This document shows, piece by piece, positions 1 to 64,000 of a stretch of 64,000 nucleotides of DNA. This DNA comes from Hyphobacterium sp. CCMP332 (lineage in GTDB: Bacteria > Pseudomonadota > Alphaproteobacteria > Caulobacterales > Maricaulaceae). The translations under genes were made by a program, and so were the position numbers. Every line of letters begins with the position of its first letter. The stretch's first letter is position 1. The notes beneath the pieces were generated by a model that saw only the letters and a list, made by a program, of their open reading frames with translations, searched no databases and was not told where the DNA came from. The DNA lies in contig NZ_CP058669.1 of NCBI RefSeq assembly GCF_014323565.1, positions 124,001-188,000 on the forward strand, given 5' to 3'.

Positions 1-69
1 AGAATTTTTGCCAAGCCTTTCATCATCAAGCCTCCGATTGCGACGTCCCTGATGCCGGAAAAGGGCTAG
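1..69 (+). CDS. 3' end of an unidentified gene cut by the window edge
   Basis: Frame 1 is open from the first base to a TAG at 67-69 and encodes 22 residues ending in PEKG. There is no start inside the window, so only the tail of a gene is visible, if it is one. It precedes the protease gene on the same strand by 149 bases. No family can be assigned from so short a tail, and chance openness over 22 codons is quite possible. Confidence 0.35.
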   Translation, partial: RIFAKPFIIKPPIATSLMPEKG

Positions 70-218
70 CAAAACGAATCTGTATGGAATTTGAACGACA
101 GGTTCAGGAAAGATACGGGACGAAGCGCTCCATCGTTTTGGCGGCACGTCGTCATGGACCGGTCCTCATTCTGCAGCTAGTTTGTCGGCCACAGGGGCTG
201 GGTTTTTCGGGGCAAAAG

Positions 219-1916
219 ATGCGGGTTCTTTCTATTGCAATTCTGGCATTATCGATTCTGACGTCGGGCGCGCTGGCCGCCGACGAGGCCGGTCAGATGT
301 CTGCCAGCGATATTGGTCAGTGGTTGCGCATCGTGCAGGACAAGCCGGGCATGACACCGGCGACCGATATTCCCGCCGATTTCCAGGGCGATGATAGTTG
401 CCGTTGGGCCAACGACAATGAATGCGATGACCCGCGGTATGGCACCGGAGCCTGTGAAATAAACACTGACCATTCTGATTGTTGGCGCATTCTCACCGAT
501 GCCGAAGACGATAGCTGCCAGTGGGCCAATGACGGCGAGTGTGATGAGCCAAGCCTCGGAACCGGCGCATGCGTCCAGGGAACCGACCGGACCGACTGCG
601 CCGACGTGGCCTTCCTTCGGTTCCAGACAGACAGTTGTGCAACGGCTTTTGACGATATTTGCCAGGAGGAAGCGCTAGGCGGCGATGGCAGCTGTGCGCC
701 GCGAACCGACCGCGCGGACTGCCTCGGACGCGAACGCCCGATGACCCTGCAAGGCCATCATTTCGGCAATGACGACCGGGTCTCCCTGAATACCTCGATT
801 TTCCCTTGGGCCGTTGTCGGCCAGATCACAATGGATCAGGGTGGTGCCTGTACGGCGACGCTCATCGGCCCTGATATTCTGGTCACCGCCGCACATTGCA
901 TTCTCCATGAGGGCCGTATTGATGCCCGCGGCGAGTTCGAAACGGGGACCATGCTCGACGGTGATACGCCCACAAGCCAGATCATCGATTATTACTTGCC
1001 GCCCGAGCAAACGCGGAGTGGAACGTCGACCGCGGGCGATAGCGGCCCGCATGACTGGGCGCTCTTGCGGATCAATGATCGCCTCGGCGATCAGCTCGGC
1101 TGGGTGGGGATTGCCTCCTATGAGGCTGATATCTGGCGCGACGGGCAAGCCCCGTCGCTGGAGACTGTCGGCCTGTTCCAGCTGGCCGCACAGGCCGTCG
1201 CCATAGATGACGCCGCGCCGGAACAGGATGCTGATGAAGCCCCGGCATTTGCGGCAACGGGATGGGTGCAGGCGAATTTGCCGCTCGTCCTGATGGGGGC
1301 GGGCCTTTTGATTTTTGTGATTGGCATTGCCGTCGGCAACAAGGCGGTGCGGATCATCCTCGGCCTGTCGGGATTGGCCATGCTGATCAGCGGCGGATAT
1401 CTTTTCCTGATGCGGCCGGCTGCAGCCAGTTCAACCGATATCGGCACCTTGCACGAGGCGACCGGCAATGGCGGCAAAACGCCGCCCGCCGCAGCAATAC
1501 CGGCGGTATTACCTGCCCCATTGCAGGCCTATGGCGAGGCCATCCTCTACCAGGCCGGTTATAGCTATGACACGGGCGACAATCTGTCCGGCAATATCGG
1601 CTGCGTGGTGGAGACGGTTTATGAAAACAACACGATGGCCCACCAGTGTGACACCGTTCAGGGAGATTCCGGCTCCCCCCTGTTTGTGGAACGGGACAGG
1701 CAATTCTATGTCATTGCCACGGACTCGCGTTATGGAGAAAGCGAAGCAGGGCCGACCCGAAACATCGCGACCCGCTCGGACGCCTGGGTTCCGTTCTATG
1801 AGGCTTTCGCCGCGGGCGAGATCGGTGAAGGCAGCCCCCGTCCACGTGGCCCCGGAAAGCCGGGCGAAGGGCAAGACCCGGATGCGCCGGTGATAGGCAA
1901 GGCAGAGGACCAGTAA
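219..1916 (+). CDS. Membrane-anchored trypsin-like serine protease with Cys-rich repeats
   Basis: The start at 219 is chosen because it opens a signal peptide (MRVLSIAILALSILTSGALA, cleavage before ADE); the frame extends upstream to 84 without signal-like sequence. Residues about 58-168 hold three Cys-rich repeats of the form DDSCxWANDxECDxP...C..TD..DC, reminiscent of LDL-receptor class A modules. An S1-type protease domain follows, with TAAHC (His226), HDWALL (Asp279) and QGDSGSP (Ser484). His-Asp spacing is normal, but about 205 residues separate Asp and Ser, roughly twice the usual distance. The excess contains an acidic linker and two hydrophobic segments (about residues 350-402) joined by a short loop carrying K and R. 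Both catalytic halves would therefore lie in the periplasm with a membrane hairpin between them. The substrate is unknown. It is followed 2 bases later by a YhhN gene. Confidence 0.88.
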   Translation: MRVLSIAILALSILTSGALAADEAGQMSASDIGQWLRIVQDKPGMTPATDIPADFQGDDSCRWANDNECDDPRYGTGACEINTDHSDCWRILTDAEDDSCQWANDGECDEPSLGTGACVQGTDRTDCADVAFLRFQTDSCATAFDDICQEEALGGDGSCAPRTDRADCLGRERPMTLQGHHFGNDDRVSLNTSIFPWAVVGQITMDQGGACTATLIGPDILVTAAHCILHEGRIDARGEFETGTMLDGDTPTSQIIDYYLPPEQTRSGTSTAGDSGPHDWALLRINDRLGDQLGWVGIASYEADIWRDGQAPSLETVGLFQLAAQAVAIDDAAPEQDADEAPAFAATGWVQANLPLVLMGAGLLIFVIGIAVGNKAVRIILGLSGLAMLISGGYLFLMRPAAASSTDIGTLHEATGNGGKTPPAAAIPAVLPAPLQAYGEAILYQAGYSYDTGDNLSGNIGCVVETVYENNTMAHQCDTVQGDSGSPLFVERDRQFYVIATDSRYGESEAGPTRNIATRSDAWVPFYEAFAAGEIGEGSPRPRGPGKPGEGQDPDAPVIGKAEDQ

Positions 1917-1918
1917 TC

Positions 1919-2563
1919 ATGTCAGAGAACCGCTCCGGATTTATTCTGCTCGGGTTGTCGGCCCTTCTGGCCTTCTTCTATCTGATGACCGGCTATGGCC
2001 TGCCGGTCGAGTATCCGGGCACGGTGGCGCTGAAAGCCTCCGGCATTCTCCTGCTCTCAGTCTATGCGGCGCGCAGGAGTGCCTATCTGCTCGCCATGGC
2101 GTTGGCGCTGTCCGCAATCGGCGATGCCATGCTGGCACTGGAACCGGAGAGAATGACGCTCGGGATCGCGGCCTTCGGCCTGGCACATCTCCTCTATGGC
2201 TGGATTTTCCTGCGCATATTGCGGAGCACCGGCGTGCGGTCGCCCTGGGGAGTACCACTCGCCTTAGTCATTCTTGTTTATGGAGTCTTGGTTCTTTACT
2301 GGTTCCAGCCCGGCATGGGCGATTTGCGGGTACCCGCAACCATTTACAACGGCATCATTCTGGTCATGGCGGCGCTGGCCGTACTGTCACGGGCCCGCTG
2401 GCTGGCCGTGATCGGGGCCGTGCTGTTTGTCGCATCCGACAGCCTGATCGCGCTGGACCTGTTCAAGGACTACGACCCGGCCTGGCGCGGACCCGCAGTC
2501 TGGATCAGCTATGTCGCGGCGCAATTCTGCCTGACGCTGGGGCTTGTTAGGGCGCGGCCCTAA
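1919..2563 (+). CDS. YhhN/TMEM86-family membrane protein (lysoplasmalogenase-like)
   Basis: This 214-residue protein is hydrophobic throughout, with about eight predicted membrane segments. It shows the family pattern: a conserved GDAMLAL stretch near residue 67, ASDSLIA near the C-terminus, and small residues lining the helices. Animal TMEM86 members hydrolyse the vinyl-ether bond of lysoplasmalogens; the role of bacterial YhhN proteins is not settled. The ATG lies 2 bases after the protease stop codon, so the two genes are probably co-transcribed. Its last 4 bases overlap the end of the convergent DUF481 gene. Confidence 0.82.
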   Translation: MSENRSGFILLGLSALLAFFYLMTGYGLPVEYPGTVALKASGILLLSVYAARRSAYLLAMALALSAIGDAMLALEPERMTLGIAAFGLAHLLYGWIFLRILRSTGVRSPWGVPLALVILVYGVLVLYWFQPGMGDLRVPATIYNGIILVMAALAVLSRARWLAVIGAVLFVASDSLIALDLFKDYDPAWRGPAVWISYVAAQFCLTLGLVRARP

Positions 2564-3561
2564 AACTCTCGCACGACCGAAATATCGAAGCGGGAATCGC
2601 CCTCCTCGAATCCGGGCAGCGGCTCGAATTCGTGCCGGTACCGCCACGACGCTTCGATGGCCCAAGCCTCGCTGAGCGCTGTGATGAAGGCAAATGTCTG
2701 TTCGGCGCGGGAGGATTCCGCAACCAACACGGTGGTTTCGGAGGTGAAGCGGCTCGTTTCGGTGATCTGCCATTCATAGTCCGAGCCCAGATCCAGCGCG
2801 AACTGGCTTTCTTCGGGACCGGCAATTGGTGAGACATAGCGGATACCGGGACCGGCGCGCAGCACCCAGTTCATAGTCTCCGGCATGGCCGGGCGATAGG
2901 CGATACCGGCGCTGATAAAGGCCGTATAATCGAAGCTGGACAGCTGATCCTGATCATATTCGCCACCGAGAAAAACCGAGAACCGGTTGCCGATATCGCG
3001 TTCGCCACGAGCGTCGACAGAAAGCTGATCGCGCGAGGCGGTACCGCCGGATTCCGAATAGGCATAATCGATACCGGCCTCGAAGCCCCATTCAGCGAGA
3101 TCGCGCGCAATGCCAAGGCCGAGTGAATAATCCTGCTGATCGGAATTTCCGCTATCCACACGCAAGCCTGCGGACAGGCGTCCGGACCAACCCGATATCG
3201 GCTGGAGAAAAAGGAACCCGTCAGCCGCTGGCTCGGCGACATCGAGCGGTTCGGTTGCCGGCGGTTCTGCGGTTTCCGGCAGATCAACGAGCTGATTTGT
3301 GACGCCGACATCTGCCGCGAGGAAGCGATTCTCGGCGAGGCTCAGCCGGTTCGGTGCAATCCCGGCGAGCGCATTCAGCACCGCCGGTGCCCCGCCCGGC
3401 GTGACGCGCGCGATCAGGTCGACCGTTTCCGCAAATCCTGCGTCATCCTGAGTCCGGGCCGCTTCGGCGAGCAGCCGCCGGTAATCCTCTGACAGCGCCT
3501 GACCAAAGGCCGGTGCCGTCACAGCAAGAGACAGAATGACGAGAAAGATACGCAAATACAT
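2560..3561 (-). CDS. DUF481-family outer-membrane beta-barrel protein
   Basis: The 333-residue protein starts with a signal peptide (MYLRIFLVILSLAVTAPAFG, cut before QA). Residues about 125-333 form alternating amphipathic strands with repeated G-x-A/D-x aromatic patterns typical of the DUF481 (YdiY, 'salt-induced outer membrane protein') barrel. The protein ends in VREF, with the terminal Phe expected for BamA-dependent insertion. The region of about 20-110 is helical, with a proline/acidic linker before the barrel. It lies 65 bases downstream of rpoH on the same strand. Function beyond residence in the outer membrane cannot be read from the sequence. Confidence 0.85.
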   Translation of the reverse strand: MYLRIFLVILSLAVTAPAFGQALSEDYRRLLAEAARTQDDAGFAETVDLIARVTPGGAPAVLNALAGIAPNRLSLAENRFLAADVGVTNQLVDLPETAEPPATEPLDVAEPAADGFLFLQPISGWSGRLSAGLRVDSGNSDQQDYSLGLGIARDLAEWGFEAGIDYAYSESGGTASRDQLSVDARGERDIGNRFSVFLGGEYDQDQLSSFDYTAFISAGIAYRPAMPETMNWVLRAGPGIRYVSPIAGPEESQFALDLGSDYEWQITETSRFTSETTVLVAESSRAEQTFAFITALSEAWAIEASWRYRHEFEPLPGFEEGDSRFDISVVREF

Positions 3562-3626
3562 AGGTCCTGCTCCATGAATTATGGAACAGGACCTAGTCCG
3601 CCCGGGGGGAGATGTCGAGCGAAGGC

Positions 3627-4523
3627 TCAGGCGTCTTCAGACACCAGACCTTTTTCGGCCGCGGCGCGTTTCATCGCCTGCTGGAGCTTTTCAAAGGCGC
3701 GGACCTCGATCTGCCGGATGCGCTCGCGCGAGACCTTGTAGACCTCGGCGAGCTCTTCCAGCGTTTTGGGCTCATCGGTCAGCTTGCGTTGCTGGATGAT
3801 GTCGCGTTCGCGCTCATTCAGGTCTGCCATCGCGTCCTGCAAAAGCAGCATGCGTTGATCAAACTCGTCATGTTCGACCAGTTCGGCTTCCTGATTGACG
3901 CCCTTGTCGTCTTCCAGCCAGTCTTGCCATTCGCTATCGCCCTCAGAGCCCTTGAGGGGGGCATTCAGGGACGCGTCCGGTCCGGACAGGCGGCGATTCA
4001 TGCTGATGACGTCGTCATCGGTTACGCCCAGCTTGGTGGCGATGGCCTCGACTTGTTCAGGCTTCAGATCACCATCCTCCAGGGCCGCCATTTTCGACTT
4101 CATGCGGCGAAGATTGAAGAACAGTTTTTTCTGGGCGGCCGTGGTGCCCATTTTCACCAGTGACCAGGAGCGCAGGACATATTCTTGGATCGAGGCGCGG
4201 ATCCACCACATGGCATAGGTCGCCAGACGGAAGCCCTTGTCCGGGTCGAATTTCTTGACCGCTTGCATCAGGCCGACATTGCCTTCGGAAATCACTTCGG
4301 CAATCGGCAGGCCATAGCCGCGATAGCCCATGGCAATCTTGGCCACGAGGCGCAGGTGCGAGGTGACCAGCTTCTCGGCTGCGCCCGTGTCTTCGTGTTC
4401 CCGCCAGCGCTTGGCCAGCATGAATTCCTCGTCTTTTTCCAGCATCGGAAATTTCCGGATATTGGAAAGATAGCGGTTGAGGCCTTCTTCGGGAGAAAGC
4501 GACAGGGAGATTGTATTAGCCAT
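3627..4523 (-). CDS. rpoH: RNA polymerase sigma factor RpoH (sigma-32)
   Basis: This 298-residue sigma-70 family factor directs transcription of heat-shock and proteostasis genes. Region 2 (about residues 50-120) contains EGNVGLMQAVKKFD and the -10 recognition stretch TYAMWWIRASIQEYVL. The RpoH box QKKLFFNLR is at residues 131-139 and separates it from RpoD and RpoS. Region 4 ends with a helix-turn-helix (about residues 250-285: TLEELAEVYKVSRERIRQIE). A GGGGACAATAG ribosome-binding site precedes the ATG. It is divergent from a TetR gene. Alphaproteobacteria often carry more than one rpoH, so this may be one of several. Confidence 0.97.
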   Translation of the reverse strand: MANTISLSLSPEEGLNRYLSNIRKFPMLEKDEEFMLAKRWREHEDTGAAEKLVTSHLRLVAKIAMGYRGYGLPIAEVISEGNVGLMQAVKKFDPDKGFRLATYAMWWIRASIQEYVLRSWSLVKMGTTAAQKKLFFNLRRMKSKMAALEDGDLKPEQVEAIATKLGVTDDDVISMNRRLSGPDASLNAPLKGSEGDSEWQDWLEDDKGVNQEAELVEHDEFDQRMLLLQDAMADLNERERDIIQQRKLTDEPKTLEELAEVYKVSRERIRQIEVRAFEKLQQAMKRAAAEKGLVSEDA

Positions 4524-4692
4524 TCTATTGTCCCCTTACACTCCGTGTTCCAGACCTAGTTAGGAAGCATCCCTGAGCATTGCTAGGGTATCACGGCGAA
4601 GTTATGACATGTGAGCGAAACGCATCGCCCGCAGCTTTGTTTCAACGTAATTGGCGCTTCCGGCAAGACCGGTTCTCCGGCAGATTGGTCCC

Positions 4693-5343
4693 ATGGCACG
4701 TACAAACAGGAAATCGAGGGATGCGGCAGCGTCGAGGGCCGCGCTTGTGGACGCCGCCGGCCGGCTCTTTGCCAGATGCGGGTTTTCGGCCACATCTCTG
4801 GATATGATCGCCTCCGAGACCGGGCTCAACAAGGCCATGGTCGCCTATTATTTCGGTTCGAAGACCGGTCTGTACCAGTCTGTTCTTGACGCCGGTGTGT
4901 CAAAGGTGTTGGCCCGCGTCGACCTTGATGCGCTTGAGGCCAGCCCGCCGGCCCGCCGGCTCCCGGCCTTCGCCAGAGCCCTGGCGCGGAGCTTTGAAGC
5001 TGCGCCTTATTTGCCGGGCATGCTGGTGCAGGATTATCTGTCCGGCACTCAGCAGATGCGCCCGGAAGCCGCTGCCAGCCTTGCCCGCAATTTCGAGGTC
5101 ACGCGGGCGATTGTCGAGCGCGGGCAATTGGCGGGTGTATTTCGCGAGGCCGATCCGCATCAGGTTCACCTGACACTTGTGGGGGCATTGGTATTTTTCA
5201 GCATCACCCGGCCTTTCCGCAATAAAATGCAGTCGGAAGGGCGGCTGCCATTCACCAATCCGGATCCGGAGGAATTCGCTGAATTCGTTGGTGAAATGCT
5301 CGCCCGCGGGCTTGTGGCGGAAAACCCGTCCGAACCCGGTTAG
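4693..5343 (+). CDS. TetR/AcrR-family transcriptional regulator
   Basis: An N-terminal helix-turn-helix (residues about 12-58) contains the usual ALVDAAGRLFARCGF...TSLDMIASETGLNKAMVAYYFGSKTGLY pattern. The remaining ~150 residues are a helical ligand-binding/dimerisation domain resembling the CecR/AcrR type (ALARSFEAAPYLPGMLVQDYL). The ATG at 4693 begins MARTNRK directly before the HTH; the frame is open from 4651, but those 14 residues look non-native. Neither start has a convincing ribosome-binding site. The next gene, 138 bases downstream, encodes a secreted cupin protein, which could be a target, but there is no direct evidence. Confidence 0.88.
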   Translation: MARTNRKSRDAAASRAALVDAAGRLFARCGFSATSLDMIASETGLNKAMVAYYFGSKTGLYQSVLDAGVSKVLARVDLDALEASPPARRLPAFARALARSFEAAPYLPGMLVQDYLSGTQQMRPEAAASLARNFEVTRAIVERGQLAGVFREADPHQVHLTLVGALVFFSITRPFRNKMQSEGRLPFTNPDPEEFAEFVGEMLARGLVAENPSEPG

Positions 5344-5481
5344 ATGCATCATAGCCCGCCTTTGGATGCAGACTGAAAATTTATTTTTCTTTTTAAATAT
5401 AAGCACTTGCCAACGACCTGAGAGTTTAACTAAACAATTGGTGAGTTAGCGCTTGGGGGCGCGATAAACCTAGAGGTCAAT
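5344..5481 (+). promoter_or_regulatory. AT-rich leader upstream of the secreted cupin gene
   Basis: A 138-base gap is conspicuously AT-rich at 5377-5403 (runs of T and A including tttttctttttaaatat) within a GC-rich neighbourhood. The sequence before the ATG at 5482 contains AGAGGTC, a plausible ribosome-binding site. The AT-rich block is the likely promoter or upstream element of the cupin gene. No defined -35/-10 pair is claimed. Confidence 0.4.
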
Positions 5482-6243
5482 ATGTCTGTCTTCAAAACTC
5501 TGATCCCGGCAACTGCCGCGATTCTACTTTCCGCCGGATGGGCGAATGCACAATCCACCGGCACCGCATCCATTCTCGAGCGCTATGCCGCTGACTATGT
5601 CGCGAACGACGTCACGTTTGATGCCGATGAGGAATTCGGTGTCGAGGTCAATGGCGAAATGTGGACGGTTTCGCTGAACCACGAAGCCCGCAGCTATGAG
5701 GTCCGCCCGGGCGATCCGTCGGCACCGACATTCTATTATACGGCGACCGGCGACATTCTCGAACGCATCGACCGCGGCGAGATCAGTGCCTATACGGCCA
5801 TGGCGAAGGCTTTCTCAACGGACGTCACGCCAATGGATATCGGCCTCATGGACGGGGCGGAATTCAATCCGGCCATCCTCACCCATGTATTCCATTTCTG
5901 GACACGGGGCTTCCCGGAAGTCGTCAATTACGCCGAACAGGAAACGCGCGAAGTCCATGGCGGTAATGCGGGCATTATCTATTATCAACCCGGTTTCCGC
6001 TCGGGCTTTGGCTCGGTTTCACCGGGACAGCATGTCAATGAAGATCCGCTCAGCCGCACCAATCCCTTTCCCACGCTTCTGATCGTCACGGAAGGCCGGA
6101 TGACGGCGCGGATCAATGGCGTGGATTCCGAGTTCTCAGAAGGCCATTTCATGATCATCCCGGCCGAAGTCAGTCATGAATTCCTGAACCCGTATGACGA
6201 GGACGCGCACTTCTTCCTCTTCATGTTCGGCGAAGGCGCCTAG
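5482..6243 (+). CDS. Secreted protein with SCP2-like and C-terminal cupin domains
   Basis: The 253-residue protein begins with a signal peptide (cut after GWANA, before QST). Residues about 38-125 resemble an SCP2/sterol-carrier fold: FGVEVNGEMWTVSLN, a 'tatGdileridrGeis' segment and an alternating hydrophobic pattern. This is my inference from pattern only. Residues about 165-250 form a cupin barrel with PFPTLLIVTEGRMTARING and a histidine in AEVSHEFLNP; the first cupin motif is weak in metal ligands. Binding of a small lipid-like ligand in the periplasm is conceivable, but no function is established. The last 4 bases overlap the end of the convergent pseudouridine synthase gene. Confidence 0.7.
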   Translation: MSVFKTLIPATAAILLSAGWANAQSTGTASILERYAADYVANDVTFDADEEFGVEVNGEMWTVSLNHEARSYEVRPGDPSAPTFYYTATGDILERIDRGEISAYTAMAKAFSTDVTPMDIGLMDGAEFNPAILTHVFHFWTRGFPEVVNYAEQETREVHGGNAGIIYYQPGFRSGFGSVSPGQHVNEDPLSRTNPFPTLLIVTEGRMTARINGVDSEFSEGHFMIIPAEVSHEFLNPYDEDAHFFLFMFGEGA

Positions 6244-7232
6244 AACGACTCGAGAAAGTATTCGAGCCGTAACATGTCTTTCGGGGGAGGCGCTTCAAAT
6301 TCAAGCGCCTCTTTCGTGATCGGGTGGATGAAGCCGAGCAGGCGGGCATGCAGGGCCTGACGGCGGAAATCCTTGAAGGCACGGCCGTCATCCAGCTCTT
6401 TCAGCTTGTGTGAGCGCCCGCGTCCATAGACGGGATCGCCCAGCAGCGGACAGCCGATATGCGCCATGTGCACGCGGATCTGGTGCGTGCGCCCGGTTTC
6501 GAGGCGGCATTCCACCTTGGCGGCCAGTCCGCGGCCCAGCATGGCGCCGCCTTCACGGCCATAGGATTTCAGCGTTTCGTAATTGGTAATCGCCTGCTTG
6601 CCGGCAATGCTGTTGCTCTTGTTCACCACCGCCATCTTCTTGCGGTCCGTGTCCGAGCGCGCAATCCGGGTTACAATGCGTCCGGCTCGCGGCTCCGGCG
6701 AGGAGCGCGTAAAGGCTACATAGGCGCGCGTGACGGTGTGTTCGGCGAACTGATCCGCGAGACCGTGGTGGGCAGCATCGGATTTCGCCGCCACCAGAAG
6801 GCCCGATGTATCCTTGTCCAGACGGTGCACAATGCCCGGACGTTCCACCCCGCCAATGCCGGACAGACTGCCCGCGCAATGGTGCAGCAGGGCATGGACC
6901 AGCGTACCGGTCGAATGGCCGGCCGCCGGATGCACGGCCATGCCCGCCGGCTTGTTGACGACGATCAGATGATCGTCCTCATAGGCGACATCCAGCGGAA
7001 TGGCCTCGGGCCTGGGTTCAGCCGCAATCAGCGCCGGTATGGTCACGACATAGACGGCCCGCGCGATCGTCTTGGTGGCCGGGTTCAGGACCGGCTCGCC
7101 GTTACAGGTGACACGCCCGTCCTCGATCAGGCTTTTCAGCCGCGAGCGGGAATAGTCTTCGATCTCGTCCGCCAGCCAGCGGTCGAGCCGCAGGCCTTTG
7201 GTGGTCGCTGTGAGGGTGATGGGGGCGGTCAT
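6240..7232 (-). CDS. RluA-family 23S rRNA pseudouridine synthase (RluD-like)
   Basis: The 330-residue protein has an N-terminal S4 RNA-binding domain (about residues 13-75: LRLDRWLADEI...SRLKSLIEDGRVTCNGEPV). The catalytic domain contains the family motif HRLDKDTSGLL with catalytic Asp139, the VNKPAGMAVHPA segment and GRTHQIRVHMAHIGCPLLGDPVYG. This architecture matches RluD/RluC, which isomerise uridines of 23S rRNA helices such as H69. The exact target uridine cannot be told from sequence. It is convergent with the cupin gene (4-base overlap) and divergent from the redoxin-dioxygenase gene. Confidence 0.93.
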   Translation of the reverse strand: MTAPITLTATTKGLRLDRWLADEIEDYSRSRLKSLIEDGRVTCNGEPVLNPATKTIARAVYVVTIPALIAAEPRPEAIPLDVAYEDDHLIVVNKPAGMAVHPAAGHSTGTLVHALLHHCAGSLSGIGGVERPGIVHRLDKDTSGLLVAAKSDAAHHGLADQFAEHTVTRAYVAFTRSSPEPRAGRIVTRIARSDTDRKKMAVVNKSNSIAGKQAITNYETLKSYGREGGAMLGRGLAAKVECRLETGRTHQIRVHMAHIGCPLLGDPVYGRGRSHKLKELDDGRAFKDFRRQALHARLLGFIHPITKEALEFEAPPPKDMLRLEYFLESF

Positions 7233-7391
7233 GTGCGCGCATTAGCGCAACTTTCCCGCCCCGTCACGTTTGATTGACTTTCCCGGGTCCCGCCGGGTGC
7301 CCGGGCGCGGCCGGCCAATCTGTGAAACGGCCGGAGAAAGGCTGGTCTTCGGGACTGTTCCTGGCTGGCGGAGCGTTCTAGGGTGGACACC

Positions 7392-8522
7392 ATGATGCCT
7401 GATCTCCGTCCCGCCCATGAGCGAGCCGCACCGCTGCTGAAAGCCTATGTTCAGGCCATCACACCGGGCGATACGGCAGCCGATGCCAGTCTGATGGATC
7501 AGGACGGGCGGGCCTTGCGCCTGTTCGAGGACGCCTTTGCCGGCCGGCCGCTCGTGCTCGTCTTCTGTGGTTCACTCGCAGACCCCGCGGTTCAGACGCT
7601 TCTGGGCCGTTTCGCCGCACAGCAGGCCGACCTTGCCAGGGCGAATGCCAGCCTGATCGTCATTACCGCGGATACCGATGCCGGCCGGGCACACCGGCTG
7701 CGCGCTGAAACCGGCCTCACCGCCCCGGTCTGCGGCGATGCCAACGGGGCCGCTTTCGCGCAATACGGCCTGGCCAAAGGCACCGATATTCCCGGACGGC
7801 TGGTGGCGCGCACCGTCCTTGTAACGCCCAACCGTCAAGTGAGGTCTATCATGGATGATACCGGATCGGCCGAGGCCGCCGCAGCGCAGGTCAAGGCGCT
7901 CGCGGAAGAGGCCGCCACGGCGCGCCACTGGATACCGGGCCATGCGCCGGTATTGATCATACCCAACGCGCTTGATCTGGACGATTGCCGTGTGCTGATA
8001 GAGCATTGCGATACGGGCGGCGATTTCGCGATTGCAAAGACCGCCGCGCCTGGCCCTCAGGGCCTGAAACTGCCGGTCAGCGACTACAATCGGCAAGACC
8101 GCATCGACCATGTCATCCACAATCAGGCGATTTTGCAGCGCATCGACCAGCGCCTGCATCAGCGTGTTGTTCCGATGATCCGCAAGGCCTTCGCTTTCGA
8201 GGTGACCCAGCGCGAATCCCTTCACATTGCCCGCTATGCCGGCCCGCGCGATGGAATTGAAATCGGCCACCGCGACAATATCGCCGCCTCCAGCGCCTAC
8301 CGGCGCTTTGCCCTCTCGATCAGCCTGAACGATGATTATGATGGCGGCGCGCTGGTCTTCCGCGAATATGCCGAGCAGGGCTATCGCGGCGCGCCCGGCA
8401 CGGCCCTGGTCTTTTCGTCCTCGCTTTTGCACGAGATCGAGGAGACGACGCGTGGCGTGCGCTACAATCTCATCAGCCACTTCTACAATGAGCAATCCGT
8501 GCAGGAGGCCCGCGGCGGATAG
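7392..8522 (+). CDS. Redoxin-like domain fused to 2OG-Fe(II) oxygenase (prolyl-4-hydroxylase type)
   Basis: Residues about 30-170 resemble a peroxiredoxin/AhpC-TSA fold (GDTAADASLMDQDG...LVLVFCGSLADP), with a lone Cys near the usual peroxidatic position but without the PxxxTxxC motif. Residues about 185-375 form a P4Hc-type dioxygenase with the iron facial triad His293, Asp295 (GHRDN) and His347, and Arg357 as the likely 2-oxoglutarate anchor. The ATG at 7392 is preferred because AGGGTGGA precedes it; a GTG at 7383 lies within this ribosome-binding site. It probably hydroxylates a protein or small molecule. The N-terminal part may sense redox state or be a structural relic. Confidence 0.85.
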   Translation: MMPDLRPAHERAAPLLKAYVQAITPGDTAADASLMDQDGRALRLFEDAFAGRPLVLVFCGSLADPAVQTLLGRFAAQQADLARANASLIVITADTDAGRAHRLRAETGLTAPVCGDANGAAFAQYGLAKGTDIPGRLVARTVLVTPNRQVRSIMDDTGSAEAAAAQVKALAEEAATARHWIPGHAPVLIIPNALDLDDCRVLIEHCDTGGDFAIAKTAAPGPQGLKLPVSDYNRQDRIDHVIHNQAILQRIDQRLHQRVVPMIRKAFAFEVTQRESLHIARYAGPRDGIEIGHRDNIAASSAYRRFALSISLNDDYDGGALVFREYAEQGYRGAPGTALVFSSSLLHEIEETTRGVRYNLISHFYNEQSVQEARGG

Positions 8523-8560
8523 ACGGCCGCCGCGTCACATTCACCTGCAAGCGACAGGCC

Positions 8561-9187
8561 CTAGGCCCGCTCCACCAGACGCATGAAACGTCCGCGCAGC
8601 TCGTCATCGGACTTGAACTCACCGGCGAAAGTCGTGGTGATGGTCGAGACATTGGGGTGATGCACACCGCGCGTCGTCATGCACTGATGCTTGGCGTCGA
8701 TCAGAACCGCCACGCCGCGCGCATCCATCGCTTCCATGATGGAATCCGCGATCTGCGCGGTCATGGTTTCCTGCGTTTGCAGGCGCTTGGAGAAAATCTC
8801 CACAACGCGGGCAATCTTGGAAATGCCGACCACATTCTTGCGTGGCAGATAGGCGACATGCGCCACGCCGAGGATGGGGGCGAGGTGGTGTTCGCAATGG
8901 CTCTCGACGTCGATATTGGTGAGCATCACCATATCGTCATAGCCCTGCACGTCTTCAAACACACGCGAGAGCTCTTTCGCCGGATCGGCATCATAGCCGG
9001 AGAACCATTCTTCAAACGCCTTGGTCACGCGCTTGGGCGTATCCAGCAGGCCTTCACGATTGGGATTGTCGCCGGTCCAGGCGATCAGCGTGCGCACAGC
9101 GGCCTCGGCTTCTTCGCGGCTCGGGCGAGCCGGGGTTGCCGCTTCGGGGCGCAGGCTTTCGGGTATTTTGGCGTCCATGGAGTCCAT
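8561..9187 (-). CDS. folE: GTP cyclohydrolase I
   Basis: FolE converts GTP to 7,8-dihydroneopterin triphosphate, the first step of folate (and queuosine/pterin) synthesis in the cytoplasm. The 208-residue protein contains the zinc/active-site motifs [12 protein letters not shown] and CMTTRGV, plus [13 protein letters not shown] and [16 protein letters not shown]. The start at 9187 is chosen because GGAAGG lies just upstream; the open frame extends to 9265 but lacks a better ribosome-binding site. It is divergent from cysS. Length and motifs are complete. Confidence 0.96.
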
Positions 9188-9397
9188 GATCCTTCCGTTT
9201 TCGGGTTGGGAATACATACGTATTCCGTGTAGTTCCGGTTTCCGGACCGAAGTACAGGACGTCAAAACTCAGCCGTCCGAAGTTCTTCCGGTTTCGCTTA
9301 CCGTGCGAGACCGCTATGTAGGGCGTGAATTCGCGCCGTCCATAGGGGAAGGCTGGAGTTTATACGTTTAATCCGGAAAACGATAGGACTGGCTCAC

Positions 9398-10774
9398 ATG
9401 CCGACGCTTCAACTGCACGACACGCTGACGGGAAACAAGCGGGCCTTTGTGCCCGGCGATCCGAAACGGGTGACGATGTATGTCTGTGGCCCGACCGTCT
9501 GGTCCTATGCGCATATCGGCAATGCCCGTCCGCCGGTGGTGTTCGACGTGTTGTTCCGTCTCTTGCGCCGCACCTATGGCGAAGAGCAGGTCATCTATGC
9601 GCGCAACATCACCGATGTGGACGACAAGATCATCGAGGCCGCGCGCGAGCTGGGTGAACCGATTGACGTCATCACCGACAAGTTTGCTGCAATCTACCGG
9701 CAGGATACCGGCGCGCTGGGCGTCCTGCCGCCGACGCTGGAGCCGCATGCGACGCAGCATATCGGCGAGATGATCGACATGATCGCCCGTCTGATCGGGA
9801 GCGGCCACGCCTATGAAGCCGAAGGCCATGTGCTGTTTTCCGTGCAGAGTTATGACCGCTATGGCGCGCTGTCGCGCCGCGACCGCGACGACATGATTGC
9901 TGGTGCACGCGTGGAAGTCGCGCCCTACAAGAAGGATCCCGCCGATTTCGTCATGTGGAAGCCGGCGAAAAAGGGCGAGCCGGGCTGGGACAGCCCGTGG
10001 GGCCGCGGCCGTCCAGGCTGGCATATCGAGTGCTCGGCCATGGCGGAAACGCATCTCGGCGAGATTTTCGACATTCATGGCGGCGGCACGGATCTGAAAT
10101 TCCCGCACCATGAAAACGAGATTGCGCAATCTGTTTGCGCCCATGGCGGCAAGGCGATGGCGCGCTTCTGGCTCCATAATGGCTTTCTGTCGATGGAATC
10201 GACAAAGATGTCCAAATCACTCGGCAATGTGAAACTGGTCCATGACCTGATCAAGGACTGGCCCGGAGAGGTGCTGCGCTATGCCTTGCTGACGGCGCAC
10301 TATCGCGCCCCGCTCGACTGGACGCAGAAGCTCCTGCACACCTCGCAGAAATCTCTGGACCGTCTCTATGGTGTCTTGCGCCGGATCGAGGCGGAGCCGG
10401 CTTCAGACGTGCCGGAAACGGTGGAAGCGGCTCTGGCCGACGATCTCAACACGCCCAAGGCGCTGGCGGCGCTGTTTGCGCTGGCGGGCGCGGCCAACCG
10501 GGCGGAAACCGACGCGGACCGTCAGGCGGCCGCCGCTGACCTGCTGGCGGGCGGTCATGCGCTCGGCCTGCTGGAAGGTTCGCCCGATGCATGGTTCGGC
10601 ATTGATGCCCTGTCTGAGGCCGAACGCGCGGAGATCGATCAGCTCATTCTCGATCGCACGGCGGCACGTCAGGCCAAGGACTTTGCCCGTGCCGATGCCC
10701 TTCGCAACGAACTCGACAAACGCAAGGTCCTCGTCGATGACGGCCCGGAAGGTTCGACCTGGCGGATGGGGTGA
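9398..10774 (+). CDS. cysS: Cysteine--tRNA ligase
   Basis: This class I aminoacyl-tRNA synthetase charges tRNA-Cys. The 458-residue protein has the HIGH-type motif AHIGNARP near residue 38 and KMSKSLGN near 270. The zinc site is visible as Cys in YVCGPTVW, Cys in HIECSAMAE and His in [16 protein letters not shown]-type helical C-terminal domain ends with [28 protein letters not shown]. The ATG follows a 210-base divergent intergenic region shared with folE. It is complete. Confidence 0.97.
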
Positions 10775-10786
10775 TTGCGTGCTTCA

Positions 10787-10893
10787 AGGCTTTTCTAGCG
10801 AAAAGCACCTCAGCATGAGGTGGGTGGGCGCGCACGATTACTCTACCTCATCCTGAGGTGCGAGCGACAGCGAGCCTCGAAGGAGGCCTCAAA
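10787..10893. repeat. Intergenic palindromic repeat (REP-like, 'CCTCATCCTGAGG' family)
   Basis: The stretch contains nested palindromes: GCTTTTC/GAAAAGC at 10789-10806, CACCTCA/TGAGGTG around 10806-10822, and a second ACCTCATCCTGAGGT around 10846-10860. A GC-rich hairpin (GAGGCCTC region) follows near 10880-10890. The CCTCATCCTGAGG core followed by GCGAGC...CTCGAAGGAGG is a well-known dispersed intergenic repeat in alphaproteobacteria. It lies between cysS and the NifU-like gene and could form RNA hairpins that act as a transcription attenuator or mRNA stabiliser. Confidence 0.7.
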
Positions 10894-10942
10894 AACACGC
10901 CGGCTGGCGTTTCGCGGAGAAACACCATATATCCCCGACGCA

Positions 10943-11392
10943 ATGAATGACGCACTCTATTCCAGCGGGATTTTACGTCTCGCCGCGGAGATTCCGCACA
11001 TCGGACGGCTGGCCCGCGCCGATGGCTCGGCGCGCCGTGTCTCGCGCCTGTGCGGATCATCCATCGAGGTCGATGTGTGTCTGGATCGCGGCCTCATTTC
11101 CGATATCGGTCTGGAAGTGCAGGCTTGCGCGCTCGGCCAGGCCTCGGCGTCGGTGCTGGGTGCCAATGCCATCGGCGCCTCGATCGGGGAAATCCGCGAG
11201 GCCCGCGATGCGCTTTCCTCTATGCTGAAGGGCGCACCTGCGCCCCAAGGCCGCTTTGCCGCGCTCGCCGAGCTGGAAAATGCCCGCGATTATCCTCAGC
11301 GCCATGCCTCCATCCGGCTGGCCTTCGAGGCCGCAGCCGAAGCCTGTGATGCGGCGCTGACAGCCACCACCACCGCAACCGCAACCGGCTAG
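10943..11392 (+). CDS. NifU/IscU-like iron-sulfur scaffold homologue
   Basis: The 149-residue protein has the NifU_N fold pattern: an N-terminal helix, Cys37 in RLCGSSIEVD, Cys62 in VQACALGQASASVLGA, and a long central helix. In canonical scaffolds a third Cys follows His/Lys near residue 120-125; here the matching stretch reads RHASIRLAF, so the third ligand appears to be Ser. Cluster holding in the usual way is therefore uncertain. The tail ends in a Thr/Ala-rich string. The start at 10943 is the first Met that gives the native N-terminus; the open frame upstream translates the intergenic repeat. It sits upstream of yidD and thrS. Confidence 0.8.
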   Translation: MNDALYSSGILRLAAEIPHIGRLARADGSARRVSRLCGSSIEVDVCLDRGLISDIGLEVQACALGQASASVLGANAIGASIGEIREARDALSSMLKGAPAPQGRFAALAELENARDYPQRHASIRLAFEAAAEACDAALTATTTATATG

Positions 11393-11515
11393 GGCCGGTG
11401 GTGTCTGCCCTGCCAGCAGACATTCCCCGCCGGTCCGGAATTCCCAAAGCAAGCCAATTCAAATACATAACTGGCTAACGGGTGTGTCCCGTTGGTGTTC
11501 AGGATCAACAAGCCT

Positions 11516-11866
11516 ATGAGCGAAACCTCGTTCAAACCCTTCAGCGCGATACTGATCGCGGCCGTGCGCGTCTATCAATGGACGCTCTCGCCCGTTTTCT
11601 ATGCGCTGGGCGTGCGCTGCCGTCATGAGCCGACCTGCTCGGCCTATGGCGTCGATTGCGTGCGCCATCAGGGGGCGTGGCGGGCCATCTGGCTGACGCT
11701 GGGGCGCATCGCCAGATGCCGCCCCGGAGGCAGTCACGGCTATGATCCGGCACCGGAAAAGCAGACGAATGTGCCCTGGTGGGCGCTTCACCGCTTTCGC
11801 CTGCCGCGCGAAGCGGCTAGGAACACGCCAAACGGCCAGTCCGGACAACAGGACAAAGAGACATGA
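11516..11866 (+). CDS. yidD: Membrane protein insertion efficiency factor YidD
   Basis: The 116-residue protein has the diagnostic YidD core: [12 protein letters not shown], then a Cys-rich segment with [12 protein letters not shown] and a final [12 protein letters not shown]. YidD assists YidC-dependent insertion of inner-membrane proteins. The start at 11516 (MSETSFKPF) is preferred over a TTG at 11492, with AGGATC about 10 bases upstream. The last 4 bases (ATGA) overlap the thrS start, indicating translational coupling. Here yidD is not beside rnpA-yidC, where it sits in many bacteria. Confidence 0.9.
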
Positions 11867-13794
11867 TAAACGTAACACTGCCTGATGGGGCTGTACGGGA
11901 GCTTCCCGACGGCGCCAGCCCGATGGACCTCGCGGAGGGCATATCGAAGTCACTGGCCAAGAAGGCCATCATCGCCAAAGTCGACGGTGAGGAGTGGGAT
12001 CTGACACGCCCGCTCGACGGGGATTCCCGTGTCGAACTGATCACGCGCGACATGCCCGAGGCGCTGGAAGTGATCCGTCACGATTCCGCGCATATTCTGG
12101 CACAGGCCGTTCAGGAGCTGTTCCCGGGCACGCAGGTCACGATCGGACCGTCCATCGAGGACGGTTTCTATTACGATTTTGCCCGCGACGAGCCCTTCTC
12201 GACGGAGGATTTCGAGGCGATCGAAAAGCGCATGGCCGAGATCGTCGATCGCGACTTGCCTTTCGTGCGCGAAGTCTGGGATCGCAATGAGGCCATCGCG
12301 CATTTCCAGAATATGGGCGAAAAATACAAGGCCGAGCTGATCAGCGATCTGCCCGAGGATGAGGTCATCACGATCTATCGTCAGGGCGACTGGATTGATC
12401 TTTGCCGCGGGCCGCACCTGCCATCGACGGGCAAGATCGGCAAGGCCTTCAAGCTGATGAAGGTCGCCGGTGCCTATTGGCGCGGCGATCACCGCAACGC
12501 CATGCTGCAACGGATCTATGGCACGGCATGGGCGGATGACAAGCAACTCAACGCCCATCTGATGCGTCTGGAGGAAGCGGAAAAACGCGACCACCGCCGC
12601 GTCGGCAAGGCGATGGACCTCTTCCACATGCAGGAAGAAGCGCGCGGTCAGGTCTTCTGGCATGACAAGGGCTGGACGCTCTATCGCACGCTGGAAAACT
12701 ATATGCGCCGCCGGCTGGAAGATGCGAATTACGAGGAGGTCAAGACGCCCTCTCTCATTGATCGCTCGCTCTGGGAGAAATCCGGTCACTGGGAAAAATT
12801 CCGGGAAAACATGTTCACAGCCCAGACCGAAGACGGCGAAGTCCTCGCGCTGAAGCCGATGAACTGCCCGGCCCACGTCCAGATATTCCGCTCGGGTCAG
12901 AAATCCTATCGCGATCTGCCGCTGCGCATGGCCGAATTCGGCTCTTGCTCGCGTTATGAGCCATCCGGTGCTTTGCATGGCCTCATGCGGGTGCGCGGCT
13001 TTGTGCAGGATGATGCGCATATCTTCTGTCTGGAAAACCAGATCGAGAGCGAAACGGCGGAATTCATCGCGCTTCTGAATTCTGTCTACAAGGATCTCGG
13101 CTTCGAAGATTTTGTCGTGAAGTTTTCCGACCGTCCGGAAACGCGCGCCGGATCGGACGAGACGTGGGACAAGGCGGAAAAAGCGTTGAAAGACGCCACG
13201 GAAGCGGCCGGTGTCGAGATGATCCTCAATCCGGGTGAGGGGGCTTTCTATGGTCCCAAGCTGGAATTCGTGTTGCGCGATGCTATTGGACGTGACTGGC
13301 AGTGCGGCACGCTGCAGGTCGATTTCGTCCTGCCGGAACGCCTTGATGCTGAATTTGTCGGCGAGGACAATGACAAGCATCGCCCGGTCATGTTGCACCG
13401 CGCCATCCTGGGGTCATTCGAACGCTTTATCGGCATCCTGATCGAGAACTATTCGGGCAAATTCCCGCTCTGGCTGGCCCCGCTCCAAGTCGTGGTCGCG
13501 ACGATCACGTCGGAAGCGGACAGCTATGGCGAGGAGGTCGCAGCCACGCTTCGCAAGGCCGGGCTGCGGGTTAAAACCGACTTCCGTAACGAGAAGATCA
13601 ATTACAAGGTCCGCGAACATTCTGTCGGCAAGGTGCCGGTGATTGCCGTCGTCGGCATGAAAGAAGCCGAAAACCGTCAGGTGGCGCTCCGCTTCCTCGG
13701 TGAAGGCAACAAGCAGCAGGAAATCCTGGGGCTTGATGAGGCCACGCAGCGGCTGGCCGAAAGCGCGACGCCCCCGGACCTGAAGCGGGTCTAG
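11863..13794 (+). CDS. thrS: Threonine--tRNA ligase
   Basis: This class II synthetase charges tRNA-Thr and edits Ser-tRNA-Thr. The 643 residues comprise an N-terminal TGS domain (1-65), the editing/SAD domain (about 70-245, with [11 protein letters not shown] and the DGFYYDF segment), the catalytic core ([11 protein letters not shown], the motif 2 region [13 protein letters not shown], and a motif 3 region near 525) and the anticodon-binding C-terminus from about 535. Motif 2 carries SRYE where many homologues have HRxE. It starts inside the yidD stop (ATGA overlap) and ends 12 bases before the O-antigen ligase gene. Confidence 0.97.
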
Positions 13795-13806
13795 GATATC
13801 ATCACG

Positions 13807-15027
13807 ATGACCGCCCTTCCGGATAAAGGCCATACAAGGCCCGGAATAACGGCGGTCGTCGTGATGTTTTTCGCCGGGGTGGCGGCCATTGCCGGCGGCC
13901 TTCCCCTTCCGCCCTTCATCGCGCTGGGCGGTCTCATTGCTTTGCCGTGGAAGCAGATTCTGCGCCTCAGAAAGGACCCGCCCTGGGAGGCCCTGCTCGC
14001 CGCGCTTTTCGTGGGCTGGGCAGCGCTCAGCTGGACATGGTCGCCCTATGACCGGCCGGATCAGGCCCTCAAGCTGATCGCCGGTATCCCGCTTTATGCG
14101 GCGCTGGCCTTCGCCATCGCCCATCTGGAAGGCAGGTGGCGGGCACGCGCCGAAGCCATGTTCCTCTTCATGGCCTTCATGGCATCCATCTATCTCTTTG
14201 CCGAATTCGTGAATGAGGGTGAAGCGACGCTCGCCTACAAAATCCTGATCGAAGGCGCTCCGGCGGGTGACTTGCACACCACCAATGAAGTCAACCGCAG
14301 CCTCGGTCACGGCGCTTTGCTGGCGATCCTGTTTGCCGGGCCGGCTGCGGCTCTGGCCTGGCGGGAAGGCGGGCCGCTGATTGGCCTGCTTCTGCTCGCC
14401 ATTACCGGGATGATGTCGCTGGGCTTCGGGCTGGAGGTCAATACCGTCGCCTTCATCGCGGCGGTGGCCGCAGCGGCATTGGCCTATGCCTGGCCACGCG
14501 GTGCCTTGTCCGCGATTTTCGGGGGAATGGCGGGTGCGTTCATCGTTGTGCCCCTGACCCTCCCGTCAGTTGCCGGGGCCTTGCCGGAAAGCATCCGGTC
14601 GCGATTGCCGGAATCCTGGGAAATCCGGCTGGAAATCTGGCGGTTTACCGGCACCCTCCTGTCCGAAAGGCCATGGACAGGATGGGGGCTGGATGCCGGC
14701 CGCGTCATCGAAGGCGAGGCGGAAATCCGCGGGACTGTGCAGCAGCTTCTCCCGCTTCATCCTCACAATGCGCCGCTACAGGTCTGGATGGAGACCGGGG
14801 CGTTCGGGGCCATTCTGATCGCTTTTGCCCTGGTCATGATGGGCGGGCGCATCGCTGGCGCGCCCCTGCTGTCGCGACTACAAGCTGCCTCGATTGCCTG
14901 GGTGGCCGTGGCCTATTTTTGCTTCATCTTCTTCAGCTATGGCATCTGGCAGGAATGGCATGCTGCGGCGCTCGCTCTGGCCATTGCCGGAACGACGTTT
15001 CTGTCGGCGCGCCCCAAAGCGGCATGA
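13807..15027 (+). CDS. O-antigen ligase / polymerase-like membrane protein
   Basis: The 406-residue protein is polytopic with about ten hydrophobic segments. It has the large periplasmic-loop signature of the Wzy/WaaL superfamily: a conserved RLPESWEIRLEIWRFTG...ERPWTGWGLDAGR stretch followed by HPHNAPLQVWMETG. That HxHN motif is typical of O-antigen ligase-like proteins that join a lipid-linked glycan to an acceptor or polymerise it. Ligase and polymerase activity cannot be separated by sequence alone. It overlaps the following GT2 gene by 4 bases (ATGA), so a joint role in surface polysaccharide assembly is likely. Confidence 0.85.
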   Translation: MTALPDKGHTRPGITAVVVMFFAGVAAIAGGLPLPPFIALGGLIALPWKQILRLRKDPPWEALLAALFVGWAALSWTWSPYDRPDQALKLIAGIPLYAALAFAIAHLEGRWRARAEAMFLFMAFMASIYLFAEFVNEGEATLAYKILIEGAPAGDLHTTNEVNRSLGHGALLAILFAGPAAALAWREGGPLIGLLLLAITGMMSLGFGLEVNTVAFIAAVAAAALAYAWPRGALSAIFGGMAGAFIVVPLTLPSVAGALPESIRSRLPESWEIRLEIWRFTGTLLSERPWTGWGLDAGRVIEGEAEIRGTVQQLLPLHPHNAPLQVWMETGAFGAILIAFALVMMGGRIAGAPLLSRLQAASIAWVAVAYFCFIFFSYGIWQEWHAAALALAIAGTTFLSARPKAA

Positions 15028-15884
15028 CGGCCCCGGTGATCAGCGCCGTCATGGTCAGCTGGCAAACAGGCCCCGCTCTGTTTGATTCCATTCATGCCGT
15101 GCGGGCAGATCCGGATATCTCCGAACTGATCCTCGTGGACCACCAAAACCCGGACGATGTGCGCCAGAGGCTGGACGCCCTGACGGCAGACCATGCTCGC
15201 CTGCGTGTGATCCGGACCGACCAAAATCTCGGCTTCGGCAAGGGCTGCAATATCGGCGCGAAGGAAGCGTCCGGCGATTATCTCTTTTTCATCAATCCGG
15301 ATGCCAGGCCCGAGGCCGGCGCGGCGCGGCAATTGATTGAGGCCCTGCCGGAGGGCGAAACGACGGCCCTGGCCGGTGCCCGCATTCTTGGCCTCGATGG
15401 CAAGGAGCAAAGCGGTTCACGCCGACGCGGGCTCACGCTCGGGCGGGCACTGGCGACGTTCAGCGGAATCTCGAAAACGGGATGGGTCAGGCCTTTCGGC
15501 ATGGAAGGCGAGCCTCTGCCAGAGGCTCCGGTCAATGTCGGAGCCATTTCGGGCGCGGCCTTCCTGATGTCAAAATCCGGATTTGACGCACTCGGCGGTT
15601 TCGATGAAGGCTATTTCCTCCACGTGGAAGACGTCGATTTGTGCCGGCGCGCTTCCAGCGTCTGGTTCGTCCCGGATGCCATAGTCCATCATGTTGGCGG
15701 CTCCAGCCGCACCAGCCGGTTTGCCGTTGAACTCGAGAAGGCCAAAAGCTTCCTGCGCTATTTCTGGAAGTTCAATACCGGCACGGCAGGGCGTCTGGCG
15801 ACGCTGATCGCCGCCCCGTTTATCTTCACTGCGATCATGTTGCGGGCGCTGATAATGGAAGTGATCGGGCTTATCCGGCGCTAG
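15024..15884 (+). CDS. Family 2 glycosyltransferase (rhamnosyltransferase-like)
   Basis: The 286-residue protein has a GT-A fold: VISAVMVSWQTG at the N-terminus, LGFGKGCNIGAKEASGDYLFFINPDARP carrying the DxD-like NPDA metal site, and GAAFLMSKSGFDALGGFDEGYFLHVEDVDLCRR, a motif shared with WbbL-type rhamnosyltransferases. The hydrophobic C-terminus suggests membrane association. The start at 15024 overlaps the ligase stop (ATGA); the frame is open further upstream only as a shadow. Its end overlaps the convergent HMG-CoA lyase gene by 14 bases. It probably adds a sugar to a lipid-linked or LPS glycan on the cytoplasmic face. Confidence 0.9.
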   Translation: MTAPVISAVMVSWQTGPALFDSIHAVRADPDISELILVDHQNPDDVRQRLDALTADHARLRVIRTDQNLGFGKGCNIGAKEASGDYLFFINPDARPEAGAARQLIEALPEGETTALAGARILGLDGKEQSGSRRRGLTLGRALATFSGISKTGWVRPFGMEGEPLPEAPVNVGAISGAAFLMSKSGFDALGGFDEGYFLHVEDVDLCRRASSVWFVPDAIVHHVGGSSRTSRFAVELEKAKSFLRYFWKFNTGTAGRLATLIAAPFIFTAIMLRALIMEVIGLIRR

Positions 15885-16779
15885 GCGGGAACCCGCCCGC
15901 CTTTGCCAGAGCAGAATCGACCGGGTGTTTCAGACCTTCGGCCTCCAGCCATTTGGCGGTTTCGATCAGTCTGGAGAGATCGAGACCGGTGTCATATCCG
16001 CCCCGCTCCAGCATGTAGACGACATCTTCTGTCGCCACATTGCCCGTTGCTTTCGGCGCAAAGGGACAACCGCCAATGCCGCCGACGGAGGCGTCGATCA
16101 CATCCACTCCGGCTTCGACAGCGGCATAGATATTGGCCATCGCAGTGTTGCGCGTATTGTGAAAGTGCAATCGCAGCCGGGCATCGGGCGCCGCGTTCCG
16201 GACGGCATCAATCCGTTCCCGGACATCCCACGGATTGGCCACGCCGATCGTGTCTCCCAGGGCAATCTCGATGGCACCTGCGGCGGCTGCTCGCCCCGCT
16301 AGCATGGCTACACGATCAACGGGCACCTCGCCGTCAAAGGGATCGCCAAAAGCCACCGAGATTGTGACCGAGACAGGCACGTCATCGTCATGGGCAAGGA
16401 CCGCGATCTTGTCGAACAGGTCGGCGGTCTCTTCCGGAGTAGCATTCTGATTGCGCTTTCCAAAGCCCTCGGACGCCACCATCACGAAATTCACCTCGTC
16501 GCATTTCGCATCCAGTGCCCGGCGCATACCGCGTTCATTCAATGCCAAGCCGATATATCTGACGCCTTTATCGCGCGGGACTTTCGTCATGATGGTGTCG
16601 GAATCCGCCATCGCCGGGACCAGTTTCGGGTGCACAAAGCTGGCAGCTTCCATGCGTTTCACGCCCGCCGCAATCAGGCGATCAATAAACTCCAGTTTGA
16701 CCTCCGTCGGCATGAGGACGGGGTCATTCTGCAGCCCGTCGCGCGGACCGACTTCGACGATTTCAATGGGACGGGGCAT
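15871..16779 (-). CDS. Hydroxymethylglutaryl-CoA lyase
   Basis: This enzyme cleaves HMG-CoA into acetyl-CoA and acetoacetate, the last step of leucine catabolism. The 302-residue TIM-barrel protein has VEVGPRDGLQND at the N-terminus (metal-binding Asp), EAASFVHPKLVPAMAD, and the signature GIGGCPFAPKATGNVATEDVVYM, which contains the catalytic Cys. The ATG is 3 bases after the stop of the ArnT-like gene, so the two are co-transcribed even though their functions look unrelated. Other leucine-degradation genes are not in the window. Confidence 0.93.
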   Translation of the reverse strand: MPRPIEIVEVGPRDGLQNDPVLMPTEVKLEFIDRLIAAGVKRMEAASFVHPKLVPAMADSDTIMTKVPRDKGVRYIGLALNERGMRRALDAKCDEVNFVMVASEGFGKRNQNATPEETADLFDKIAVLAHDDDVPVSVTISVAFGDPFDGEVPVDRVAMLAGRAAAAGAIEIALGDTIGVANPWDVRERIDAVRNAAPDARLRLHFHNTRNTAMANIYAAVEAGVDVIDASVGGIGGCPFAPKATGNVATEDVVYMLERGGYDTGLDLSRLIETAKWLEAEGLKHPVDSALAKAGGFPPSAG

Positions 16780-16782
16780 GTT

Positions 16783-18432
16783 TCAGCCTCCCTCTTCACA
16801 ATTGTGCAGCCGGACGATCAGAACCGTCTCGCGGCCGCGTGAATAATTATAGCCCGCCACTTCCTGAACTGCGCAGACATTGGTCTCCAGCTGGCTCAGC
16901 GCGGCGATGTCGGCGTCGGACCGTGACGAGTCCTCTATCGATATCACGGGACCCTCGGACGCCGAAACCGCATCGGCCAGCTCGGAAAACTCCAGCAGGC
17001 GCGTCTCGGTTCCCAGCGCAAAGACCAGGCTGGGCTCGGTATAGCTCGACAGATACGCCACCGGCGTTTCTCCCGCTGCCGAGACCATCTGGCGTGTGGC
17101 GGCCGCCGCCCGTTCGGACAGGTTGAGATCGGTTGCGCCGGGAATGACAACACCCCTTAAAAGAAAGTGTCCGCCAAGGTTGGCGCAGATCGCCAGGGCA
17201 AGGGCGGTCATGGCCCGTTTCCGGTAGACCTCGATGGTCTGCCCCAGCACCAGCAGGCCAAATATGGCCGCCGCGACATAGCCGGTCATGGCAGAACCAC
17301 CATAATTGAGGCTGCCGACGATCATCAGCGCGGCAAACAGAAGGCCACCGGTCAGTCCGACAGCGATCGAGCCATAACGGCTCCAGACCGGGGCTTCACG
17401 CAGCGCTTGCCAGCCGAGCCCCGCGATCAGCGCGAGGGCCGGATAGAGCGGGAGTACATAATGCGGCAGCTTGGTCGGCATCAGCTCGAACACGATCCAT
17501 GACGGAATGACCCAGGCCAGAAGGAATCGTGCCGCAGAAGCTGTTTCGGGTGTCTTGAGATTGGTCCAGACGCGGTGAAGGCCCGGCAAAAGATAGAACC
17601 CGAACGGGATGGTCAGCAGCGGTACAAGCAGCAGGTGATAGCCCGGCCAGGCGCCGTGGCTTTCATCACCGGAAGTGAGCTTGGGGGCCAGATCGTCCAG
17701 AAAGGCAGTCTGGATAAAGCCGGCCTCACTGCTGAGCTCGATGGCAATGAACCAGGGCAGGACGATGGCCGCAGCCAGAAGCGGGCCGGGCCAGAAAAGC
17801 AGCGGCTTGAGCCAGTCGACACGTCGTTCCCACAAGACCAGAGCGCCGACCGTCAATCCTGCCACCATTGGCGTTATGGGCCCCTTGACCAGCACGCCGA
17901 GCCCGAGCATCGCCCAGAAGATCAGCGCCGCCGATCTGCCGCCGCCATATCGCAGCTGCACCAGTGCGGCCATGGCCATCGTGGTGAGACCGGCGAGTAT
18001 GGCATCGGTTTTCGCAATGCCGCCTTCGGCGGCCAGCAGCGCTGAAACGGCCAGCAAGGCGGCCGCCACAAACGCCGCTTCGCGGCTCATCAGGCGGGTG
18101 CCCACCCAGAAGCACCCGAGAGCGGCCAGCATGGCCCCGAATACCGAGGGCAGGCGATAGGCCCAGATCTGTCGCGCATCTGCATCAGACAGCAGGCCCA
18201 CCGTAAGGGCCTGCATCCAGTATATACCGACCGGTTTTTTATGCCGCGGCGCGTCCTGAAAATTGATTTCGACGAAATCGCCGGTTTCCAGCATCTGCAC
18301 TGTGGCTTGCGCATAACGTGATTCATCGCGGTCTAGGGGCTGGACCGTGAACACACCGGCAAGGGCCGCAATCGCAGCCAGCGCTGCGATAATCCACCAC
18401 GCCCTTTGTCCGGCAATCAGCTGATCCATCAT
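16783..18432 (-). CDS. ArnT/PMT-family glycosyltransferase (lipid-linked sugar donor)
   Basis: The ~549-residue polytopic GT-C protein has the first-loop signature LDRDESRYAQATVQMLETGD and HKKPVGIYWMQAL, characteristic of ArnT/PMT_2 enzymes that move a sugar from undecaprenyl phosphate to lipid A, another glycan or protein on the periplasmic side. About twelve membrane segments are followed by a soluble C-terminal domain (about residues 430-549). GGAAGACA precedes ATG codons at 18432 and 18429. It faces a DPM-type GT2 gene across a 107-base gap; such GT2 enzymes make the polyprenyl-phosphate sugar donor, so the two could be a functional pair. Confidence 0.88.
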   Translation of the reverse strand: MMDQLIAGQRAWWIIAALAAIAALAGVFTVQPLDRDESRYAQATVQMLETGDFVEINFQDAPRHKKPVGIYWMQALTVGLLSDADARQIWAYRLPSVFGAMLAALGCFWVGTRLMSREAAFVAAALLAVSALLAAEGGIAKTDAILAGLTTMAMAALVQLRYGGGRSAALIFWAMLGLGVLVKGPITPMVAGLTVGALVLWERRVDWLKPLLFWPGPLLAAAIVLPWFIAIELSSEAGFIQTAFLDDLAPKLTSGDESHGAWPGYHLLLVPLLTIPFGFYLLPGLHRVWTNLKTPETASAARFLLAWVIPSWIVFELMPTKLPHYVLPLYPALALIAGLGWQALREAPVWSRYGSIAVGLTGGLLFAALMIVGSLNYGGSAMTGYVAAAIFGLLVLGQTIEVYRKRAMTALALAICANLGGHFLLRGVVIPGATDLNLSERAAAATRQMVSAAGETPVAYLSSYTEPSLVFALGTETRLLEFSELADAVSASEGPVISIEDSSRSDADIAALSQLETNVCAVQEVAGYNYSRGRETVLIVRLHNCEEGG

Positions 18433-18539
18433 TGTCTTCCGGCTATCGGGTGGAGAAACGCCTCGCACCGTCGATGTTTTCAGGTATGTAACGGGTCAGG
18501 GCTTTACCGCAAGGCACTCATCGGCAAGCAGGACCGGAA

Positions 18540-19271
18540 ATGAACGCTACACCTGACATCTCCGTCGTCATTCCCGCGCACAACGAGGCGGGCAATGTGA
18601 CGACGTTGGCAAGGGAAATTGCTGAGGCGCTGGATGGCCGCAGCTATGAAATGATTTTTGTGGATGACAAATCCACGGACGGAACGCTTGCGGAGTTGGT
18701 GGCGGCGAAGGCAGAATTCCCAGCCTTGCGCGTGCTCTCGCACCGGATCAATGCCGGTCAATCACGGTCCTTGCGCACCGGAATTCAGGCTGCAAGAGGC
18801 AAGATAATCGGCATTATGGACGGTGATGGCCAGAATCCGCCGGCCGATCTGCCGGCCTTGATAGATGCATTGATCCGCCCGGATGCACCGGAAAGCCTGA
18901 AAGTGGTCGGCGGCCGCAGGGCGAAGCGGCAGGATTCGGCCTGGAAAAAACTGGCGTCAAGGCTTGGAAACGGCGTCCGCAAGGCGCTTCTGAAGGATGA
19001 TGCCGACGATACCGGATGTGGCCTCAAGGCCTTGTATCGCGACGCTTATTTGCAGCTTCCCTATTTCGATCACCAGCACCGCTTCATGTATGCCCTGATG
19101 AAGCGGGAAGGCTATACCGCCGAGTTCCGGGATGTGGGACATCGGCCACGGGGCGCAGGAAAATCGAAATATACGAACTTCGGTCGGCTTTTCGCCTCAT
19201 TGTCTGACATGCTAGGGATAATGTGGCTGAATTCGCGGGCACGAAATTCCGGCGGTTCGGACGAACATTAA
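18540..19271 (+). CDS. Polyprenyl-phosphate glycosyltransferase (dolichol-P-mannose synthase-like GT2)
   Basis: The 243-residue protein carries the DPM1/ArnC-type GT2 core: ISVVIPAHNEAGNV at the N-terminus, MIFVDDKSTDGT with its Asp pair, NAGQSRSLRTGIQAARG, and IGIMDGDGQNPP with the metal-binding DGD. The C-terminal stretch GHRPRGAGKSKYTNFGRL is also typical. No C-terminal membrane helices are present, so it would dock peripherally. It probably charges a lipid carrier with a hexose for the divergent ArnT-like transferase. A membrane protein gene follows after 11 bases with a strong AAGGAG site. Confidence 0.92.
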   Translation: MNATPDISVVIPAHNEAGNVTTLAREIAEALDGRSYEMIFVDDKSTDGTLAELVAAKAEFPALRVLSHRINAGQSRSLRTGIQAARGKIIGIMDGDGQNPPADLPALIDALIRPDAPESLKVVGGRRAKRQDSAWKKLASRLGNGVRKALLKDDADDTGCGLKALYRDAYLQLPYFDHQHRFMYALMKREGYTAEFRDVGHRPRGAGKSKYTNFGRLFASLSDMLGIMWLNSRARNSGGSDEH

Positions 19272-19282
19272 AGGAGTGTCTT

Positions 19283-19786
19283 ATGGCCAATGGTGGCGAT
19301 CAGGGGTTTTTCCTCGGCATGATGGCCAGCCGTCGGGCGCAGGAGCGCCGGGCGGCCGGTGGCAACGGACAACAAAAAGGGGGTGGAGCCTTGTTTAATA
19401 TTTTCCCGAAAATGATCATTCCGGTGATCATCTACAGCATCGTCGCCTTCATCTGGGGCGGCGAAGTCATGAATTCAGTGGTCTTCAGCCCGACCATGGT
19501 ATCCGGCGCTGTCTGGACACTGACCGTCGGTGACCTTCTGATCATTCTGGGCCTGATTTTCCTGTTTATCGAAACCGTGAAGGCAGCGGGATCCGGTACG
19601 GCAACCATCATGAATCATGGCCTGTCCATGATCGTCTTCGTGATTTCGATGGCGCTATTCCTACTGGTTGGCAAATTCGCAACATCGACCTTCTTCATCC
19701 TGATGACGATGACGTTGATCGATACCTTGGCAGGATTTGTCGTCACCATCGTCGCGGCACGCCGCGACCTTGCCGTGGCCGACTAG
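19283..19786 (+). CDS. Small polytopic membrane protein of unknown function
   Basis: The 167-residue protein begins MANGGDQGFFLGMMASRR, chosen because AAGGAG lies 8 bases upstream; the frame opens earlier inside the GT2 gene. A Gly/Arg-rich cytoplasmic head (residues 1-45) precedes four hydrophobic segments (about 50-70, 80-105, 112-135 and 140-160). It is in one transcription unit with the DPM-type GT2, so a role in flipping or modifying lipid-linked sugars is possible but unproven. I do not recognise a named family. The final bases overlap the end of a convergent 28-codon ORF. Confidence 0.75.
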   Translation: MANGGDQGFFLGMMASRRAQERRAAGGNGQQKGGGALFNIFPKMIIPVIIYSIVAFIWGGEVMNSVVFSPTMVSGAVWTLTVGDLLIILGLIFLFIETVKAAGSGTATIMNHGLSMIVFVISMALFLLVGKFATSTFFILMTMTLIDTLAGFVVTIVAARRDLAVAD

Positions 19787-19869
19787 GCCAGCAGCAACAG
19801 CAGACCGCCGGCAATGATCGCATCCAGCGTGAAGGCCAGGCGGCGTTGAAGGATTTCGATCCGGATCAT
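19783..19869 (-). CDS. 28-residue single-membrane-segment protein, coupled to the upstream ORF
   Basis: This ORF encodes MIRIEILQRRLAFTLDAIIA followed by GGLLLLLA and a TAG. It has a basic amphipathic N-terminus and one hydrophobic helix, the form of a bitopic microprotein. Its ATG overlaps the TGA of the 103-codon ORF upstream (ATGA at 19866-19869), indicating translational coupling. Its end overlaps the stop of the convergent membrane protein gene. No family is recognised. Reality is inferred from the overlap geometry and composition, not from homology. Confidence 0.5.
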   Translation of the reverse strand: MIRIEILQRRLAFTLDAIIAGGLLLLLA

Positions 19870-20177
19870 GCGCGCCGCTCCCAGACCGGGGGCGGCGTTT
19901 GCATGTGCGCCGGGCGCGCATAGGCCTGATTGAAGCGCGCCCGCTCATTCATATCGGCCCGCAGTCCGCGCCGGCGGGGCTGGCAGGCCAGTTCGACAAC
20001 GACCGCCGCGGAAACCAGCGTCTCATCTGTGTGGCTGTTCTCCGTCGGGACGACAGAGAGAGACGGGAGGTCGCGCCGCGGCGGCCGGTCGTTGGAATCC
20101 GTCGCCTGACTGACAGGCGCAACGCGGTTGGCGTTGCGGGTCGGGACATAAGTCAGAAGGCCACGGATCGTTGTCAT
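19866..20177 (-). CDS. Hypothetical 103-residue protein behind a CtrA box
   Basis: The protein is basic and probably partly disordered. Its conserved-looking part is central: VSAAVVVELACQPRRRGLRADMNERARFNQAYARP. No signal peptide or membrane segment is visible. Upstream, 32 bases before the ATG, is a perfect TTAA-N7-TTAA CtrA site. It is followed by an ATGA-coupled 28-residue membrane protein. Cell-cycle-controlled expression would be expected if the site is used. I do not recognise a family. Confidence 0.6.
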   Translation of the reverse strand: MTTIRGLLTYVPTRNANRVAPVSQATDSNDRPPRRDLPSLSVVPTENSHTDETLVSAAVVVELACQPRRRGLRADMNERARFNQAYARPAHMQTPPPVWERRA

Positions 20178-20208
20178 GACCAGAGCATCGCAAGCGCGAT
20201 GCCAGAGA

Positions 20209-20224
20209 TTAAGACGGAATTAAC
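20209..20224. promoter_or_regulatory. Perfect CtrA-binding motif (TTAA-N7-TTAAC)
   Basis: The bases read TTAA GACGGAA TTAAC. TTAA-N7-TTAA(C) is the established recognition site of the response regulator CtrA, which controls cell-cycle, motility and holdfast genes in Caulobacter relatives. It lies 32 bases upstream of the 103-codon ORF on the minus strand and about 100 bases beyond the 3' end of phaR, so the small ORF pair is the only plausible target. The half-sites are symmetric, so orientation is not informative. Confidence 0.65.
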
Positions 20225-20326
20225 CCTGATTCAGGCGCAAAACAGGCCATTCCGGGCCGCATCGGGCCGCGGCGTTAAGATTTGCGTAACGGTTTGGGAC
20301 AGCCAGGCCCTTTATGAGTACAGGCC

Positions 20327-20917
20327 CTAGTTGCCGGACAATTTGTCGATCTTGGCCCGCATGGCATCCAGCTCAGCGCGCATGGCTTCAAGGTCTTTGC
20401 TTTCGTCCGCTTTGGTTTCCGGTGCAGCCGGTCTTTCCGCTGCGCCGGTGCCGGGCACGAAAGGCGCAAACATCTGCATGGCCTGGCCGAACATCTCCAT
20501 ATTGCGGCGGCTCTGGGCCTGGAAGGCCTCCATGATCGCCTGCGGCGATTGCAGTGTGCCGGTGAAGCGCTCCCGCATCTCTTCCTGCTGACTGGAGAAG
20601 GCGTCCATCGTCGCTTCCAGATAGCTCGGCACGACGGACTGCAGGCTGTCGCCGTAATACTGGATCAACTGGCGCAGGAAGGGCAGGGGCAGAAGGTTCT
20701 CGCCGCGCGCCTCTTCCTCGAAGATGATCTGGCTCAGCACACCATGCGTCAGGTCCTCGCCCGACTTGGCATCAACCACCGTGAAGTCGCGTCCGCTTTT
20801 CACCAGTTCGCGGACATAATCCAGCGTCACATACTGGCTGGAGGAGGTGTCATAGAGACGCCGGTTCGCATATTTCTTGATGACGACGGGGTCCGCAGCA
20901 TTTTTATTCGCGCTCAT
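20327..20917 (-). CDS. phaR: Polyhydroxyalkanoate synthesis repressor PhaR
   Basis: The 196-residue protein contains the PHB/PHA accumulation regulator DNA-binding domain (VIKKYANRRLYDTSSSQYVTLDYVRELVKSGRDF, residues about 9-50) and the following PHB_acc domain (GEDLTHGVLSQIIFEEEARG...LPLPFLRQLIQYYGDSLQ). The C-terminal third is Ala/Glu-rich and ends in a coiled-coil-like helix (MRAELDAMRAKIDKL). PhaR binds PHA granules and represses phasin and PHA genes. It is divergent from phaB, consistent with control of that gene. No phaC or phasin gene is in the window. Confidence 0.95.
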   Translation of the reverse strand: MSANKNAADPVVIKKYANRRLYDTSSSQYVTLDYVRELVKSGRDFTVVDAKSGEDLTHGVLSQIIFEEEARGENLLPLPFLRQLIQYYGDSLQSVVPSYLEATMDAFSSQQEEMRERFTGTLQSPQAIMEAFQAQSRRNMEMFGQAMQMFAPFVPGTGAAERPAAPETKADESKDLEAMRAELDAMRAKIDKLSGN

Positions 20918-21081
20918 TTCTGGCGAACTCCTTTTCGACGGGCTGCCACGCTGCTATACGCCAGAGAGGCGAATGGAGCGCGGGGCTGGTTCGCGGCGAT
21001 AATTACTTTCCTTGACGATTGCTGCAAGTGCGAAACGCAAGTGCAGGAAATACAAGGCTAAAGGCGAAGAAAAGGTGGAAT

Positions 21082-21810
21082 ATGGGACGCAGGGCATTGG
21101 TGACAGGCGGTACACGGGGCATTGGCGCAGCAATCGCGATCAAGCTCAGGGATGCGGGCTACAACGTTGCAGCAAATTATGCCGGCAATGACGATGCCGC
21201 GAAGGCGTTCTCCAATGAAACCGGCATACCTGCCTACAAGTGGGATGTCGGCGATTTTGATGCCTGTGCTGCGGGTCTTGCTGCAGTGGCTGATGCGCAA
21301 GGCGGGGCGCTGGAAGTCCTCGTCAACAATGCCGGCATCACGCGCGACGGCATGTTCCACAAGATGACGCCGGAACAGTGGAATGACGTCATCCGGGTTG
21401 ATCTCACTTCATTGTTCAACATGACGCGTCCGGTGATCGATGGCATGCGCGAGAATGGCTGGGGCCGGATCGTCAATATCTCCTCGATAAATGGCCAGAA
21501 AGGCCAGATGGGACAGGTCAATTATTCCGCCGCAAAGGCTGGCGTGATCGGTTTCACCAAGGCTCTGGCACAGGAAAACGCGCGCAAGGGAATCACCGTC
21601 AATTGTGTGGCACCTGGCTATATCGACACCGATATGGTCGCGGCGGTTCCGGAAAACGTCCTGCAGGGCATTATTGCCGGTATTCCCGTAAACCGTCTGG
21701 GCAAGGCCGGAGAGATTGGCGCGGCGGTCACCTATCTTTGCAGCGATGATGCAGGATTTGTAACGGGGGCCACCCTTTCTGCAAATGGCGGTCAATACGT
21801 CTGCGGTTAA
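21082..21810 (+). CDS. phaB: Acetoacetyl-CoA reductase PhaB
   Basis: This NADPH-dependent SDR reduces acetoacetyl-CoA to (R)-3-hydroxybutyryl-CoA for PHA synthesis. The 242-residue protein has TGGTRGIGAAIA at the cofactor site, NNAGITRDGMFHKM (a PhaB signature), catalytic Ser in ISSINGQKGQMGQ, YSAAK, and APGYIDTDMV. The start at 21082 follows AAAGGTGGA; upstream codons in frame belong to the leader. It is divergent from phaR. A FabG identity is less likely given the GITRDGMFHKM and QKGQMGQVNYSA patterns. Confidence 0.92.
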   Translation: MGRRALVTGGTRGIGAAIAIKLRDAGYNVAANYAGNDDAAKAFSNETGIPAYKWDVGDFDACAAGLAAVADAQGGALEVLVNNAGITRDGMFHKMTPEQWNDVIRVDLTSLFNMTRPVIDGMRENGWGRIVNISSINGQKGQMGQVNYSAAKAGVIGFTKALAQENARKGITVNCVAPGYIDTDMVAAVPENVLQGIIAGIPVNRLGKAGEIGAAVTYLCSDDAGFVTGATLSANGGQYVCG

Positions 21811-21856
21811 CATTCGCGCCCTATTTTCGCCCATCTGACGAGGCAGAAACAGGCTG

Positions 21857-22597
21857 ATGATATCGCGTAGACTTATCCTGCTGGGCATGCTTTCGGGTTT
21901 GGCCATACGACCTTCTGCCGCCTTGGCAGGGGCGGACAATCCGTTGCGGAATCGCCGCGAACGGCGTGTGGAAGTTCCGGATGTCGCCGAGTTTCATCGT
22001 CAGGACGGCCAGCGCGGCTTCATTCTGGATCGCACCGGCGAGGTCTGGCTGCTGAAACCTCTCGATGACAGTGAAGTGCTGGCGCTGGCCTCGCAGCGTG
22101 CGCCCGGTGGCGGCACAAGCTTTGTTTCCGATTGGGGCGATGAGGTAATTCGCGTCTCGTCGATCGGAGCGGTCACCTACTATCCCGAAGATCAACCCAA
22201 TGGCGTCATCGCCGAAGCCTGGGAACCGGCCCGCGAGCTGAGCGTTGCCAATGCTAGCGTGGATGAACTGCGTGAGCGTTCGAGGCGAGCCGCAATCGAG
22301 CTGGCCGAGGCTTTCGGACGTCCGGTTCAGGTCGAATATGGTGCGGCCCCGCGCGAAGGTCTGGGCGTGATGGTCGAAGCGATGGATCTGACGGTCTCCG
22401 GCATGCGCCGGGCGTTGGCCGAAGGTGCCGTGTTGAACGGGCTGCAACGGACGAAAATCCTGCCGTCCGACGGGCCGGATATCGAGATCGAGGGGGATCT
22501 TTTCATGGTCAAGGTCGATCCGCTGGCCGGTCATGCGGGGCGACCCTCGTCAACGCGGATTGCCCGCGCCCTGATGGCGGCATCATTCCCCGCCTGA
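21857..22597 (+). CDS. Exported protein of unknown function
   Basis: The 246-residue protein has a short signal sequence with an arginine pair (MISRRLILLGMLSGLAIRPSAALA, cut before GAD). The mature part has an Arg-rich stretch near residue 30 (RNRRERR), a beta-rich central part (GFILDRTGEVWLLKPLDDSEVLALASQ) and a long helix (VDELRERSRRAAIELAEAFGR). No catalytic motif is evident. It may belong to one of the domain-of-unknown-function families found in Caulobacter relatives, but I cannot name it with confidence. Its end overlaps the convergent DUF985 gene by 15 bases. Confidence 0.75.
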   Translation: MISRRLILLGMLSGLAIRPSAALAGADNPLRNRRERRVEVPDVAEFHRQDGQRGFILDRTGEVWLLKPLDDSEVLALASQRAPGGGTSFVSDWGDEVIRVSSIGAVTYYPEDQPNGVIAEAWEPARELSVANASVDELRERSRRAAIELAEAFGRPVQVEYGAAPREGLGVMVEAMDLTVSGMRRALAEGAVLNGLQRTKILPSDGPDIEIEGDLFMVKVDPLAGHAGRPSSTRIARALMAASFPA

Positions 22598-23011
22598 CGG
22601 TGTCCAGCCTTCGGGTGCCAGTTCAAATCCTGAAAATTCAAAGCCAGGGGCGACCGTGCATCCGGCCAGCGTCCAGTCGCCAAGGCTCTGCGCACTCTGC
22701 CAGGCGTGCCGGGGCACCACAACCACCGGCCGATCGCCCGCGGCCAGCCTTTCCGAGAGCGTGTGAGAGCGGACCGATTGCCCGTCTTCGGAAATATCGA
22801 GGCGCAGCGGCGCGCCCGCATACCAGTGCCAGACTTCCACCGCATCAACACGATGCCAGTGTGACACCTGGCCGGCCTCCAGCAGATAATAGATGGCGGT
22901 CGAGTGAGCGCGTCCACCCTTGCCCGCGTCATCCCGGAAGATTTCCCGGAACCAGCCTCCTTCGGGGTGAGGGGACAGCTTCAATTCGCGGATGATGTCG
23001 GCGGCTGTCAA
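22583..23011 (-). CDS. DUF985-family cupin protein
   Basis: The 142-residue protein starts with the family signature: IRELKLSPHPEGGWFREIFRD. The cupin core follows, with TAIYYLLEAGQVSHWHRVDAVEVWHWYAGAPL (His/Glu ligands) and VPRHAWQSAQSLGDWTLAGCTVAPGFEFSGFELA. It is similar in form to yeast YML079w. The substrate is unknown. The gene overlaps the end of gloB by 4 bases (ATGA), so the two are translated together. Confidence 0.9.
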   Translation of the reverse strand: MTAADIIRELKLSPHPEGGWFREIFRDDAGKGGRAHSTAIYYLLEAGQVSHWHRVDAVEVWHWYAGAPLRLDISEDGQSVRSHTLSERLAAGDRPVVVVPRHAWQSAQSLGDWTLAGCTVAPGFEFSGFELAPEGWTPSGGE

Positions 23012-23778
23012 AAGGCATCCTTTCGCGCCCGCACTTCGGCAAACACGGCAACCGCATCCTGACCGGCCATACCGATCGCGGCGGCCAGCGCCGGATCATC
23101 GGCACGCAGGAACGGATTGGCGGCCTTTTCCCTTGAAAGACGGGTCGGCACGGTCGGCAGCCCCCTGGCGCGGAGCGCCGCAACTTCGTCGGCATAGGCT
23201 TTCAGCGCACCATTGGCCGGGTCGACGCTCAGCGCAAAGGCCGCATTGGACTGGGTGTATTCATGGGCACAATAGATGACCGTGTCGTCCGGCCACTGCC
23301 GCAGGCGGGAGAGGCTCGCCCACATGTCTGAAGGACTGCCTTCAAACAGACGCCCGCAGCCCAGCGCAAACAGCGTATCGCCGACAAACGCCACGTGCCC
23401 GGAGGCAAAATGGTAGACAATATGGCCAGTCGTATGGCCGGGCGTGAACACGACATCCGCTGACATATCGCCGAGTTGCACAGTGTCGCCATCTTCAACA
23501 AAGACATCCGCCGGGCTGATCCGGTGCTTGTCATAGGCGGGCGCGGTGATCCGGGCACCTGTCGCCGCTTTCAGCGCAGCATTGCCGCCGGCATGATCGA
23601 AATGGTGATGCGTGTTCCAGATCTGCGTGATCGTCCAGCCCGCCTCGGCCGCCGCGGCGAGATAGGCGTCCGCATCGGGCGTATCGATGGCCACAGTCTC
23701 CCCACTTGCGGGATCATGAACCAGATACCCATAATTATCCGAGAGGCAGGGAAACTGGCGGATTTCAAGTTTCGACAT
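23008..23778 (-). CDS. gloB: Hydroxyacylglutathione hydrolase (glyoxalase II)
   Basis: This metallo-beta-lactamase-fold enzyme hydrolyses S-D-lactoylglutathione to lactate and glutathione, completing methylglyoxal detoxification. The 256-residue protein begins with QFPCLSDNYGYLVHD and carries the metal motif NTHHHFDHAGGN, then TPGHTTGHIVYH, GDTLFALGCGRLFEG and CAHEYTQSNAAFA. The C-terminal HAGH domain ends at RARKDAF. It is upstream of the DUF985 gene and divergent from a methyltransferase gene. Glyoxalase I is not in the window. Confidence 0.95.
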   Translation of the reverse strand: MSKLEIRQFPCLSDNYGYLVHDPASGETVAIDTPDADAYLAAAAEAGWTITQIWNTHHHFDHAGGNAALKAATGARITAPAYDKHRISPADVFVEDGDTVQLGDMSADVVFTPGHTTGHIVYHFASGHVAFVGDTLFALGCGRLFEGSPSDMWASLSRLRQWPDDTVIYCAHEYTQSNAAFALSVDPANGALKAYADEVAALRARGLPTVPTRLSREKAANPFLRADDPALAAAIGMAGQDAVAVFAEVRARKDAF

Positions 23779-23860
23779 CGAATGCGTCCTTTTATCCCAA
23801 AGACCTGTTAGCGTATGACCACCAGACTGGCATGCCCGACCCGTGAATGGAAACCGCTCA

Positions 23861-24619
23861 ATGCGAACAGATGCTTTGCAAATCGACCGATTTTACCAGA
23901 CCGATCAGGGCATGGCCGCCCGTGCCATGATTGTCCGGCGGCTGGTGGCGCTCTGGCCGGGTCTGAAAACGCTGGATGTGCTCGCCATGGGCTATGGCCC
24001 GCCCTTGCTGGAATCACTGGAGCCGGAAACCCGCCGCGCACTCGCTTTCATGCCGGCAGAGCAGGGCGCAATTCGCTGGCCCGGCGCAGTCGCCTCGCGG
24101 ACCGTGCTCGGAGAGGAAGCGCATTTGCCGTTCCCGGATGCGATGTTCGACCGGATTGTTCTCATCCATGCGCTGGAAGAATCGCAGTCCCCGCCGCACA
24201 TGTTGCGGGAAATCTGGCGCATCCTGGCACCACAAGGCCGCCTGGCGCTGATCGTTCCGAACCGGGCGGGATTGTGGGCCCGAATGGAATCAACGCCCTT
24301 TGGTCATGGTCGGCCGTTTTCAAAAGGTCAGCTCTCGCGCCTCCTGACCGATGCAGCCCTCACGCCAACCGCGTGGGCACGCGCGCTCTATGCCCCGCCA
24401 TGGAGATGGTCCTGCAAGGATGGCCGGGCACTCGGCTGGGAACAGGCAGGTGAAAAAATAGCGCCGCATCTTGGCGGTCTGATATTGGCCGAAGCGGTTA
24501 AAAACACGGGCGCATTGACGCCGCGTCCGGCCCGGCCTGTACGCGTGCGGCTACCCGGCCTTGAAGGCAGGCCCGCCACCGCGCTATCTCCCCGCAGACA
24601 TCACGCCAAGGAAAACTGA
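23861..24619 (+). CDS. SAM-dependent methyltransferase (class I, Methyltransf_11-like)
   Basis: The ~252-residue protein shows a degenerate class I fold: LDVLAMGYGPPLLESL (motif I position), LPFPDAMFDRIVLIHALEESQSPPHMLREIWRILAPQGRLALIVPNR (motifs II-III). The pattern 'eaHlPFpDamFDrivliHaLEe...ml.EiwRiL' is typical of a group found beside gloB in alphaproteobacteria. Motif I lacks the usual GxGxG. The ATG at 23861 is preferred over a GTG at 23843. The substrate is unknown. hisC starts 1 base after its stop. Confidence 0.85.
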   Translation: MRTDALQIDRFYQTDQGMAARAMIVRRLVALWPGLKTLDVLAMGYGPPLLESLEPETRRALAFMPAEQGAIRWPGAVASRTVLGEEAHLPFPDAMFDRIVLIHALEESQSPPHMLREIWRILAPQGRLALIVPNRAGLWARMESTPFGHGRPFSKGQLSRLLTDAALTPTAWARALYAPPWRWSCKDGRALGWEQAGEKIAPHLGGLILAEAVKNTGALTPRPARPVRVRLPGLEGRPATALSPRRHHAKEN

Positions 24620-24620
24620 T

Positions 24621-25709
24621 ATGAGCCTGGAACCGCGCCCCGGAATTCTCGACATCAAACCCTACAAGCCCGGCGCCGCCGATGCGCCCGGCATTTCGAA
24701 TCCGGTGAAATTGTCGTCGAACGAGAATCCGATGGGATGTTCGCCGCTGGCCCGGTCCGCCTTTGAATCATCATCCAGAAACCTGAACCTTTATCCGGAT
24801 GGCGGCGCTGTGCGTTTGCGCGCCGCGATTGGCGAGGCCAATGGTCTCGACCCGGATCGCATTGTTTGTGGCACCGGCTCTGACGAGCTGCTCCAATTAC
24901 TGGGCCGCGCCTATCTGGAGCCCGGCGACAAGGTCGTTCAATCTCAATACGGCTTTCTGGTTTACCGGCTGGTGGCGATGCAGTCCGGGGCCGAATTCGT
25001 CAGCGCGGACGAAACCGATTATACCGCCAATGTCGATGCCATCCTGAAAGCGGCCGGCGAGAATGCCCGTATCGTTTTTCTGGCCAATCCGAACAATCCG
25101 ACCGGCACCTATATTTCCCATTCTGAAGTCCGCCGCCTGCGTGAGGGCTTGCCAGCCAGCACCATGCTGGTCGTCGACGAGGCTTATGCGGAATATGTAG
25201 ATGAGCCGGATTACGAGACAGCATTTGATCTCGCCAATGAATACGACAATGTGGTCGTGACCCGGACGTTTTCGAAAATCCACGGGCTGGCCGCCTTGCG
25301 CCTGGGCTGGGCCTATGCCGACAAATCCATCATCGACGTTCTGAACCGCGTGCGCGGACCGTTCAATGTCAATCTTCCGGCGATTGAGGCCGGCATTGCG
25401 GCGATCAGGGATACGGATTTCCAGAAGCGCTCAGCCGAACACAACCGGCAGGGTCTGGCCTTCATGCGCCAACAACTCGGCGGAATGGGACTCGATGTCA
25501 CGCCAGGTGTCGGCAATTTCGTTCTGGTGCATTTCCCTGAAACGAAAGGCAAGACGGCGATGGATGCCGATGCCTTCCTGACCGCGCGGGGTCTCATCGT
25601 CCGTCCGGTCGCCGCCTATGGCATGCCGAATGCCTTGCGGATTACGATCGGTCTGGACAGGGACAATCGCAAAGTCGTGGATGCGCTGTCCGAATTTGTC
25701 GCCGCCTAA
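24621..25709 (+). CDS. hisC: Histidinol-phosphate aminotransferase
   Basis: This PLP-dependent fold-type I enzyme interconverts imidazole-acetol phosphate and histidinol phosphate in histidine synthesis. The 362-residue protein has KLSSNENPMG, NLYPDGGAVRLRAAI, CGTGSDELLQLL, FLANPNNPTGTY, VVDEAYAEYVD and the lysine motif TFSKIHGLAALRLGW. AAGGAAAAC before the ATG at 24621 sets the start; the frame opens earlier within the methyltransferase gene. It overlaps the end of the convergent DUF2125 gene by 4 bases. In alphaproteobacteria such proteins may also act on aromatic amino acids. Confidence 0.94.
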   Translation: MSLEPRPGILDIKPYKPGAADAPGISNPVKLSSNENPMGCSPLARSAFESSSRNLNLYPDGGAVRLRAAIGEANGLDPDRIVCGTGSDELLQLLGRAYLEPGDKVVQSQYGFLVYRLVAMQSGAEFVSADETDYTANVDAILKAAGENARIVFLANPNNPTGTYISHSEVRRLREGLPASTMLVVDEAYAEYVDEPDYETAFDLANEYDNVVVTRTFSKIHGLAALRLGWAYADKSIIDVLNRVRGPFNVNLPAIEAGIAAIRDTDFQKRSAEHNRQGLAFMRQQLGGMGLDVTPGVGNFVLVHFPETKGKTAMDADAFLTARGLIVRPVAAYGMPNALRITIGLDRDNRKVVDALSEFVAA

Positions 25710-26707
25710 TCGGCGATCGAGCCGACCTGGCCGAGCCGGACCGGACCGAAATAAACACCGCCATTCCGGAACGATAGCGGAATGGCGGTGCCATTATCTC
25801 CGCGCGGCGCGGTCTGCGCGACAAGGCGCAATGCCCCCGAATTCTCTTCCGAAATGGCGCCGGATTCGATCATGGCGTCGACGACAGCCTCGGGGTCCAC
25901 GAGATTGAGGCTGATCCGCCCGGTCGGGCGCAGGGCCTCGTCCAGCCCCATATCGCCTTCCGCAGCCATGTTCAGGCGGCCCCATGCAATATGGAATTCA
26001 CGTAGCGAGTAGACGCCTTCGGCACGCGACCATGCGGCCAGATCCGCGCTGCTGGCGAGGGCCGCCCATTGTGAAATCACGAAATGGGCCCGCAGGAGAG
26101 AAATCTGCTCGCCAAAACTGTCGATCAGGACCGGGTCAATCTCCTCGCCGACCAGCGCGACCTCGTCCAGCTGCACACGGATGGCCATATTGCCGTCCTC
26201 ACCGGTCGCCGCGCCCAGACGCACGGTGCCGATCGACGATATGACGGCTTGCGAATGGCCCAGACCTTCAATTGTCAGATTGGAGATGTTCGCGACGATA
26301 CGCTGGGTGACACCATCCGTTCCCGAGACGCTGAAGCGGGCCCCCTCACTCATCAGAGCGAGGCCCTGACCGTCTTGCTGGAAGCGCAAGGTGTCGCCCA
26401 TAGTGATAATCCAGTGCGAGAAGTCATACGGCATGGCGTCGGCTTCAAACGAGTTCAGCTCCAGCACCCATCCGCCATCTATATCGGGCGCGCGCATGAC
26501 GACATCTTCAGCCGAGACGGCAAAGCGGTAAGGGAAGCCACCGACCCGGACGGCGCTATGCTCGATCGTGAAACCGGCCTCGATCTGGGCGGCTCTCCAG
26601 TCCTCGACATATTGAACGATCTGTCCACGAGCATAGACCCAATAGGCGGAATACAGGCCCAACACGGTCAGGATGGCGAGAATCGGTATCGCAAAACGCT
26701 TGGGCAT
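25706..26707 (-). CDS. DUF2125-family membrane-anchored protein
   Basis: The 333-residue protein has an N-terminal membrane anchor (about residues 5-25, PILAILTVLGLYSAYWVYA) and a long beta-rich periplasmic region. The opening segment matches the DUF2125 pattern: WRAAQIEAGFTIEHSAVRVGGFPYRFAVSAEDVVM. That arrangement is shared with AsmA-like lipid-handling proteins, so a link to envelope lipid traffic is plausible but not shown. It is followed after 27 bases (upstream on this strand is plsC's end) by the lipid and wall genes on the same strand. Confidence 0.85.
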   Translation of the reverse strand: MPKRFAIPILAILTVLGLYSAYWVYARGQIVQYVEDWRAAQIEAGFTIEHSAVRVGGFPYRFAVSAEDVVMRAPDIDGGWVLELNSFEADAMPYDFSHWIITMGDTLRFQQDGQGLALMSEGARFSVSGTDGVTQRIVANISNLTIEGLGHSQAVISSIGTVRLGAATGEDGNMAIRVQLDEVALVGEEIDPVLIDSFGEQISLLRAHFVISQWAALASSADLAAWSRAEGVYSLREFHIAWGRLNMAAEGDMGLDEALRPTGRISLNLVDPEAVVDAMIESGAISEENSGALRLVAQTAPRGDNGTAIPLSFRNGGVYFGPVRLGQVGSIAD

Positions 26708-26734
26708 GACACATCCGTTGCAGGGAGCTGAAGA

Positions 26735-27466
26735 TCAGGTCCGGTTGGCGCGCAGGGCGCGCGTTCCTGTTTCAATACGCGATTGAAGCAGCTTCATGAA
26801 GTCATCTCGTGACAAGCCCGGTGCAATGGGTTCGAGAAACTGGATAACGGCCTTTCCCGGCCGGCGAATGATACCCTTGCCCGCCCAGTAATCCCCGCTG
26901 TCCAGCGCCACCGGAACGCACGGCACATTCATCGCCCCATAAAGCCCGGCGACTCCCGGTTTCATGGGCTCGAACTGCCCCGGCTTCATTCGGGTGCCTT
27001 CCGGAAAGATCAGGATCTGGCGGCCTGCCTCGGCGCGTTGGCGGGCATCGCGCAACATTTTCCGCAGCGCCTTGGCCGCTGCGCCGCGATCCACGACGAT
27101 ATTTTCCAGCTTCACGGCGAACCAGCCAAAAACCGGCAGCCAGGCCAGTTCCTTTTTCAGGATGATGGCCGGATCATCGAGGATCTGCCAGAAGGCCTGA
27201 GTCTCCATCATGCTTTCGTGGCGCGAAGCGATCAGGGCACCGCCATCAGGCAGGTGTTCACGGCCCCGCACTTCATAGCTCTGGCCGCAAATGATCTTCA
27301 GCCCGCCGAAAATCAGCCACAGCCAGAAACGATAGACCGCGCGGGTCCAGCTGCGCGGCATCAGAAGCAGCCAGATCACGGCAAAGCCGACAATCATCAT
27401 CGAGCCATACATCCAGAGCACAAACAGCAGGGAACGCAGTATTGTCAGAGGGCCGGCCGGCTTCAT
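26735..27466 (-). CDS. plsC: 1-acyl-sn-glycerol-3-phosphate acyltransferase
   Basis: The 243-residue membrane enzyme esterifies lysophosphatidic acid to phosphatidic acid. An N-terminal hydrophobic segment (about 10-40) precedes the acyltransferase motifs: SRHESMMETQAF, which is the H(X)4E variant of NHX4D common in this subgroup, LKKELAWLPVFGW, and ILIFPEGTRMKPG. VPVALDSGDYW corresponds to motif IV. The start at 27466 overlaps the ydcF stop by 4 bases (ATGA); the longer open frame to 27595 reads through ydcF. It is probably translated with ydcF. Confidence 0.93.
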   Translation of the reverse strand: MKPAGPLTILRSLLFVLWMYGSMMIVGFAVIWLLLMPRSWTRAVYRFWLWLIFGGLKIICGQSYEVRGREHLPDGGALIASRHESMMETQAFWQILDDPAIILKKELAWLPVFGWFAVKLENIVVDRGAAAKALRKMLRDARQRAEAGRQILIFPEGTRMKPGQFEPMKPGVAGLYGAMNVPCVPVALDSGDYWAGKGIIRRPGKAVIQFLEPIAPGLSRDDFMKLLQSRIETGTRALRANRT

Positions 27467-28074
27467 GTATCGTCTCCGCTGAAGGCACCGCGTGCCATTT
27501 CGCGGAAGAATACCGCGCTGAACTTCAGATATTCCAGTGCCCAGCGCCGCGCGGCCGTGCCGTCTTCCCAGGGCCGGGCAGAATGAACCGGCCACGCGAT
27601 CAGATCATGATCGGGCATCAACGCTCTCAGCTCGAGTATGGCGCGCGGCATGTGGTAATCAGAGGTGACCACGATAATGCGCCGGAATCCGTTGGCCTCA
27701 GCCCAGCTGGCCGCTTCGCGGGCATTGCCAACCGTATCGGCGGCTTCACGCCCGAGATCAATGCAACAGGCAAACAGATCCGGATCGATATTGGCTGTCG
27801 CGCGAACCGCTTCTTCGCTGACGATGGGATTGACGCCGGAAACCAGCATGCGGTGACCGGCCTCCGCTTCGAGCAATTCGACAGCTGTTTGCAAACGGCC
27901 TTCGCCGCCGGTCAGAACAATGATGGCATCGGCCTCGATCTCTTCCGGCGGGCTCAACGCCGAGACATGCCCTGCATATCCAGCGAACCCGGCCAGAAGC
28001 ACGAAGACAATCAGGAAGGCCAATGCGCGAAGGAACTGGCCATTTCCCGGGTAGGTTTGCCGCGACCGGCTCAT
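27463..28074 (-). CDS. YdcF/DUF218-family envelope protein
   Basis: The 203-residue protein has one membrane segment (about 15-38, FLRALAFLIVFVLLAGFAGY) and a DUF218 domain: ADAIIVLTGGEGRLQTAVELLEAEAGHRMLVSG, then GREAADTVGNAREAASWAEANGFRRIIVVTSDYHMPRA. The SanA/YdcF/ElyC group is linked to envelope integrity and undecaprenyl-phosphate use. The start at 28074 (MSRSRQ) is 22 bases after the ftsX stop. Co-transcription with ftsEX, plsC and probably DUF2125 makes this an envelope operon. Confidence 0.9.
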   Translation of the reverse strand: MSRSRQTYPGNGQFLRALAFLIVFVLLAGFAGYAGHVSALSPPEEIEADAIIVLTGGEGRLQTAVELLEAEAGHRMLVSGVNPIVSEEAVRATANIDPDLFACCIDLGREAADTVGNAREAASWAEANGFRRIIVVTSDYHMPRAILELRALMPDHDLIAWPVHSARPWEDGTAARRWALEYLKFSAVFFREMARGAFSGDDT

Positions 28075-28096
28075 ATCAGACTGTTCCTGTTCATGC

Positions 28097-29011
28097 CTAC
28101 CAACGCTTCCGCAATTCTTCTGACACCGCAAGGCGCGCCGACAAAGCCGAAATCGCTCCGGCAAGAAGTGGCGCGGCCAGCAGGGACGCAATCTCGACCG
28201 GCGCGAAGATCATTTCAGGCAGAAAATACAACGCATCGGCGTTACTGCCACCCACAGCGACCAGAATCGCGATTAGCGCGGCAAATCCCGCGCCCGCAGC
28301 GCCGGCTTTCAGGCCCAGGCTGAAGAAGCGCCGCTCGAACAGCCCGGCGATATAGGCATCGGTCGCACCGACAATATGCAAGGCATCTGCCACATCGCGC
28401 CGCGCCGCCAGAGAGGCGCGGGCGGCAAAGGCGATCACGGCAGCGGCTGCGCCCAATATCAGCGTCAGCAATCCCAGAGCCAGAAGGCGGGCAAGCTGCC
28501 CGGCGCGCGCCACCGCGTCGCTCCAGCGGCCATGATCATCAATATCAGCGGCAATACCCGCGTCAGACAGGGTCGCGGCAATGTCCTCGACGGGCAATAT
28601 GTCGGGGTCGGACAACTGGACATCGATCAACAGGGGCACCGGCAAATCGGCCGGCAGTCCGGCTGAACCGAACCAGGGTTCCAGCAAGGCCTCGGAATCA
28701 CCCCGGGTCCGCGCCGTAGCGCTGGAAATACCGGGCAGGTCCGTGATCAGTCTGGCCGCCTCTTGCGCATCGGCATTGGTGTCGCGCCCGTCTTCGGGAC
28801 GGATCTGCACCGTCAGACTGCCAGAGAGGTCCTCCATCCAGCGTTCGCTGGATGTCCACGCACCGCGGGCGCCGAGTGCAGCCAGACAGGCCAGAAAGAC
28901 AAGGATCGCCGCAACGGCAAACAACGGGCGGTCCCGTCCCCCATCCGGTGGCAATAATCGCGCATTTCCGCCCGGCGGCGGTGCGGGTGGTTTCCGCGTC
29001 GCCTCGCTCAC
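28097..29011 (-). CDS. ftsX: Cell division protein FtsX
   Basis: The 304-residue permease-like protein has an N-terminal proline/Gly-rich cytoplasmic tail, a first membrane helix (about 30-50), a periplasmic loop (about 55-160) and three further helices (about 165-195, 220-255 and 270-290). ARRDVADALHIVGATDAYIAGLFERRF is the conserved cytoplasmic coupling segment. FtsEX links septal-ring assembly to activation of cell-wall hydrolases. It overlaps ftsE by 4 bases (ATGA). The N-terminal tail is longer and more proline-rich than in E. coli. Confidence 0.93.
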   Translation of the reverse strand: MSEATRKPPAPPPGGNARLLPPDGGRDRPLFAVAAILVFLACLAALGARGAWTSSERWMEDLSGSLTVQIRPEDGRDTNADAQEAARLITDLPGISSATARTRGDSEALLEPWFGSAGLPADLPVPLLIDVQLSDPDILPVEDIAATLSDAGIAADIDDHGRWSDAVARAGQLARLLALGLLTLILGAAAAVIAFAARASLAARRDVADALHIVGATDAYIAGLFERRFFSLGLKAGAAGAGFAALIAILVAVGGSNADALYFLPEMIFAPVEIASLLAAPLLAGAISALSARLAVSEELRKRW

Positions 29012-29724
29012 CCGTTGACCTCGCGATAGGTCAGGCGGCCATCTGCCAGAGACATGACCGGCGCATCGAGCGCGCGGACCAGGGTGAGATCGTGCGTGGC
29101 AATCAATATGGTCGTGCCCAGCCGGTTCAGCTCGACAAACAATCGCAGAAGCCGCCGCGCCATATCGGGATCCACATTCCCGGTCGGTTCGTCGGCAATC
29201 AGCAATTCGGGTTGATTGACCACCGCACGGGCGATGGCCACGCGCTGCTGCTCTCCGCCCGACAGCGTGGCGGGCCGCGATTCCATATGGTGTTCCAGCC
29301 CGACCCAGCTGACCAGTTCGGCGACATCTTCGGCGTAGTCCGAGCGTTTCAGCCCCGCCACGCGCAGTGGCAGAGCGACATTCTCGAAAACGCTGAGATG
29401 ATCCAGCATGCGGAATTCCTGAAACACCACGCCGATCCGGCGGCGCAAATCAGGCAAATCCTTTCGCTGCAATGCGGCGGTGTCATGGCCAAAATGCTGA
29501 ACCACGCCGCGCGAGGCTTTGTGCGCCATGTAAATCAGCCGCAAAAGCGAGGTTTTACCGGCACCGGACGGCCCGGTCAGGAAGGTGAAACTGCCGCGGG
29601 GAAGTTCGAAAGACACATCTTTCAGGATTTCCGGGCCGCGCCCATAGCGCATACCGACGGCATCGAAGCGAACAATCACTTCGGATTCACTTTGTAGAAA
29701 GGGGTTCGCGCCAGTTTCAGTCAC
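29008..29724 (-). CDS. ftsE: Cell division ATP-binding protein FtsE
   Basis: The 238-residue ABC ATPase has Walker A GPSGAGKTSLLRL (near residue 55), the Q-loop VVFQEFRMLDHLSVFENVALPLRV, the signature LSGGEQQRVAIARA, Walker B LLIADEPTGNVDPD and the H-loop THD. The FLTGPSGAGKTSLL and EFRMLDHLSVFENVALPL patterns are FtsE-specific. It works with FtsX at the division septum. It is divergent from the DUF3426 gene, a common arrangement in alphaproteobacteria. Confidence 0.96.
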   Translation of the reverse strand: MTETGANPFLQSESEVIVRFDAVGMRYGRGPEILKDVSFELPRGSFTFLTGPSGAGKTSLLRLIYMAHKASRGVVQHFGHDTAALQRKDLPDLRRRIGVVFQEFRMLDHLSVFENVALPLRVAGLKRSDYAEDVAELVSWVGLEHHMESRPATLSGGEQQRVAIARAVVNQPELLIADEPTGNVDPDMARRLLRLFVELNRLGTTILIATHDLTLVRALDAPVMSLADGRLTYREVNG

Positions 29725-29770
29725 CAGAAATCCTGTAGCCTATGCTGCCAATAAGCCGAATCGGGTCTCG

Positions 29771-30541
29771 ATGATACTGAGCTGCCCCAGTTGTGACACG
29801 CGTTATCGCGCAAATCCCGGTGCCATCGGCGTAAACGGGCGACGGGTGAAGTGCGCCGCCTGCGGCCATATCTGGACTGCGCGCAACGAGGAAGAACCGG
29901 TTCTCGAGCCGATCGATCCGATCCCGCCAAAGCCCGCGGAAAATGCCGAGCCTGAAGCTCCCAAAGCGCCCCACAGAGCCTTTCGTGAACGGGCCGAGCA
30001 GAAGCGTCAGGACCAGTTGAAGACAGCTGCGGCGAGCGCCTGGGGCGGTCTTGCCGTCGCGATTGCCGGTGTCTTCGCCGTGTCTTTCCTGTTCCGTGCA
30101 GATATCGTCAGTGTCTGGCCGCAGAGCTCCAGCGCTTATGCGGCCATCGGCATTGATGCCAACGCCTATGGCGTGACGATTGATTCGCTGGATGTTTCGC
30201 GCGGTGAAGAGCATGGCATTCCTACCGTGGTGGTGTCGGGCGAGGTGCGCAACATTGATCGTCAGGCCCGCGCGCTGCCGCAATTGCAGGCTCGGCTGCT
30301 GGGCGAAGACGGAGCGCCGGTTCTGGAGTGGACGGTCATTCTCGATGGCGAGGCGATTGCCCCCGGGCAGAGTTATGCTTTTTCGTCTGTTGTGACCGAT
30401 CCGCCGGCCGGCGCGGTCGAGGCTGAAATCACGCTCGCCGGGTTGATGGAGTCCCCGCCCGAAGCGCCAGCGGAGACGCCGCCCGCGCCTGCAGAAGAGC
30501 ATCATGCCGCAGCGGATACCTCTCACGGAAGCGGCAACTGA
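29771..30541 (+). CDS. Zinc-ribbon (MJ0042) DUF3426 membrane protein
   Basis: The first 40 residues form a zinc ribbon with CPSCDTRYRANPGAIGVNGRRVKCAACGHIWTA (two CxxC pairs). An acidic/proline linker leads to one membrane helix (about residues 88-110) and a DUF3426 beta-domain (GVTIDSLDVSR...VVVSGEVRNIDRQARALPQLQARLLGEDG). The C-terminal tail is rich in Pro, Ala and Glu. It is divergent from ftsE across 46 bases and ends 2 bases before the convergent TIGR02302 gene. Function is unknown; the cytoplasmic ribbon could bind nucleic acid or protein. Confidence 0.9.
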   Translation: MILSCPSCDTRYRANPGAIGVNGRRVKCAACGHIWTARNEEEPVLEPIDPIPPKPAENAEPEAPKAPHRAFRERAEQKRQDQLKTAAASAWGGLAVAIAGVFAVSFLFRADIVSVWPQSSSAYAAIGIDANAYGVTIDSLDVSRGEEHGIPTVVVSGEVRNIDRQARALPQLQARLLGEDGAPVLEWTVILDGEAIAPGQSYAFSSVVTDPPAGAVEAEITLAGLMESPPEAPAETPPAPAEEHHAAADTSHGSGN

Positions 30542-30543
30542 GA

Positions 30544-33084
30544 TCAGGAGCCGAAGCGGTCCAGCAAGCGCTCGATATAGTCCAGCTCGTCCTGATCAAG
30601 GCCCTGTTCAGCTGCACGTTCCCGCAATTCATCCAGAATTTCCCGCGCCCTGAGGCGTTCTGCCTCGTCGGGGATATCCACACCTGACCCGTTGGAGAAT
30701 CCACCGGAATCCTGCGGACGTCCGAGCGGATCGGTATCTTCACCTTCCGCCCCGGCTTGCGTGGCATCCTGAGCTCGCTCCAGAAGGCCCTGTGCCAGAC
30801 GTTCCGCGCCATCACGCAGTGCTTGCAGGGCTTGCGCCTGCTCGCCAACAGCGCCCTGAGCATCACCATCGGCCAGCGCTTCCTCGGCCCGGCGCATGGC
30901 TTCGGCCGCTTCGCCAAACGTCTCGCCACTTTCACCCGGCAGGGCCTGAGCGAGCGATTCCAGACGATCCGCCAGCGATCCTTGCGATTCAGCCAGCGCT
31001 TGCGCGCCTTCCGAACCGGCACCCGTCTGTCCGTTCTGGCTGCCACTTTGACCCGATTGCTGGCCCTGACTCTCGCTGCCCTGCTGACCCTGACTTTGAC
31101 CCTGGCTCTGGCCTTGCGGACCGCCTTCGGCCTGCTCGAAGGTCTCGTCCTGCAATTGGCGCTGCTCGCCGATCACATCGCCCAGCTCCTCCAGCGCATC
31201 GCGCATGGCCTGGCTGATCTCGTCGGTTGGCTCGCCATCGCCTTCACCCTGTTGCAGCGTCAACTCCATATTGCGCAGCATTTCGCCGAGCGCGGCCAGA
31301 GCTTCGCGGGCGCTGGCTGTATCGCCAAGTTCTGCAGCATCGCGCAAGGCATCCAGCAAGCCCTGAAGATCGTCCGTATTGATTTGCGGTCCGCCACCCT
31401 CGGCGACCCGCCCGTCTTCGGCCGCTTCGCGGGCCAGCGCAGCCATGTAATTATCCATGGCCTGCTGATAGGCCTCGAACAAAGGTGCCAGTTCGGTTTC
31501 GTCGGCACCTCGCGCCAGTGCTTCCATCAGCGCGCGTTCAGCCGCGCGCAGCGCCCGCTCGGCATCTGCCAGAGAGCCCAGCTCGGCCCGCAAGGCGATC
31601 TGCCAGAGATTGGCTTCAATGGGGCCGATTTCATTGTATTCTCGGGCGCGGCGCAGGCTGTGCAATTCACGGCGCAGGCCGAGATAGACAATCGGGTCTT
31701 CAAAGAAAAATTCCGGCGCATCGGTAATGGCGTCCAGCGCCAGTGCCACGTCTTGCAGGCTTTCCGGTGCGCGTTCGATGCGGCGCTCCGGCTCATCCCC
31801 CTGGAAAGGCGGCAAAGCCTGAAGGTCGTCCAGATACATCGGGTCGCGTTCGGGGAGCGGCGCATAGTCTTGCGAGGAACCAATGACGATCCGGCGTTGT
31901 TCTGAGACGGCCCGCGCGAGCGGGTCGAGGAAAACGCGCGCGGGCAGCGTCAGGGCGATTTCCGGCGACAGGCCGGTATTACCGCCGCCATCCAGCGCGG
32001 CGATCCGCAGATCAACGCGCGATCCGGCCAGCACATGCTGGGCCGTCGATACGGTGGCACGATAGCCATCTTCGCCGCGGGTCAGATCGGCAGGATCGAC
32101 GTCAATCACCGACCATTCGGCGCTGCTATCGTCTTCCGGCCGGAATTCGATGCGGAAGTCCGTTGCGCCATAATCATCTTCCACCGTGAATTCGAGACTG
32201 AGCTCGCCTTCAACATTGGCTTCCGGCGCGGTGACGATCTCGACATCCGGTGCAGTATCGGCGAGGGCATTGATGCGATAGGCCGCTCGCTCCCGGCCGG
32301 CCCGCAGGGTCACAACCGCATCTGATTCAATGACCAGATGGCTTTGCCAGACGCCGTCACCAATGGACCGGTTTTCGGCGCGATCATTGCCATTGCGGAC
32401 ATTCGGGGCGCGTCGCACACCGGCGGTCCGGATAACAAGCTCGGATCCCTCCGGTGCCTCCGCCTCGGTCTGTTCATCCTGAAAGAAGATCGGTGCAAGG
32501 CCGGTATAGGCGGGCGGATTAAGCCAGGCATCGACCTGCGCCGTTTCCACGCCGCGATAGACGGGCGCAAATCCGAAGCTTTCAAAGAGGCGGCCCCTGG
32601 CCAGATCTCCGGAGACCATCCAGGCCGCCGCGATCAGAACAATGACGCCGCCCCGCAGGCCCCAGCTGTCCACGCGCGCCCATGCGGCTTGCGGACGCCG
32701 TGCTTTCGCGCCCTTGAGGCGTTCGGCCATGCGGCGCTGGTGCGCCTGCCAGACGGATTGTGCTTCCGGGGAAGTGCCTGCAGGACGATCCGATAACGCT
32801 TCATGTGGACGGGCGGAAATACCGGAATCGGTTTCAACCCGACGCGCGGCGTCTTCGCTATCCGGCCAGTCGATTTCGCGCCAGCGACGCCAGCCCAGCC
32901 ACAGCGAGACGCCGACGACCGCCGCATAGGTCAGGGCCCGCCAGGGATCACCGAGACGGTCCCAGATACCGAAAATGGAAATGCCTGCATAGAGCCCGAT
33001 CAGCAGCGCCGCCGGCCAGAGGGCCGGGGCCAGTCGTTCCCAAAGCAGCGCAAGACGTGCCTGTATCAAGGGCCAGAGTTTCAT
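30544..33084 (-). CDS. TIGR02302/DUF4175-family large membrane protein
   Basis: The 846-residue protein starts with two or three membrane helices (about 10-60 and 140-160). A periplasmic beta-rich region (about 200-400) follows, then long Ala/Glu/Leu-rich helices (about 430-700). A Gln/Ser/Gly low-complexity tract (about 660-690, QSQGQSQGQQGSESQ pattern) and a C-terminal helix close the protein. This arrangement matches the alphaproteobacterial TIGR02302 family, whose function is unknown. It is on the same strand as argH and the LptM-like lipoprotein, 62 bases downstream. Confidence 0.9.
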   Translation of the reverse strand: MKLWPLIQARLALLWERLAPALWPAALLIGLYAGISIFGIWDRLGDPWRALTYAAVVGVSLWLGWRRWREIDWPDSEDAARRVETDSGISARPHEALSDRPAGTSPEAQSVWQAHQRRMAERLKGAKARRPQAAWARVDSWGLRGGVIVLIAAAWMVSGDLARGRLFESFGFAPVYRGVETAQVDAWLNPPAYTGLAPIFFQDEQTEAEAPEGSELVIRTAGVRRAPNVRNGNDRAENRSIGDGVWQSHLVIESDAVVTLRAGRERAAYRINALADTAPDVEIVTAPEANVEGELSLEFTVEDDYGATDFRIEFRPEDDSSAEWSVIDVDPADLTRGEDGYRATVSTAQHVLAGSRVDLRIAALDGGGNTGLSPEIALTLPARVFLDPLARAVSEQRRIVIGSSQDYAPLPERDPMYLDDLQALPPFQGDEPERRIERAPESLQDVALALDAITDAPEFFFEDPIVYLGLRRELHSLRRAREYNEIGPIEANLWQIALRAELGSLADAERALRAAERALMEALARGADETELAPLFEAYQQAMDNYMAALAREAAEDGRVAEGGGPQINTDDLQGLLDALRDAAELGDTASAREALAALGEMLRNMELTLQQGEGDGEPTDEISQAMRDALEELGDVIGEQRQLQDETFEQAEGGPQGQSQGQSQGQQGSESQGQQSGQSGSQNGQTGAGSEGAQALAESQGSLADRLESLAQALPGESGETFGEAAEAMRRAEEALADGDAQGAVGEQAQALQALRDGAERLAQGLLERAQDATQAGAEGEDTDPLGRPQDSGGFSNGSGVDIPDEAERLRAREILDELRERAAEQGLDQDELDYIERLLDRFGS

Positions 33085-33146
33085 GACGGCGAAACTATCA
33101 CGTCAGACAGGCGCGCCTAGCGGCACCTGCATTACTTATTTGTGAG

Positions 33147-33275
33147 CTACCCGGCGGGTTCGGATTGTTGCGGATTGCCCCAAGCCGGCGGCGGGCGTTC
33201 CAGATCGCCCCGCAGGCCACAACCGGACACAACCAGCCCGCCGATGATCACGATGAGCGTTACCAGTTTTTTCAT
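33147..33275 (-). CDS. LptM/YifL-like small lipoprotein (42 residues)
   Basis: The ORF encodes [20 protein letters not shown] followed by [12 protein letters not shown] and ends in EPAG. It has a lipoprotein signal with lipobox VSGC (lipidated Cys19), then C-G-L-R-G-D-L-x-x-P, which matches the CGxKGPLxxP motif of LptM. LptM assists maturation of the LptDE lipopolysaccharide translocon by mimicking LPS. The ATG overlaps the argH TGA (ATGA), a typical alphaproteobacterial order. The gene is short enough to be missed by standard length cut-offs. Confidence 0.87.
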
Positions 33276-34687
33276 GATGCCTGCCTTTCGCGGAGACGGT
33301 TCTGCCAGAGTGTCACCTGCTCTTTTACGCGTACGGGCGCCGTTCCGCCATAGCTGGTCCGGCTTTCCATGGAGGCACGGGCCGACAGAACCGAAAATAC
33401 GGCATCAGTCAGACCGGGCTCGACGGTTTGCATGTCGTCCAGCGACAGACCCGCGAGTGGCACATTCCGGCTTTCCGCCAGCTTGACCATCGACCCGGCG
33501 ATATGATGTGCCTCACGGAAGGGCTTGCCCAGTTCGCGCACAACATAGTCCGCGAGATCAGTAGCGTCCGAATAGGCTTCGCCAGCGGCCTCGGCCATGT
33601 TGGTGGTGTTGAAGGTCAGGTCAGACGCCATACCGGCCATGGCACCGAGCGCGAGCTCCAGATCGTCCATCGCCTGAAACACCGGCGCCTTGTCCTCCTG
33701 CAAGTCCTTGGAATAGGCGAGGGGCAGCCCCTTCACCACGATGATCAGTGTCTGCAACGCCCCGGCAATCCGGCCCGGCTTGGCCCGCACCAGCTCGGCG
33801 GCGTCGGGGTTACGCTTTTGCGGCATGATCGACGATCCGGTCGACCAGGCGTCGGACAATTGCGCAAATCCGAACCGGCGTGAGGTCCATAGGACAATCT
33901 CTTCGGCAAACCGGGAGAGATTCACAGCGCAGATCGTCGACGCCGACAGGAATTCCATCGCGAAGTCGCGGGTTGCAACGCCATCCAGCGAGTTGGCCAT
34001 CGGACGGTCAAATCCGAGCGCCTCGGCGGTCTGATGACGATCGATGGGAAACGCCGTGCCGGCCAGCGCCGCGCATCCCAGCGGGCTTTCATTGAGGCGT
34101 TTACGAGCGTCCTGGAAGCGTGCGCGGTCGCGTTCGGCCGCTTCAACCCAGCACAGAAGATGATGTCCAAGGCTGACCGGTTGCGCCGTCTGCAAATGCG
34201 TAAAGCCCGGCATGACCGTATCGGTGTGCGCTGCGGCCTGCGCCACGAGGGCGGTCTGATAGGCCGTGATGAGAGCATCAGCCCGGTCACAGGCCGCTCG
34301 CAGCCAGAGCCGGAAATCGGTGGCGACCTGGTCATTCCGCGAGCGTGCCGTATGCAAACGGCCCGCCGGTTCGCCGATGATATCCTTCAGCCGCGCCTCG
34401 ATATTCATGTGAACATCCTCAAGTGCTGCCGACCATTTCATCTCGCCGCGCTCGATCTCGCCACGGATCTGATTCAGCCCATTCTCGATTTTCGTCGCAT
34501 CATCGCTTGAAATGATGCCCGTTGCGGCCAACATTCGAGCGTGAGCAATGGAACCGGCAATGTCCTCGAACGCCATGCGCTGATCGATATCGATCGAGGC
34601 ATTGATGGCTTCCATGATCTCCGACGGGGAACCGGAAAACCGGCCGCCCCAGAGCGCGTTTGATTTATTCGTCTTTCCGTCCGTCAT
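33272..34687 (-). CDS. argH: Argininosuccinate lyase
   Basis: This enzyme cleaves argininosuccinate to arginine and fumarate, the last step of arginine synthesis. The 471-residue fumarase-superfamily protein has [21 protein letters not shown] at the N-terminus, [34 protein letters not shown] and the superfamily signature [12 protein letters not shown] near residue 285. The minus-strand ATG at 34687 faces the tlpA-like gene only 28 bases away. The following LptM-like gene overlaps it by 4 bases. Confidence 0.97.
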
Positions 34688-34715
34688 GGCCGGTCCCAGT
34701 CAAAAGGTTTCTGCG

Positions 34716-35300
34716 ATGAATGTCTCGCCTGTCAAAATCGGGATTATCACATGCACGGTCATATTGCTGGCGGCAATTGCCTATGTGCTGTTTTCCGGAA
34801 TGCAGGGCCCGGCGCCAACCGGCTTGGCGAGCCATGCCGAAGGCGAGATGTCGGCATTCGTCTCGCTGGATGATGCGCCACCGCGGCCCAGCCATACCTT
34901 CATTGATCCGGACGGCGTTGAACGGACTTTGGCCGATTTTGAAGGTCAGGTGATTCTGGTCAATTACTGGGCGACCTGGTGCGCCCCCTGCGTGGTGGAA
35001 ATGCCGGCACTCGACGCATTGCAGGCCCGCTATGGCGGCGAGGACTTCCAGGTGGTGACGATCAGCGCCGACCGGCGGATCGAGGAGGCCGAAGTCTTCT
35101 TCGAGGAGACCGGCCTCGAACACCTGCCAATCTATCATGACAATTCCTTCGCCGGTCCGACCGCCGTCGGTGCTCGTGGCTTGCCGATGTCGATTATCTA
35201 CAATCGCAATGGCGTCGAGATGGGCCGCATGCCCCGTGATGCCGAATGGAATAGCGAAGACGCACATGCCCTGATCGAGGCGGCGATAAGACTGGGATAA
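34716..35300 (+). CDS. TlpA-like membrane-anchored thioredoxin
   Basis: The 194-residue protein has an N-terminal membrane anchor (about residues 6-26, [19 protein letters not shown]) and a periplasmic thioredoxin domain with active site [15 protein letters not shown]. The domain continues with [13 protein letters not shown] and cis-Pro region [13 protein letters not shown]. TlpA-type proteins reduce disulfides, for instance in cytochrome c or oxidase maturation. The ATG at 34716 is preferred because AAAGG lies 8 bases before it; an ATG at 34686 would collide with the argH start. Argininosuccinate lyase and this thioredoxin are divergent neighbours in many alphaproteobacteria. Confidence 0.92.
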
Positions 35301-35305
35301 TAAAA

Positions 35306-35330
35306 AGCCCCGGAGCGTCGCTCCGGGGCT
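35306..35330. terminator. Rho-independent terminator between tlpA-like and etfA genes
   Basis: Perfect arms AGCCCCGGAGC / GCTCCGGGGCT flank a GTC loop. On the minus strand the hairpin is followed by TTTTTATTA, so it should stop transcription of etfBA. On the plus strand the following CTTCATTTTC is a weaker U tract for the thioredoxin gene. Confidence 0.9.
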
Positions 35331-35356
35331 CTTCATTTTCACAGACGCTGGAGCGG

Positions 35357-36298
35357 CTAGAGGCCAGCTTTCGTCAGCTCGGCTTCCAGTTCCGGCAAGG
35401 CATTGAAGAGGTCTGCGACCAGACCGTAATCCGCTACCGAAAAAATCGGCGCTTCTTCGTCCTTGTTGATAGCCACGATGATCTTGGAATCCTTCATGCC
35501 GGCGAGGTGCTGAATGGCACCGGATATACCGACGGCGATGTAGAGCTCCGGGGCAACGACCTTGCCGGTTTGTCCCACCTGGTAATCATTCGGCACATAG
35601 CCCGCATCGACGGCCGCGCGTGAGGCTCCGACAGCGGCATTCAGCTGGTCGGCGATCTTGTCCAGAAGCACGAAATTATCGCCGGACTGCATGCCGCGTC
35701 CGCCCGAAATGACGATCTTCGCTGCAGTCAGTTCCGGACGATCCGACTTGGACAATTCCTCGGACACGAATTCCGACTTGAACGGGCCGGATGGCGCACC
35801 AATGGTCTCGACGCTGGCCGAGCCGCCATCGCCTGCCTTCTCGAACGTGGTCGGACGAACGGTGATGACTTTTTTCGCATCGGTCGATTGGACTGTCATC
35901 ATCGCATTACCCGCATAGATCGGGCGCACGAATGTGTCTGCGCTTTCAACCGCCGAAATTTCGGAAATCTGCATCACGTCCAGCTTGGCCGCGATCCGGG
36001 GCGAAAAGTTTTTGCCCATGGTCGAGGCCACCGCCATCATCACATCATATTTGTCCATCAGCGGCAGGACGAGGGCTTCCATCGCTTCTGCAGTCGGCTT
36101 GGCAAAGACCTCGCCATCGGCATGGAGCACTTTGGAGACGCCCTCGATACCGGCAACAATCTTGGCGATGTCGCCCGCACCGGAACCGGCCACAAGAACG
36201 TCGATATCGCCGCCAATTGCCTTGGCCGCGGTGACGGCGGCGCGCGTGGCGTCGTTCAGGGAGGTGTTGTCGTGTTCGGCAATAAGAAGAATAGCCAT
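35357..36298 (-). CDS. etfA: Electron transfer flavoprotein alpha subunit
   Basis: ETF passes electrons from acyl-CoA and related dehydrogenases to the quinone pool via ETF-QO. The 313-residue protein has the alpha-subunit N-domain ([23 protein letters not shown]) and the FAD-binding C-domain: [66 protein letters not shown], and a C-terminal [12 protein letters not shown]. It starts directly after the etfB stop codon. A strong terminator follows. Confidence 0.96.
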
Positions 36299-37048
36299 CT
36301 AGATCACCCCTTCCTTGTTTTTCAGCTTGTCGACCAGTTCGGCCACGCTCTCGACCTTGATGCCCGCTTCGCGTTTCGGCGGTTCGGACACTTTCAGGAC
36401 TTTCAGTCGTGGTGCGATATCAACGCCGAAATCGCCCGGCGTCTTCGCATCGATCGGCTTGCGTTTGGCCTTCATGATATTCGGCAGGGACGCATAGCGC
36501 GGCTCGTTCAGGCGCAGATCGGTGGTGATGATGGCCGGCATTTCAACCGAGATGGTCTGCAGTCCGCCATCAATCTCGCGGGTCACATTGGCCTTGCCAT
36601 TGGCGATAGCCACTTCCGAAGCGAAGGTCGCCTGCGGCCAGTCGAGAAGCGCGCCCAGCATCTGTCCGGTCTGGTTCGAATCGTCATCAATGGCCTGCTT
36701 GCCGAGGATCACCAGTTCCGGGCCTTCTTCCTCGACCACCTTGGCGAGAAGCTTGGCTACGGCCAGCGGTTCGACGGCGTCATCGGTCTGGATCAGGATG
36801 CCGCGGTCGGCACCCATGGCCAGCGCGGTGCGGATGGTTTCCTGCGCCTGTTGAGGCCCGATCGAGACAACGATGATTTCGTCAATGCCGCCTTTTTCCT
36901 TCATGCGAACGGCTTCTTCCACCGCGATCTCGCAGAAAGGGTTCATCGACATTTTGACATTGGCGAGGTCGACGCCGCTCTGGTCCGGCTTGACGCGGAC
37001 TTTCACATTGTAATCGACCACCCGTTTGACGGGCACGAGTATTTTCAT
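36299..37048 (-). CDS. etfB: Electron transfer flavoprotein beta subunit
   Basis: The 249-residue protein has the beta-subunit fold: [80 protein letters not shown] and the recognition-loop region [22 protein letters not shown]. The start at 37048 follows GGGGAAGCTCC; the frame opens upstream to 37090. With etfA it forms an operon. Confidence 0.96.
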
Positions 37049-37178
37049 GGAGCTTCCCCGGTCTGCGCGGAACAAGCCGTCCCGCATCAATCCACTGGTT
37101 ATCGAAATAGGGCGCGAAACTGCATTTGCCTACCGCGGAAGTCAACGGCTGTGCGGCACCGCACAATGCCGCATGTAA

Positions 37179-37205
37179 AAAGGCCGGACGCGAGGTCCGG
37201 CCTTT
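37179..37205 (-). terminator. Rho-independent terminator after yceI
   Basis: Perfect 11-base arms AAAGGCCGGAC / GTCCGGCCTTT flank a 5-base loop. On the minus strand it is followed by TTACATGC, giving a run of five T, so it terminates the yceI transcript that ends at 37230. It also insulates etfB's promoter region. Confidence 0.9.
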
Positions 37206-37229
37206 CATTCAGAGTGACGTCAACGTCAC

Positions 37230-37826
37230 TTATTCGGCGTCAGGGTTCGGTGCGCGCAATTCGGTCGAAATCGAGATGGTGACCTCTTCCGACACATTCG
37301 GCGAGGCATAGCCCAGGCCCCATTGCGAGCGCTCGATCACGCCCGTGGCATCAAAACCGGCAACCATGACCGTCGCATCGAACGGGTGCGGGGCCCGTTG
37401 ATTGAGTGTCACGTCCAGCACGACCTCATGGGTCTGACCCAGAAGGGTGAGTTCGCCCGTCATCGTTCCGGTCACGCCGTCTTCGGTTTCAAAACCGGTG
37501 GCAACAAATTGCGCGGTCGGAAACTCGACCGTGTTGAACAGGTCTGCCGAGTTCAGGTGTCCGACAAAGCGCTCATGATTGCCACCGACCCAGAAGCCGT
37601 CAATCAGGTTGAAGGTCACATCGACCGTTGAATTTTCCGGATTGTCGAAATCCAGCAACAGCGTGCCTTCATAATCGGTGAACTGGATGGATTGCGTGGA
37701 ATAGCCGAGGTGGTTCCAGCTGGCGGAAATCTCGGTATGGCCGCGGTCAAACTCATAGGCGACCGGGTCGGCGAAGGCTGTCGCGGCGGCAAGGGCGGCG
37801 ACGGCGGTGGCGGTCAGGAATTTCAT
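37230..37826 (-). CDS. Periplasmic YceI-family lipid-binding protein
   Basis: The 198-residue protein has a signal peptide (MKFLTATAVAALAAATAFA, cut before DPV) and the YceI lipocalin-like fold: YEFDRGHTEISASWNHLGYS, then LLLDFDNPENSTVDVTFNL, ERFVGHLNSADLFNTVEFPTAQFVATGFE and GTMTGELTLLGQTHEVVLDVTLN. YceI proteins bind isoprenoid lipids in the periplasm. The start at 37826 is chosen as the signal-peptide Met. It is followed by a strong terminator. Confidence 0.94.
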   Translation of the reverse strand: MKFLTATAVAALAAATAFADPVAYEFDRGHTEISASWNHLGYSTQSIQFTDYEGTLLLDFDNPENSTVDVTFNLIDGFWVGGNHERFVGHLNSADLFNTVEFPTAQFVATGFETEDGVTGTMTGELTLLGQTHEVVLDVTLNQRAPHPFDATVMVAGFDATGVIERSQWGLGYASPNVSEEVTISISTELRAPNPDAE

Positions 37827-37946
37827 GGGGAGGCTCCCTGTCTGGTGAATCAAGCTGCGGCATCACGCCGCAATGGAGAGGGATATAGACCGGGCAGAGA
37901 TTGCGACAAACCGGCCTGTATACATATGACTGTTTCCGCTGCGGAA

Positions 37947-38522
37947 TTAATCGCGGGAGGCACCCGGCACCCACTTTACATCGGCGCGGCCCTCATCATT
38001 GGCAATGCGGGCGAGCACGAACAGCAGATCCGACAGCCGGTTGAGATAACGCACGGTCTCCGGATTCAGACGGGCATCCACCTGTTGCAGGGCGACCGTC
38101 CGTCGTTCAGCCCTGCGGCAGACAGTCCGGGCGAGATGCAGACGCGCTGAGGCTTCGCTACCGGCTGGCAGGATGAAGCTGTCGAGGGGGTCAAGCTTCC
38201 CGTTCCACGCATCGATCGCGGCTTCCAGCGCCTCGACCTGCTTGGCCGTCATGCGAAGCGGTTCGAAACCGGGATCTTCGCCCGTATCGGGCACGCACAG
38301 ATCCGCCCCGAGATCGAACATCTCGTTCTGGATCCGCGCCAGCAGGGCATCGATGGCTTCATCCTCGACGGCCCGGCGGGCCACGCCAATGACGGCATTG
38401 GCTTCGTCGACGCTGCCATAGGCCTCGACCCGGATGTCGGTCTTGTCGACTTCGGACATATCGCCCAGACGCGTCCGGCCCTGATCGCCGGTCTTCGTGT
38501 AGATCTTGGTCAGCCGCACCAT
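37947..38522 (-). CDS. PduO-type cob(I)alamin adenosyltransferase
   Basis: The enzyme transfers adenosyl from ATP to cob(I)alamin to make coenzyme B12. The 191-residue protein has the PduO/MMAB signature: KIYTKTGDQGRTRLG, RVEAYGSVDEANAVIGVARR, LARIQNEMFDLGADLCVP, and C-terminal VCRRAERR...ETVRYLNRLSDLLFVLARIAN. The start at 38522 (MVRLTKIYTK) follows upstream low-quality residues in the open frame. In alphaproteobacteria it commonly sits beside a HIG1 twin-TM gene and etfBA, as here. It is divergent from a beta-lactamase-like gene. Confidence 0.94.
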   Translation of the reverse strand: MVRLTKIYTKTGDQGRTRLGDMSEVDKTDIRVEAYGSVDEANAVIGVARRAVEDEAIDALLARIQNEMFDLGADLCVPDTGEDPGFEPLRMTAKQVEALEAAIDAWNGKLDPLDSFILPAGSEASARLHLARTVCRRAERRTVALQQVDARLNPETVRYLNRLSDLLFVLARIANDEGRADVKWVPGASRD

Positions 38523-38612
38523 GGGATTCGCGTCCTTGTTGTTCCGCTTGCCCCTCAAACTGGAGCAGGCAGACTGGGCTTTCAAGACAGGATAGACGCC
38601 GGGGAAGATTTC

Positions 38613-39680
38613 ATGGTTCGCGCAGCACTCGCTCTCCTATTCGCATTTTCATCTGCCGCACTGGCGCGTCAGGACGTTCAGGCGCTGGCCGATGGTCTGG
38701 TGGACGCCGGATCTCCAGGGGCCGTGGTGATGATGATTGATGGCGATATACAGCTGACATCGGTGGCCGGTCTGCGCCAGTCGACGGACGAGGCGCGTAT
38801 CGACCTTTCGGATGCCTGGCATCTGGGCTCCAACACCAAGGCAATGACAGCCGTTCTGGCCGCCCGGCTGGTCGAGCGCGGGCTGATCGGCTGGGACACG
38901 ACGCTGGGCGAGACGCTGGGGGACAGATTTGACCGGATTGATCCTGTCCTGGCCAACGCCACACTCGCGGACCTTCTGCATCACCGCTCAGGCATGCAGG
39001 CCAATGCGGGCCGGCTGACGTCTCTGGCACTGGCCGGTATTCTGGGGGATCGCGACCCGCAGGCCGACCGCCATCCCTATCTGCGGGAATTGCTCCGCAA
39101 CCCGGCAAATGAAGGCGGTGAATTTCTCTATTCAAATGCCGGTTATGTCGCCGCCGCGATGATGCTGGAAGACGTCACCGGCGAAAGCTGGGAAAGCCTC
39201 ATCCAGACCGAATTGTTTGATGAGCTGGACCTCGACAGTGCGGGTTTCGGTCCGCCGCAAGGCGATCAGCCTCAGGGCCACCGGACCGGTTGGGGCCGTC
39301 TGACGCCGGTCGGCACGGATGCCGGCGCGGATAATCCGCCGGCGATGAACCCGGCGGGGCGCGTCCACATGTCGATGCCTGACTATGCCGTTTTCCTGCG
39401 TCTGGTCATGGCTGGCGCGCGCGGCGAAGAAAGTGATTATCTGTCCCCGGAAAGCTGGCAGACCCTGCTCACGCCGCCGGACGGTGCCGACTATGCGATG
39501 GGGTGGGGCATGGGTGCAGATGGATCGCTGCGCCATGCCGGTTCGAATACGATGTGGTTCGTACAAGCGGTGATCTGGCCGGATGAAGGCCGTATCGCGG
39601 TTGCAGGCGTCAATGAAGGACGCATTGACGAGGTCGCGCCGCGCATCCGCAGTGTGCTGACCGGGCTCGCGCCGGACTAA
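38613..39680 (+). CDS. Secreted serine hydrolase of the beta-lactamase/class C PBP fold
   Basis: The 355-residue protein has a signal peptide (MVRAALALLFAFSSAALA, cut before RQD). The fold signatures are HLGSNTKAMTA (SxxK), LYSNAGYVAAAMMLE (YxN) and RHAGSNTMWF (HxG, the KTG equivalent). It is most similar in form to esterase/D-aminopeptidase-type members such as EstB. The substrate is unknown; beta-lactam resistance should not be assumed. It follows the divergent PduO-type gene and precedes the convergent HIG1 gene by 3 bases. Confidence 0.9.
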   Translation: MVRAALALLFAFSSAALARQDVQALADGLVDAGSPGAVVMMIDGDIQLTSVAGLRQSTDEARIDLSDAWHLGSNTKAMTAVLAARLVERGLIGWDTTLGETLGDRFDRIDPVLANATLADLLHHRSGMQANAGRLTSLALAGILGDRDPQADRHPYLRELLRNPANEGGEFLYSNAGYVAAAMMLEDVTGESWESLIQTELFDELDLDSAGFGPPQGDQPQGHRTGWGRLTPVGTDAGADNPPAMNPAGRVHMSMPDYAVFLRLVMAGARGEESDYLSPESWQTLLTPPDGADYAMGWGMGADGSLRHAGSNTMWFVQAVIWPDEGRIAVAGVNEGRIDEVAPRIRSVLTGLAPD

Positions 39681-39683
39681 GGG

Positions 39684-39890
39684 TTAGCCGGCCATCGACT
39701 GTTTGATCATGAAGCCGACAACCATCAGCATAATGGCGACAAACTGGATGCCGACCCGGTAGCGCATCAATATGTTCGACCGTGCCGAGGCACCTTCGCC
39801 GCCGCGGGCCATGTTGAAGAAGCCCAGAAACAGCGTCACCAGCACGGCCAGCATCGCCACGACAATCAGGATGTTGAGAAATATAATCAT
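39684..39890 (-). CDS. HIG1-domain twin-transmembrane protein
   Basis: The 68-residue protein has two membrane segments (about 3-25 and 48-65) joined by a loop with the motif NILMRYRVGIQF. The RxRxxxQ core matches the HIG1 (hypoxia-induced gene 1) loop motif. Mitochondrial relatives associate with cytochrome oxidase supercomplexes. In many alphaproteobacteria this gene sits next to a PduO adenosyltransferase gene; here one beta-lactamase-like gene separates them. Confidence 0.88.
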   Translation of the reverse strand: MIIFLNILIVVAMLAVLVTLFLGFFNMARGGEGASARSNILMRYRVGIQFVAIMLMVVGFMIKQSMAG

Positions 39891-39952
39891 GACGCCTCAC
39901 ATAGGCCCGGCGGGGCCGATGGTCCAATCACGGATTGTCGCACCTTTGGTGC

Positions 39953-41029
39953 CTAGCTCCGCCACCGCAATGTGGTCGGTTTTTTCACCGGATTGACGAA
40001 GTCCGTGCCCTCTTTCCGGTGTTTCTCCCAGTTCCGCCGTAGCGCCAGATACCATTTCGCCGGTATGTCGCTGTCATGGATGAACATTTGTGGCGGATCA
40101 TAGGACATGCCGATGGCTTGCGAATCCACGGCCGCTGAATCCTGTTCCATGAAGATATGCATGCCCCGGCGGATCAGCCATTTCGGGACGAAGCTGACCG
40201 CAGGATGATTCCAGTAGAGAATGACCGAGATGATGGTCTTGGCCGCATTCACCGGCGTCACAATCGTCACCGTGGTGACATGCTTGTCGCCGGCCTTCAT
40301 GTATTCCGGCCGCAGGCCCGGTAATTCCAGCGTGATCTCGGTCGTGATGTCGGTGCCGAAGAGCTTGTAGATGAAGGAGTTGGAGGACGGCTTGTGCGGC
40401 AGCATGGAAAAGCCGCGCTCGATCGGGCCGAACGTCTTGGCCTTTTCATGCATGGTTTTCGGCGTGCGCCACCAGGACTGGTTATGGATATAGGGGATAT
40501 GGGCCGGGTCCATCAGGCTTATGACGGCCGCATCCATATCGCAGTTGAAATCGCACTCATCATGCATGCGGATTTTTGAATCGCCGGGAATATCGAGCGT
40601 CGGCGGATCGAGGCAGGGCGCGGCCTCCGCATCATAGCCGAACCAGATCCAGATCACGCCATAGCTTTCGTGCACGGGATAGGTGCGCGCCTTTATCTTC
40701 GAAATATCCATGCCCTCGGTCTGATCCGCCGTCAGCGAGGGAATGTTGGCGCACTGGCCATCCGGGCGGAAGCGCCAGCCATGATAGGGGCATTGCACCT
40801 GCGTGCCGGTCTCGGTTTTGACCATTTCGCCGCCGGACAAAAGGATCGCCCGGTGCGGACAGATATCCGTCATCGCGAAGGCCTGTCCGTCATGGGTGCG
40901 GCCAAACAGGACCAGCTCACCCAGGCGTTCCTTCTGGATCATCTGTCCGGGTTTAATCTCGCTGCCGACGATTCCAAAATACCAGAGGTCGCGCAGGAAG
41001 ACGTCGTCTTTGGCGGTTGCGTTTGTCAT
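39953..41029 (-). CDS. Rieske non-heme iron oxygenase, alpha subunit
   Basis: The 358-residue protein has an N-terminal Rieske 2Fe-2S site: CPHRAILLSGGEM (C-x-H) and CPYHGWRF (C-x2-H). The catalytic part carries DMDAAVISLMDPAHIPYIHNQSWW, giving the mononuclear iron ligands. It resembles VanA/phthalate-type ring hydroxylases and also cholesterol-desaturase-like Rieske enzymes. The substrate is unknown. No reductase or ferredoxin partner gene is adjacent. The next gene on the same strand is an EamA exporter. Confidence 0.9.
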   Translation of the reverse strand: MTNATAKDDVFLRDLWYFGIVGSEIKPGQMIQKERLGELVLFGRTHDGQAFAMTDICPHRAILLSGGEMVKTETGTQVQCPYHGWRFRPDGQCANIPSLTADQTEGMDISKIKARTYPVHESYGVIWIWFGYDAEAAPCLDPPTLDIPGDSKIRMHDECDFNCDMDAAVISLMDPAHIPYIHNQSWWRTPKTMHEKAKTFGPIERGFSMLPHKPSSNSFIYKLFGTDITTEITLELPGLRPEYMKAGDKHVTTVTIVTPVNAAKTIISVILYWNHPAVSFVPKWLIRRGMHIFMEQDSAAVDSQAIGMSYDPPQMFIHDSDIPAKWYLALRRNWEKHRKEGTDFVNPVKKPTTLRWRS

Positions 41030-41039
41030 GGTTCTGTCT

Positions 41040-41972
41040 CTAGCCGCCCGGAGGCGGTTTCGCCAAGCCGCGAGATGCCGCAGTCCGCGATTTGCGCTGC
41101 ACCCACCAGACGCCGGCCATCACCAGCGCCGCTCCGGCATACTGGATCGGGGCGAAGGCTTCGCCGAACATCAGCCAGCCGGCAATCGACGCGACAACCG
41201 GCTGGATCAGGATGATGATGGAGGCCACAGGTGCCGGAACCCGGCCCAGCCCGAAGGCCACGCCGCCCTGACCAATGATCTGCACGCCGACCGCCAGCCC
41301 GATCAGCACAAGCCAGTCGGTGAGCGATCCCGGAAGGATGGTCTCGCCAAACCCCAGAGCCGTCAGCCCGAGGATCGGTGCAGAAACGGCGACGGTGAAA
41401 AAGATCACCGTCCCGGTCGAGGCAAAGCGCCGGGCCTGCCGCACGGCGAGGATATAGGCGGCATACCAGACGGCGGTGGCCATGGAGAGCACATCGCCCG
41501 GCCAGCGCTCCGGCGCGACCGTGATGTTGCCCGCTGACAAAAGCGCAGCACCCGCGACCGCGAGACCGGCGGCAAACATGAATTGTTTTGTGATCTTTTC
41601 CTTGAAAATCAGCCAGGCCGCCAGCACCACAAAGACCGGTTGCAGATTGGCAAGGAAGGTCGCATTGGCCACACTCGTGATCTTGATCCCGGCGTGCCAG
41701 AAGGCGAGATCGCCAGAAAACAGGAGACCGGGCAGCGCCAGATAAAGCCAGCGCTTCCAGCCCGCGGGCGTCTCCGGCTTGCGCGGCGGATCGCGGTCAA
41801 ACTGCATCCACAAAAAGGCGAAGGGGATGGCCAGCGCCATGCGCCAGAAGCCGACCGTCTGCGGGCCCAGCTCGGACAGCTTCACCAGAGGCGCAGCCAT
41901 ACCGATGGCGACAGCCCCCATGATTAACACCAGAAGGCCGATCAGCGCGGATTTGTCGTTTGGTTCGCTCAT
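41040..41972 (-). CDS. EamA/DMT-family metabolite exporter
   Basis: The 310-residue protein has ten predicted membrane helices arranged as two EamA repeats. Signature parts are AAPLVKLSELGPQTVGFWRMALAIPF in repeat 1 and GRVPAPVASIIILIQPVVASIAGWLMFGEAF in repeat 2. The ATG at 41972 is preceded by GGAGGGGGC. The C-terminal tail is basic. The transported compound is unknown. It faces away from the gluQ gene, which lies upstream on the same strand. Confidence 0.9.
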   Translation of the reverse strand: MSEPNDKSALIGLLVLIMGAVAIGMAAPLVKLSELGPQTVGFWRMALAIPFAFLWMQFDRDPPRKPETPAGWKRWLYLALPGLLFSGDLAFWHAGIKITSVANATFLANLQPVFVVLAAWLIFKEKITKQFMFAAGLAVAGAALLSAGNITVAPERWPGDVLSMATAVWYAAYILAVRQARRFASTGTVIFFTVAVSAPILGLTALGFGETILPGSLTDWLVLIGLAVGVQIIGQGGVAFGLGRVPAPVASIIILIQPVVASIAGWLMFGEAFAPIQYAGAALVMAGVWWVQRKSRTAASRGLAKPPPGG

Positions 41973-42020
41973 GCCCCCTCCATGGAAATTCCGCATATAC
42001 CCCTTGCGGGCAAAGGGAAA

Positions 42021-42896
42021 TCACCAATCGAAGCCAAGCTGCCGTCGAATGTCAGCGGCGTTTGCGCCCGCCGCGCGCATCGCGGCCAGCGTTTCCGACC
42101 TGTCGCGCTTGGTGAAGCGTTCGCCTTCGTCCCCCGTCAGCAGCCGGTGATGCTGATAGACCGGCACGGGCAGGTCCAGCAAAGCCTGTAATATCCGGTG
42201 CATGGTCGTGGCAAAGAACAGATCCTGCCCGCGAATGACATGACTGATGTCCTGTTTCGCATCATCGAGCGTGACGGCGAGATGATAGCTGGTGCCGATA
42301 TCCTTGCGCGCCAGAATGGCATCGCCGATCAGCTCCGGCTGGATACGACAAACACCCGTTTCGCCATTTGGTCCCTCGCCAATCTCCTGAAAGGTCAGGC
42401 GAGACAGATCTCCCAGCCGCGCCTGCGCGGCCGTCATGGACAACCGCCACGCATAAGGCTCACCGGTGGCAATCTTCTCTGCTTCCTCGTCCGCGCTCAG
42501 CGGCTCGGCAGGTCCGGGATAGATGATGCCTTCGGGGCCCTCGCCGGGATGATGCGGTGCGCGGCCGATATCCTCGAGGATTTCCTTGCGCGTCTTGAAA
42601 CAGCGATAGACGACGCCCATCGCCATCAGCCGCTCCAGTCCGGCGCGGTATTCATCGAAATGCTCCGACTGCCGCCGGACGGGTGTTTCCCACGCCAGCC
42701 CCAGCCATTCCAGATCGTCGTAGATGCCCTGTTCGAATTCCGGTTGGCAGCGGATCGTGTCGATATCCTCGATTCGCAGAAGAAAGCGCCCGTCGGCTTT
42801 TTGCGCGGTCTCGAACGCGGTCAGCGTCGAGAAGGCATGGCCCAGATGCAGTTGCCCGGTGGGCGAGGGCGCAAAGCGGGTGATGAAATCCGTCAT
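42021..42896 (-). CDS. gluQ: Glutamyl-Q tRNA(Asp) synthetase
   Basis: GluQRS glutamylates the queuosine at position 34 of tRNA-Asp. The 291-residue protein is a truncated GluRS lacking the anticodon-binding domain: RFAPSPTGQLHLGHAFST (HIGH) near the N-terminus and FTKRDRSE (KMSKS equivalent) near the C-terminus. The putative zinc region YRCFKTRKEI lacks most of the Cys ligands of the E. coli enzyme. Length and motif set exclude a full GluRS. It is divergent from the esterase gene. Confidence 0.93.
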   Translation of the reverse strand: MTDFITRFAPSPTGQLHLGHAFSTLTAFETAQKADGRFLLRIEDIDTIRCQPEFEQGIYDDLEWLGLAWETPVRRQSEHFDEYRAGLERLMAMGVVYRCFKTRKEILEDIGRAPHHPGEGPEGIIYPGPAEPLSADEEAEKIATGEPYAWRLSMTAAQARLGDLSRLTFQEIGEGPNGETGVCRIQPELIGDAILARKDIGTSYHLAVTLDDAKQDISHVIRGQDLFFATTMHRILQALLDLPVPVYQHHRLLTGDEGERFTKRDRSETLAAMRAAGANAADIRRQLGFDW

Positions 42897-42961
42897 GGCA
42901 CCTGTTTCGCGCCTGCGCTTGCCCGCTTCAAGTCCTCAATTCGCGCCCTATAGTCCGCGCC

Positions 42962-43621
42962 ATGATGATTGATGGACCACGACAACCGCCCGCCAACGGG
43001 CAGCGCCCGCGCAAGCTCGCCATTCTGGTGCATGGCTATGGGGCCAATGGTGAGGACCTGATCGGTCTTGCCGGACAATGGGCGCGCGACTTGCCGGATG
43101 TGCAGTTTGTGGCGCCCAACGCGCCCCAGCCTGTGCCGGGCGCGCCCAATGGTTATCAGTGGTTTCCGATCACGCGGCTCGATCCGCAAGAGACCAACCG
43201 CGGGGTGGAATCCGCTGCGCCGGTTCTCGATGCCTTCATTGACCAGGAAATCGCCCGCTATGGCCTGACCCCGGGGGATGTGGCGCTGATCGGCTTTTCT
43301 CAAGGCACGATGATGTCCCTGCACTGCGGCCTGCGGCGCGCGCCGTCGCTGGCCGGAATTCTGGGTTATTCCGGGGCCATGCCCAGCCGCATGACACTTA
43401 ACGAACAGATCCGGTCGCGCCCGCCGATTCAACTCATTCACGGCGACCGGGACGACGTTCTGCCGCTGGGCATGATGTTCGATGCCGCGCAGGGCCTGTG
43501 CGAGGCCGGTGCGTCCTGTCAGTGGCATATATCGCCGGGCATTCCGCATGGCATCGGACCGGACGGGCTGGAAATCGGCGGCCGCTTTCTCGGCAAGGTC
43601 TTTTCCGGTGCCTATGCCTGA
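42962..43621 (+). CDS. Carboxylesterase/phospholipase-family alpha/beta hydrolase
   Basis: The 219-residue protein has the esterase/lysophospholipase fold of the YpfH type: LAILVHGYGANGEDLIGL, VAPNAPQPVPGAPNGYQWFP, GFSQGTMMSLHCGL with nucleophile Ser near residue 118, HGDRDDVLP (acid) and ISPGIPHGIGPDG (His). The start has two adjacent ATG codons, at 42962 and 42965. The physiological ester is unknown. It is divergent from gluQ. Confidence 0.9.
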   Translation: MMIDGPRQPPANGQRPRKLAILVHGYGANGEDLIGLAGQWARDLPDVQFVAPNAPQPVPGAPNGYQWFPITRLDPQETNRGVESAAPVLDAFIDQEIARYGLTPGDVALIGFSQGTMMSLHCGLRRAPSLAGILGYSGAMPSRMTLNEQIRSRPPIQLIHGDRDDVLPLGMMFDAAQGLCEAGASCQWHISPGIPHGIGPDGLEIGGRFLGKVFSGAYA

Positions 43622-43808
43622 ATCCGGCGAAAGGGTTAACGCCTGTGTCATAGGCGTGTTACGCTAATCGCGGTATAAATGACCAGAGACGGACATCGGC
43701 GTGATTCGCTGGGAATCCCGCCGGTTGACCGGACCGGGAGGTGTGTGTTCAGGACTTTTGATCGGCATATGCATGGCCATGGCCCCACTCTGGATTCGGG
43801 AGGGCGTC

Positions 43809-44372
43809 ATGCAAGTGCTTGATAAAGCCCCGTCGGGCTGGCCCTGTCTCGTTCTGAACGCCGATTATCAGCCTTTATCCTATTGGCCGCTCTCCATCTG
43901 GAGCTGGCAGGAGGCCGTGAAAAATGTCTTCCTCGAACGCGTCACCGTCGTTTCCAATTATGACGATCTGATCCATTCACCGTCCATGGAAATGCACGCC
44001 CCATCCGTGGTGGCGCTGCATGAATACGTCACCCACAACCGCGCCCCGGCCTTTACCCGCTATAATGTCTGGCTGCGCGACGGTTTCAGCTGCGTCTATT
44101 GCGGCCGCGACAAGGTTGATGACCTGACCTTCGATCACGTCGTGCCGCGTTCGCAGGGCGGCGATACCTCATGGGAGAATATCGTCGCGGCCTGTTCGCC
44201 CTGCAATCTCAAAAAGGGTGGACGCACACCCCGGCAGGCCGGCATGAACCAGCCAAAGCCGATCCGCCCGAATATGCATCAATTGCAGGCGCAGGGCCGC
44301 CGCTTCCCGCCGAAATACCTCCACGCCAGCTGGCTGGATTATCTCTACTGGGACAGCGAGCTGGAACGGTAG
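43809..44372 (+). CDS. HNH endonuclease-family protein
   Basis: The 187-residue protein carries a zinc-supported HNH domain: FSCVYCGRDKVDDLTFDHVVPRSQGGDTSWENIVAACSPCNLKKGGRTP, with two CxxC pairs and catalytic His in FDHVVPR. The N-terminal part (VLNADYQPLSYWPLSIWSWQEAVKNVFLERV) is the conserved lead-in of a widespread bacterial HNH family. It is not evidently part of a restriction or homing system. The ATG at 43809 has GAGGG upstream; a 187-base leader with hairpin CCGG-TTGA-CCGG precedes it. Confidence 0.9.
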   Translation: MQVLDKAPSGWPCLVLNADYQPLSYWPLSIWSWQEAVKNVFLERVTVVSNYDDLIHSPSMEMHAPSVVALHEYVTHNRAPAFTRYNVWLRDGFSCVYCGRDKVDDLTFDHVVPRSQGGDTSWENIVAACSPCNLKKGGRTPRQAGMNQPKPIRPNMHQLQAQGRRFPPKYLHASWLDYLYWDSELER

Positions 44373-44420
44373 CGTTTTCAGCAAAAGTGAATGCCGGTTT
44401 TGCGGTTCGAAAACGCGGCA
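44371..44420. repeat. Dispersed alphaproteobacterial palindromic repeat (GCGTTTTC...GAAAACGC)
   Basis: Arms GCGTTTTC (44372-44379) and GAAAACGC (44409-44416) enclose AGCAAAAGTGAATGCCGGTTTTGCGGTTC. This resembles the common rhizobial-type intergenic element GAGCGTTTTC...AGTGGATxCCGGTT...GAAAACGC. It overlaps the stop of the HNH gene and lies before the end of coq7. It may act as a bidirectional terminator. Confidence 0.7.
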
Positions 44421-44426
44421 AAAAAA

Positions 44427-44993
44427 TCAGATCTTGGTCGTGAGGCCAATCGCCGTGCGGCAGCCGGCCTCGATCAGGCGTGACAGCAGCGGATAGCCGA
44501 ACGCCTCTTTCGCGCCCTCATCAACGGCGAGGTTTTTGTGCGCAACTTCCTCGTCGCGGAAGGTTGTGAAGGTCTTGGCCAGATCGGTTTCGCCGGAGAC
44601 TTCCAGCTCGGCAATCTGGTCGGTGTAATGGCCTTCAATCACGGTCTCGACCGCCTCGGTGCAGGCGTGGGCGGCTTTCTCGCCCATCAGCGCCGTGGCG
44701 ACGCCCAGCGTGCGTCCGGCAATCTTCCAGACCGGCATCAGTGCCGTCGGGCGGACACCGCGCGTGCGGATAAAGCCGTCAAACGCGTCAAGATGCGCCT
44801 GCTCGTCTTCCGCCATATGGCGCAGCTGGTTGGCAATGCGCACCTTGGACGGAATTTTGCCGAACACCGCCAGCTGGCCTTCATAGATTGCGACTGCGCC
44901 GTACTCCCCGGCATGATCGACGCGGATCATCTCGGCGATTCGGGTTTCATCGGCCTTGCGGCCGGGCAGGGGCGGGCGAGGGGCGCGGCTCAT
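44427..44993 (-). CDS. coq7: COQ7-type demethoxyubiquinone hydroxylase
   Basis: This di-iron monooxygenase performs the penultimate hydroxylation in ubiquinone synthesis. The 188-residue protein carries the COQ7 motifs: MIRVDHAGEYGAVAIYEGQLAVFG (first Glu), MAEDEQAHLDAFD (ExxH), TEAVETVIEGHYTDQIAEL, and FRDEEVAHKNLAVDEGA (ExxH). Its ATG overlaps the dsbB stop by 4 bases. The dsbB-coq7 pairing is common in alphaproteobacteria and links quinone synthesis to the quinone-using oxidase. Confidence 0.95.
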   Translation of the reverse strand: MSRAPRPPLPGRKADETRIAEMIRVDHAGEYGAVAIYEGQLAVFGKIPSKVRIANQLRHMAEDEQAHLDAFDGFIRTRGVRPTALMPVWKIAGRTLGVATALMGEKAAHACTEAVETVIEGHYTDQIAELEVSGETDLAKTFTTFRDEEVAHKNLAVDEGAKEAFGYPLLSRLIEAGCRTAIGLTTKI

Positions 44994-45499
44994 CGGCGCT
45001 TGATCCCGATAAAGACAGAGGCAATCGCCAGCCCGGCGGACATCAGCGCATTATACCCGGCCATGGAGATGCCCAGCAGCGTCCAGGCCGCCTCATCGCA
45101 GAGTACCACTGGTCCGCCACCATCGAGCACGGAAAGGAGGTCGGCCGTCGACAGATTGACATTCGCCCCGGCGGTGCAGGTCGACGGACCCTCCCACCAG
45201 TCATATTCGATCCCGGCATGCCAGAAGGCAAAGCCGGCCGAATAGACAAAGATCGCGCCGATAATCAGGCAGATCCACATGGCATAGGGTTGAACCGGCT
45301 TTTGCGTCAGCGCCAGACCGCCAATCAGACCGACGCCGATCACGGCCTGATGGATGTGGCGCTGATCATAGCAGAGTGCGCACGGGTCATAGCCCAGCAC
45401 ATACTGGAAGAAATACGCGCCGCCGAGGATGAGTGCGGAGGCAATCGCGGCAAGAAACGGCCAACGCTGGGCGGTCAGGCAGGTCATAAGCGTTTTCAT
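44990..45499 (-). CDS. DsbB-family disulfide bond formation protein
   Basis: The 169-residue membrane protein has four helices and two redox pairs: YDPCALCYDQR (Cys40 and Cys43, CxxC, with the quinone-adjacent Arg) in the first periplasmic loop, and Cys in PSTCTAG and VVLCDEAAW in the second. DsbB re-oxidises DsbA and passes electrons to ubiquinone. The start at 45499 is chosen as the first Met giving a native N-terminus; the open frame extends to 45592. Confidence 0.92.
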   Translation of the reverse strand: MKTLMTCLTAQRWPFLAAIASALILGGAYFFQYVLGYDPCALCYDQRHIHQAVIGVGLIGGLALTQKPVQPYAMWICLIIGAIFVYSAGFAFWHAGIEYDWWEGPSTCTAGANVNLSTADLLSVLDGGGPVVLCDEAAWTLLGISMAGYNALMSAGLAIASVFIGIKRR

Positions 45500-45590
45500 G
45501 AGATGAAGTTTAGTCTCACGCCGCGCCTTGGCAAAGCGCGCATTCAGCCGCAGGGTGCAATCCCAGATCACAATACCGAGATCGCCCCAC

Positions 45591-45950
45591 ATGGGTTATT
45601 TGAGCCAGAAAGACCGAGTCTATACTTTACGGTCGGACGATTACGATATCGGCGGAACGTATACCGCCCGTATATTGTCGGAAGCAAACGCCAGAAATGG
45701 CGCGGAAGCATACTTTATCGAAATCGAGCCAAACGGCGATTTCTCACGATACGGGATGAGTGACAGCGTTTCCGAGCTTATCGTTTCCAGTCGCCATAAA
45801 GGTGTTGGTTTTAACGACATCCAAAAGGACGGCAGGATCTTCGTGAACGTATTTTCGATCAGAACCGGGCTATTTGGGCGCAGGCTTTCGACTGCGGGTC
45901 GGGCCAATCACATTGCCATCGCTATTTGTCCACAGTGGACTAATTGCTGA
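45591..45950 (+). CDS. Hypothetical protein, 119 residues
   Basis: The ORF from MGYLSQKDRVYTL has a plausible protein composition: beta-rich start, SEANARNGAEAYFIEIEPNGDFSRYG and VGFNDIQKDGRIFVNVF. Its codons are less GC-rich than those of neighbours, so it may be a recent arrival. It is divergent from dsbB and its end overlaps the exoD-like gene by 11 bases. No domain is recognised. Confidence 0.5.
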   Translation: MGYLSQKDRVYTLRSDDYDIGGTYTARILSEANARNGAEAYFIEIEPNGDFSRYGMSDSVSELIVSSRHKGVGFNDIQKDGRIFVNVFSIRTGLFGRRLSTAGRANHIAIAICPQWTNC

Positions 45951-46578
45951 CTGCGCTGCGACCCCACTCGATCAGCGCATAGATCAGGGCCGGACCGCCG
46001 ACGACCAGTATCGTGATCCAGACCAGGCCGAGTACCAGACCGGCAAGGATCAGGAGCCCGTCCCGCGTGATCAGGCCCAGCGAGGCGATGGCCACCGCAA
46101 TGCCCGGCGTTGAATTGGTCAGGGGCAGGGGCACGAGGATCGACGCGCAGAACAGGCAGAATATGCTGCCGACAATCCGCTCGCCGATGGGGCCGGAAAG
46201 AAAGAGCAGGCGCGGGCGCGCAATCGCCTCGATCCAGCCGAACCAGCGTTTCGCCTGGCGGCCCATTTTCTCAAGGCCGCGCTTCTCCATCCGCCGTGCG
46301 CGGAATTTCACCGGCACCCAGGGTTCCCCGCGTCCCGCTGCCATCTGGAAGGCCAGCGCCATCATCGGCAGGGAGAGCACTTGCGGAATGCCGTAGAGAA
46401 AGGGAATGCAGACCGGAATGGCAAAGGCAAACAGCAAGATGCCGAAGGCGCGCTCGCCCAGAGCTTCCATGAAATCGCCAAGCGACAGCCCCTCATCCGG
46501 CGCGGCCTCGCCAATATGGACGAGACGGGCCACAAGACCTTCGGGAACGTCAGAATTCGGAATGTGCGCGTCGCTCAT
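45940..46578 (-). CDS. ExoD-family membrane protein
   Basis: The ~212-residue protein has the ExoD pattern: LSLGDFMEALGERAFGILLFAFAIPVCIPFLYGIPQVLSLPMMALAFQMAAGR, followed by several helices (GSIFCLFCASILVPLPLTNSTPGIAVAIASLGLITRDGLL). ExoD was first linked to exopolysaccharide production and alkaline tolerance in rhizobia. The ATG at 46578 is preferred because GAGGAAGCGC is adjacent; another ATG is at 46590. A tRNA-Leu gene follows, upstream on the opposite strand. Confidence 0.88.
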   Translation of the reverse strand: MSDAHIPNSDVPEGLVARLVHIGEAAPDEGLSLGDFMEALGERAFGILLFAFAIPVCIPFLYGIPQVLSLPMMALAFQMAAGRGEPWVPVKFRARRMEKRGLEKMGRQAKRWFGWIEAIARPRLLFLSGPIGERIVGSIFCLFCASILVPLPLTNSTPGIAVAIASLGLITRDGLLILAGLVLGLVWITILVVGGPALIYALIEWGRSAVSN

Positions 46579-46680
46579 GCGCTTCCTCATAAGTCGATCT
46601 GCATTCCAATGCGAGCCCTCAGCGCGCCGCTATTGAATTTCGCCGCAAGTGAAGGCAGTTTCCGCCACCTGCTCGGGATT

Positions 46681-46765
46681 GCCCCTGTGGCGGAACTGGT
46701 AGACGCGCCGGATTCAAAATCCGGTTTCTTCGGAAGTGCCCGTTCGATTCGGGCCAGGGGCACCA
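46681..46765 (+). tRNA. tRNA-Leu (anticodon CAA)
   Basis: The 85-nt gene folds into a class II cloverleaf: acceptor GCCCCTG pairs with CAGGGGC, the anticodon arm is CCGGA-TTCAAAA-TCCGG (anticodon CAA), the variable arm TTTCTTCGGAAGT has a UUCG-type loop, and the T arm is CCCG-TTCGATT-CGGG. The CCA end is encoded. It decodes UUG. Confidence 0.95.
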
Positions 46766-47236
46766 GCCTTCGCTCGCTGCGCGAGCTTCGGCTGGGCAAG
46801 CCATTCATGTTGATCCTCCCTCGCCTCCGCTCGGTCGATCCTCGCTAAAGCTGCGGGCGCGCGGTCGCGCTTGCGAACCCTACGGGTTCGTATGGGTTGG
46901 GGCTCAGCACCTCCAAAAATACACCATCCGTCTTCCTCCGACTTGATCGGAGGATCTCGATAATCGTCGCCTTTCGTTCGAGATGCTCCGGTTAAACCGG
47001 AGCAAGACGGGGACAGGGTTTGACGACGACGGTGCTTGGCCTCGTCCTTCGTAGCTTTTTATTGTTTCCGCTGCGCGCGGCCCGGGCGCTTGTCTGCTCC
47101 GCTTACGCTGCGGGCCGTGCTCACATGAAACGGGCTCAAGGCTGGGGCGTTGGCGCTTGTAAATCAGTGTGCTTGGACGCGAGCTTCGGCATTTCGCGCT
47201 ATTGCCTCGTCCGCAGGGCACCTTAGACTTCATTCC
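46766..47236. other. 471-base gene-free stretch with repeats after tRNA-Leu
   Basis: No convincing coding frame is present. It begins with a GC-rich short palindrome (CGCTCGCTGCGCGAGC near 46772-46788), then contains a composite palindromic repeat (46928-47010). Further GC-rich sequence with GCTTTTTATTG and CTGCGCGCGG palindromes follows. Frames open on the minus strand across it are arginine-rich shadows. Its end is the leader of the DUF924 gene. Confidence 0.6.
46928..47010. repeat. Composite palindromic intergenic repeat (two nested hairpins)
   Basis: The element is CCGTCT at 46928-46933 pairing with AGACGG at 47005-47010. Inside are two hairpins: TCCTCCGACTTGATCGGAGGA (46934-46954) and TGCTCCGGTTAAACCGGAGCA (46984-47004). 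GATCTCGA and TCGAGAT also pair. The layout matches the dispersed 'CGTCATCCTCGG...CCGAGGATCTC...GAGATGCTCGG...' repeats of alphaproteobacteria. The loop between the hairpins is about 29 bases. Confidence 0.75.
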
Positions 47237-47821
47237 ATGACGCAACCCGCCGACATTCTCCGCTTCTGGTTCGAGGACACAGATCCGAAGCTCCACTTCG
47301 TCTCCACACCGGAATTCGACGCGAAGATCCGCCGTCAGTTCGCCAGCGCCATCGAGTCCGAGGCCAGGCGGGTAAAGGACGGCGATCATCCCTGGATGGA
47401 GACCGCCGAGGGTGGGCTGGCGCTTATCCTCCTTTTCGATCAGTTCACCCGTAATGTCTGGCGCGGCTCGGGCAAGGCGTTCGCCTTCGACGCCAAGGCC
47501 CGCGAGATCGCACAGGCGATGATTGATAAGGGCTTTGACATGGAATTGCCGGAAGCGCGGCGGTCCTTCGTCTACGTGCCTTTCATGCATTCCGAGGACC
47601 TGGCCGATCAGGAAAAAACCATCGAGCTTTTTGCCACCCGCATGCCGGAGGGTAATACCAACCTCCACCATGCCCGGATGCACCGCGATGTGATCGCCAA
47701 GTTCGGTCGCTTCCCCTATCGCAATGAAGCGCTGGGCCGCACGTCCACGCCCGACGAACGCGCCTATCTGGATGGCGGTGGCTATGCACCCGGCACGAAA
47801 CGTCCGGCAGAAAAGACCTGA
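47237..47821 (+). CDS. DUF924-family protein
   Basis: The 194-residue all-helical protein has the DUF924 signature: ILRFWFEDTDPKLHF, FDAKIRRQFASAIESEA, GLALILLFDQFTRNVWRGSGKAFAFD, and PFMHSEDLADQEKTIELF...NLHHARMHRDVIAKFGRFPYRNEALGR. The family is TPR-like by structure prediction, with unknown function. The start at 47237 is selected because the N-terminus MTQPADILRFWF matches the family; upstream in-frame residues are not native. Confidence 0.92.
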   Translation: MTQPADILRFWFEDTDPKLHFVSTPEFDAKIRRQFASAIESEARRVKDGDHPWMETAEGGLALILLFDQFTRNVWRGSGKAFAFDAKAREIAQAMIDKGFDMELPEARRSFVYVPFMHSEDLADQEKTIELFATRMPEGNTNLHHARMHRDVIAKFGRFPYRNEALGRTSTPDERAYLDGGGYAPGTKRPAEKT

Positions 47822-47955
47822 CGGCAAAGCTGGCCCGTTTCCGGTCATCCGCCATTCAGCCAAGTTATTGAAAATACGTCTCTGAAATCGATTCAGGATT
47901 GGCGCACGCCTTGCGTGGTGAAAAGCCAATTCCAATTCCGGAGCCGGATAAAACC

Positions 47956-48180
47956 ATGAATATCGCTAGCCGCATCACCCCCGCCGACATGCTCTCCCTC
48001 GCCTTCCTGCTGGTTGACCGCCACGGCGCCAAGGCGCTGGGCTATGCCGACCTCGCCGTCGGCGAGATGGAAGAGGCCGGGGATGATCAGCGCGCCGAGG
48101 CCTGGCGGGCGTTGAAATCGGTCGTGGAGGATGCGCTGGCAGGCCGGATCGAACGCGATAGCGAAGTCACCCTGCATTAA
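47956..48180 (+). CDS. Small conserved-looking hypothetical protein (74 residues)
   Basis: The protein is helical: SRITPADMLSLAFLLVDRHGAKALGYADLAVGEMEEAGDDQRAEAWRALKSVVEDALAGR. Its composition resembles small alphaproteobacterial stand-alone helical proteins. The start at 47956 is preferred over an upstream ATG at 47899. No family is recognised. It sits between the DUF924 and HSL-type hydrolase genes. Confidence 0.65.
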   Translation: MNIASRITPADMLSLAFLLVDRHGAKALGYADLAVGEMEEAGDDQRAEAWRALKSVVEDALAGRIERDSEVTLH

Positions 48181-48265
48181 GCCGGATTTTCCCTCCTCCT
48201 GATGGGAAGGAAAGAATCGGCGGTGCCGCATTGCACATCCGGCCCGCCGCGCTTAATTCCTGCGC

Positions 48266-49189
48266 ATGGCAAAGTCATTCAACTGGTCTGATCTGATCTC
48301 CCGCGCCGGGCTGAGCGATCCCTTCGCCCCCGGAACCAGCGCCCGTAATGGACGGGCGGCCTTGCGCAAACTTGTTCCGGTCATGGAGACATCACCGCCG
48401 GACGTCGCCGAAGTCCGCGACCTCAGAATATCCGGGCCGGCCGGAGACATTGCGGCCCGCCTCTATGTGCCGGAAACCTCCAAAGCCCCGGCCCCGCTGA
48501 CCGTCTTTTTCCATGGCGGAGGCTATGTCTTCGGCGATCTGGAGAGCCATCACCGCATGGCCCAGAGGCTTGCCGCGCAATCGGAGTGCCGTCTGCTGGC
48601 CATTGATTACCGTCTGGCACCTGAATGCCCTTTCCCGGCTGCCTATGAGGATTGTCTGGCGGCTTTTGACTGGGCCGCCGGAGACGGCGCGGATGAGCTG
48701 GGAGCCGATCCCGAACGCCTCGCCGTCGCCGGAGATTCTGCCGGCGGAGGCCTCGCCGCCGCCATTGCGCAGGCCCGCCGCGGCCGCATCCGCTTCCAGC
48801 TCCTGATCTATCCGCTGCTGCAACTGGCCGAGACCCGCAAGATCAAGCCGAAAATGCTGGAAGGCCATATGCTGTCGGCCAATGCGCTGGACTGGATCCG
48901 CGACACTTATTGCGGCGAAACCGATCCTATGGATCCGCGCACGTCACCACTGTTCGAAGCTGATCTGACCGGCTTGCCACCGGCCCATATTGCTGCCGCC
49001 GAGCTCGACCCGCTATTTGATGAGGGGCAAGCCTATCGCGACCGGATGCAGGCCGCCGGTGTGAAGGTCAGCTATCATCTTTCAAAAGGCCTCCCGCACG
49101 GCTTTTTCAACATGACGCGTGTGGCCATTGGCGCGGACAAGCAGGTGCGGCTGGCGGCCGAGGCGCTGAAAGCCGGGCTCTCGACATGA
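48266..49189 (+). CDS. Hormone-sensitive-lipase-type alpha/beta hydrolase
   Basis: The 307-residue family IV esterase has the oxyanion HGGGYVFGDLESHHRMAQRLA, nucleophile GDSAGGGLAAAI, acid Asp in AELDPLFDEG and His in GLPHGFFNMT. It hydrolyses short-chain or carboxylic esters; the natural substrate is unknown. The ATG at 48266 begins MAKSFNWSDL. It overlaps selO by 4 bases (ATGA), so translation is probably coupled. Confidence 0.92.
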   Translation: MAKSFNWSDLISRAGLSDPFAPGTSARNGRAALRKLVPVMETSPPDVAEVRDLRISGPAGDIAARLYVPETSKAPAPLTVFFHGGGYVFGDLESHHRMAQRLAAQSECRLLAIDYRLAPECPFPAAYEDCLAAFDWAAGDGADELGADPERLAVAGDSAGGGLAAAIAQARRGRIRFQLLIYPLLQLAETRKIKPKMLEGHMLSANALDWIRDTYCGETDPMDPRTSPLFEADLTGLPPAHIAAAELDPLFDEGQAYRDRMQAAGVKVSYHLSKGLPHGFFNMTRVAIGADKQVRLAAEALKAGLST

Positions 49190-50616
49190 GTTTTACGCCG
49201 CAATCGGCCTTTGCCCTGCTGGGGCCGGATTTCGCCGACGCGGTCGAGCCGGCAGATTTCTCCGACCTCCGGCTGCGCTGGTGGAACAAGCGCTGGGCAG
49301 AAGAGATCGGTCTGGGCGAACTGAGCCCGGAGCAGATCGCGGATCATTTCGGCCGCTTTGACCGGCCGGACGGCTATCCTCATGCACCGCTCGCCATGCG
49401 CTATCACGGCCATCAATTCCGGCACTATAATCCGCAGATCGGCGATGGGCGCGGCTTTCTCTATGCCCAGATGCGCGATCCGGCGGGGCGCTTGCTGGAC
49501 TTCGGCACCAAGGGATCCGGCCAGACGCCGTGGTCGCGCACCGGCGATGGCCGCCTGACGCTGAAAGGCGCGGTGCGGGAAATTCTCGCCGCGGAAATGC
49601 TTGAAGCACTGGGCGTCTATTCCTCGAAAGCGTTTTGTGTGTTTGAAACCGGCGACCAGCTGGCTCGGCATGACGAGCCGTCACCGGCGCGTGGCGCGGT
49701 TCTGACGCGGCTTCAACATTCCCATGTCCGGTTCGGCACCTTCCAGCGCCATGCCCATGAAGGCGCGCCCGACCGGATCGAGGCCCTGATCGATCATGCC
49801 ATTGCCAGCTATTATCCTGACCTGTCCGGCCTTGAAGGTCCGGAAAAGACCACGCAATTCCTCGCAGCGGTGTGCGCGGCGTCGGCCCGTCTGGCCGCCC
49901 AATGGATGGCGGCGGGATTTGTCCATGGCGTCCTCAATACCGATAATCTCAATGTCACCGGCGAGAGTTTCGACTACGGGCCATGGCGGTTTTTGCCGAC
50001 CTACAAGCCCGGCTTTACCGCGGCCTATTTCGACGAGAACGGGCTCTACGCCTATGCGCGCCAGCCCGAAGCCGTCTTCTGGGCGCTGCAACAGCTCGCC
50101 GTCGCGGTGCTGTCGGTCGGCGACAAGGACCAGATTATAGATGTGCTCAACACCTTCCCGGACACCTATACCCGCGAAATGACGGCCGCCTTTTGCGCGC
50201 GGCTGGGCGTGGCGGCGCAGGAGAATTCCGAGGAAATGGTCAAGGCATTTCTCGCCTTCCTGTTGGCCAGCCAGTTACCGTTCGAGGTGGTCTTCTTTGA
50301 TCATTTCACCAATGATCCCGGGCGCATCAAGGCGGCTGCCCGCGACTATTCCGGGCCGGAATATGAGGCCTTTGGCGATCTGTTCGCGGATCACACGCCC
50401 GTCCGCCCGGAGCGTCTGGGGCATGTCTATTTCACGCGCGAAAACCCGGTCCACATGACGATCGAGACCATGGAGTCCGCCTTTGCGCCCATCCATGAGC
50501 GCGATGACTGGTCAACGCTGCACGGCCTGCTGGACGAAATTGCACAGGCACGGGCCGGCTATGATCTGGGCCGCGGCCGGATCGGTTTTCTGCCGGAGGA
50601 GGGCGGTCAATGGTAG
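49186..50616 (+). CDS. selO: Protein adenylyltransferase SelO (YdiU)
   Basis: SelO is a pseudokinase that transfers AMP to protein hydroxyls, linked to redox response. The 476-residue protein has the family stretch YHGHQFRHYNPQIGDGRGFLYAQMRD, GTKGSGQTPWSRTGDGRLTLKGAVREILAAEMLEALG, HSHVRFGTFQ and the metal/active region HGVLNTDNLNVTGESFDYGPWRF. It starts within the hydrolase stop codon region and overlaps pgeF by 7 bases. Three genes thus form one tightly packed unit. Confidence 0.95.
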   Translation: MSFTPQSAFALLGPDFADAVEPADFSDLRLRWWNKRWAEEIGLGELSPEQIADHFGRFDRPDGYPHAPLAMRYHGHQFRHYNPQIGDGRGFLYAQMRDPAGRLLDFGTKGSGQTPWSRTGDGRLTLKGAVREILAAEMLEALGVYSSKAFCVFETGDQLARHDEPSPARGAVLTRLQHSHVRFGTFQRHAHEGAPDRIEALIDHAIASYYPDLSGLEGPEKTTQFLAAVCAASARLAAQWMAAGFVHGVLNTDNLNVTGESFDYGPWRFLPTYKPGFTAAYFDENGLYAYARQPEAVFWALQQLAVAVLSVGDKDQIIDVLNTFPDTYTREMTAAFCARLGVAAQENSEEMVKAFLAFLLASQLPFEVVFFDHFTNDPGRIKAAARDYSGPEYEAFGDLFADHTPVRPERLGHVYFTRENPVHMTIETMESAFAPIHERDDWSTLHGLLDEIAQARAGYDLGRGRIGFLPEEGGQW

Positions 50617-51371
50617 GTCTCATCACCGCACCGAATCTGAAACAGGACGGTCTGGTCCACGCCTTCACCACGCGGCTGGGCGGCGTCTCCACCGGCGCAT
50701 TTGAAAGCCTCAACCTGTCCCGACGAGACGGTGAAGCCGATGGCGCGGTGGAAGAAAACCGCGCCCGCGTCAAAGCCGCTCTGGGGCTCAAATCCCTGGT
50801 CTTCGCCCGGCAGGTCCATGGCAATGCGGTTATGCGTATCGATTCGCCGCCCGCCGATGGCGCCGCCGGGGAAGGCGACGCCATGATGACGAATGTGCCG
50901 GGCATCGGCCTCGCCGTTCAGACGGCGGATTGCGTGCCGTTGCTCCTGTTTGACTCGGACAATCGCGCCATCGCCGCGGTTCATTCCGGCTGGCGCGGTA
51001 CGGTGCAGGATATTGCAAAGGCAACGCTGATGGCCATGCACGATGCCTATGGCACCCACACCAACAGAGTGAAGGCCGCCATCGGCCCGTCCATCAGCCC
51101 GGCGCATTACCGCGTTGGACCGGAAGTGATTGAACAATTCGGCTCCCTGTTGGGCGATACCGAAGGCCTCATCGGCCCACGCGATGCCGAAGGCGGCGGC
51201 AGACTGGACAATGCAGGCGCGGTCCGGCGGCAACTGATCGAGGCGGGTGTGTTACGGGACGCGATCTGGATGTCCGACGCCTGCACCTTTGCTGATGACA
51301 GCCTCTTCTCCTGCCGCCGCGCAAAAGGCGGCCCCTTCGGCGGTCAGGCGGGTGTGATCGGGTTGGCCTAA
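50610..51371 (+). CDS. pgeF: Multicopper polyphenol oxidase/purine nucleoside phosphorylase-like protein (YfiH/PgeF)
   Basis: The 253-residue protein has the Cu-oxidase-4/YfiH pattern: VHAFTTRLGGVSTGAFESLNLSRRDGEADGAVEENR, FARQVHGNAVMRID (first His), GIGLAVQTADCVPLLLFDSDNRAIAAVHSGWRGTVQDI (Cys/His), and AAIGPSISPAHYRVGPEV. Members act as purine nucleoside phosphorylases or edit peptidoglycan precursors. It overlaps the SelO gene by 7 bases and the end of the convergent SDR gene by 4. Confidence 0.92.
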   Translation: MVGLITAPNLKQDGLVHAFTTRLGGVSTGAFESLNLSRRDGEADGAVEENRARVKAALGLKSLVFARQVHGNAVMRIDSPPADGAAGEGDAMMTNVPGIGLAVQTADCVPLLLFDSDNRAIAAVHSGWRGTVQDIAKATLMAMHDAYGTHTNRVKAAIGPSISPAHYRVGPEVIEQFGSLLGDTEGLIGPRDAEGGGRLDNAGAVRRQLIEAGVLRDAIWMSDACTFADDSLFSCRRAKGGPFGGQAGVIGLA

Positions 51372-52165
51372 ACCACCCGCCCGCCATTCATCTCCATCAG
51401 CATACGGCGCAGCTTGCGCATGCCACCGAGCCAGCGATTGCGGTCACCCGCCTTCTTGGCGAAGTGATCGGCGACCACCGGATGGGTAAGGATGAGGAAG
51501 TCATTCTTCTCGACACCATCGGCAATCGTCCGCGCGGCGTCTTCTGCGGTGATCATGCCATCCACCGATGTCATCACTTCGGGCAGATCCTTGGTCATGT
51601 TGGTTTTCACATATTGCGGACAGACAGCATGGGCCTGAATGCCGTCATCACCGTGACTGATGGCGATGCTTTCCGCGACCGAGATGGCTGCGGCCTTGGT
51701 GGCGGAATAGGCGGCATCGCCGATCTGCGCGAGCAGGCCGGCGGCCGACGCGGTAATCAGGAAGGCCCCGGAGCCGCTCTTCGTCATACCAGGCAGAACA
51801 TGGCGCGCCGCATAGACGCCGTGCATGACATTGATCTGCCAGGCTTTCTCCCAATTTGAATTGGGCGCACCGGCGGCGCCGCCGACCGGGCCGTCCGTAT
51901 AGCCGACCCCCGCATTGGCGTAGAAAATATCGACCGGGCCCAAATCGCGCTCGACCTCGGCGATAAAGACCGCCATTTCGCCCTCATCGGCGACATTCAC
52001 GCGCTTTCCAAACCCGCCGCACTCCCTGGCGACCGCATCCGCTGCCACGCCGTCCAGATCGCAGCAGGCCACCCGCGCACCGCGCTTATGAAACTCGCGC
52101 GCGGCGGCGGGCACCATGCCGCCGGCTCCGCCCGTGACGATGGCGACCTTGTTTGCAAAATCCAT
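51368..52165 (-). CDS. SDR-family oxidoreductase with atypical nucleotide motif
   Basis: The 265-residue protein has the Rossmann SDR layout: KVAIVTGGAGGMVPAAAREFHKRGARVACCDLDG, IFYANAGVGY, catalytic region SASAAGLLAQIGDAAYSATKAAAISVAE with YxxxK, and CPQYVKTNM. The glycine motif TGxxxGxG reads TGGAGGMV, so the last Gly is Val. The catalytic tetrad otherwise looks intact. The substrate is unknown. Convergent with pgeF, 4-base overlap. Confidence 0.88.
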   Translation of the reverse strand: MDFANKVAIVTGGAGGMVPAAAREFHKRGARVACCDLDGVAADAVARECGGFGKRVNVADEGEMAVFIAEVERDLGPVDIFYANAGVGYTDGPVGGAAGAPNSNWEKAWQINVMHGVYAARHVLPGMTKSGSGAFLITASAAGLLAQIGDAAYSATKAAAISVAESIAISHGDDGIQAHAVCPQYVKTNMTKDLPEVMTSVDGMITAEDAARTIADGVEKNDFLILTHPVVADHFAKKAGDRNRWLGGMRKLRRMLMEMNGGRVV

Positions 52166-52360
52166 GTGTCTCTCCCCGGATATGTCGGTCCCAGCATGGC
52201 CGCGAATGCGCGCGCCTGTCGAGCCTTGATCGCGGTGGGGCGCGGCGAATTTCGAGGGAATGTGAATCCGGCGTCGCTGGTGGCCGTGCTGGCCTTTCTT
52301 CGCCCGCCGGGCGGTCAGTCCGTTGGCGCGACCAGCGTTGCCGTGCGAGGCCGGTAGGGA

Positions 52361-53137
52361 CTATTCCTCGAACAATTCGTTGAGATAGGCTGCGAGCCGG
52401 ATCCCGCCCTGTGACAGGCGGGTACGCATCGTGCCGCGATGCTCATAGACATACTCCCAGCGCAAATCGGCGTCGTCGGGATAGAGGCTCGGCCGGATTT
52501 CCGCGCTTTCGGAAATCCAGACGCGCGGATCGGTCACGGACCATTCTTCCTTCAGCTCGGGCGTGATGCGTCGATCCAGCCACTCGGTCATTTCCGTATA
52601 GGAGAGCTGTTCGTAATCGACCATATCCTCGTCCCAGACGAGGTGCAGCGTGGTGACATGATCAAAGAAGATGGCGGTGACATCATTGCCGCCGCGATCC
52701 GTCCCGTCGCCGACATGCATGGGTTGGTGCAGGTCGCCGACGAGGTGAACGACAAAGCGCAGGGCACGCTGACGGTCTTCCAGCGGTGCCGCTTCGTCCG
52801 TCAGGATATCGGAAAAAATCTGTAGTGCGGTGAAGGCATCGCCAGCCTCCGGCGCCATCGATAGGTCGTATTCCGTGCCTTCCGGGATGGTCACATAATG
52901 ATAGGGGCCGGCTTCGCGCCAGAATTCCTCGGAGCTTGACCGCATGAAGTCCGGCCAGTTTGACGCTTCCGCCAGATCTTCCACGCCCAGAATGTCGCGA
53001 ATGGCGGTGCGCGCCTCTTCGGAAAGATGGCGCTCGGCGATCGCGCCGGTGACGCGGTGGCCGGTCTTGCCCCAGGCAAGAACAGGCGCAGCTGAGAGAA
53101 GGAGGGCGGCGGTGGTGGCAGTGAGAATCTTTTTCAT
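52361..53137 (-). CDS. Secreted S1/P1-family nuclease
   Basis: The 258-residue protein has a signal peptide (MKKILTATTAALLLSAAPVLA) and the mature N-terminus WGKTGHR, in which the N-terminal Trp and His ligate zinc as in P1 nuclease. Other ligands are visible in NWPDFMRSS, YHYVTIPEG, HLVGDLHQPMHVGDGTDRGGND. It should cleave single-stranded nucleic acid in the periplasm or outside. The 195-base region 5' of its end is gene-free. Confidence 0.93.
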   Translation of the reverse strand: MKKILTATTAALLLSAAPVLAWGKTGHRVTGAIAERHLSEEARTAIRDILGVEDLAEASNWPDFMRSSSEEFWREAGPYHYVTIPEGTEYDLSMAPEAGDAFTALQIFSDILTDEAAPLEDRQRALRFVVHLVGDLHQPMHVGDGTDRGGNDVTAIFFDHVTTLHLVWDEDMVDYEQLSYTEMTEWLDRRITPELKEEWSVTDPRVWISESAEIRPSLYPDDADLRWEYVYEHRGTMRTRLSQGGIRLAAYLNELFEE

Positions 53138-53177
53138 GGCGTCCGTTTAGCTGGCATTTGTGACAAAATATATGCGA

Positions 53178-53834
53178 TCAATCGTCCGCCCACATGCGCA
53201 TCAGATTGGCACGGTTTTTGGCAAGCGTATCGTAAAGTGGTGACTTGCCCTGGGCTTCAAAAACACTGCGCGAGGCAATGTCCATTTCAAACAGGATTTC
53301 GCGCTGTTGCGGCGAGCGGATGAAGCTCCGTACCCAGCCCACCACAGCCAGTCTCTCCCCGGATGTGACGGGTTTGACCTCGTGCAGTGCATGGGTCGAA
53401 TAGAGCACGGCATGGCCGGCGGGCAGTTTGATCTCGACCGCCCCGCCCGGCTCGATGAGCGTCAACTCGCCGCCTTCATAGCCGTCCGGTGGGCTCAGAA
53501 ACAGGGTAAAGGACAAATCTACCCGCTTTCCGCTCATCACCGGCTCGTCGACATGGGCACCATAGGCCCCACCCGCTTCATAACGCGAGACCAGCATCCG
53601 GATGGTGGATTTGGGCTGGGCCCAGGCTTTGTAGAGCGGGTGACGATCCAGCGCGCGCTGAACGGTCTGGCGAACGGTGTCGAGCACGCCGCCGGTCTTC
53701 AATTGCTCATTCAGCTTGACCTGACGCGCCGCCCGCCCGGCCGTCTTTCCGCCATCTGCATAATCACCACGGGAAATGAGCTGGGCCAGCGCGGCGACTT
53801 CGTCAGGGCTGCAGAGGTTTTCCAGCTCGATCAT
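53178..53834 (-). CDS. PKHD-type Fe(II)/2-oxoglutarate hydroxylase (PiuC/YbiX-like)
   Basis: The 218-residue dioxygenase has the PKHD pattern: RQVKLNEQL near the start, YEAGGAYGAHVDEPVM (HxD), GGELTLIEPGGAVEIKLPAGHAVLYSTHALHEVKPVTSGERLAVVGW (distal His and the Arg in GER), and SFIRSPQQREILFEMD. PiuC members are often near TonB-dependent iron receptors and are iron-responsive; none is visible here. It is divergent from the lipoprotein gene across 77 bases. Confidence 0.9.
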   Translation of the reverse strand: MIELENLCSPDEVAALAQLISRGDYADGGKTAGRAARQVKLNEQLKTGGVLDTVRQTVQRALDRHPLYKAWAQPKSTIRMLVSRYEAGGAYGAHVDEPVMSGKRVDLSFTLFLSPPDGYEGGELTLIEPGGAVEIKLPAGHAVLYSTHALHEVKPVTSGERLAVVGWVRSFIRSPQQREILFEMDIASRSVFEAQGKSPLYDTLAKNRANLMRMWADD

Positions 53835-53911
53835 GGACTCATCAGTTGCGAATGAATTTCAACGGCAATAAACAGTGATCTTGACCGCCTGCGGATAGGA
53901 GCAAAAACGTC

Positions 53912-54778
53912 ATGGCCATTGAACGCAAGAAGAATTTGCTGGGACAGGCAGGCGTAACCGCCCTGCTGATCGGACTGGCCGCCTGTTCCCCGATGAATGA
54001 GGGGGAAGGCGAAGGCGAGCGTGCCACTCCGGCCGGTGGCGAGGGCGGCGGCTATTCGGCATCAGCCGGTGAAGGCGAGGGCGAAGGCGAAAGCGGAGAG
54101 GGTTCAGCCGGCGGAGAGTTCGGCATCAAGGCGGATCAGGCCGCACAAAATCCGGTCACCTACCTCACTGCGCTGGAAGTCATGCGCGCACACTATCTGG
54201 CAGGTCTCGCGGCTTATGATGCGGATCGCCGCGCGGTTGCGGCTGAAATGTTCACGCATCCGATTTCGGAGATCTATGTCGATCTCGAAGCCGCACTGAT
54301 CGAACTTGAAGCGCCACTTTTCGGGGATGAACTCGAACGCGCTGCTGCTGCGCCATTTGATGGCAGCACAGACGCGGAAATTCGCGCTGCCGCGGCAGCG
54401 GTTATCGCGGCGATTGATGCGGCCGAAATCCATGCCCCGCAGACAGAATATGCCGAAGCGGCCGTCGAGGCGCAGGTCTTGACCAACATGATTGTCCGCG
54501 CCGCGCTGCAGTATGAATTCGCCATGCGGTCGGATGCTCCGAATGGCCCCTATCTGGATGGATACGGGTTTTTCAAATCCGCCGAAGTCATCGCCACCCG
54601 GCATATGGATGAAATCCGTGAGCTGGACAGCGTCGTGGCCGATGCACTGTCCGAAGCCATGACCTCCCTGGCGGCAGCCTATCCAACGGTTCTCGCGCCC
54701 GAACAGGCGAGTGTGGACGCCGATGAATTGGTGGGTCTGGCGGATGCCGCATCTGCGGCCGCTGAACGTCTGGAATAG
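53912..54778 (+). CDS. Lipoprotein with Gly-Glu-rich linker and helical domain
   Basis: The 288-residue protein has a signal peptide with lipobox GLAAC (Cys25), a Glu/Gly low-complexity linker (about residues 29-70, repeated GEGEGE units) and a helical domain from about 80: YLTALEVMRAHYLAGLAAYDADRRAVAAEMFTHPISEIYVDLEAALIELEAPLFGDEL. No imelysin GxHxxE motif is seen. It is divergent from the PKHD hydroxylase gene, which suggests linked regulation. The family is not recognised. AGGAGC precedes the ATG. Confidence 0.8.
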   Translation: MAIERKKNLLGQAGVTALLIGLAACSPMNEGEGEGERATPAGGEGGGYSASAGEGEGEGESGEGSAGGEFGIKADQAAQNPVTYLTALEVMRAHYLAGLAAYDADRRAVAAEMFTHPISEIYVDLEAALIELEAPLFGDELERAAAAPFDGSTDAEIRAAAAAVIAAIDAAEIHAPQTEYAEAAVEAQVLTNMIVRAALQYEFAMRSDAPNGPYLDGYGFFKSAEVIATRHMDEIRELDSVVADALSEAMTSLAAAYPTVLAPEQASVDADELVGLADAASAAAERLE

Positions 54779-54856
54779 GCGTCGCTAACATTCGGTTTTG
54801 CGGTTGCGGGCCGGGTCTTCTAGGATTCCCAATCGGTTTGTTCTGGAGCCTGCCGC

Positions 54857-55795
54857 ATGCCGCGTCCCGTCATCATCGATTGCGATCCCGGCATCGACGA
54901 CTGCGTCGCATTGATGGTGGCGCTGGCGTCACGCGACGAGCTGGACGTTGAGGCCATTTGTACGGTGGCGGGCAATGTAAATGTCGCAACCTGCACCCGC
55001 AATGTGCTCGGCTTGCTGGCCTTGCTGGGCCGAAACGAAGTGTCCGTCTATTCCGGATGCGACCGGCCTTTGCAGGTGCAGCCCGTATTCGCAGATCACA
55101 TCCACGGCGAAAGCGGTCTGGGTTCCGTCACCTTTCCGGACAACCGCCCGCCAGCCCGTGACGAGCCTGCCGTGGATTATCTCATCCGGCGGCTGACAGA
55201 TCGAAGCCAGCCGCCTGCAACACTTGTGATTGTCGGGCCGTCCACCAATCTCGCGACGGCCTTGCAGAGGGCGCCGGAGATCACCGCCGGAATTGAGCAG
55301 ATTGTGCTGATGGGCGGGGCCCGCCGCGAGGGCGGCAACATCACACCATCCGCCGAGTTCAACATCTACGCCGACCCTCACGCCGCGCAGATCGTCTTCC
55401 ACTGCGGCCGCCCGCTGACCGTGATCGGTCTGGATACAACACTGCAGCTGCGGTGTTCACCGGCCCGGATGGCGGCGCTGCGCGCGATCGGAACTGCAGC
55501 GTCAAAAGCCGCCGCTGACATGATCGACCATGTGAACGCCATCTATGGCGAGATTTACAGAACCGCCGGTGCCGCGATGCATGATCCGTGTACCATTGCC
55601 TGGCTTCTGGCTCCGGACCTGTTTCATTCGCGGCCGGTGCAGATCGAGGTTGAAACCACATCAGCACTCACGCGCGGGCATACAGCGGTCGATTATCATG
55701 TCACCGCTGATCGGCCTGCCAATGCCAACTGGGTCGAGCGGCTGGAACCGGATCCGGTCTTTGATCTCCTGCTCGAAAGGATCGCAAGATTATGA
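54857..55795 (+). CDS. Inosine-uridine-type nucleoside hydrolase
   Basis: The 312-residue protein hydrolyses the N-glycosidic bond of ribonucleosides. The calcium/active-site motif DCDPGIDDCVAL is at the N-terminus (VIIDCDPGIDD), with ICTVAGNVNVATCTRNVLGLLALLGR, MGGARREGGNITPSAEFNIYADPHAAQIVF and HDPCTIAWLL. The ribose it frees would be the substrate of the next gene, ribokinase, which overlaps by 4 bases (ATGA). Confidence 0.95.
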   Translation: MPRPVIIDCDPGIDDCVALMVALASRDELDVEAICTVAGNVNVATCTRNVLGLLALLGRNEVSVYSGCDRPLQVQPVFADHIHGESGLGSVTFPDNRPPARDEPAVDYLIRRLTDRSQPPATLVIVGPSTNLATALQRAPEITAGIEQIVLMGGARREGGNITPSAEFNIYADPHAAQIVFHCGRPLTVIGLDTTLQLRCSPARMAALRAIGTAASKAAADMIDHVNAIYGEIYRTAGAAMHDPCTIAWLLAPDLFHSRPVQIEVETTSALTRGHTAVDYHVTADRPANANWVERLEPDPVFDLLLERIARL

Positions 55796-56661
55796 GCGCC
55801 CCCCGCATCAGTGTGATCGGATCGGTCAATCTGGATCTGGTGGCCCATTGCCCGGCACTGCCCGCGCCCGGAGAGACCATACTGGGCAGCAATTTTGCGA
55901 CCTCCCCGGGCGGAAAAGGCGGTAATCAGGCACTGGCGGCCCGGCTTTTGGGCGCAGAGGTTGACTTCATTGGCTGTATCGGCGCGGATGATCATGGGGC
56001 AGCGGCCACGGCGTTATTGCGCCAGGCAGGCGTGAATATGGATCACTGCCGCGTCACCCCAAGCCACCCTACCGGCGTGGCGCTGATTGCCGTCAGCGCG
56101 GACGGTGAAAACCAGATTGTCGTGGCCCCCGGTGCGAATTTTGCGCTGACAGAAGACGACGTGCCGCCGCAAATCGCTACGGCCCTGATCGGCCAGCTTG
56201 AAATTCCGGTGCCAGCCCTGTCCGCAGCAGTTGATCGCTGCCGGGGATTCAAAGTGCTCAACCTCGCGCCTGCGCGAGGCTTACCGGATGCCCTGCTCTC
56301 ACAGGCCGACCTCCTCATCGTGAATGAGACCGAGGCGGCCTTCTACGGTCAGGAAAAGCTTTTGAGCTTCAACAAGCGCGTCGCCCTGACGCTGGGCGGT
56401 GAAGGTGCCGTCATGTTTCATGAAGGCCGAGAAGTCGCACGCGCCCGTCCGCCGAAAGTTGATGTTCTTGATACGGTCGGTGCGGGGGATGCGTTTGTGG
56501 CGGCGATCACACTGGCGCTGCTGGAGGGCAGGGACGATCAGGCAGCTCTGGAATTTGCCTGTGCAGCCGGGGCATTGGCGACGACGAAAGAAGGTGCCCA
56601 GACCCGCCTGCCGGACCGGGCATCGGTAGACCGGCTGATCCATGAAGGAGCCCGCGGATGA
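55792..56661 (+). CDS. rbsK: Ribokinase (PfkB-family sugar kinase)
   Basis: The 289-residue protein has the PfkB fold: SVNLDLVAHCPALPAPGETILGSNFATSPGGKGGNQALAARLLGAEVDFIG, and the C-terminal signature VDVLDTVGAGDAFVAAITLALLEG with catalytic Asp. The PGGKGGNQA stretch is the ribokinase substrate motif. It phosphorylates ribose from the upstream hydrolase. It overlaps both neighbours by 4 bases, so the three genes are translationally coupled. Confidence 0.93.
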   Translation: MSAPRISVIGSVNLDLVAHCPALPAPGETILGSNFATSPGGKGGNQALAARLLGAEVDFIGCIGADDHGAAATALLRQAGVNMDHCRVTPSHPTGVALIAVSADGENQIVVAPGANFALTEDDVPPQIATALIGQLEIPVPALSAAVDRCRGFKVLNLAPARGLPDALLSQADLLIVNETEAAFYGQEKLLSFNKRVALTLGGEGAVMFHEGREVARARPPKVDVLDTVGAGDAFVAAITLALLEGRDDQAALEFACAAGALATTKEGAQTRLPDRASVDRLIHEGARG

Positions 56662-57581
56662 GCGATACCGTCAAGACCATCGATTACGGCCAATATTGTC
56701 ATGGCGATCAGCTGGATCATCAGTCCTTCAGATTGCAGCTCGTCTCCGGTTTACGCGAACAGGGCTTCGTCCGGCTGGTAAATCACGGTCTCGATCCGAC
56801 ATTCCTGCGGCGCTGCTATCACCTCTCCGAGGCCTTCTTCGCACAGCCTGAATCCGCAAAGCGGACATATGCCGGCGCATTGCGCGGCTACACGCCCTTT
56901 GGCACCGAACACGCGAAAGACCATGCTGCGCCGGACCTCAAGGAGTTCTGGCAGATCGGCCATGAGGCGGAAGCGGGCCGGCCGGTCGCGCAGCCCAATG
57001 TCTGGCCGGAATTTCCGGCCGGTTTCCGGGACGCATTCCAGACGCTGTTCCGGGAATTGTTCGCCATGGGCCAGGGCCTGCTTCGCGTGATCGCCAGCGA
57101 CCTGAAACTGGACCCCGGCTATTTCGATCAGCGCATAGCCGGCGGAACGTCACTCCTGAGGCTGTTGCATTACCCGCCCATCCCCGATGGCGTGGATCCC
57201 GATTGCATCCGCGCAGCGGCGCATGAGGACATCAATCTGATCACGCTTCTGGTCGCGGCCGAAGGCGCGGGGCTGGAAATTCTTGACATGGATGGAAACT
57301 GGCTGCCGGTCGAGAACGGGCCGGATGAAATCATCATCGACACCGGCGACATGATGAAGCGGCTGACGAATGGTTATTTTCCGGCCACGACGCACCGGGT
57401 CGTGAACCCGTCAGGCCCGAATGTCAGCCGCTATTCCATGCCGTTCTTCGTACAGCCACGGCCGGATGTGTCACTGGCTTGCCTGCCGGATTGCCGCCAT
57501 CTGAAAACGCCGGAGCCGGACATTGCGGTCGGCGAATTCCTCAATCAGCGCCTGAAGGATATCGGCCTGCCGGGCGGTTGA
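56658..57581 (+). CDS. Isopenicillin-N-synthase-like 2OG-Fe(II) oxygenase
   Basis: The 307-residue protein has a DIOX_N-like N-terminus (LRLQLVSGLREQGFVRLVNHGLD, then HLSEAFFAQPESAKRTYAG) and a 2OG-FeII_Oxy core with HEDINLITLLVAAEGAGLEILD (HxD), GDMMKRLTNGYFPATTHRVVNPSG (distal His) and RYSMPFFVQP (2-oxoglutarate Arg). It is the third gene of the nucleoside hydrolase operon. No NRPS or beta-lactam cluster is present, so antibiotic synthesis is unlikely. A role on a nucleoside, base or sugar is my inference. Confidence 0.9.
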   Translation: MSDTVKTIDYGQYCHGDQLDHQSFRLQLVSGLREQGFVRLVNHGLDPTFLRRCYHLSEAFFAQPESAKRTYAGALRGYTPFGTEHAKDHAAPDLKEFWQIGHEAEAGRPVAQPNVWPEFPAGFRDAFQTLFRELFAMGQGLLRVIASDLKLDPGYFDQRIAGGTSLLRLLHYPPIPDGVDPDCIRAAAHEDINLITLLVAAEGAGLEILDMDGNWLPVENGPDEIIIDTGDMMKRLTNGYFPATTHRVVNPSGPNVSRYSMPFFVQPRPDVSLACLPDCRHLKTPEPDIAVGEFLNQRLKDIGLPGG

Positions 57582-57693
57582 CGGCTTGCCGAGCCGAAGC
57601 TCGCGCAGCAAGCGAAGGCCCCTGCCGGGGCATTCTCCGCCTAAAATCGATCCACCGGATCAATTTTTCTGCCTTCGGCAGACCGACTACGAA

Positions 57694-57738
57694 TGGTGAC
57701 CCCGGCGCGATTCGAACGCGCGACCTCCAGATTAGGAA
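57694..57738 (-). pseudogene. 3' half of tRNA-Arg(CCU), probable attachment-site core
   Basis: Reading leftward from 57738 the sequence gives anticodon loop TTCCTAA, 3' anticodon strand TCTGG, AGGTC, T arm GCGCG-TTCGAAT-CGCGC, acceptor strand CGGGGTC, A and CCA. The expected 5' partner CCAGA is absent; the flank reads CATAA, so tRNA identity stops in the anticodon loop. Such 3' fragments are left when a tyrosine-recombinase element integrates in a tRNA gene and the full gene is rebuilt at the far end. The full copy is not in this window. Confidence 0.8.
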
Positions 57739-58123
57739 TTATGCGTTCTTAATGCAAATTCAAAGGGTTATTTGTAAACCGCGCCGCTTATGGCGCTAAT
57801 CTTTTCAATGGGTTGCTTATGACGTGTAAACCGGAATACACGTTTTTCTCCTTTCCATCGCGGTTTGAGTCAGTACTTTTATGAAGATTGAATCTTCATA
57901 AATCGGGCTGTCGCTTTCGCGACCGGTTTCGACTGGGTGGATCAGACTCTCGCACTCAAATACGGAGTAAAATGTGCAAATTCCCGCAGTTTGCAATGGA
58001 TGCAATGGGGTTTAGTTTATTGCCAAACATACCAATAAGAATCGACGAAACTCAAATCCTCCTTAAATCACAAACCCAATTCCGTGCCATTGGTGCTGAC
58101 CGGGAACATCATTTCCATTGAGG
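57739..58123. other. Gene-free island edge with palindromes
   Basis: The 385 bases between the tRNA fragment and the IS6-like remnant lack a convincing gene. They contain an ACGTGT...ACACGT hairpin followed by TTTTT (about 57824-57846), which is terminator-like on the plus strand, and a perfect 10-base palindrome at 57880-57900. The composition is more AT-rich than to the left. Confidence 0.5.
57880..57900. promoter_or_regulatory. Perfect inverted repeat TATGAAGATT-G-AATCTTCATA
   Basis: Ten-base arms TATGAAGATT and AATCTTCATA flank a single G. The symmetry and AT content fit a repressor operator in the island leader, but no adjacent regulator gene is present in the window. It could also be a decayed element end. 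Confidence 0.35.
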
Positions 58124-58333
58124 CTAGACGCACCACTTTCTGATCTCGGCCGCGAACATCGGACCGAACCGGTTCCACCAAAACCGCACGCTCTCATGGC
58201 TCAGATCAATCCCCCCTTCGTGGAGCAAATCCTCCACATTCCGAAGCGCCAGCGGAAACCGAACATACATCATCACGGCCAAGCGGATCACTTCGGGCGA
58301 TGTCTTGAAATAGCGAATTGGGTTCGTGCTCAT
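58124..58333 (-). pseudogene. Truncated IS6-family transposase N-terminus
   Basis: The 69 residues (NPIRYFKTSPEVIRLAVMMY...RNVEDLLHEGGIDLSHESVRFWWNRFGPMF) match the N-terminal region of IS6/IS26-type transposases, including the DNA-binding helices. The usual protein is about 230-240 residues, so the DDE catalytic core is missing and the sequence ends in a short foreign tail (KWCV). It cannot be active. It lies on the minus strand just inside an IS6-like terminus at 58345-58385. Confidence 0.8.
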
Positions 58334-58344
58334 CCGCTCAGGAT

Positions 58345-58385
58345 GGCGGCGAACCCGCTAATGGCAGGTTTCCTCTGACAGTGCC
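58345..58385. mobile_element. IS6-like terminus
   Basis: Read on the minus strand from 58385 the end is GGCACTGTCAGAGGAAACC, similar to the GGCACTGTT... ends of IS6/IS26 elements. It sits 12 or more bases upstream of the truncated transposase ORF in the correct orientation. Only this end is present; the distal part of the element is lost. A related end occurs at 61774-61811. Confidence 0.65.
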
Positions 58386-58829
58386 TTACTGCGTTGTTTC
58401 GAGTTCACGCATGAGTTCGGGCACCTTGGGCGAACGTCCAAGGAAAAAGAAGCGAACGAAGAGGACAAGACTCACGAGTGCCAGAATGCCGCCAAGAATG
58501 GCCCAGGGAAGCTGGTTGCTCTCACGTTCGGAATAGAAGGATACGCGCCCCGCTTCATATTGATCAGCGGCCCAGCCGAGAGCGACAATCGCGAGAACGA
58601 ATAATACGCAGTTAATCAAAAAGCGTCGAAGAGTGCGCATATTATACTTATTTGCGAGGGCAGCTAACTCGGCGAACGCATAAGGATACGGCGATCCATG
58701 CTGCCGCTCCCATCTTGCCGCTTCAATATCGAATGCGGATCTGAGCCTTTGATTGCCGCCTGATGCGACGCCGGAAAAGAACACGGCCGCAACAATCAGG
58801 ATGAGACCAATTGGACCAATTACGAGCAT
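58386..58829 (-). CDS. Hypothetical membrane protein
   Basis: The 147-residue protein starts MLVIGPIGLILIVAAVFF after GGGGGAGGC, which sets the ATG at 58829. It has a first membrane segment (1-20), a helical soluble part (about 25-65: FDIEAARWERQHGSPYPYAFAELAALANKYNMRTL) and two further membrane segments. The stop codon TAA directly abuts the IS6-like terminus, so its original C-terminus may have been cut. No family is recognised. Confidence 0.6.
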   Translation of the reverse strand: MLVIGPIGLILIVAAVFFSGVASGGNQRLRSAFDIEAARWERQHGSPYPYAFAELAALANKYNMRTLRRFLINCVLFVLAIVALGWAADQYEAGRVSFYSERESNQLPWAILGGILALVSLVLFVRFFFLGRSPKVPELMRELETTQ

Positions 58830-58935
58830 CAATGCCTCCCCCCATTCAACACACCGATATGATATCATTGGCCCTTCGACCGGTCAACGAAACTGGACCC
58901 ACGCCCGAATGCGACACAAGCTGCTCTGCCTTGCT

Positions 58936-59043
58936 CTGCCCCCTAAAAACTGGATCGTTTGAAGTTGGAGTTTTCCGCTAGGTTTCCCTGGGCTGGGAGA
59001 GGAGCGGGAGCTCATGAAGGCATCGAAGTTCACTGAGGCGCAG
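58936..59043 (+). pseudogene. IS3-family left end with 10-codon orfA stump
   Basis: The stretch reads like the leader of an IS3-type element: about 80 bases including TTGAAGTTGGAGTTTTCCGC and GGAGCGGGAGCTC, then ATG at 59014 encoding MKASKFTEAQ, the start of a common orfA (MKASKFSDAQKAF...). Family match ends at 59043, where sequence switches towards the 74-bp inverted-repeat unit. The rest of the IS is absent. Confidence 0.65.
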
Positions 59044-59050
59044 GAGGGTG

Positions 59051-59124
59051 CTGTCATGTGTGGACGGCCCCCGGTTAGCAAGGGTTGATTTGAGCGATTT
59101 TTGATCATTGCGGGTTGCGGTCAT
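59051..59124 (+). repeat. 74-bp inverted repeat, left copy
   Basis: The copy on the plus strand runs CTGTCATGTGTGGACGGCCCC...GCGGTCAT. Its reverse complement matches 61664-61737 at 70 of 74 bases by eye. It starts within the IS3 orfA stump's former downstream sequence. The pair encloses about 2.5 kb holding a tRNA-Gly copy, an EEP relic, a secreted protein and an EEP lipoprotein. Confidence 0.85.
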
Positions 59125-59456
59125 GTGTACGGCCTGTTGAAGCGAGTAAATTCATAAATTTTTTAAGATTGCTGCGCTCTTAGGGGAGGTGGTGAATTTG
59201 GTGGGACTCCCGCTGGCGGGAAGAGGCTGCCGCCCCCCTCCATCGCATGTGAGTCCGCGCTAGCCGGTCGATGCGCGGCCAAAGAGCTGCACATGAGAAT
59301 CGTAACTAACTGATGATCCAGCGAAATAATACACACACCCAATGCGATAAGCGGGGCATTCGGGCTTAAGAAATCACAATGTGGGTGAATTTGCGGGTAG
59401 GAACAGAGTGGTTCCGCAGAGCATATTATATAAATCCGATAGTTATGGCAGTATAA
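59125..59456. other. Gene-free stretch between the inverted repeat and tRNA-Gly
   Basis: This 332-base stretch has no credible gene. A 166-codon ORF on the minus strand spans it but reads through the tRNA-Gly gene (translating it as SGCSSMVEQKLPKLTTRVRFP) and is a shadow. The segment is AT-rich with runs such as AAATTTTTTAAG near 59158-59168 and TATTATATAAA near 59423-59433. Confidence 0.6.
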
Positions 59457-59530
59457 TGGAGCGGGTGAAGGGAATCGAACCCTCGTCGTAAGCTTGGGAA
59501 GCTTCTGCTCTACCATTGAGCTACACCCTG
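59457..59530 (-). tRNA. tRNA-Gly (anticodon CCC) with a disrupted acceptor stem
   Basis: On the minus strand the sequence folds as GGGTGTAGCTC...GAGC, anticodon arm with loop TTCCCAA (anticodon CCC), T arm AGGG-TTCGATT-CCCT and 3' CACCCGC-T-CCA. The 5' acceptor is CAGGGTG instead of the GCGGGTG needed to pair with CACCCGC, so pairs 1:72 and 2:71 are broken. The body otherwise looks intact. This could be a junction copy left by an integrated element; function is doubtful. Confidence 0.7.
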
Positions 59531-59625
59531 AATATAGGCCGTATTGCATGCTATTACAGGCAATTCGACCAGTTCGTGAACCGGAATGAACCGGAATAAT
59601 TCGACCTGAATCGGATGAAATGTGA

Positions 59626-59943
59626 TCAAGAGTCCCGGAATAGTCCCGGAGCCCTGTGGTCACTTTTCATCCCCAGCTTCACCAGCACACCATCATGATC
59701 GCTTCTGGCCCGACCATCGTCATCGGCCGCCGGTAGAAGTCGGACTGACACAGGCTTGAACCTAGATGCTACTGCTACGTGATCCACCGTTCTCGCATCT
59801 GCTGGCGGCAGGTTTTCGCGGGTCACGATGTTGCAGTCTGCAAACGCTTCTTCCAATCCGAGGATCAAACTCTTTGGGGCCCATGTTGATGGAAGCTTCC
59901 GATTGAAATTACCGACGATGGATATCCGGTTTTTCAGACACAC
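59626..59943 (-). pseudogene. Relic of an endonuclease/exonuclease/phosphatase-family C-terminus
   Basis: The 105 residues start with KNRISIVGNFNRKLPS and contain DHVAVASRFKPVSVR and RARSDHDGVLVKL. These correspond to the GDFNRR, D-x-x-V and SDHxPV motifs of EEP-fold enzymes, as seen intact in the gene at 60695-61621, but the catalytic Asp of GDFN is Asn here and the N-terminal half is missing. It is most likely a degraded second family member. Confidence 0.55.
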
Positions 59944-60114
59944 CGCTTGTAAGGAAGCTATTCAGGCCATCATTGACAACCGGGGGGTAAACAACGAGGG
60001 TGAAGCCAATAACAACCAATAATAGAATATCTGCTTATTTACTCGCGGTAGGACATGTCGTGTCGCGAGAAGATTTCAATATCAGTTTCAATATCAATCG
60101 TGAGGTTTACGACC

Positions 60115-60576
60115 ATGTTTTCCAATATTCATAGTTCTCCGAAGACCAAAAAACACGCGCCAAAAGCTGGGCTTCCCGCGTTTATGGGCGCGGTCATCAT
60201 CGCCGTGGTCGCGGGTTCTGCGCCAGCTTTTGCCCATTGCGAACGGCATGTTTATAATTATTCTAATTCTACGTGGCATTTCGAGATACCGGGCCAACCG
60301 AGCAATAACATTGTCGATTATTATATTCAGCCGGGAGAGAGTCGATCGTTTTGGATTGTGACTGATGGCACAAGTAGAGAGATTAGGCTTAGCCTTGGGG
60401 GATTTGTTCATAGCGCACGGTTGAATGGGTCAAGCTGTCACATCGACCACAGCGGCGACACCGAAGACCCAGACTTTTACAATTGTTTCACTTGGAACGA
60501 CCCAGCGGATGGAGATGTGTCGATTGGCAGAGCCAGAAATCCTGAGAGATGTACAAATAACGACGATCTGTTCTAA
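60115..60576 (+). CDS. Small secreted Cys-containing protein of unknown function
   Basis: The 153-residue protein has a long N-region and a membrane/signal segment (about 25-42: AFMGAVIIAVVAGSAPAFA, cut before HCERH). The ~110-residue mature part has four Cys (HCERH, SSCHID, NCFTW, ERCTN), suggesting two disulfides. It is aromatic- and Asn-rich (VYNYSNSTWHFEIP) with a beta-sandwich-like pattern. The start at 60115 is preferred to 60055. The island location suggests cargo. No family is recognised. Confidence 0.6.
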   Translation: MFSNIHSSPKTKKHAPKAGLPAFMGAVIIAVVAGSAPAFAHCERHVYNYSNSTWHFEIPGQPSNNIVDYYIQPGESRSFWIVTDGTSREIRLSLGGFVHSARLNGSSCHIDHSGDTEDPDFYNCFTWNDPADGDVSIGRARNPERCTNNDDLF

Positions 60577-60694
60577 TTGGCATTAGGGCGATCATGGGGG
60601 CCCGAGGCCTTGGCGTGTTTGACCCGCGCCCCTTGGTTCCCCCGCTTATTTTGAAAATCTGGCGCCTTCGACGGGTCGTCACCGCAATCCGACG

Positions 60695-61621
60695 TTATTC
60701 ACGCAAAACATCCACCGCGATTGGACAATGGTCTGACGGTTGGCGCTCCGGTTCTTCAACGAATGTGGTCTCGTTGAAGCTCCCCATAACATAGGCATCG
60801 TATGCCGCATCGTTGAACACGATGAAGTCGATGAACTCGCGATATCGTGGATTACAGCGTGGGCCAGTTCCTGCACCTGCAATGTGAAGCGATGATGGAT
60901 TGCCATCATTCAGATCATTCCAAAATTCATCTCCGGGCGTTTCCATGCGGCGGTTGAAATCACCCGCCATGATCACTGGGACACCATTCGCGGATTGTTC
61001 ATCGATCCACGCTTCCAATACGCCCAGCTGTTCAAATAGAATGGGGCACGCATCACGATCTTGCCCGGTGAAACAACCTGATTTCAGGTGGAGGCTGATC
61101 AGTTCAAGCGGATGTTCACCTTCAAGGGCAACACGAACCCCCGGACGAAGCCCTCCATACCCTTCAACATCCAAGGTGTTCAGATCAGGCAGCCGCCGAT
61201 GCTCGATGCCGTCGCGAACAACAATGGCGGTCCTTTGCATTCCCAGACGTTGATCAGGATTGTCATAGCAAGCGGGCCAGTTTGTATTGGGAATGGCACG
61301 GTCATCCACATGAATTGCCCATCCATCGTCAAATACACGTGCAATTGCCGCCTCGCTCTCGACTTCCTGTAGGAACCAGATATCGGCATCCACTTGGTCG
61401 ATGTAGGCCTGCATTAGCGCATAGTCGTCGTCAGTCCGTGCGCGGCACCCCTCGCCATTGTCATCCGCCAAGTGTTCCACATTCCATGCCGCCAGACGGA
61501 TTGTGTCGTCGAAAGATGATTGGGCTTGGATTGGTTGATCAGTTGATGGAGCGATGCAGCCTGATACCAGAACACACAACAGGGCGACAAAGGCTGGCGT
61601 TATTTTATGGGGCATCATCAA
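60695..61621 (-). CDS. Secreted lipoprotein of the endonuclease/exonuclease/phosphatase family
   Basis: The 308-residue protein has a lipoprotein signal with lipobox VSGC (Cys22). The EEP fold is complete: LAAWNVEHLAD (metal Asn), WFLQEVE (Glu), LISLHLKSGCF (His), VIMAGDFNRRME (Asp/Asn), EFIDFIVFND (Asp) and QPSDHCPIAVD (Asp-His). It could be a surface nuclease or phosphodiesterase. It sits inside the 74-bp inverted-repeat pair. Its start region is just before the right repeat copy. Confidence 0.85.
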   Translation of the reverse strand: MMMPHKITPAFVALLCVLVSGCIAPSTDQPIQAQSSFDDTIRLAAWNVEHLADDNGEGCRARTDDDYALMQAYIDQVDADIWFLQEVESEAAIARVFDDGWAIHVDDRAIPNTNWPACYDNPDQRLGMQRTAIVVRDGIEHRRLPDLNTLDVEGYGGLRPGVRVALEGEHPLELISLHLKSGCFTGQDRDACPILFEQLGVLEAWIDEQSANGVPVIMAGDFNRRMETPGDEFWNDLNDGNPSSLHIAGAGTGPRCNPRYREFIDFIVFNDAAYDAYVMGSFNETTFVEEPERQPSDHCPIAVDVLRE

Positions 61622-61663
61622 TTGTTCTCAATTCAAATGCAGGACCAAATGGGGCTCAGGTCA

Positions 61664-61737
61664 ATGACCGCAACCCGCAATGATCAAATATCACCCAAAT
61701 CAACCCTTGCTAAACGGGGGCCGTCCACACATGACAG
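61664..61737 (+). repeat. 74-bp inverted repeat, right copy
   Basis: This copy (ATGACCGCAACCCGCAATGA... to ...CACATGACAG) pairs with the reverse complement of 59051-59124 with four mismatches by my alignment. It lies 43 bases from the EEP lipoprotein start and just before an IS6-like terminus at 61774-61811. Confidence 0.85.
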
Positions 61738-61773
61738 TGCCGCGGCATGGGTTCTTCATCCGCCGAAAATATC

Positions 61774-61811
61774 GCCTAACCCGCTAACGCCGAGTTTCTT
61801 CTGACAAAGCC
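61774..61811. mobile_element. Second IS6-like terminus
   Basis: On the minus strand from 61811 it reads GGCTTTGTCAGAAGAAACTC, close to the terminus at 58345-58385 (shared ACCCGCTAA...GTTTC..CTGACA pattern on the plus strand) and IS6-type ends. No transposase gene is attached on its left. It is a solo end or a decayed copy. Confidence 0.5.
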
Positions 61812-61814
61812 ATA

Positions 61815-62207
61815 TTATGGATAGCAGCCTACATAATCGTCTGCCGCATTTCGGAGGGTATTTGCAATTGAGTGAAAGGCTAGAAATTCCGAAAACTCTT
61901 CACTTTCATAACGTGCATCTAGAAACCCTCGCGGTTCCGACAAATTTTTTAAGCAACTAAGCGTCTGATCGTCGAAATTCATCATAATATGGTAATCTGC
62001 ATTCTCATCTCTTGATTCAATGGTTTCAAAGTACAATATCCCATTAACTTCAATTATGAATCCATCTACAGTAATAAACTCCCCGTCATAAAACCCTGCC
62101 TCTATTCCAGTTTGGTTTCCTATTTGCAGCCTATCTTCTTCTGCGCCATAACAAGATGTGATCAATGCTGAAATAATCGCAACGAGTAGGTATTTAGCAA
62201 GTCCCAT
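61815..62207 (-). CDS. AT-rich small lipoprotein-like protein
   Basis: From ATG 62207 the 130-residue protein has a signal peptide with candidate lipobox ITSC (MGLAKYLLVAIISALITSC). The mature part is beta-rich and acidic: FYDGEFITVDGFIIEVNGILYFETIESRDENADYHIMMNF, with two more Cys (SCLKN and the terminal GCYP). Its low GC content contrasts with the core genome, consistent with acquisition. The stop lies 3 bases from an IS6-like end, so the C-terminus could be truncated. Confidence 0.6.
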   Translation of the reverse strand: MGLAKYLLVAIISALITSCYGAEEDRLQIGNQTGIEAGFYDGEFITVDGFIIEVNGILYFETIESRDENADYHIMMNFDDQTLSCLKNLSEPRGFLDARYESEEFSEFLAFHSIANTLRNAADDYVGCYP

Positions 62208-62763
62208 TTGTATATACTCTTTCTGCTTCTGCATCATCAGACCCTGAAAGGGGAGTGAGCGGGATTCGATGCCACAAGACGGATCGCCGTCAATGGCACC
62301 AAACAAACGTTTTTGTAAGCTGGCGTTATTGGTGTTCAAAGTCGAGGCGCCTTTAAACCAAGCCCTTATGACGCTTCACCGGCACACCATATGCGGGCTT
62401 CACTGAAATTGGATCACTACATTTCAAGCCCTTGAAGCACAGGATCAAAAGTTCGGTGATCGCAAACGTTCTTTGTGGACGGCATGAACCTGCGTCAACA
62501 CTGGCGTCTCTATGGTGAGGGTCGTCATGAGGCGCTCATAGGCGCGCTCGGCACGTCGCTCATATGCAATGACATCGCCGGATCAAAACACTCGCCAGCG
62601 AGCGCCTGAGGCGACGGCAGATGTTGAGCCTTTTGTAACTCCGTAGGCTCCAGCAGCCATATGGGGAGGAAAATAAAAATATTCCGGAATGAACACAAAC
62701 GAGTGGGCGCTTTATGCAAGGCTCATTCTAAGACTTCGATCCTTATATGAGATTCAAGAGCGA
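62208..62763. other. Gene-free stretch with degraded sequence
   Basis: About 550 bases contain only short broken frames. On the minus strand 62470-62600 codes AYERRAERAYERLMTTLTIETPVLTQVHAVHKERL before a stop, which may be the end of a degraded gene, but I cannot assign it. No tRNA, repeat or promoter is clear. Confidence 0.5.
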
Positions 62764-63058
62764 CTAGTTCTCAACGGTAGCACTCGCAAAGTCGCGGTCT
62801 AATTCCAGCTTTTGTATGGCCTCCTTGAGTGTGCGGATTCCGAGCACTACGCGGATCAGCAACCATCCTATTCCGACTGCAACAAGACCGCATAGGAAGC
62901 GGAAGGAAAAAACCAAACCGGAGAAGATGAGGTTGTCGGGGTTATTTGAAACGCGAGAAACTGCGAGTCCGAAAACTTCGAACTGTCCGTCGTCAGGACA
63001 TTTGGCACAGATTGCGGCGTGATCGTTTGGAGCATCGGCCTCGTCTGGTGGGTTGATA
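62764..63058 (-). pseudogene. Membrane protein fragment disrupted by an IS3-type element
   Basis: The in-frame segment after the IS boundary encodes CPDDGQFEVFGLAVSRVSNNPDNLIF, then two hydrophobic stretches (LVFSFRFLCGLVAVGIGWLLI) and a helix ending DFASATVEN. No Met start lies between the IS transposase stop at 63059 and this segment; the only upstream ATG (63123) is inside the IS gene. The original 5' end was therefore probably separated by the IS insertion. Confidence 0.5.
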
Positions 63059-64000
63059 TTAGGCGGCGAGTTTGCGGTGTTGCAAGCGCCGATGTTCGAG
63101 CGTCTGTCGCTTGATCCTTTCACGTTGTTTGATGATGGTTTGTGCTCTGCCGAAGTAGGCGTCTGCAGGCGTCACATTGTTCAGGCTCTCGTGGTAACGT
63201 TGATGATTGTAGTGTTCGACGAACGCTTCGATCTGCGTTTCGAGGTCGCCGGGCAGGAAGTAGTTTTCCAACAGAATGCGGTTCTTGAGGGTCTGGTGCC
63301 AGCGCTCGATCTTGCCTTGCGTCTGCGGATGGAAGGGTGCGCCGCGAACATGGCTCATGCGCCGGGCCTCGATGTAGTCTGCTAGCTCGCCCGCGATGTA
63401 GCTCGGCCCATTGTCGCTAAGCAGTCTGGGTTTGTGCATCACGGTAGCCTGGTCGCAGCCTGAAGCGGCGAGCGCCATGTCCAGCGTGTCGGTGACGTCC
63501 TCGGCGCGCATGGTCGAACACAGCTTCCAGGCGATGATGTAGCGCGAGTAATCGTCGAGCACGGTCGACAGATACATCCTGCCCCAACCAATGATCTTGA
63601 AGTAGGTAAAATCGGTCTGCCACATCTCGTTCACCCGGGTCGTCTGGGTATGGAAGCGATCAGCAGCCTTGATCACCACATAGGCTGGGCTGGTAATCAG
63701 ATCATGGGCCTTCAACAGCCGGTAAACCGTAGCCTCAGACACGAAGTAGCGCGTCTCGTCAGTGAACCGCACAGCCAGTTCCCGTGGGCTGAGCTCGGAC
63801 TGCTCCAGCGCCAGTTCGATAATCTGACCGTGGATGTCGGGCGGGATGCGGTTCCAGACCCGGCTCGGCGTCGATGGCAGGTCCGCCAACGCTTCGGGCC
63901 CTCCTTCCAGATACCGGTCATACCAGCGATAGAAGGTTCGCCGCGCTATACCCAGCCTCTCAAGCGTGACCTTGGCAGGCAAGGGGGACTGCTCGACGAG
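63059..64000 (-). CDS. IS3-type transposase (orfB part), cut by the window edge
   Basis: The frame is open to the window end (LVEQSPLPAKVTLERLGIARRTFYRWYDRYLEGG) and the Met at 63982 need not be the true start. The helix-turn-helix is followed by the rve catalytic core: TDFTYFKIIGWGRMYLSTVLDDYSRY (Asp), LSDNGPSYIAGEL (Asp) and QGKIERWHQTLKNRI (Glu), i.e. DDE with a spacing near 35 between D2 and E. It resembles IS3-family orfB. The N-terminal part and the second terminus are outside the window. Confidence 0.85.
   Translation of the reverse strand, partial: LVEQSPLPAKVTLERLGIARRTFYRWYDRYLEGGPEALADLPSTPSRVWNRIPPDIHGQIIELALEQSELSPRELAVRFTDETRYFVSEATVYRLLKAHDLITSPAYVVIKAADRFHTQTTRVNEMWQTDFTYFKIIGWGRMYLSTVLDDYSRYIIAWKLCSTMRAEDVTDTLDMALAASGCDQATVMHKPRLLSDNGPSYIAGELADYIEARRMSHVRGAPFHPQTQGKIERWHQTLKNRILLENYFLPGDLETQIEAFVEHYNHQRYHESLNNVTPADAYFGRAQTIIKQRERIKRQTLEHRRLQHRKLAA

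Follow-up and report, generated by a model that had tools for sequence, protein, structure and literature searches.

Our analysis supports, as the probable reading, a model in which an exported, periplasm-facing protease of the S1 fold in Hyphobacterium sp. CCMP332 has been turned into a membrane-anchored enzyme by an insertion of about 128 residues between its two beta-barrels. The gene lies at 219..1916 on the + strand of the 64,000-nucleotide window, the whole stretch of DNA analysed here, and encodes 565 amino acids in an open and intact frame with no stop or frameshift. In the proposed mechanism, a signal peptide would export the N-terminal half, a hairpin of two predicted transmembrane helices would insert into the inner membrane, leaving its short basic loop (K375 and R378) in the cytoplasm, and export of the C-terminal half would follow, placing both barrels in the periplasm. 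The protease would then be tethered to the periplasmic face of the membrane on flexible arms and might cut substrates near the membrane, probably after Arg or Lys, a preference suggested by the Asp at position 189 (placed by profile alignment to enteropeptidase).

The protein has a layout that can be followed from its N terminus. An in-frame ATG is also present upstream, at 84; the homology of relatives starts from the ATG at 219, with homologues aligning from residue 1. Residues 1–20 (219..278, +) make up a predicted Sec signal peptide, with the cleavage site placed by eye, a hydrophobic peak of 2.22 over residues 3–21 and a helix at residues 2–15 in the AlphaFold2 (AF2) model. Three repeats of four cysteines each follow at 399..482 (C61, C69, C79, C88), 516..599 (C100, C108, C118, C127) and 636..722 (C140, C148, C159, C168), all on the + strand, the third being the sole repeat present in the hairpin paralogues described below. 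The sequence-only reading had called them LDL-A-like, a label that we do not retain: LDL-A domains have six cysteines, whereas these repeats hold 12 in total at residues 61–168 and gave no Pfam LDL-A match at E ≤ 1. The N-terminal barrel of the S1 fold (residues 180–299; 756..1115, +), which superposes on known structures from residue 180, is recognised by Pfam Trypsin (residues 195–303, E 5.3e-12, above its cut-off) and carries His226 (codon 894–896, in TAAHC) and Asp279 (codon 1053–1055, in HDWALL); the best Pfam matches, Trypsin and Trypsin_2 (residues 211–300), both precede the interruption. The inter-barrel linker region with the insertion (residues 300–441; 1116..1541, +) contains predicted transmembrane helix 1 (residues 345–371; 1251..1331, +) and helix 2 (residues 375–397; 1341..1409, +), both from hydropathy and the AF2 model, and the C-terminal barrel (residues 442–535; 1542..1823, +) holds Ser484 (codon 1668–1670, in GDSGSP) and Asp478, which is position 189 of the S1 pocket. 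A tail rich in Pro and Gly ends the protein. These are the catalytic residues claimed earlier from the sequence, and the other elements of that claim were likewise borne out: an Asp–Ser gap of 205 residues, an acidic linker (10 D/E and 1 K/R in residues 300–344) and two hydrophobic segments between Asp279 and Ser484, with Kyte–Doolittle peaks of 2.66 (residues 354–372) and 2.02 (residues 379–397), helix 2 being the weaker of the two. The loop between the AF2 helices is VGN(K), with K375 and R378 at the loop.

Judged by sequence comparison, this gene encodes an ordinary exported protease in which the linker between the two barrels has taken up about 128 extra residues: the two halves lie close together in the relatives, and the hairpin-less homologues have a far shorter Asp–Ser spacing. 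A search of 137 family genomes gave matches in 53 at E ≤ 0.001, own genome included; two of these (G032 and G034) matched a short stretch of the protease only, and in all 50 other genomes that matched both halves the halves were at most 54 nt apart (rows read by eye). The insert is missing from 7 of 7 other genomes of the genus, and the named relatives with matches include Hyphobacterium, Maricaulis, Oceanicaulis, Hyphomonadaceae, Brevundimonas, Pararhodobacter and Octadecabacter, among others. The CCMP332 protease was aligned with 73 of 80 reference stretches to give 74 rows; the seven left out, L032, which is cut by a contig end, and L067, L069, L070, L071, L074 and L075, which have long N-terminal parts, show the hairpin-less His–Ser spacing too (130–131). 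Asp and Ser are separated by 71–78 residues in 68 of the rows, by 127 in five and by 205 in the CCMP332 protease, so that the gap of 90–100 residues earlier taken as usual for S1 proteases does not describe the relatives in this family. The H/D/S triad, in order, and Asp189 are kept in 74 of 74 rows, and the Asp–Ser gap of the 68 hairpin-less rows has no hydrophobic segment (maximum 0.89).

The hairpin-less orthologues, for example that of Hyphobacterium indicum (L036/L091), share with the CCMP332 protease an N terminus resembling a signal peptide, the four-Cys repeats, the S1 domain with its triad, the tail and the locus, but have an Asp–Ser spacing of 77, as in most relatives, in place of 205. 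By gene order, the CCMP332 protease is the orthologue of the H. indicum gene, because its neighbours are those of H. indicum: it is flanked by a PhzF-like gene on one side and by YhhN, DUF481 and sigma-factor genes on the other, an order shared with H. indicum G024, with neighbour identities of 77, 87, 80 and 96% (the sigma factor being named by eye). In both CCMP332 and H. indicum, the PhzF-like gene (upstream of the window in CCMP332, at L092:4739-5569) lies 5' of the protease and the YhhN-family gene (1919–2563) directly 3' of it. The protease is the single match in its own genome, which also holds three other Trypsin-family genes. Wider samples, in which 5–6 candidates per genome were scored and misses are therefore possible, gave matches at E ≤ 1e-25 in 7 of 385 genomes of the class, own included, and in 1 of 299 genomes of the phylum, CCMP332's own; in the class sample, the six genomes besides CCMP332 contribute seven loci, all with a His–Ser spacing of 128–132 and no hydrophobic stretch. 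The exact insert is known from one genome.

Support for the idea that the two halves still make one enzyme comes from the predicted structure. The AF2 model of the CCMP332 protease, built on the 74-row alignment, has a mean pLDDT of 76.0, with values per block of ten residues of 88–96 in the repeats (61–170), 84–98 in the N-terminal barrel, except for 67 and 71 at 261–280 (the stretch with Asp279), 80–96 in the C-terminal barrel (441–540) and 70–78 in the hairpin (351–390), falling below 50 in the hairpin arms at 330–344 and 398–437. By VIA-align, residues 180–533 of the model, spanning the insert, superpose on Bacillus intermedius glutamyl endopeptidase (1p3c), the best fold match, with Z 27.5 and 2.1 A over 205 residues, and the second match is E. 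coli YdgD (7uxg), with Z 26.0 and 3.1 A over 226 residues; Foldseek places the same two on top, at rmsd 3.3 A (1p3c) and 15.8 A (7uxg). In the AF2 model, then, the two halves form one ordinary double-barrel S1 protease across the insert, as the sequence-only reading had proposed to check by structure prediction. Since both barrels superpose on known proteases across the insert, the triad most likely forms while the hairpin loops out. The further proposal, that the active site assembles only around the hairpin, is not supported: 68 hairpin-less homologues have the same triad, and the hairpin is carried on low-confidence arms. Because these arms are probably flexible, we suggest that the barrels probably assemble without help from the hairpin.

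Hydropathy, charge and the AF2 model point to the hairpin as a probable inner-membrane anchor of the enzyme, and its predicted function is likely that of a tether. A cytoplasmic position for the loop that carries K375 and R378 would follow the positive-inside rule. In the S1 fold, the linker that joins the barrels is located away from the active-site cleft, and the cleft could therefore face the periplasm with the hairpin in the membrane.

A hairpin at this site is not confined to CCMP332. A second gene copy occurs in 5 of the 137 family genomes, G080, G086 (Oceanicaulis sp. BBD 1991-10), G091, G092 and G095, and the same five were returned from an order sample of 398 genomes (5–6 candidates scored per genome, so that misses are possible). 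In each, no more than about 1.5 kb separates this paralogue from the ordinary copy, which has the same orientation. The paralogue shows the order His–Asp–hairpin–Ser that the earlier reading suggested searching for, with a shorter hairpin in the same inter-barrel linker. At these five loci (L086–L090), a PhzF-like gene is followed directly by the paralogue on the same strand. The paralogues resemble the CCMP332 protease in having a two-helix hairpin in this linker, the triad and Asp189, and differ from it in having one Cys repeat, no C-terminal tail, an Asp–Ser spacing of 127, short arms and an ordinary copy kept nearby. Their model has a mean pLDDT of 88.2, with helices at 207–228 and 233–258, and is again matched in VIA first by 1p3c (Z 27.1) and next by YdgD. 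An invariant DNRPLRRD stands ahead of the hairpin in all five; helix 1 thus follows a stretch that is basic as well, a poor fit to a simple positive-inside pattern. At position 213, 69 of the 74 rows (CCMP332 and the 68 hairpin-less rows) have Asp and the five paralogues have V, A or I, which suggests altered specificity in the latter.

Because the hairpins of the CCMP332 protease and of the paralogues are not recognisably homologous, they were likely, though not provably, gained separately, which is also the simpler account. The five paralogues form one clade (support 100/100) and their hairpins match one another at 11–35 SD over shuffles, whereas the CCMP332 hairpin reaches 2.4 (p 0.024, uncorrected), 1.5, 0.8, 0.3 and -1.15 SD against the five, and the whole insert 3.2 (p 0.009), 2.0 (p 0.052), 1.3, 0.3 and 0.3 SD (p values again uncorrected). 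A common origin of both hairpins, by a shared ancestor, by recombination between copies or by replacement from an unsampled lineage, would account for the same linker, the same two-helix layout and the one hairpin pair of five that rises above shuffles, with a second at 1.5 SD, and an AU test does not reject CCMP332 and the paralogues as one clade (p 0.197). We nevertheless regard it as unlikely: the other three of the five hairpin comparisons are at noise, the linker between the same columns (299 to 443) is 144 residues long in CCMP332 and 66 in the paralogues, helices included, and the CCMP332 protease agrees with the ordinary copy in its three repeats, its C-terminal tail and its locus. Moreover, the free tree joins the CCMP332 row to a row that is hairpin-less and also long-branched, L112 (99/74), nor does the AU test reject a grouping of CCMP332 with the four same-genus rows nearest to it (p 0.481). 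We also considered convergent changes in the two hairpin lineages, a signal that proved weak. Of 18 CCMP332 departures at conserved columns, 14 coincide with the 31 columns at which the paralogues differ as well (expected 6.0). The hairpin-less control L112, however, overlaps likewise, with 7 of 7 departures on these columns (expected 2.3), so that the shared columns are just the changeable ones.

The gene has evolved fast in CCMP332. No end branch in the tree is longer than that of the CCMP332 row (0.79; the median is 0.069), and this row differs at 18 of the 93 conserved columns, compared with at most 7 in any of the 56 hairpin-less rows by which the columns were defined, a definition that favours those rows. 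Relative to G024 (H. indicum), dN is 0.36 in the N-terminal and 0.39 in the C-terminal barrel, 0.13 in repeats 1–2, 0.15 in repeat 3 and 0.13 in the tail, and 0.03–0.17 in the four neighbouring genes. Between sister species the values are far smaller: G024 and G026 differ by 0.06 and 0.01 in the barrels and 0.01 in repeats 1–2, G024 and G029 by 0.09 and 0.07 in the barrels and 0.01 in repeats 1–2 (0.014 and 0.006 for the repeats of the two pairs). G024 and the more distant G025 differ by 0.20 and 0.25 in the barrels and 0.13 in repeats 1–2. YhhN is 87.1% identical between CCMP332 and G024 and 85.9% between G024 and G026, whereas the N-barrel stretch is 57.0% identical in the first pair and 89.1% in the second. 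By these comparisons, the whole gene is fast in the CCMP332 lineage, the catalytic domain most so in absolute terms, and the neighbours are not. A speed-up confined to the catalytic domain was considered and dropped, since the repeats and tail are also far above sister-species dN; their dN is near that of the neighbours (0.13 vs 0.03–0.17). The N-barrel dS relative to G024 is 1.40, like that of repeats 1–2 (1.33) and near that of the neighbours (0.56–1.28). Import of a foreign piece is therefore less likely than faster protein change, though still conceivable given the saturation of dS in the C-terminal barrel and repeat 3.

This change, much faster than in the sister species, suggests a shift of substrate or of constraint, and altered activity or decay is therefore possible. 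A decaying or non-proteolytic version of the enzyme, in which relaxed constraint or repurposing affected the whole gene and the insertion was part of that, would fit the fast change across the whole gene, which makes this reading slightly likelier at the expense of the main one, as well as the high dN of the catalytic domain beside slower neighbours, the long branch and the many changed conserved columns. We judge it unlikely, because the triad, GDSGSP, Asp189 and the four catalytic-domain cysteines are kept, the frame has no stop or frameshift, the N-barrel dN/dS relative to G024 is 0.26 and so still below 1, and the AF2 model is well folded.

With a tethered protease as the preferred reading, a regulatory hairpin has a smaller place. 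In such a scheme, the state of the membrane would alter the packing of the barrels and switch activity, as in a stress sensor or sheddase; the hairpin is joined to both barrels, and the arms of the paralogues are short (66 residues between the two columns) and confidently modelled, making coupling conceivable in the paralogue. The CCMP332 arms, by contrast, are long and of low confidence, favouring a loose tether, and no substrate or partner is known; we find regulation by the hairpin quite unlikely, and a sensing or shedding role is speculation. Equally unlikely is the bolder idea that a linker hairpin is a repeatable route to a membrane-embedded S1 protease, with the barrels coupled through the bilayer and the membrane gating catalysis, and that a single bacterial family has followed this route two or more times, in one case losing the soluble form and in another through tandem duplication accompanied by a change in the S1 pocket.

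The weakest alternative, an assembly or sequencing artefact in which a foreign piece of a membrane protein was joined into the gene, could appeal to an insert found in one genome only, of a species represented by that single genome, but is highly improbable, because the insert is in frame at both ends and of native codon use as a whole, the genome is a single contig and the insert has no other protein match in it and, beyond noise, no homologue in the 137 family genomes. The earlier reading had named a frameshift or assembly join, together with a lack of any homologue carrying the hairpin, as a refutation; the frame runs through both insert ends without a shift or stop. The genome is 2,690,927 bases long and 99.63% complete. 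Residues 299–442 score 0.164 for native codon use in frame, compared with -0.055 and -0.091 in the other frames and 0.143 and 0.137 in the flanks, and GC3 is 0.71 in the insert region and 0.66 and 0.69 in the flanks; the sub-stretch 399–442 alone shows no preference for its own frame (0.014 vs 0.035 in one other), and all parts of the gene are low relative to native 144-codon chunks (mean 0.24, SD 0.07). Searches for a source of the insert gave no other protein match in its own genome, where DNA matches covered no more than 41 query bases (40 of 57 candidates scored), no homologue beyond noise in the 137 family genomes (63 with short pieces at E ≤ 1, best non-self E 0.009) and no match of the 142-residue insert stretch in Pfam or PHROGs. 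Its other reading frames gave one sub-threshold TilS match in Pfam (E 0.24), direct repeats around its ends are limited to imperfect copies of 13–15 nt, and, as to a phage origin, one scan of viral_contigs with the alignment of hairpin paralogues returned no relative.

Known systems place the tethered protease among familiar enzymes. Among solved structures, YdgD matches best by sequence (profile E 4.2e-38); it shares the FFGxDDR motif and is 26% identical, with no insertion in the aligned chain. The glutamyl endopeptidase 1p3c, first in both VIA lists, and staphylococcal V8/Esp (Z 22.7–23.2) are fold matches and, unlike the CCMP332 protease, have no hairpin; moreover, Glu-specific enzymes have His at position 213, which is absent from the CCMP332 protease family, with its Asp at 189 and mostly Asp at 213. 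DegS, MarP and the type II transmembrane serine proteases would work alike as proteases tethered to the membrane, but carry the anchor N-terminal to the catalytic domain and not inside it, and in the membrane-bound trypsin-fold proteases known to us the anchor lies outside the catalytic domain. Our searches of the open-licence PMC literature returned no S1 domain with a transmembrane hairpin between its barrels. What is predicted to be new is therefore an S1 protease with its anchor placed inside the catalytic domain, in the inter-barrel linker, a site that can accept a long insert without damage to the active site. Together with the hairpin-less enzyme that a sister species carries at this locus, it provides a natural before/after pair, which makes it directly testable how a soluble enzyme becomes a membrane enzyme and whether the hairpin acts as a tether only or in control as well.

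Finally, we note two observations on protein architecture in the wider set. The Octadecabacter relatives have longer protease open reading frames (about 620–710 residues) with no hairpin, and in four of their stretches (L067, L069, L070 and L071) a separate open reading frame of 163–189 residues, matching the Cys repeats, lies directly 5' of the protease frame. The four-Cys repeat, which has no Pfam match in the CCMP332 protease, seems to occur outside this protease family, because the N-terminal part or repeats alone match in a Deltaproteobacteria MAG (L077, CCMP332 residues 57–168), in Devosia naphthalenivorans (L079, residues 1–145) and in Halomonas beimenensis (L085, residues 57–92).
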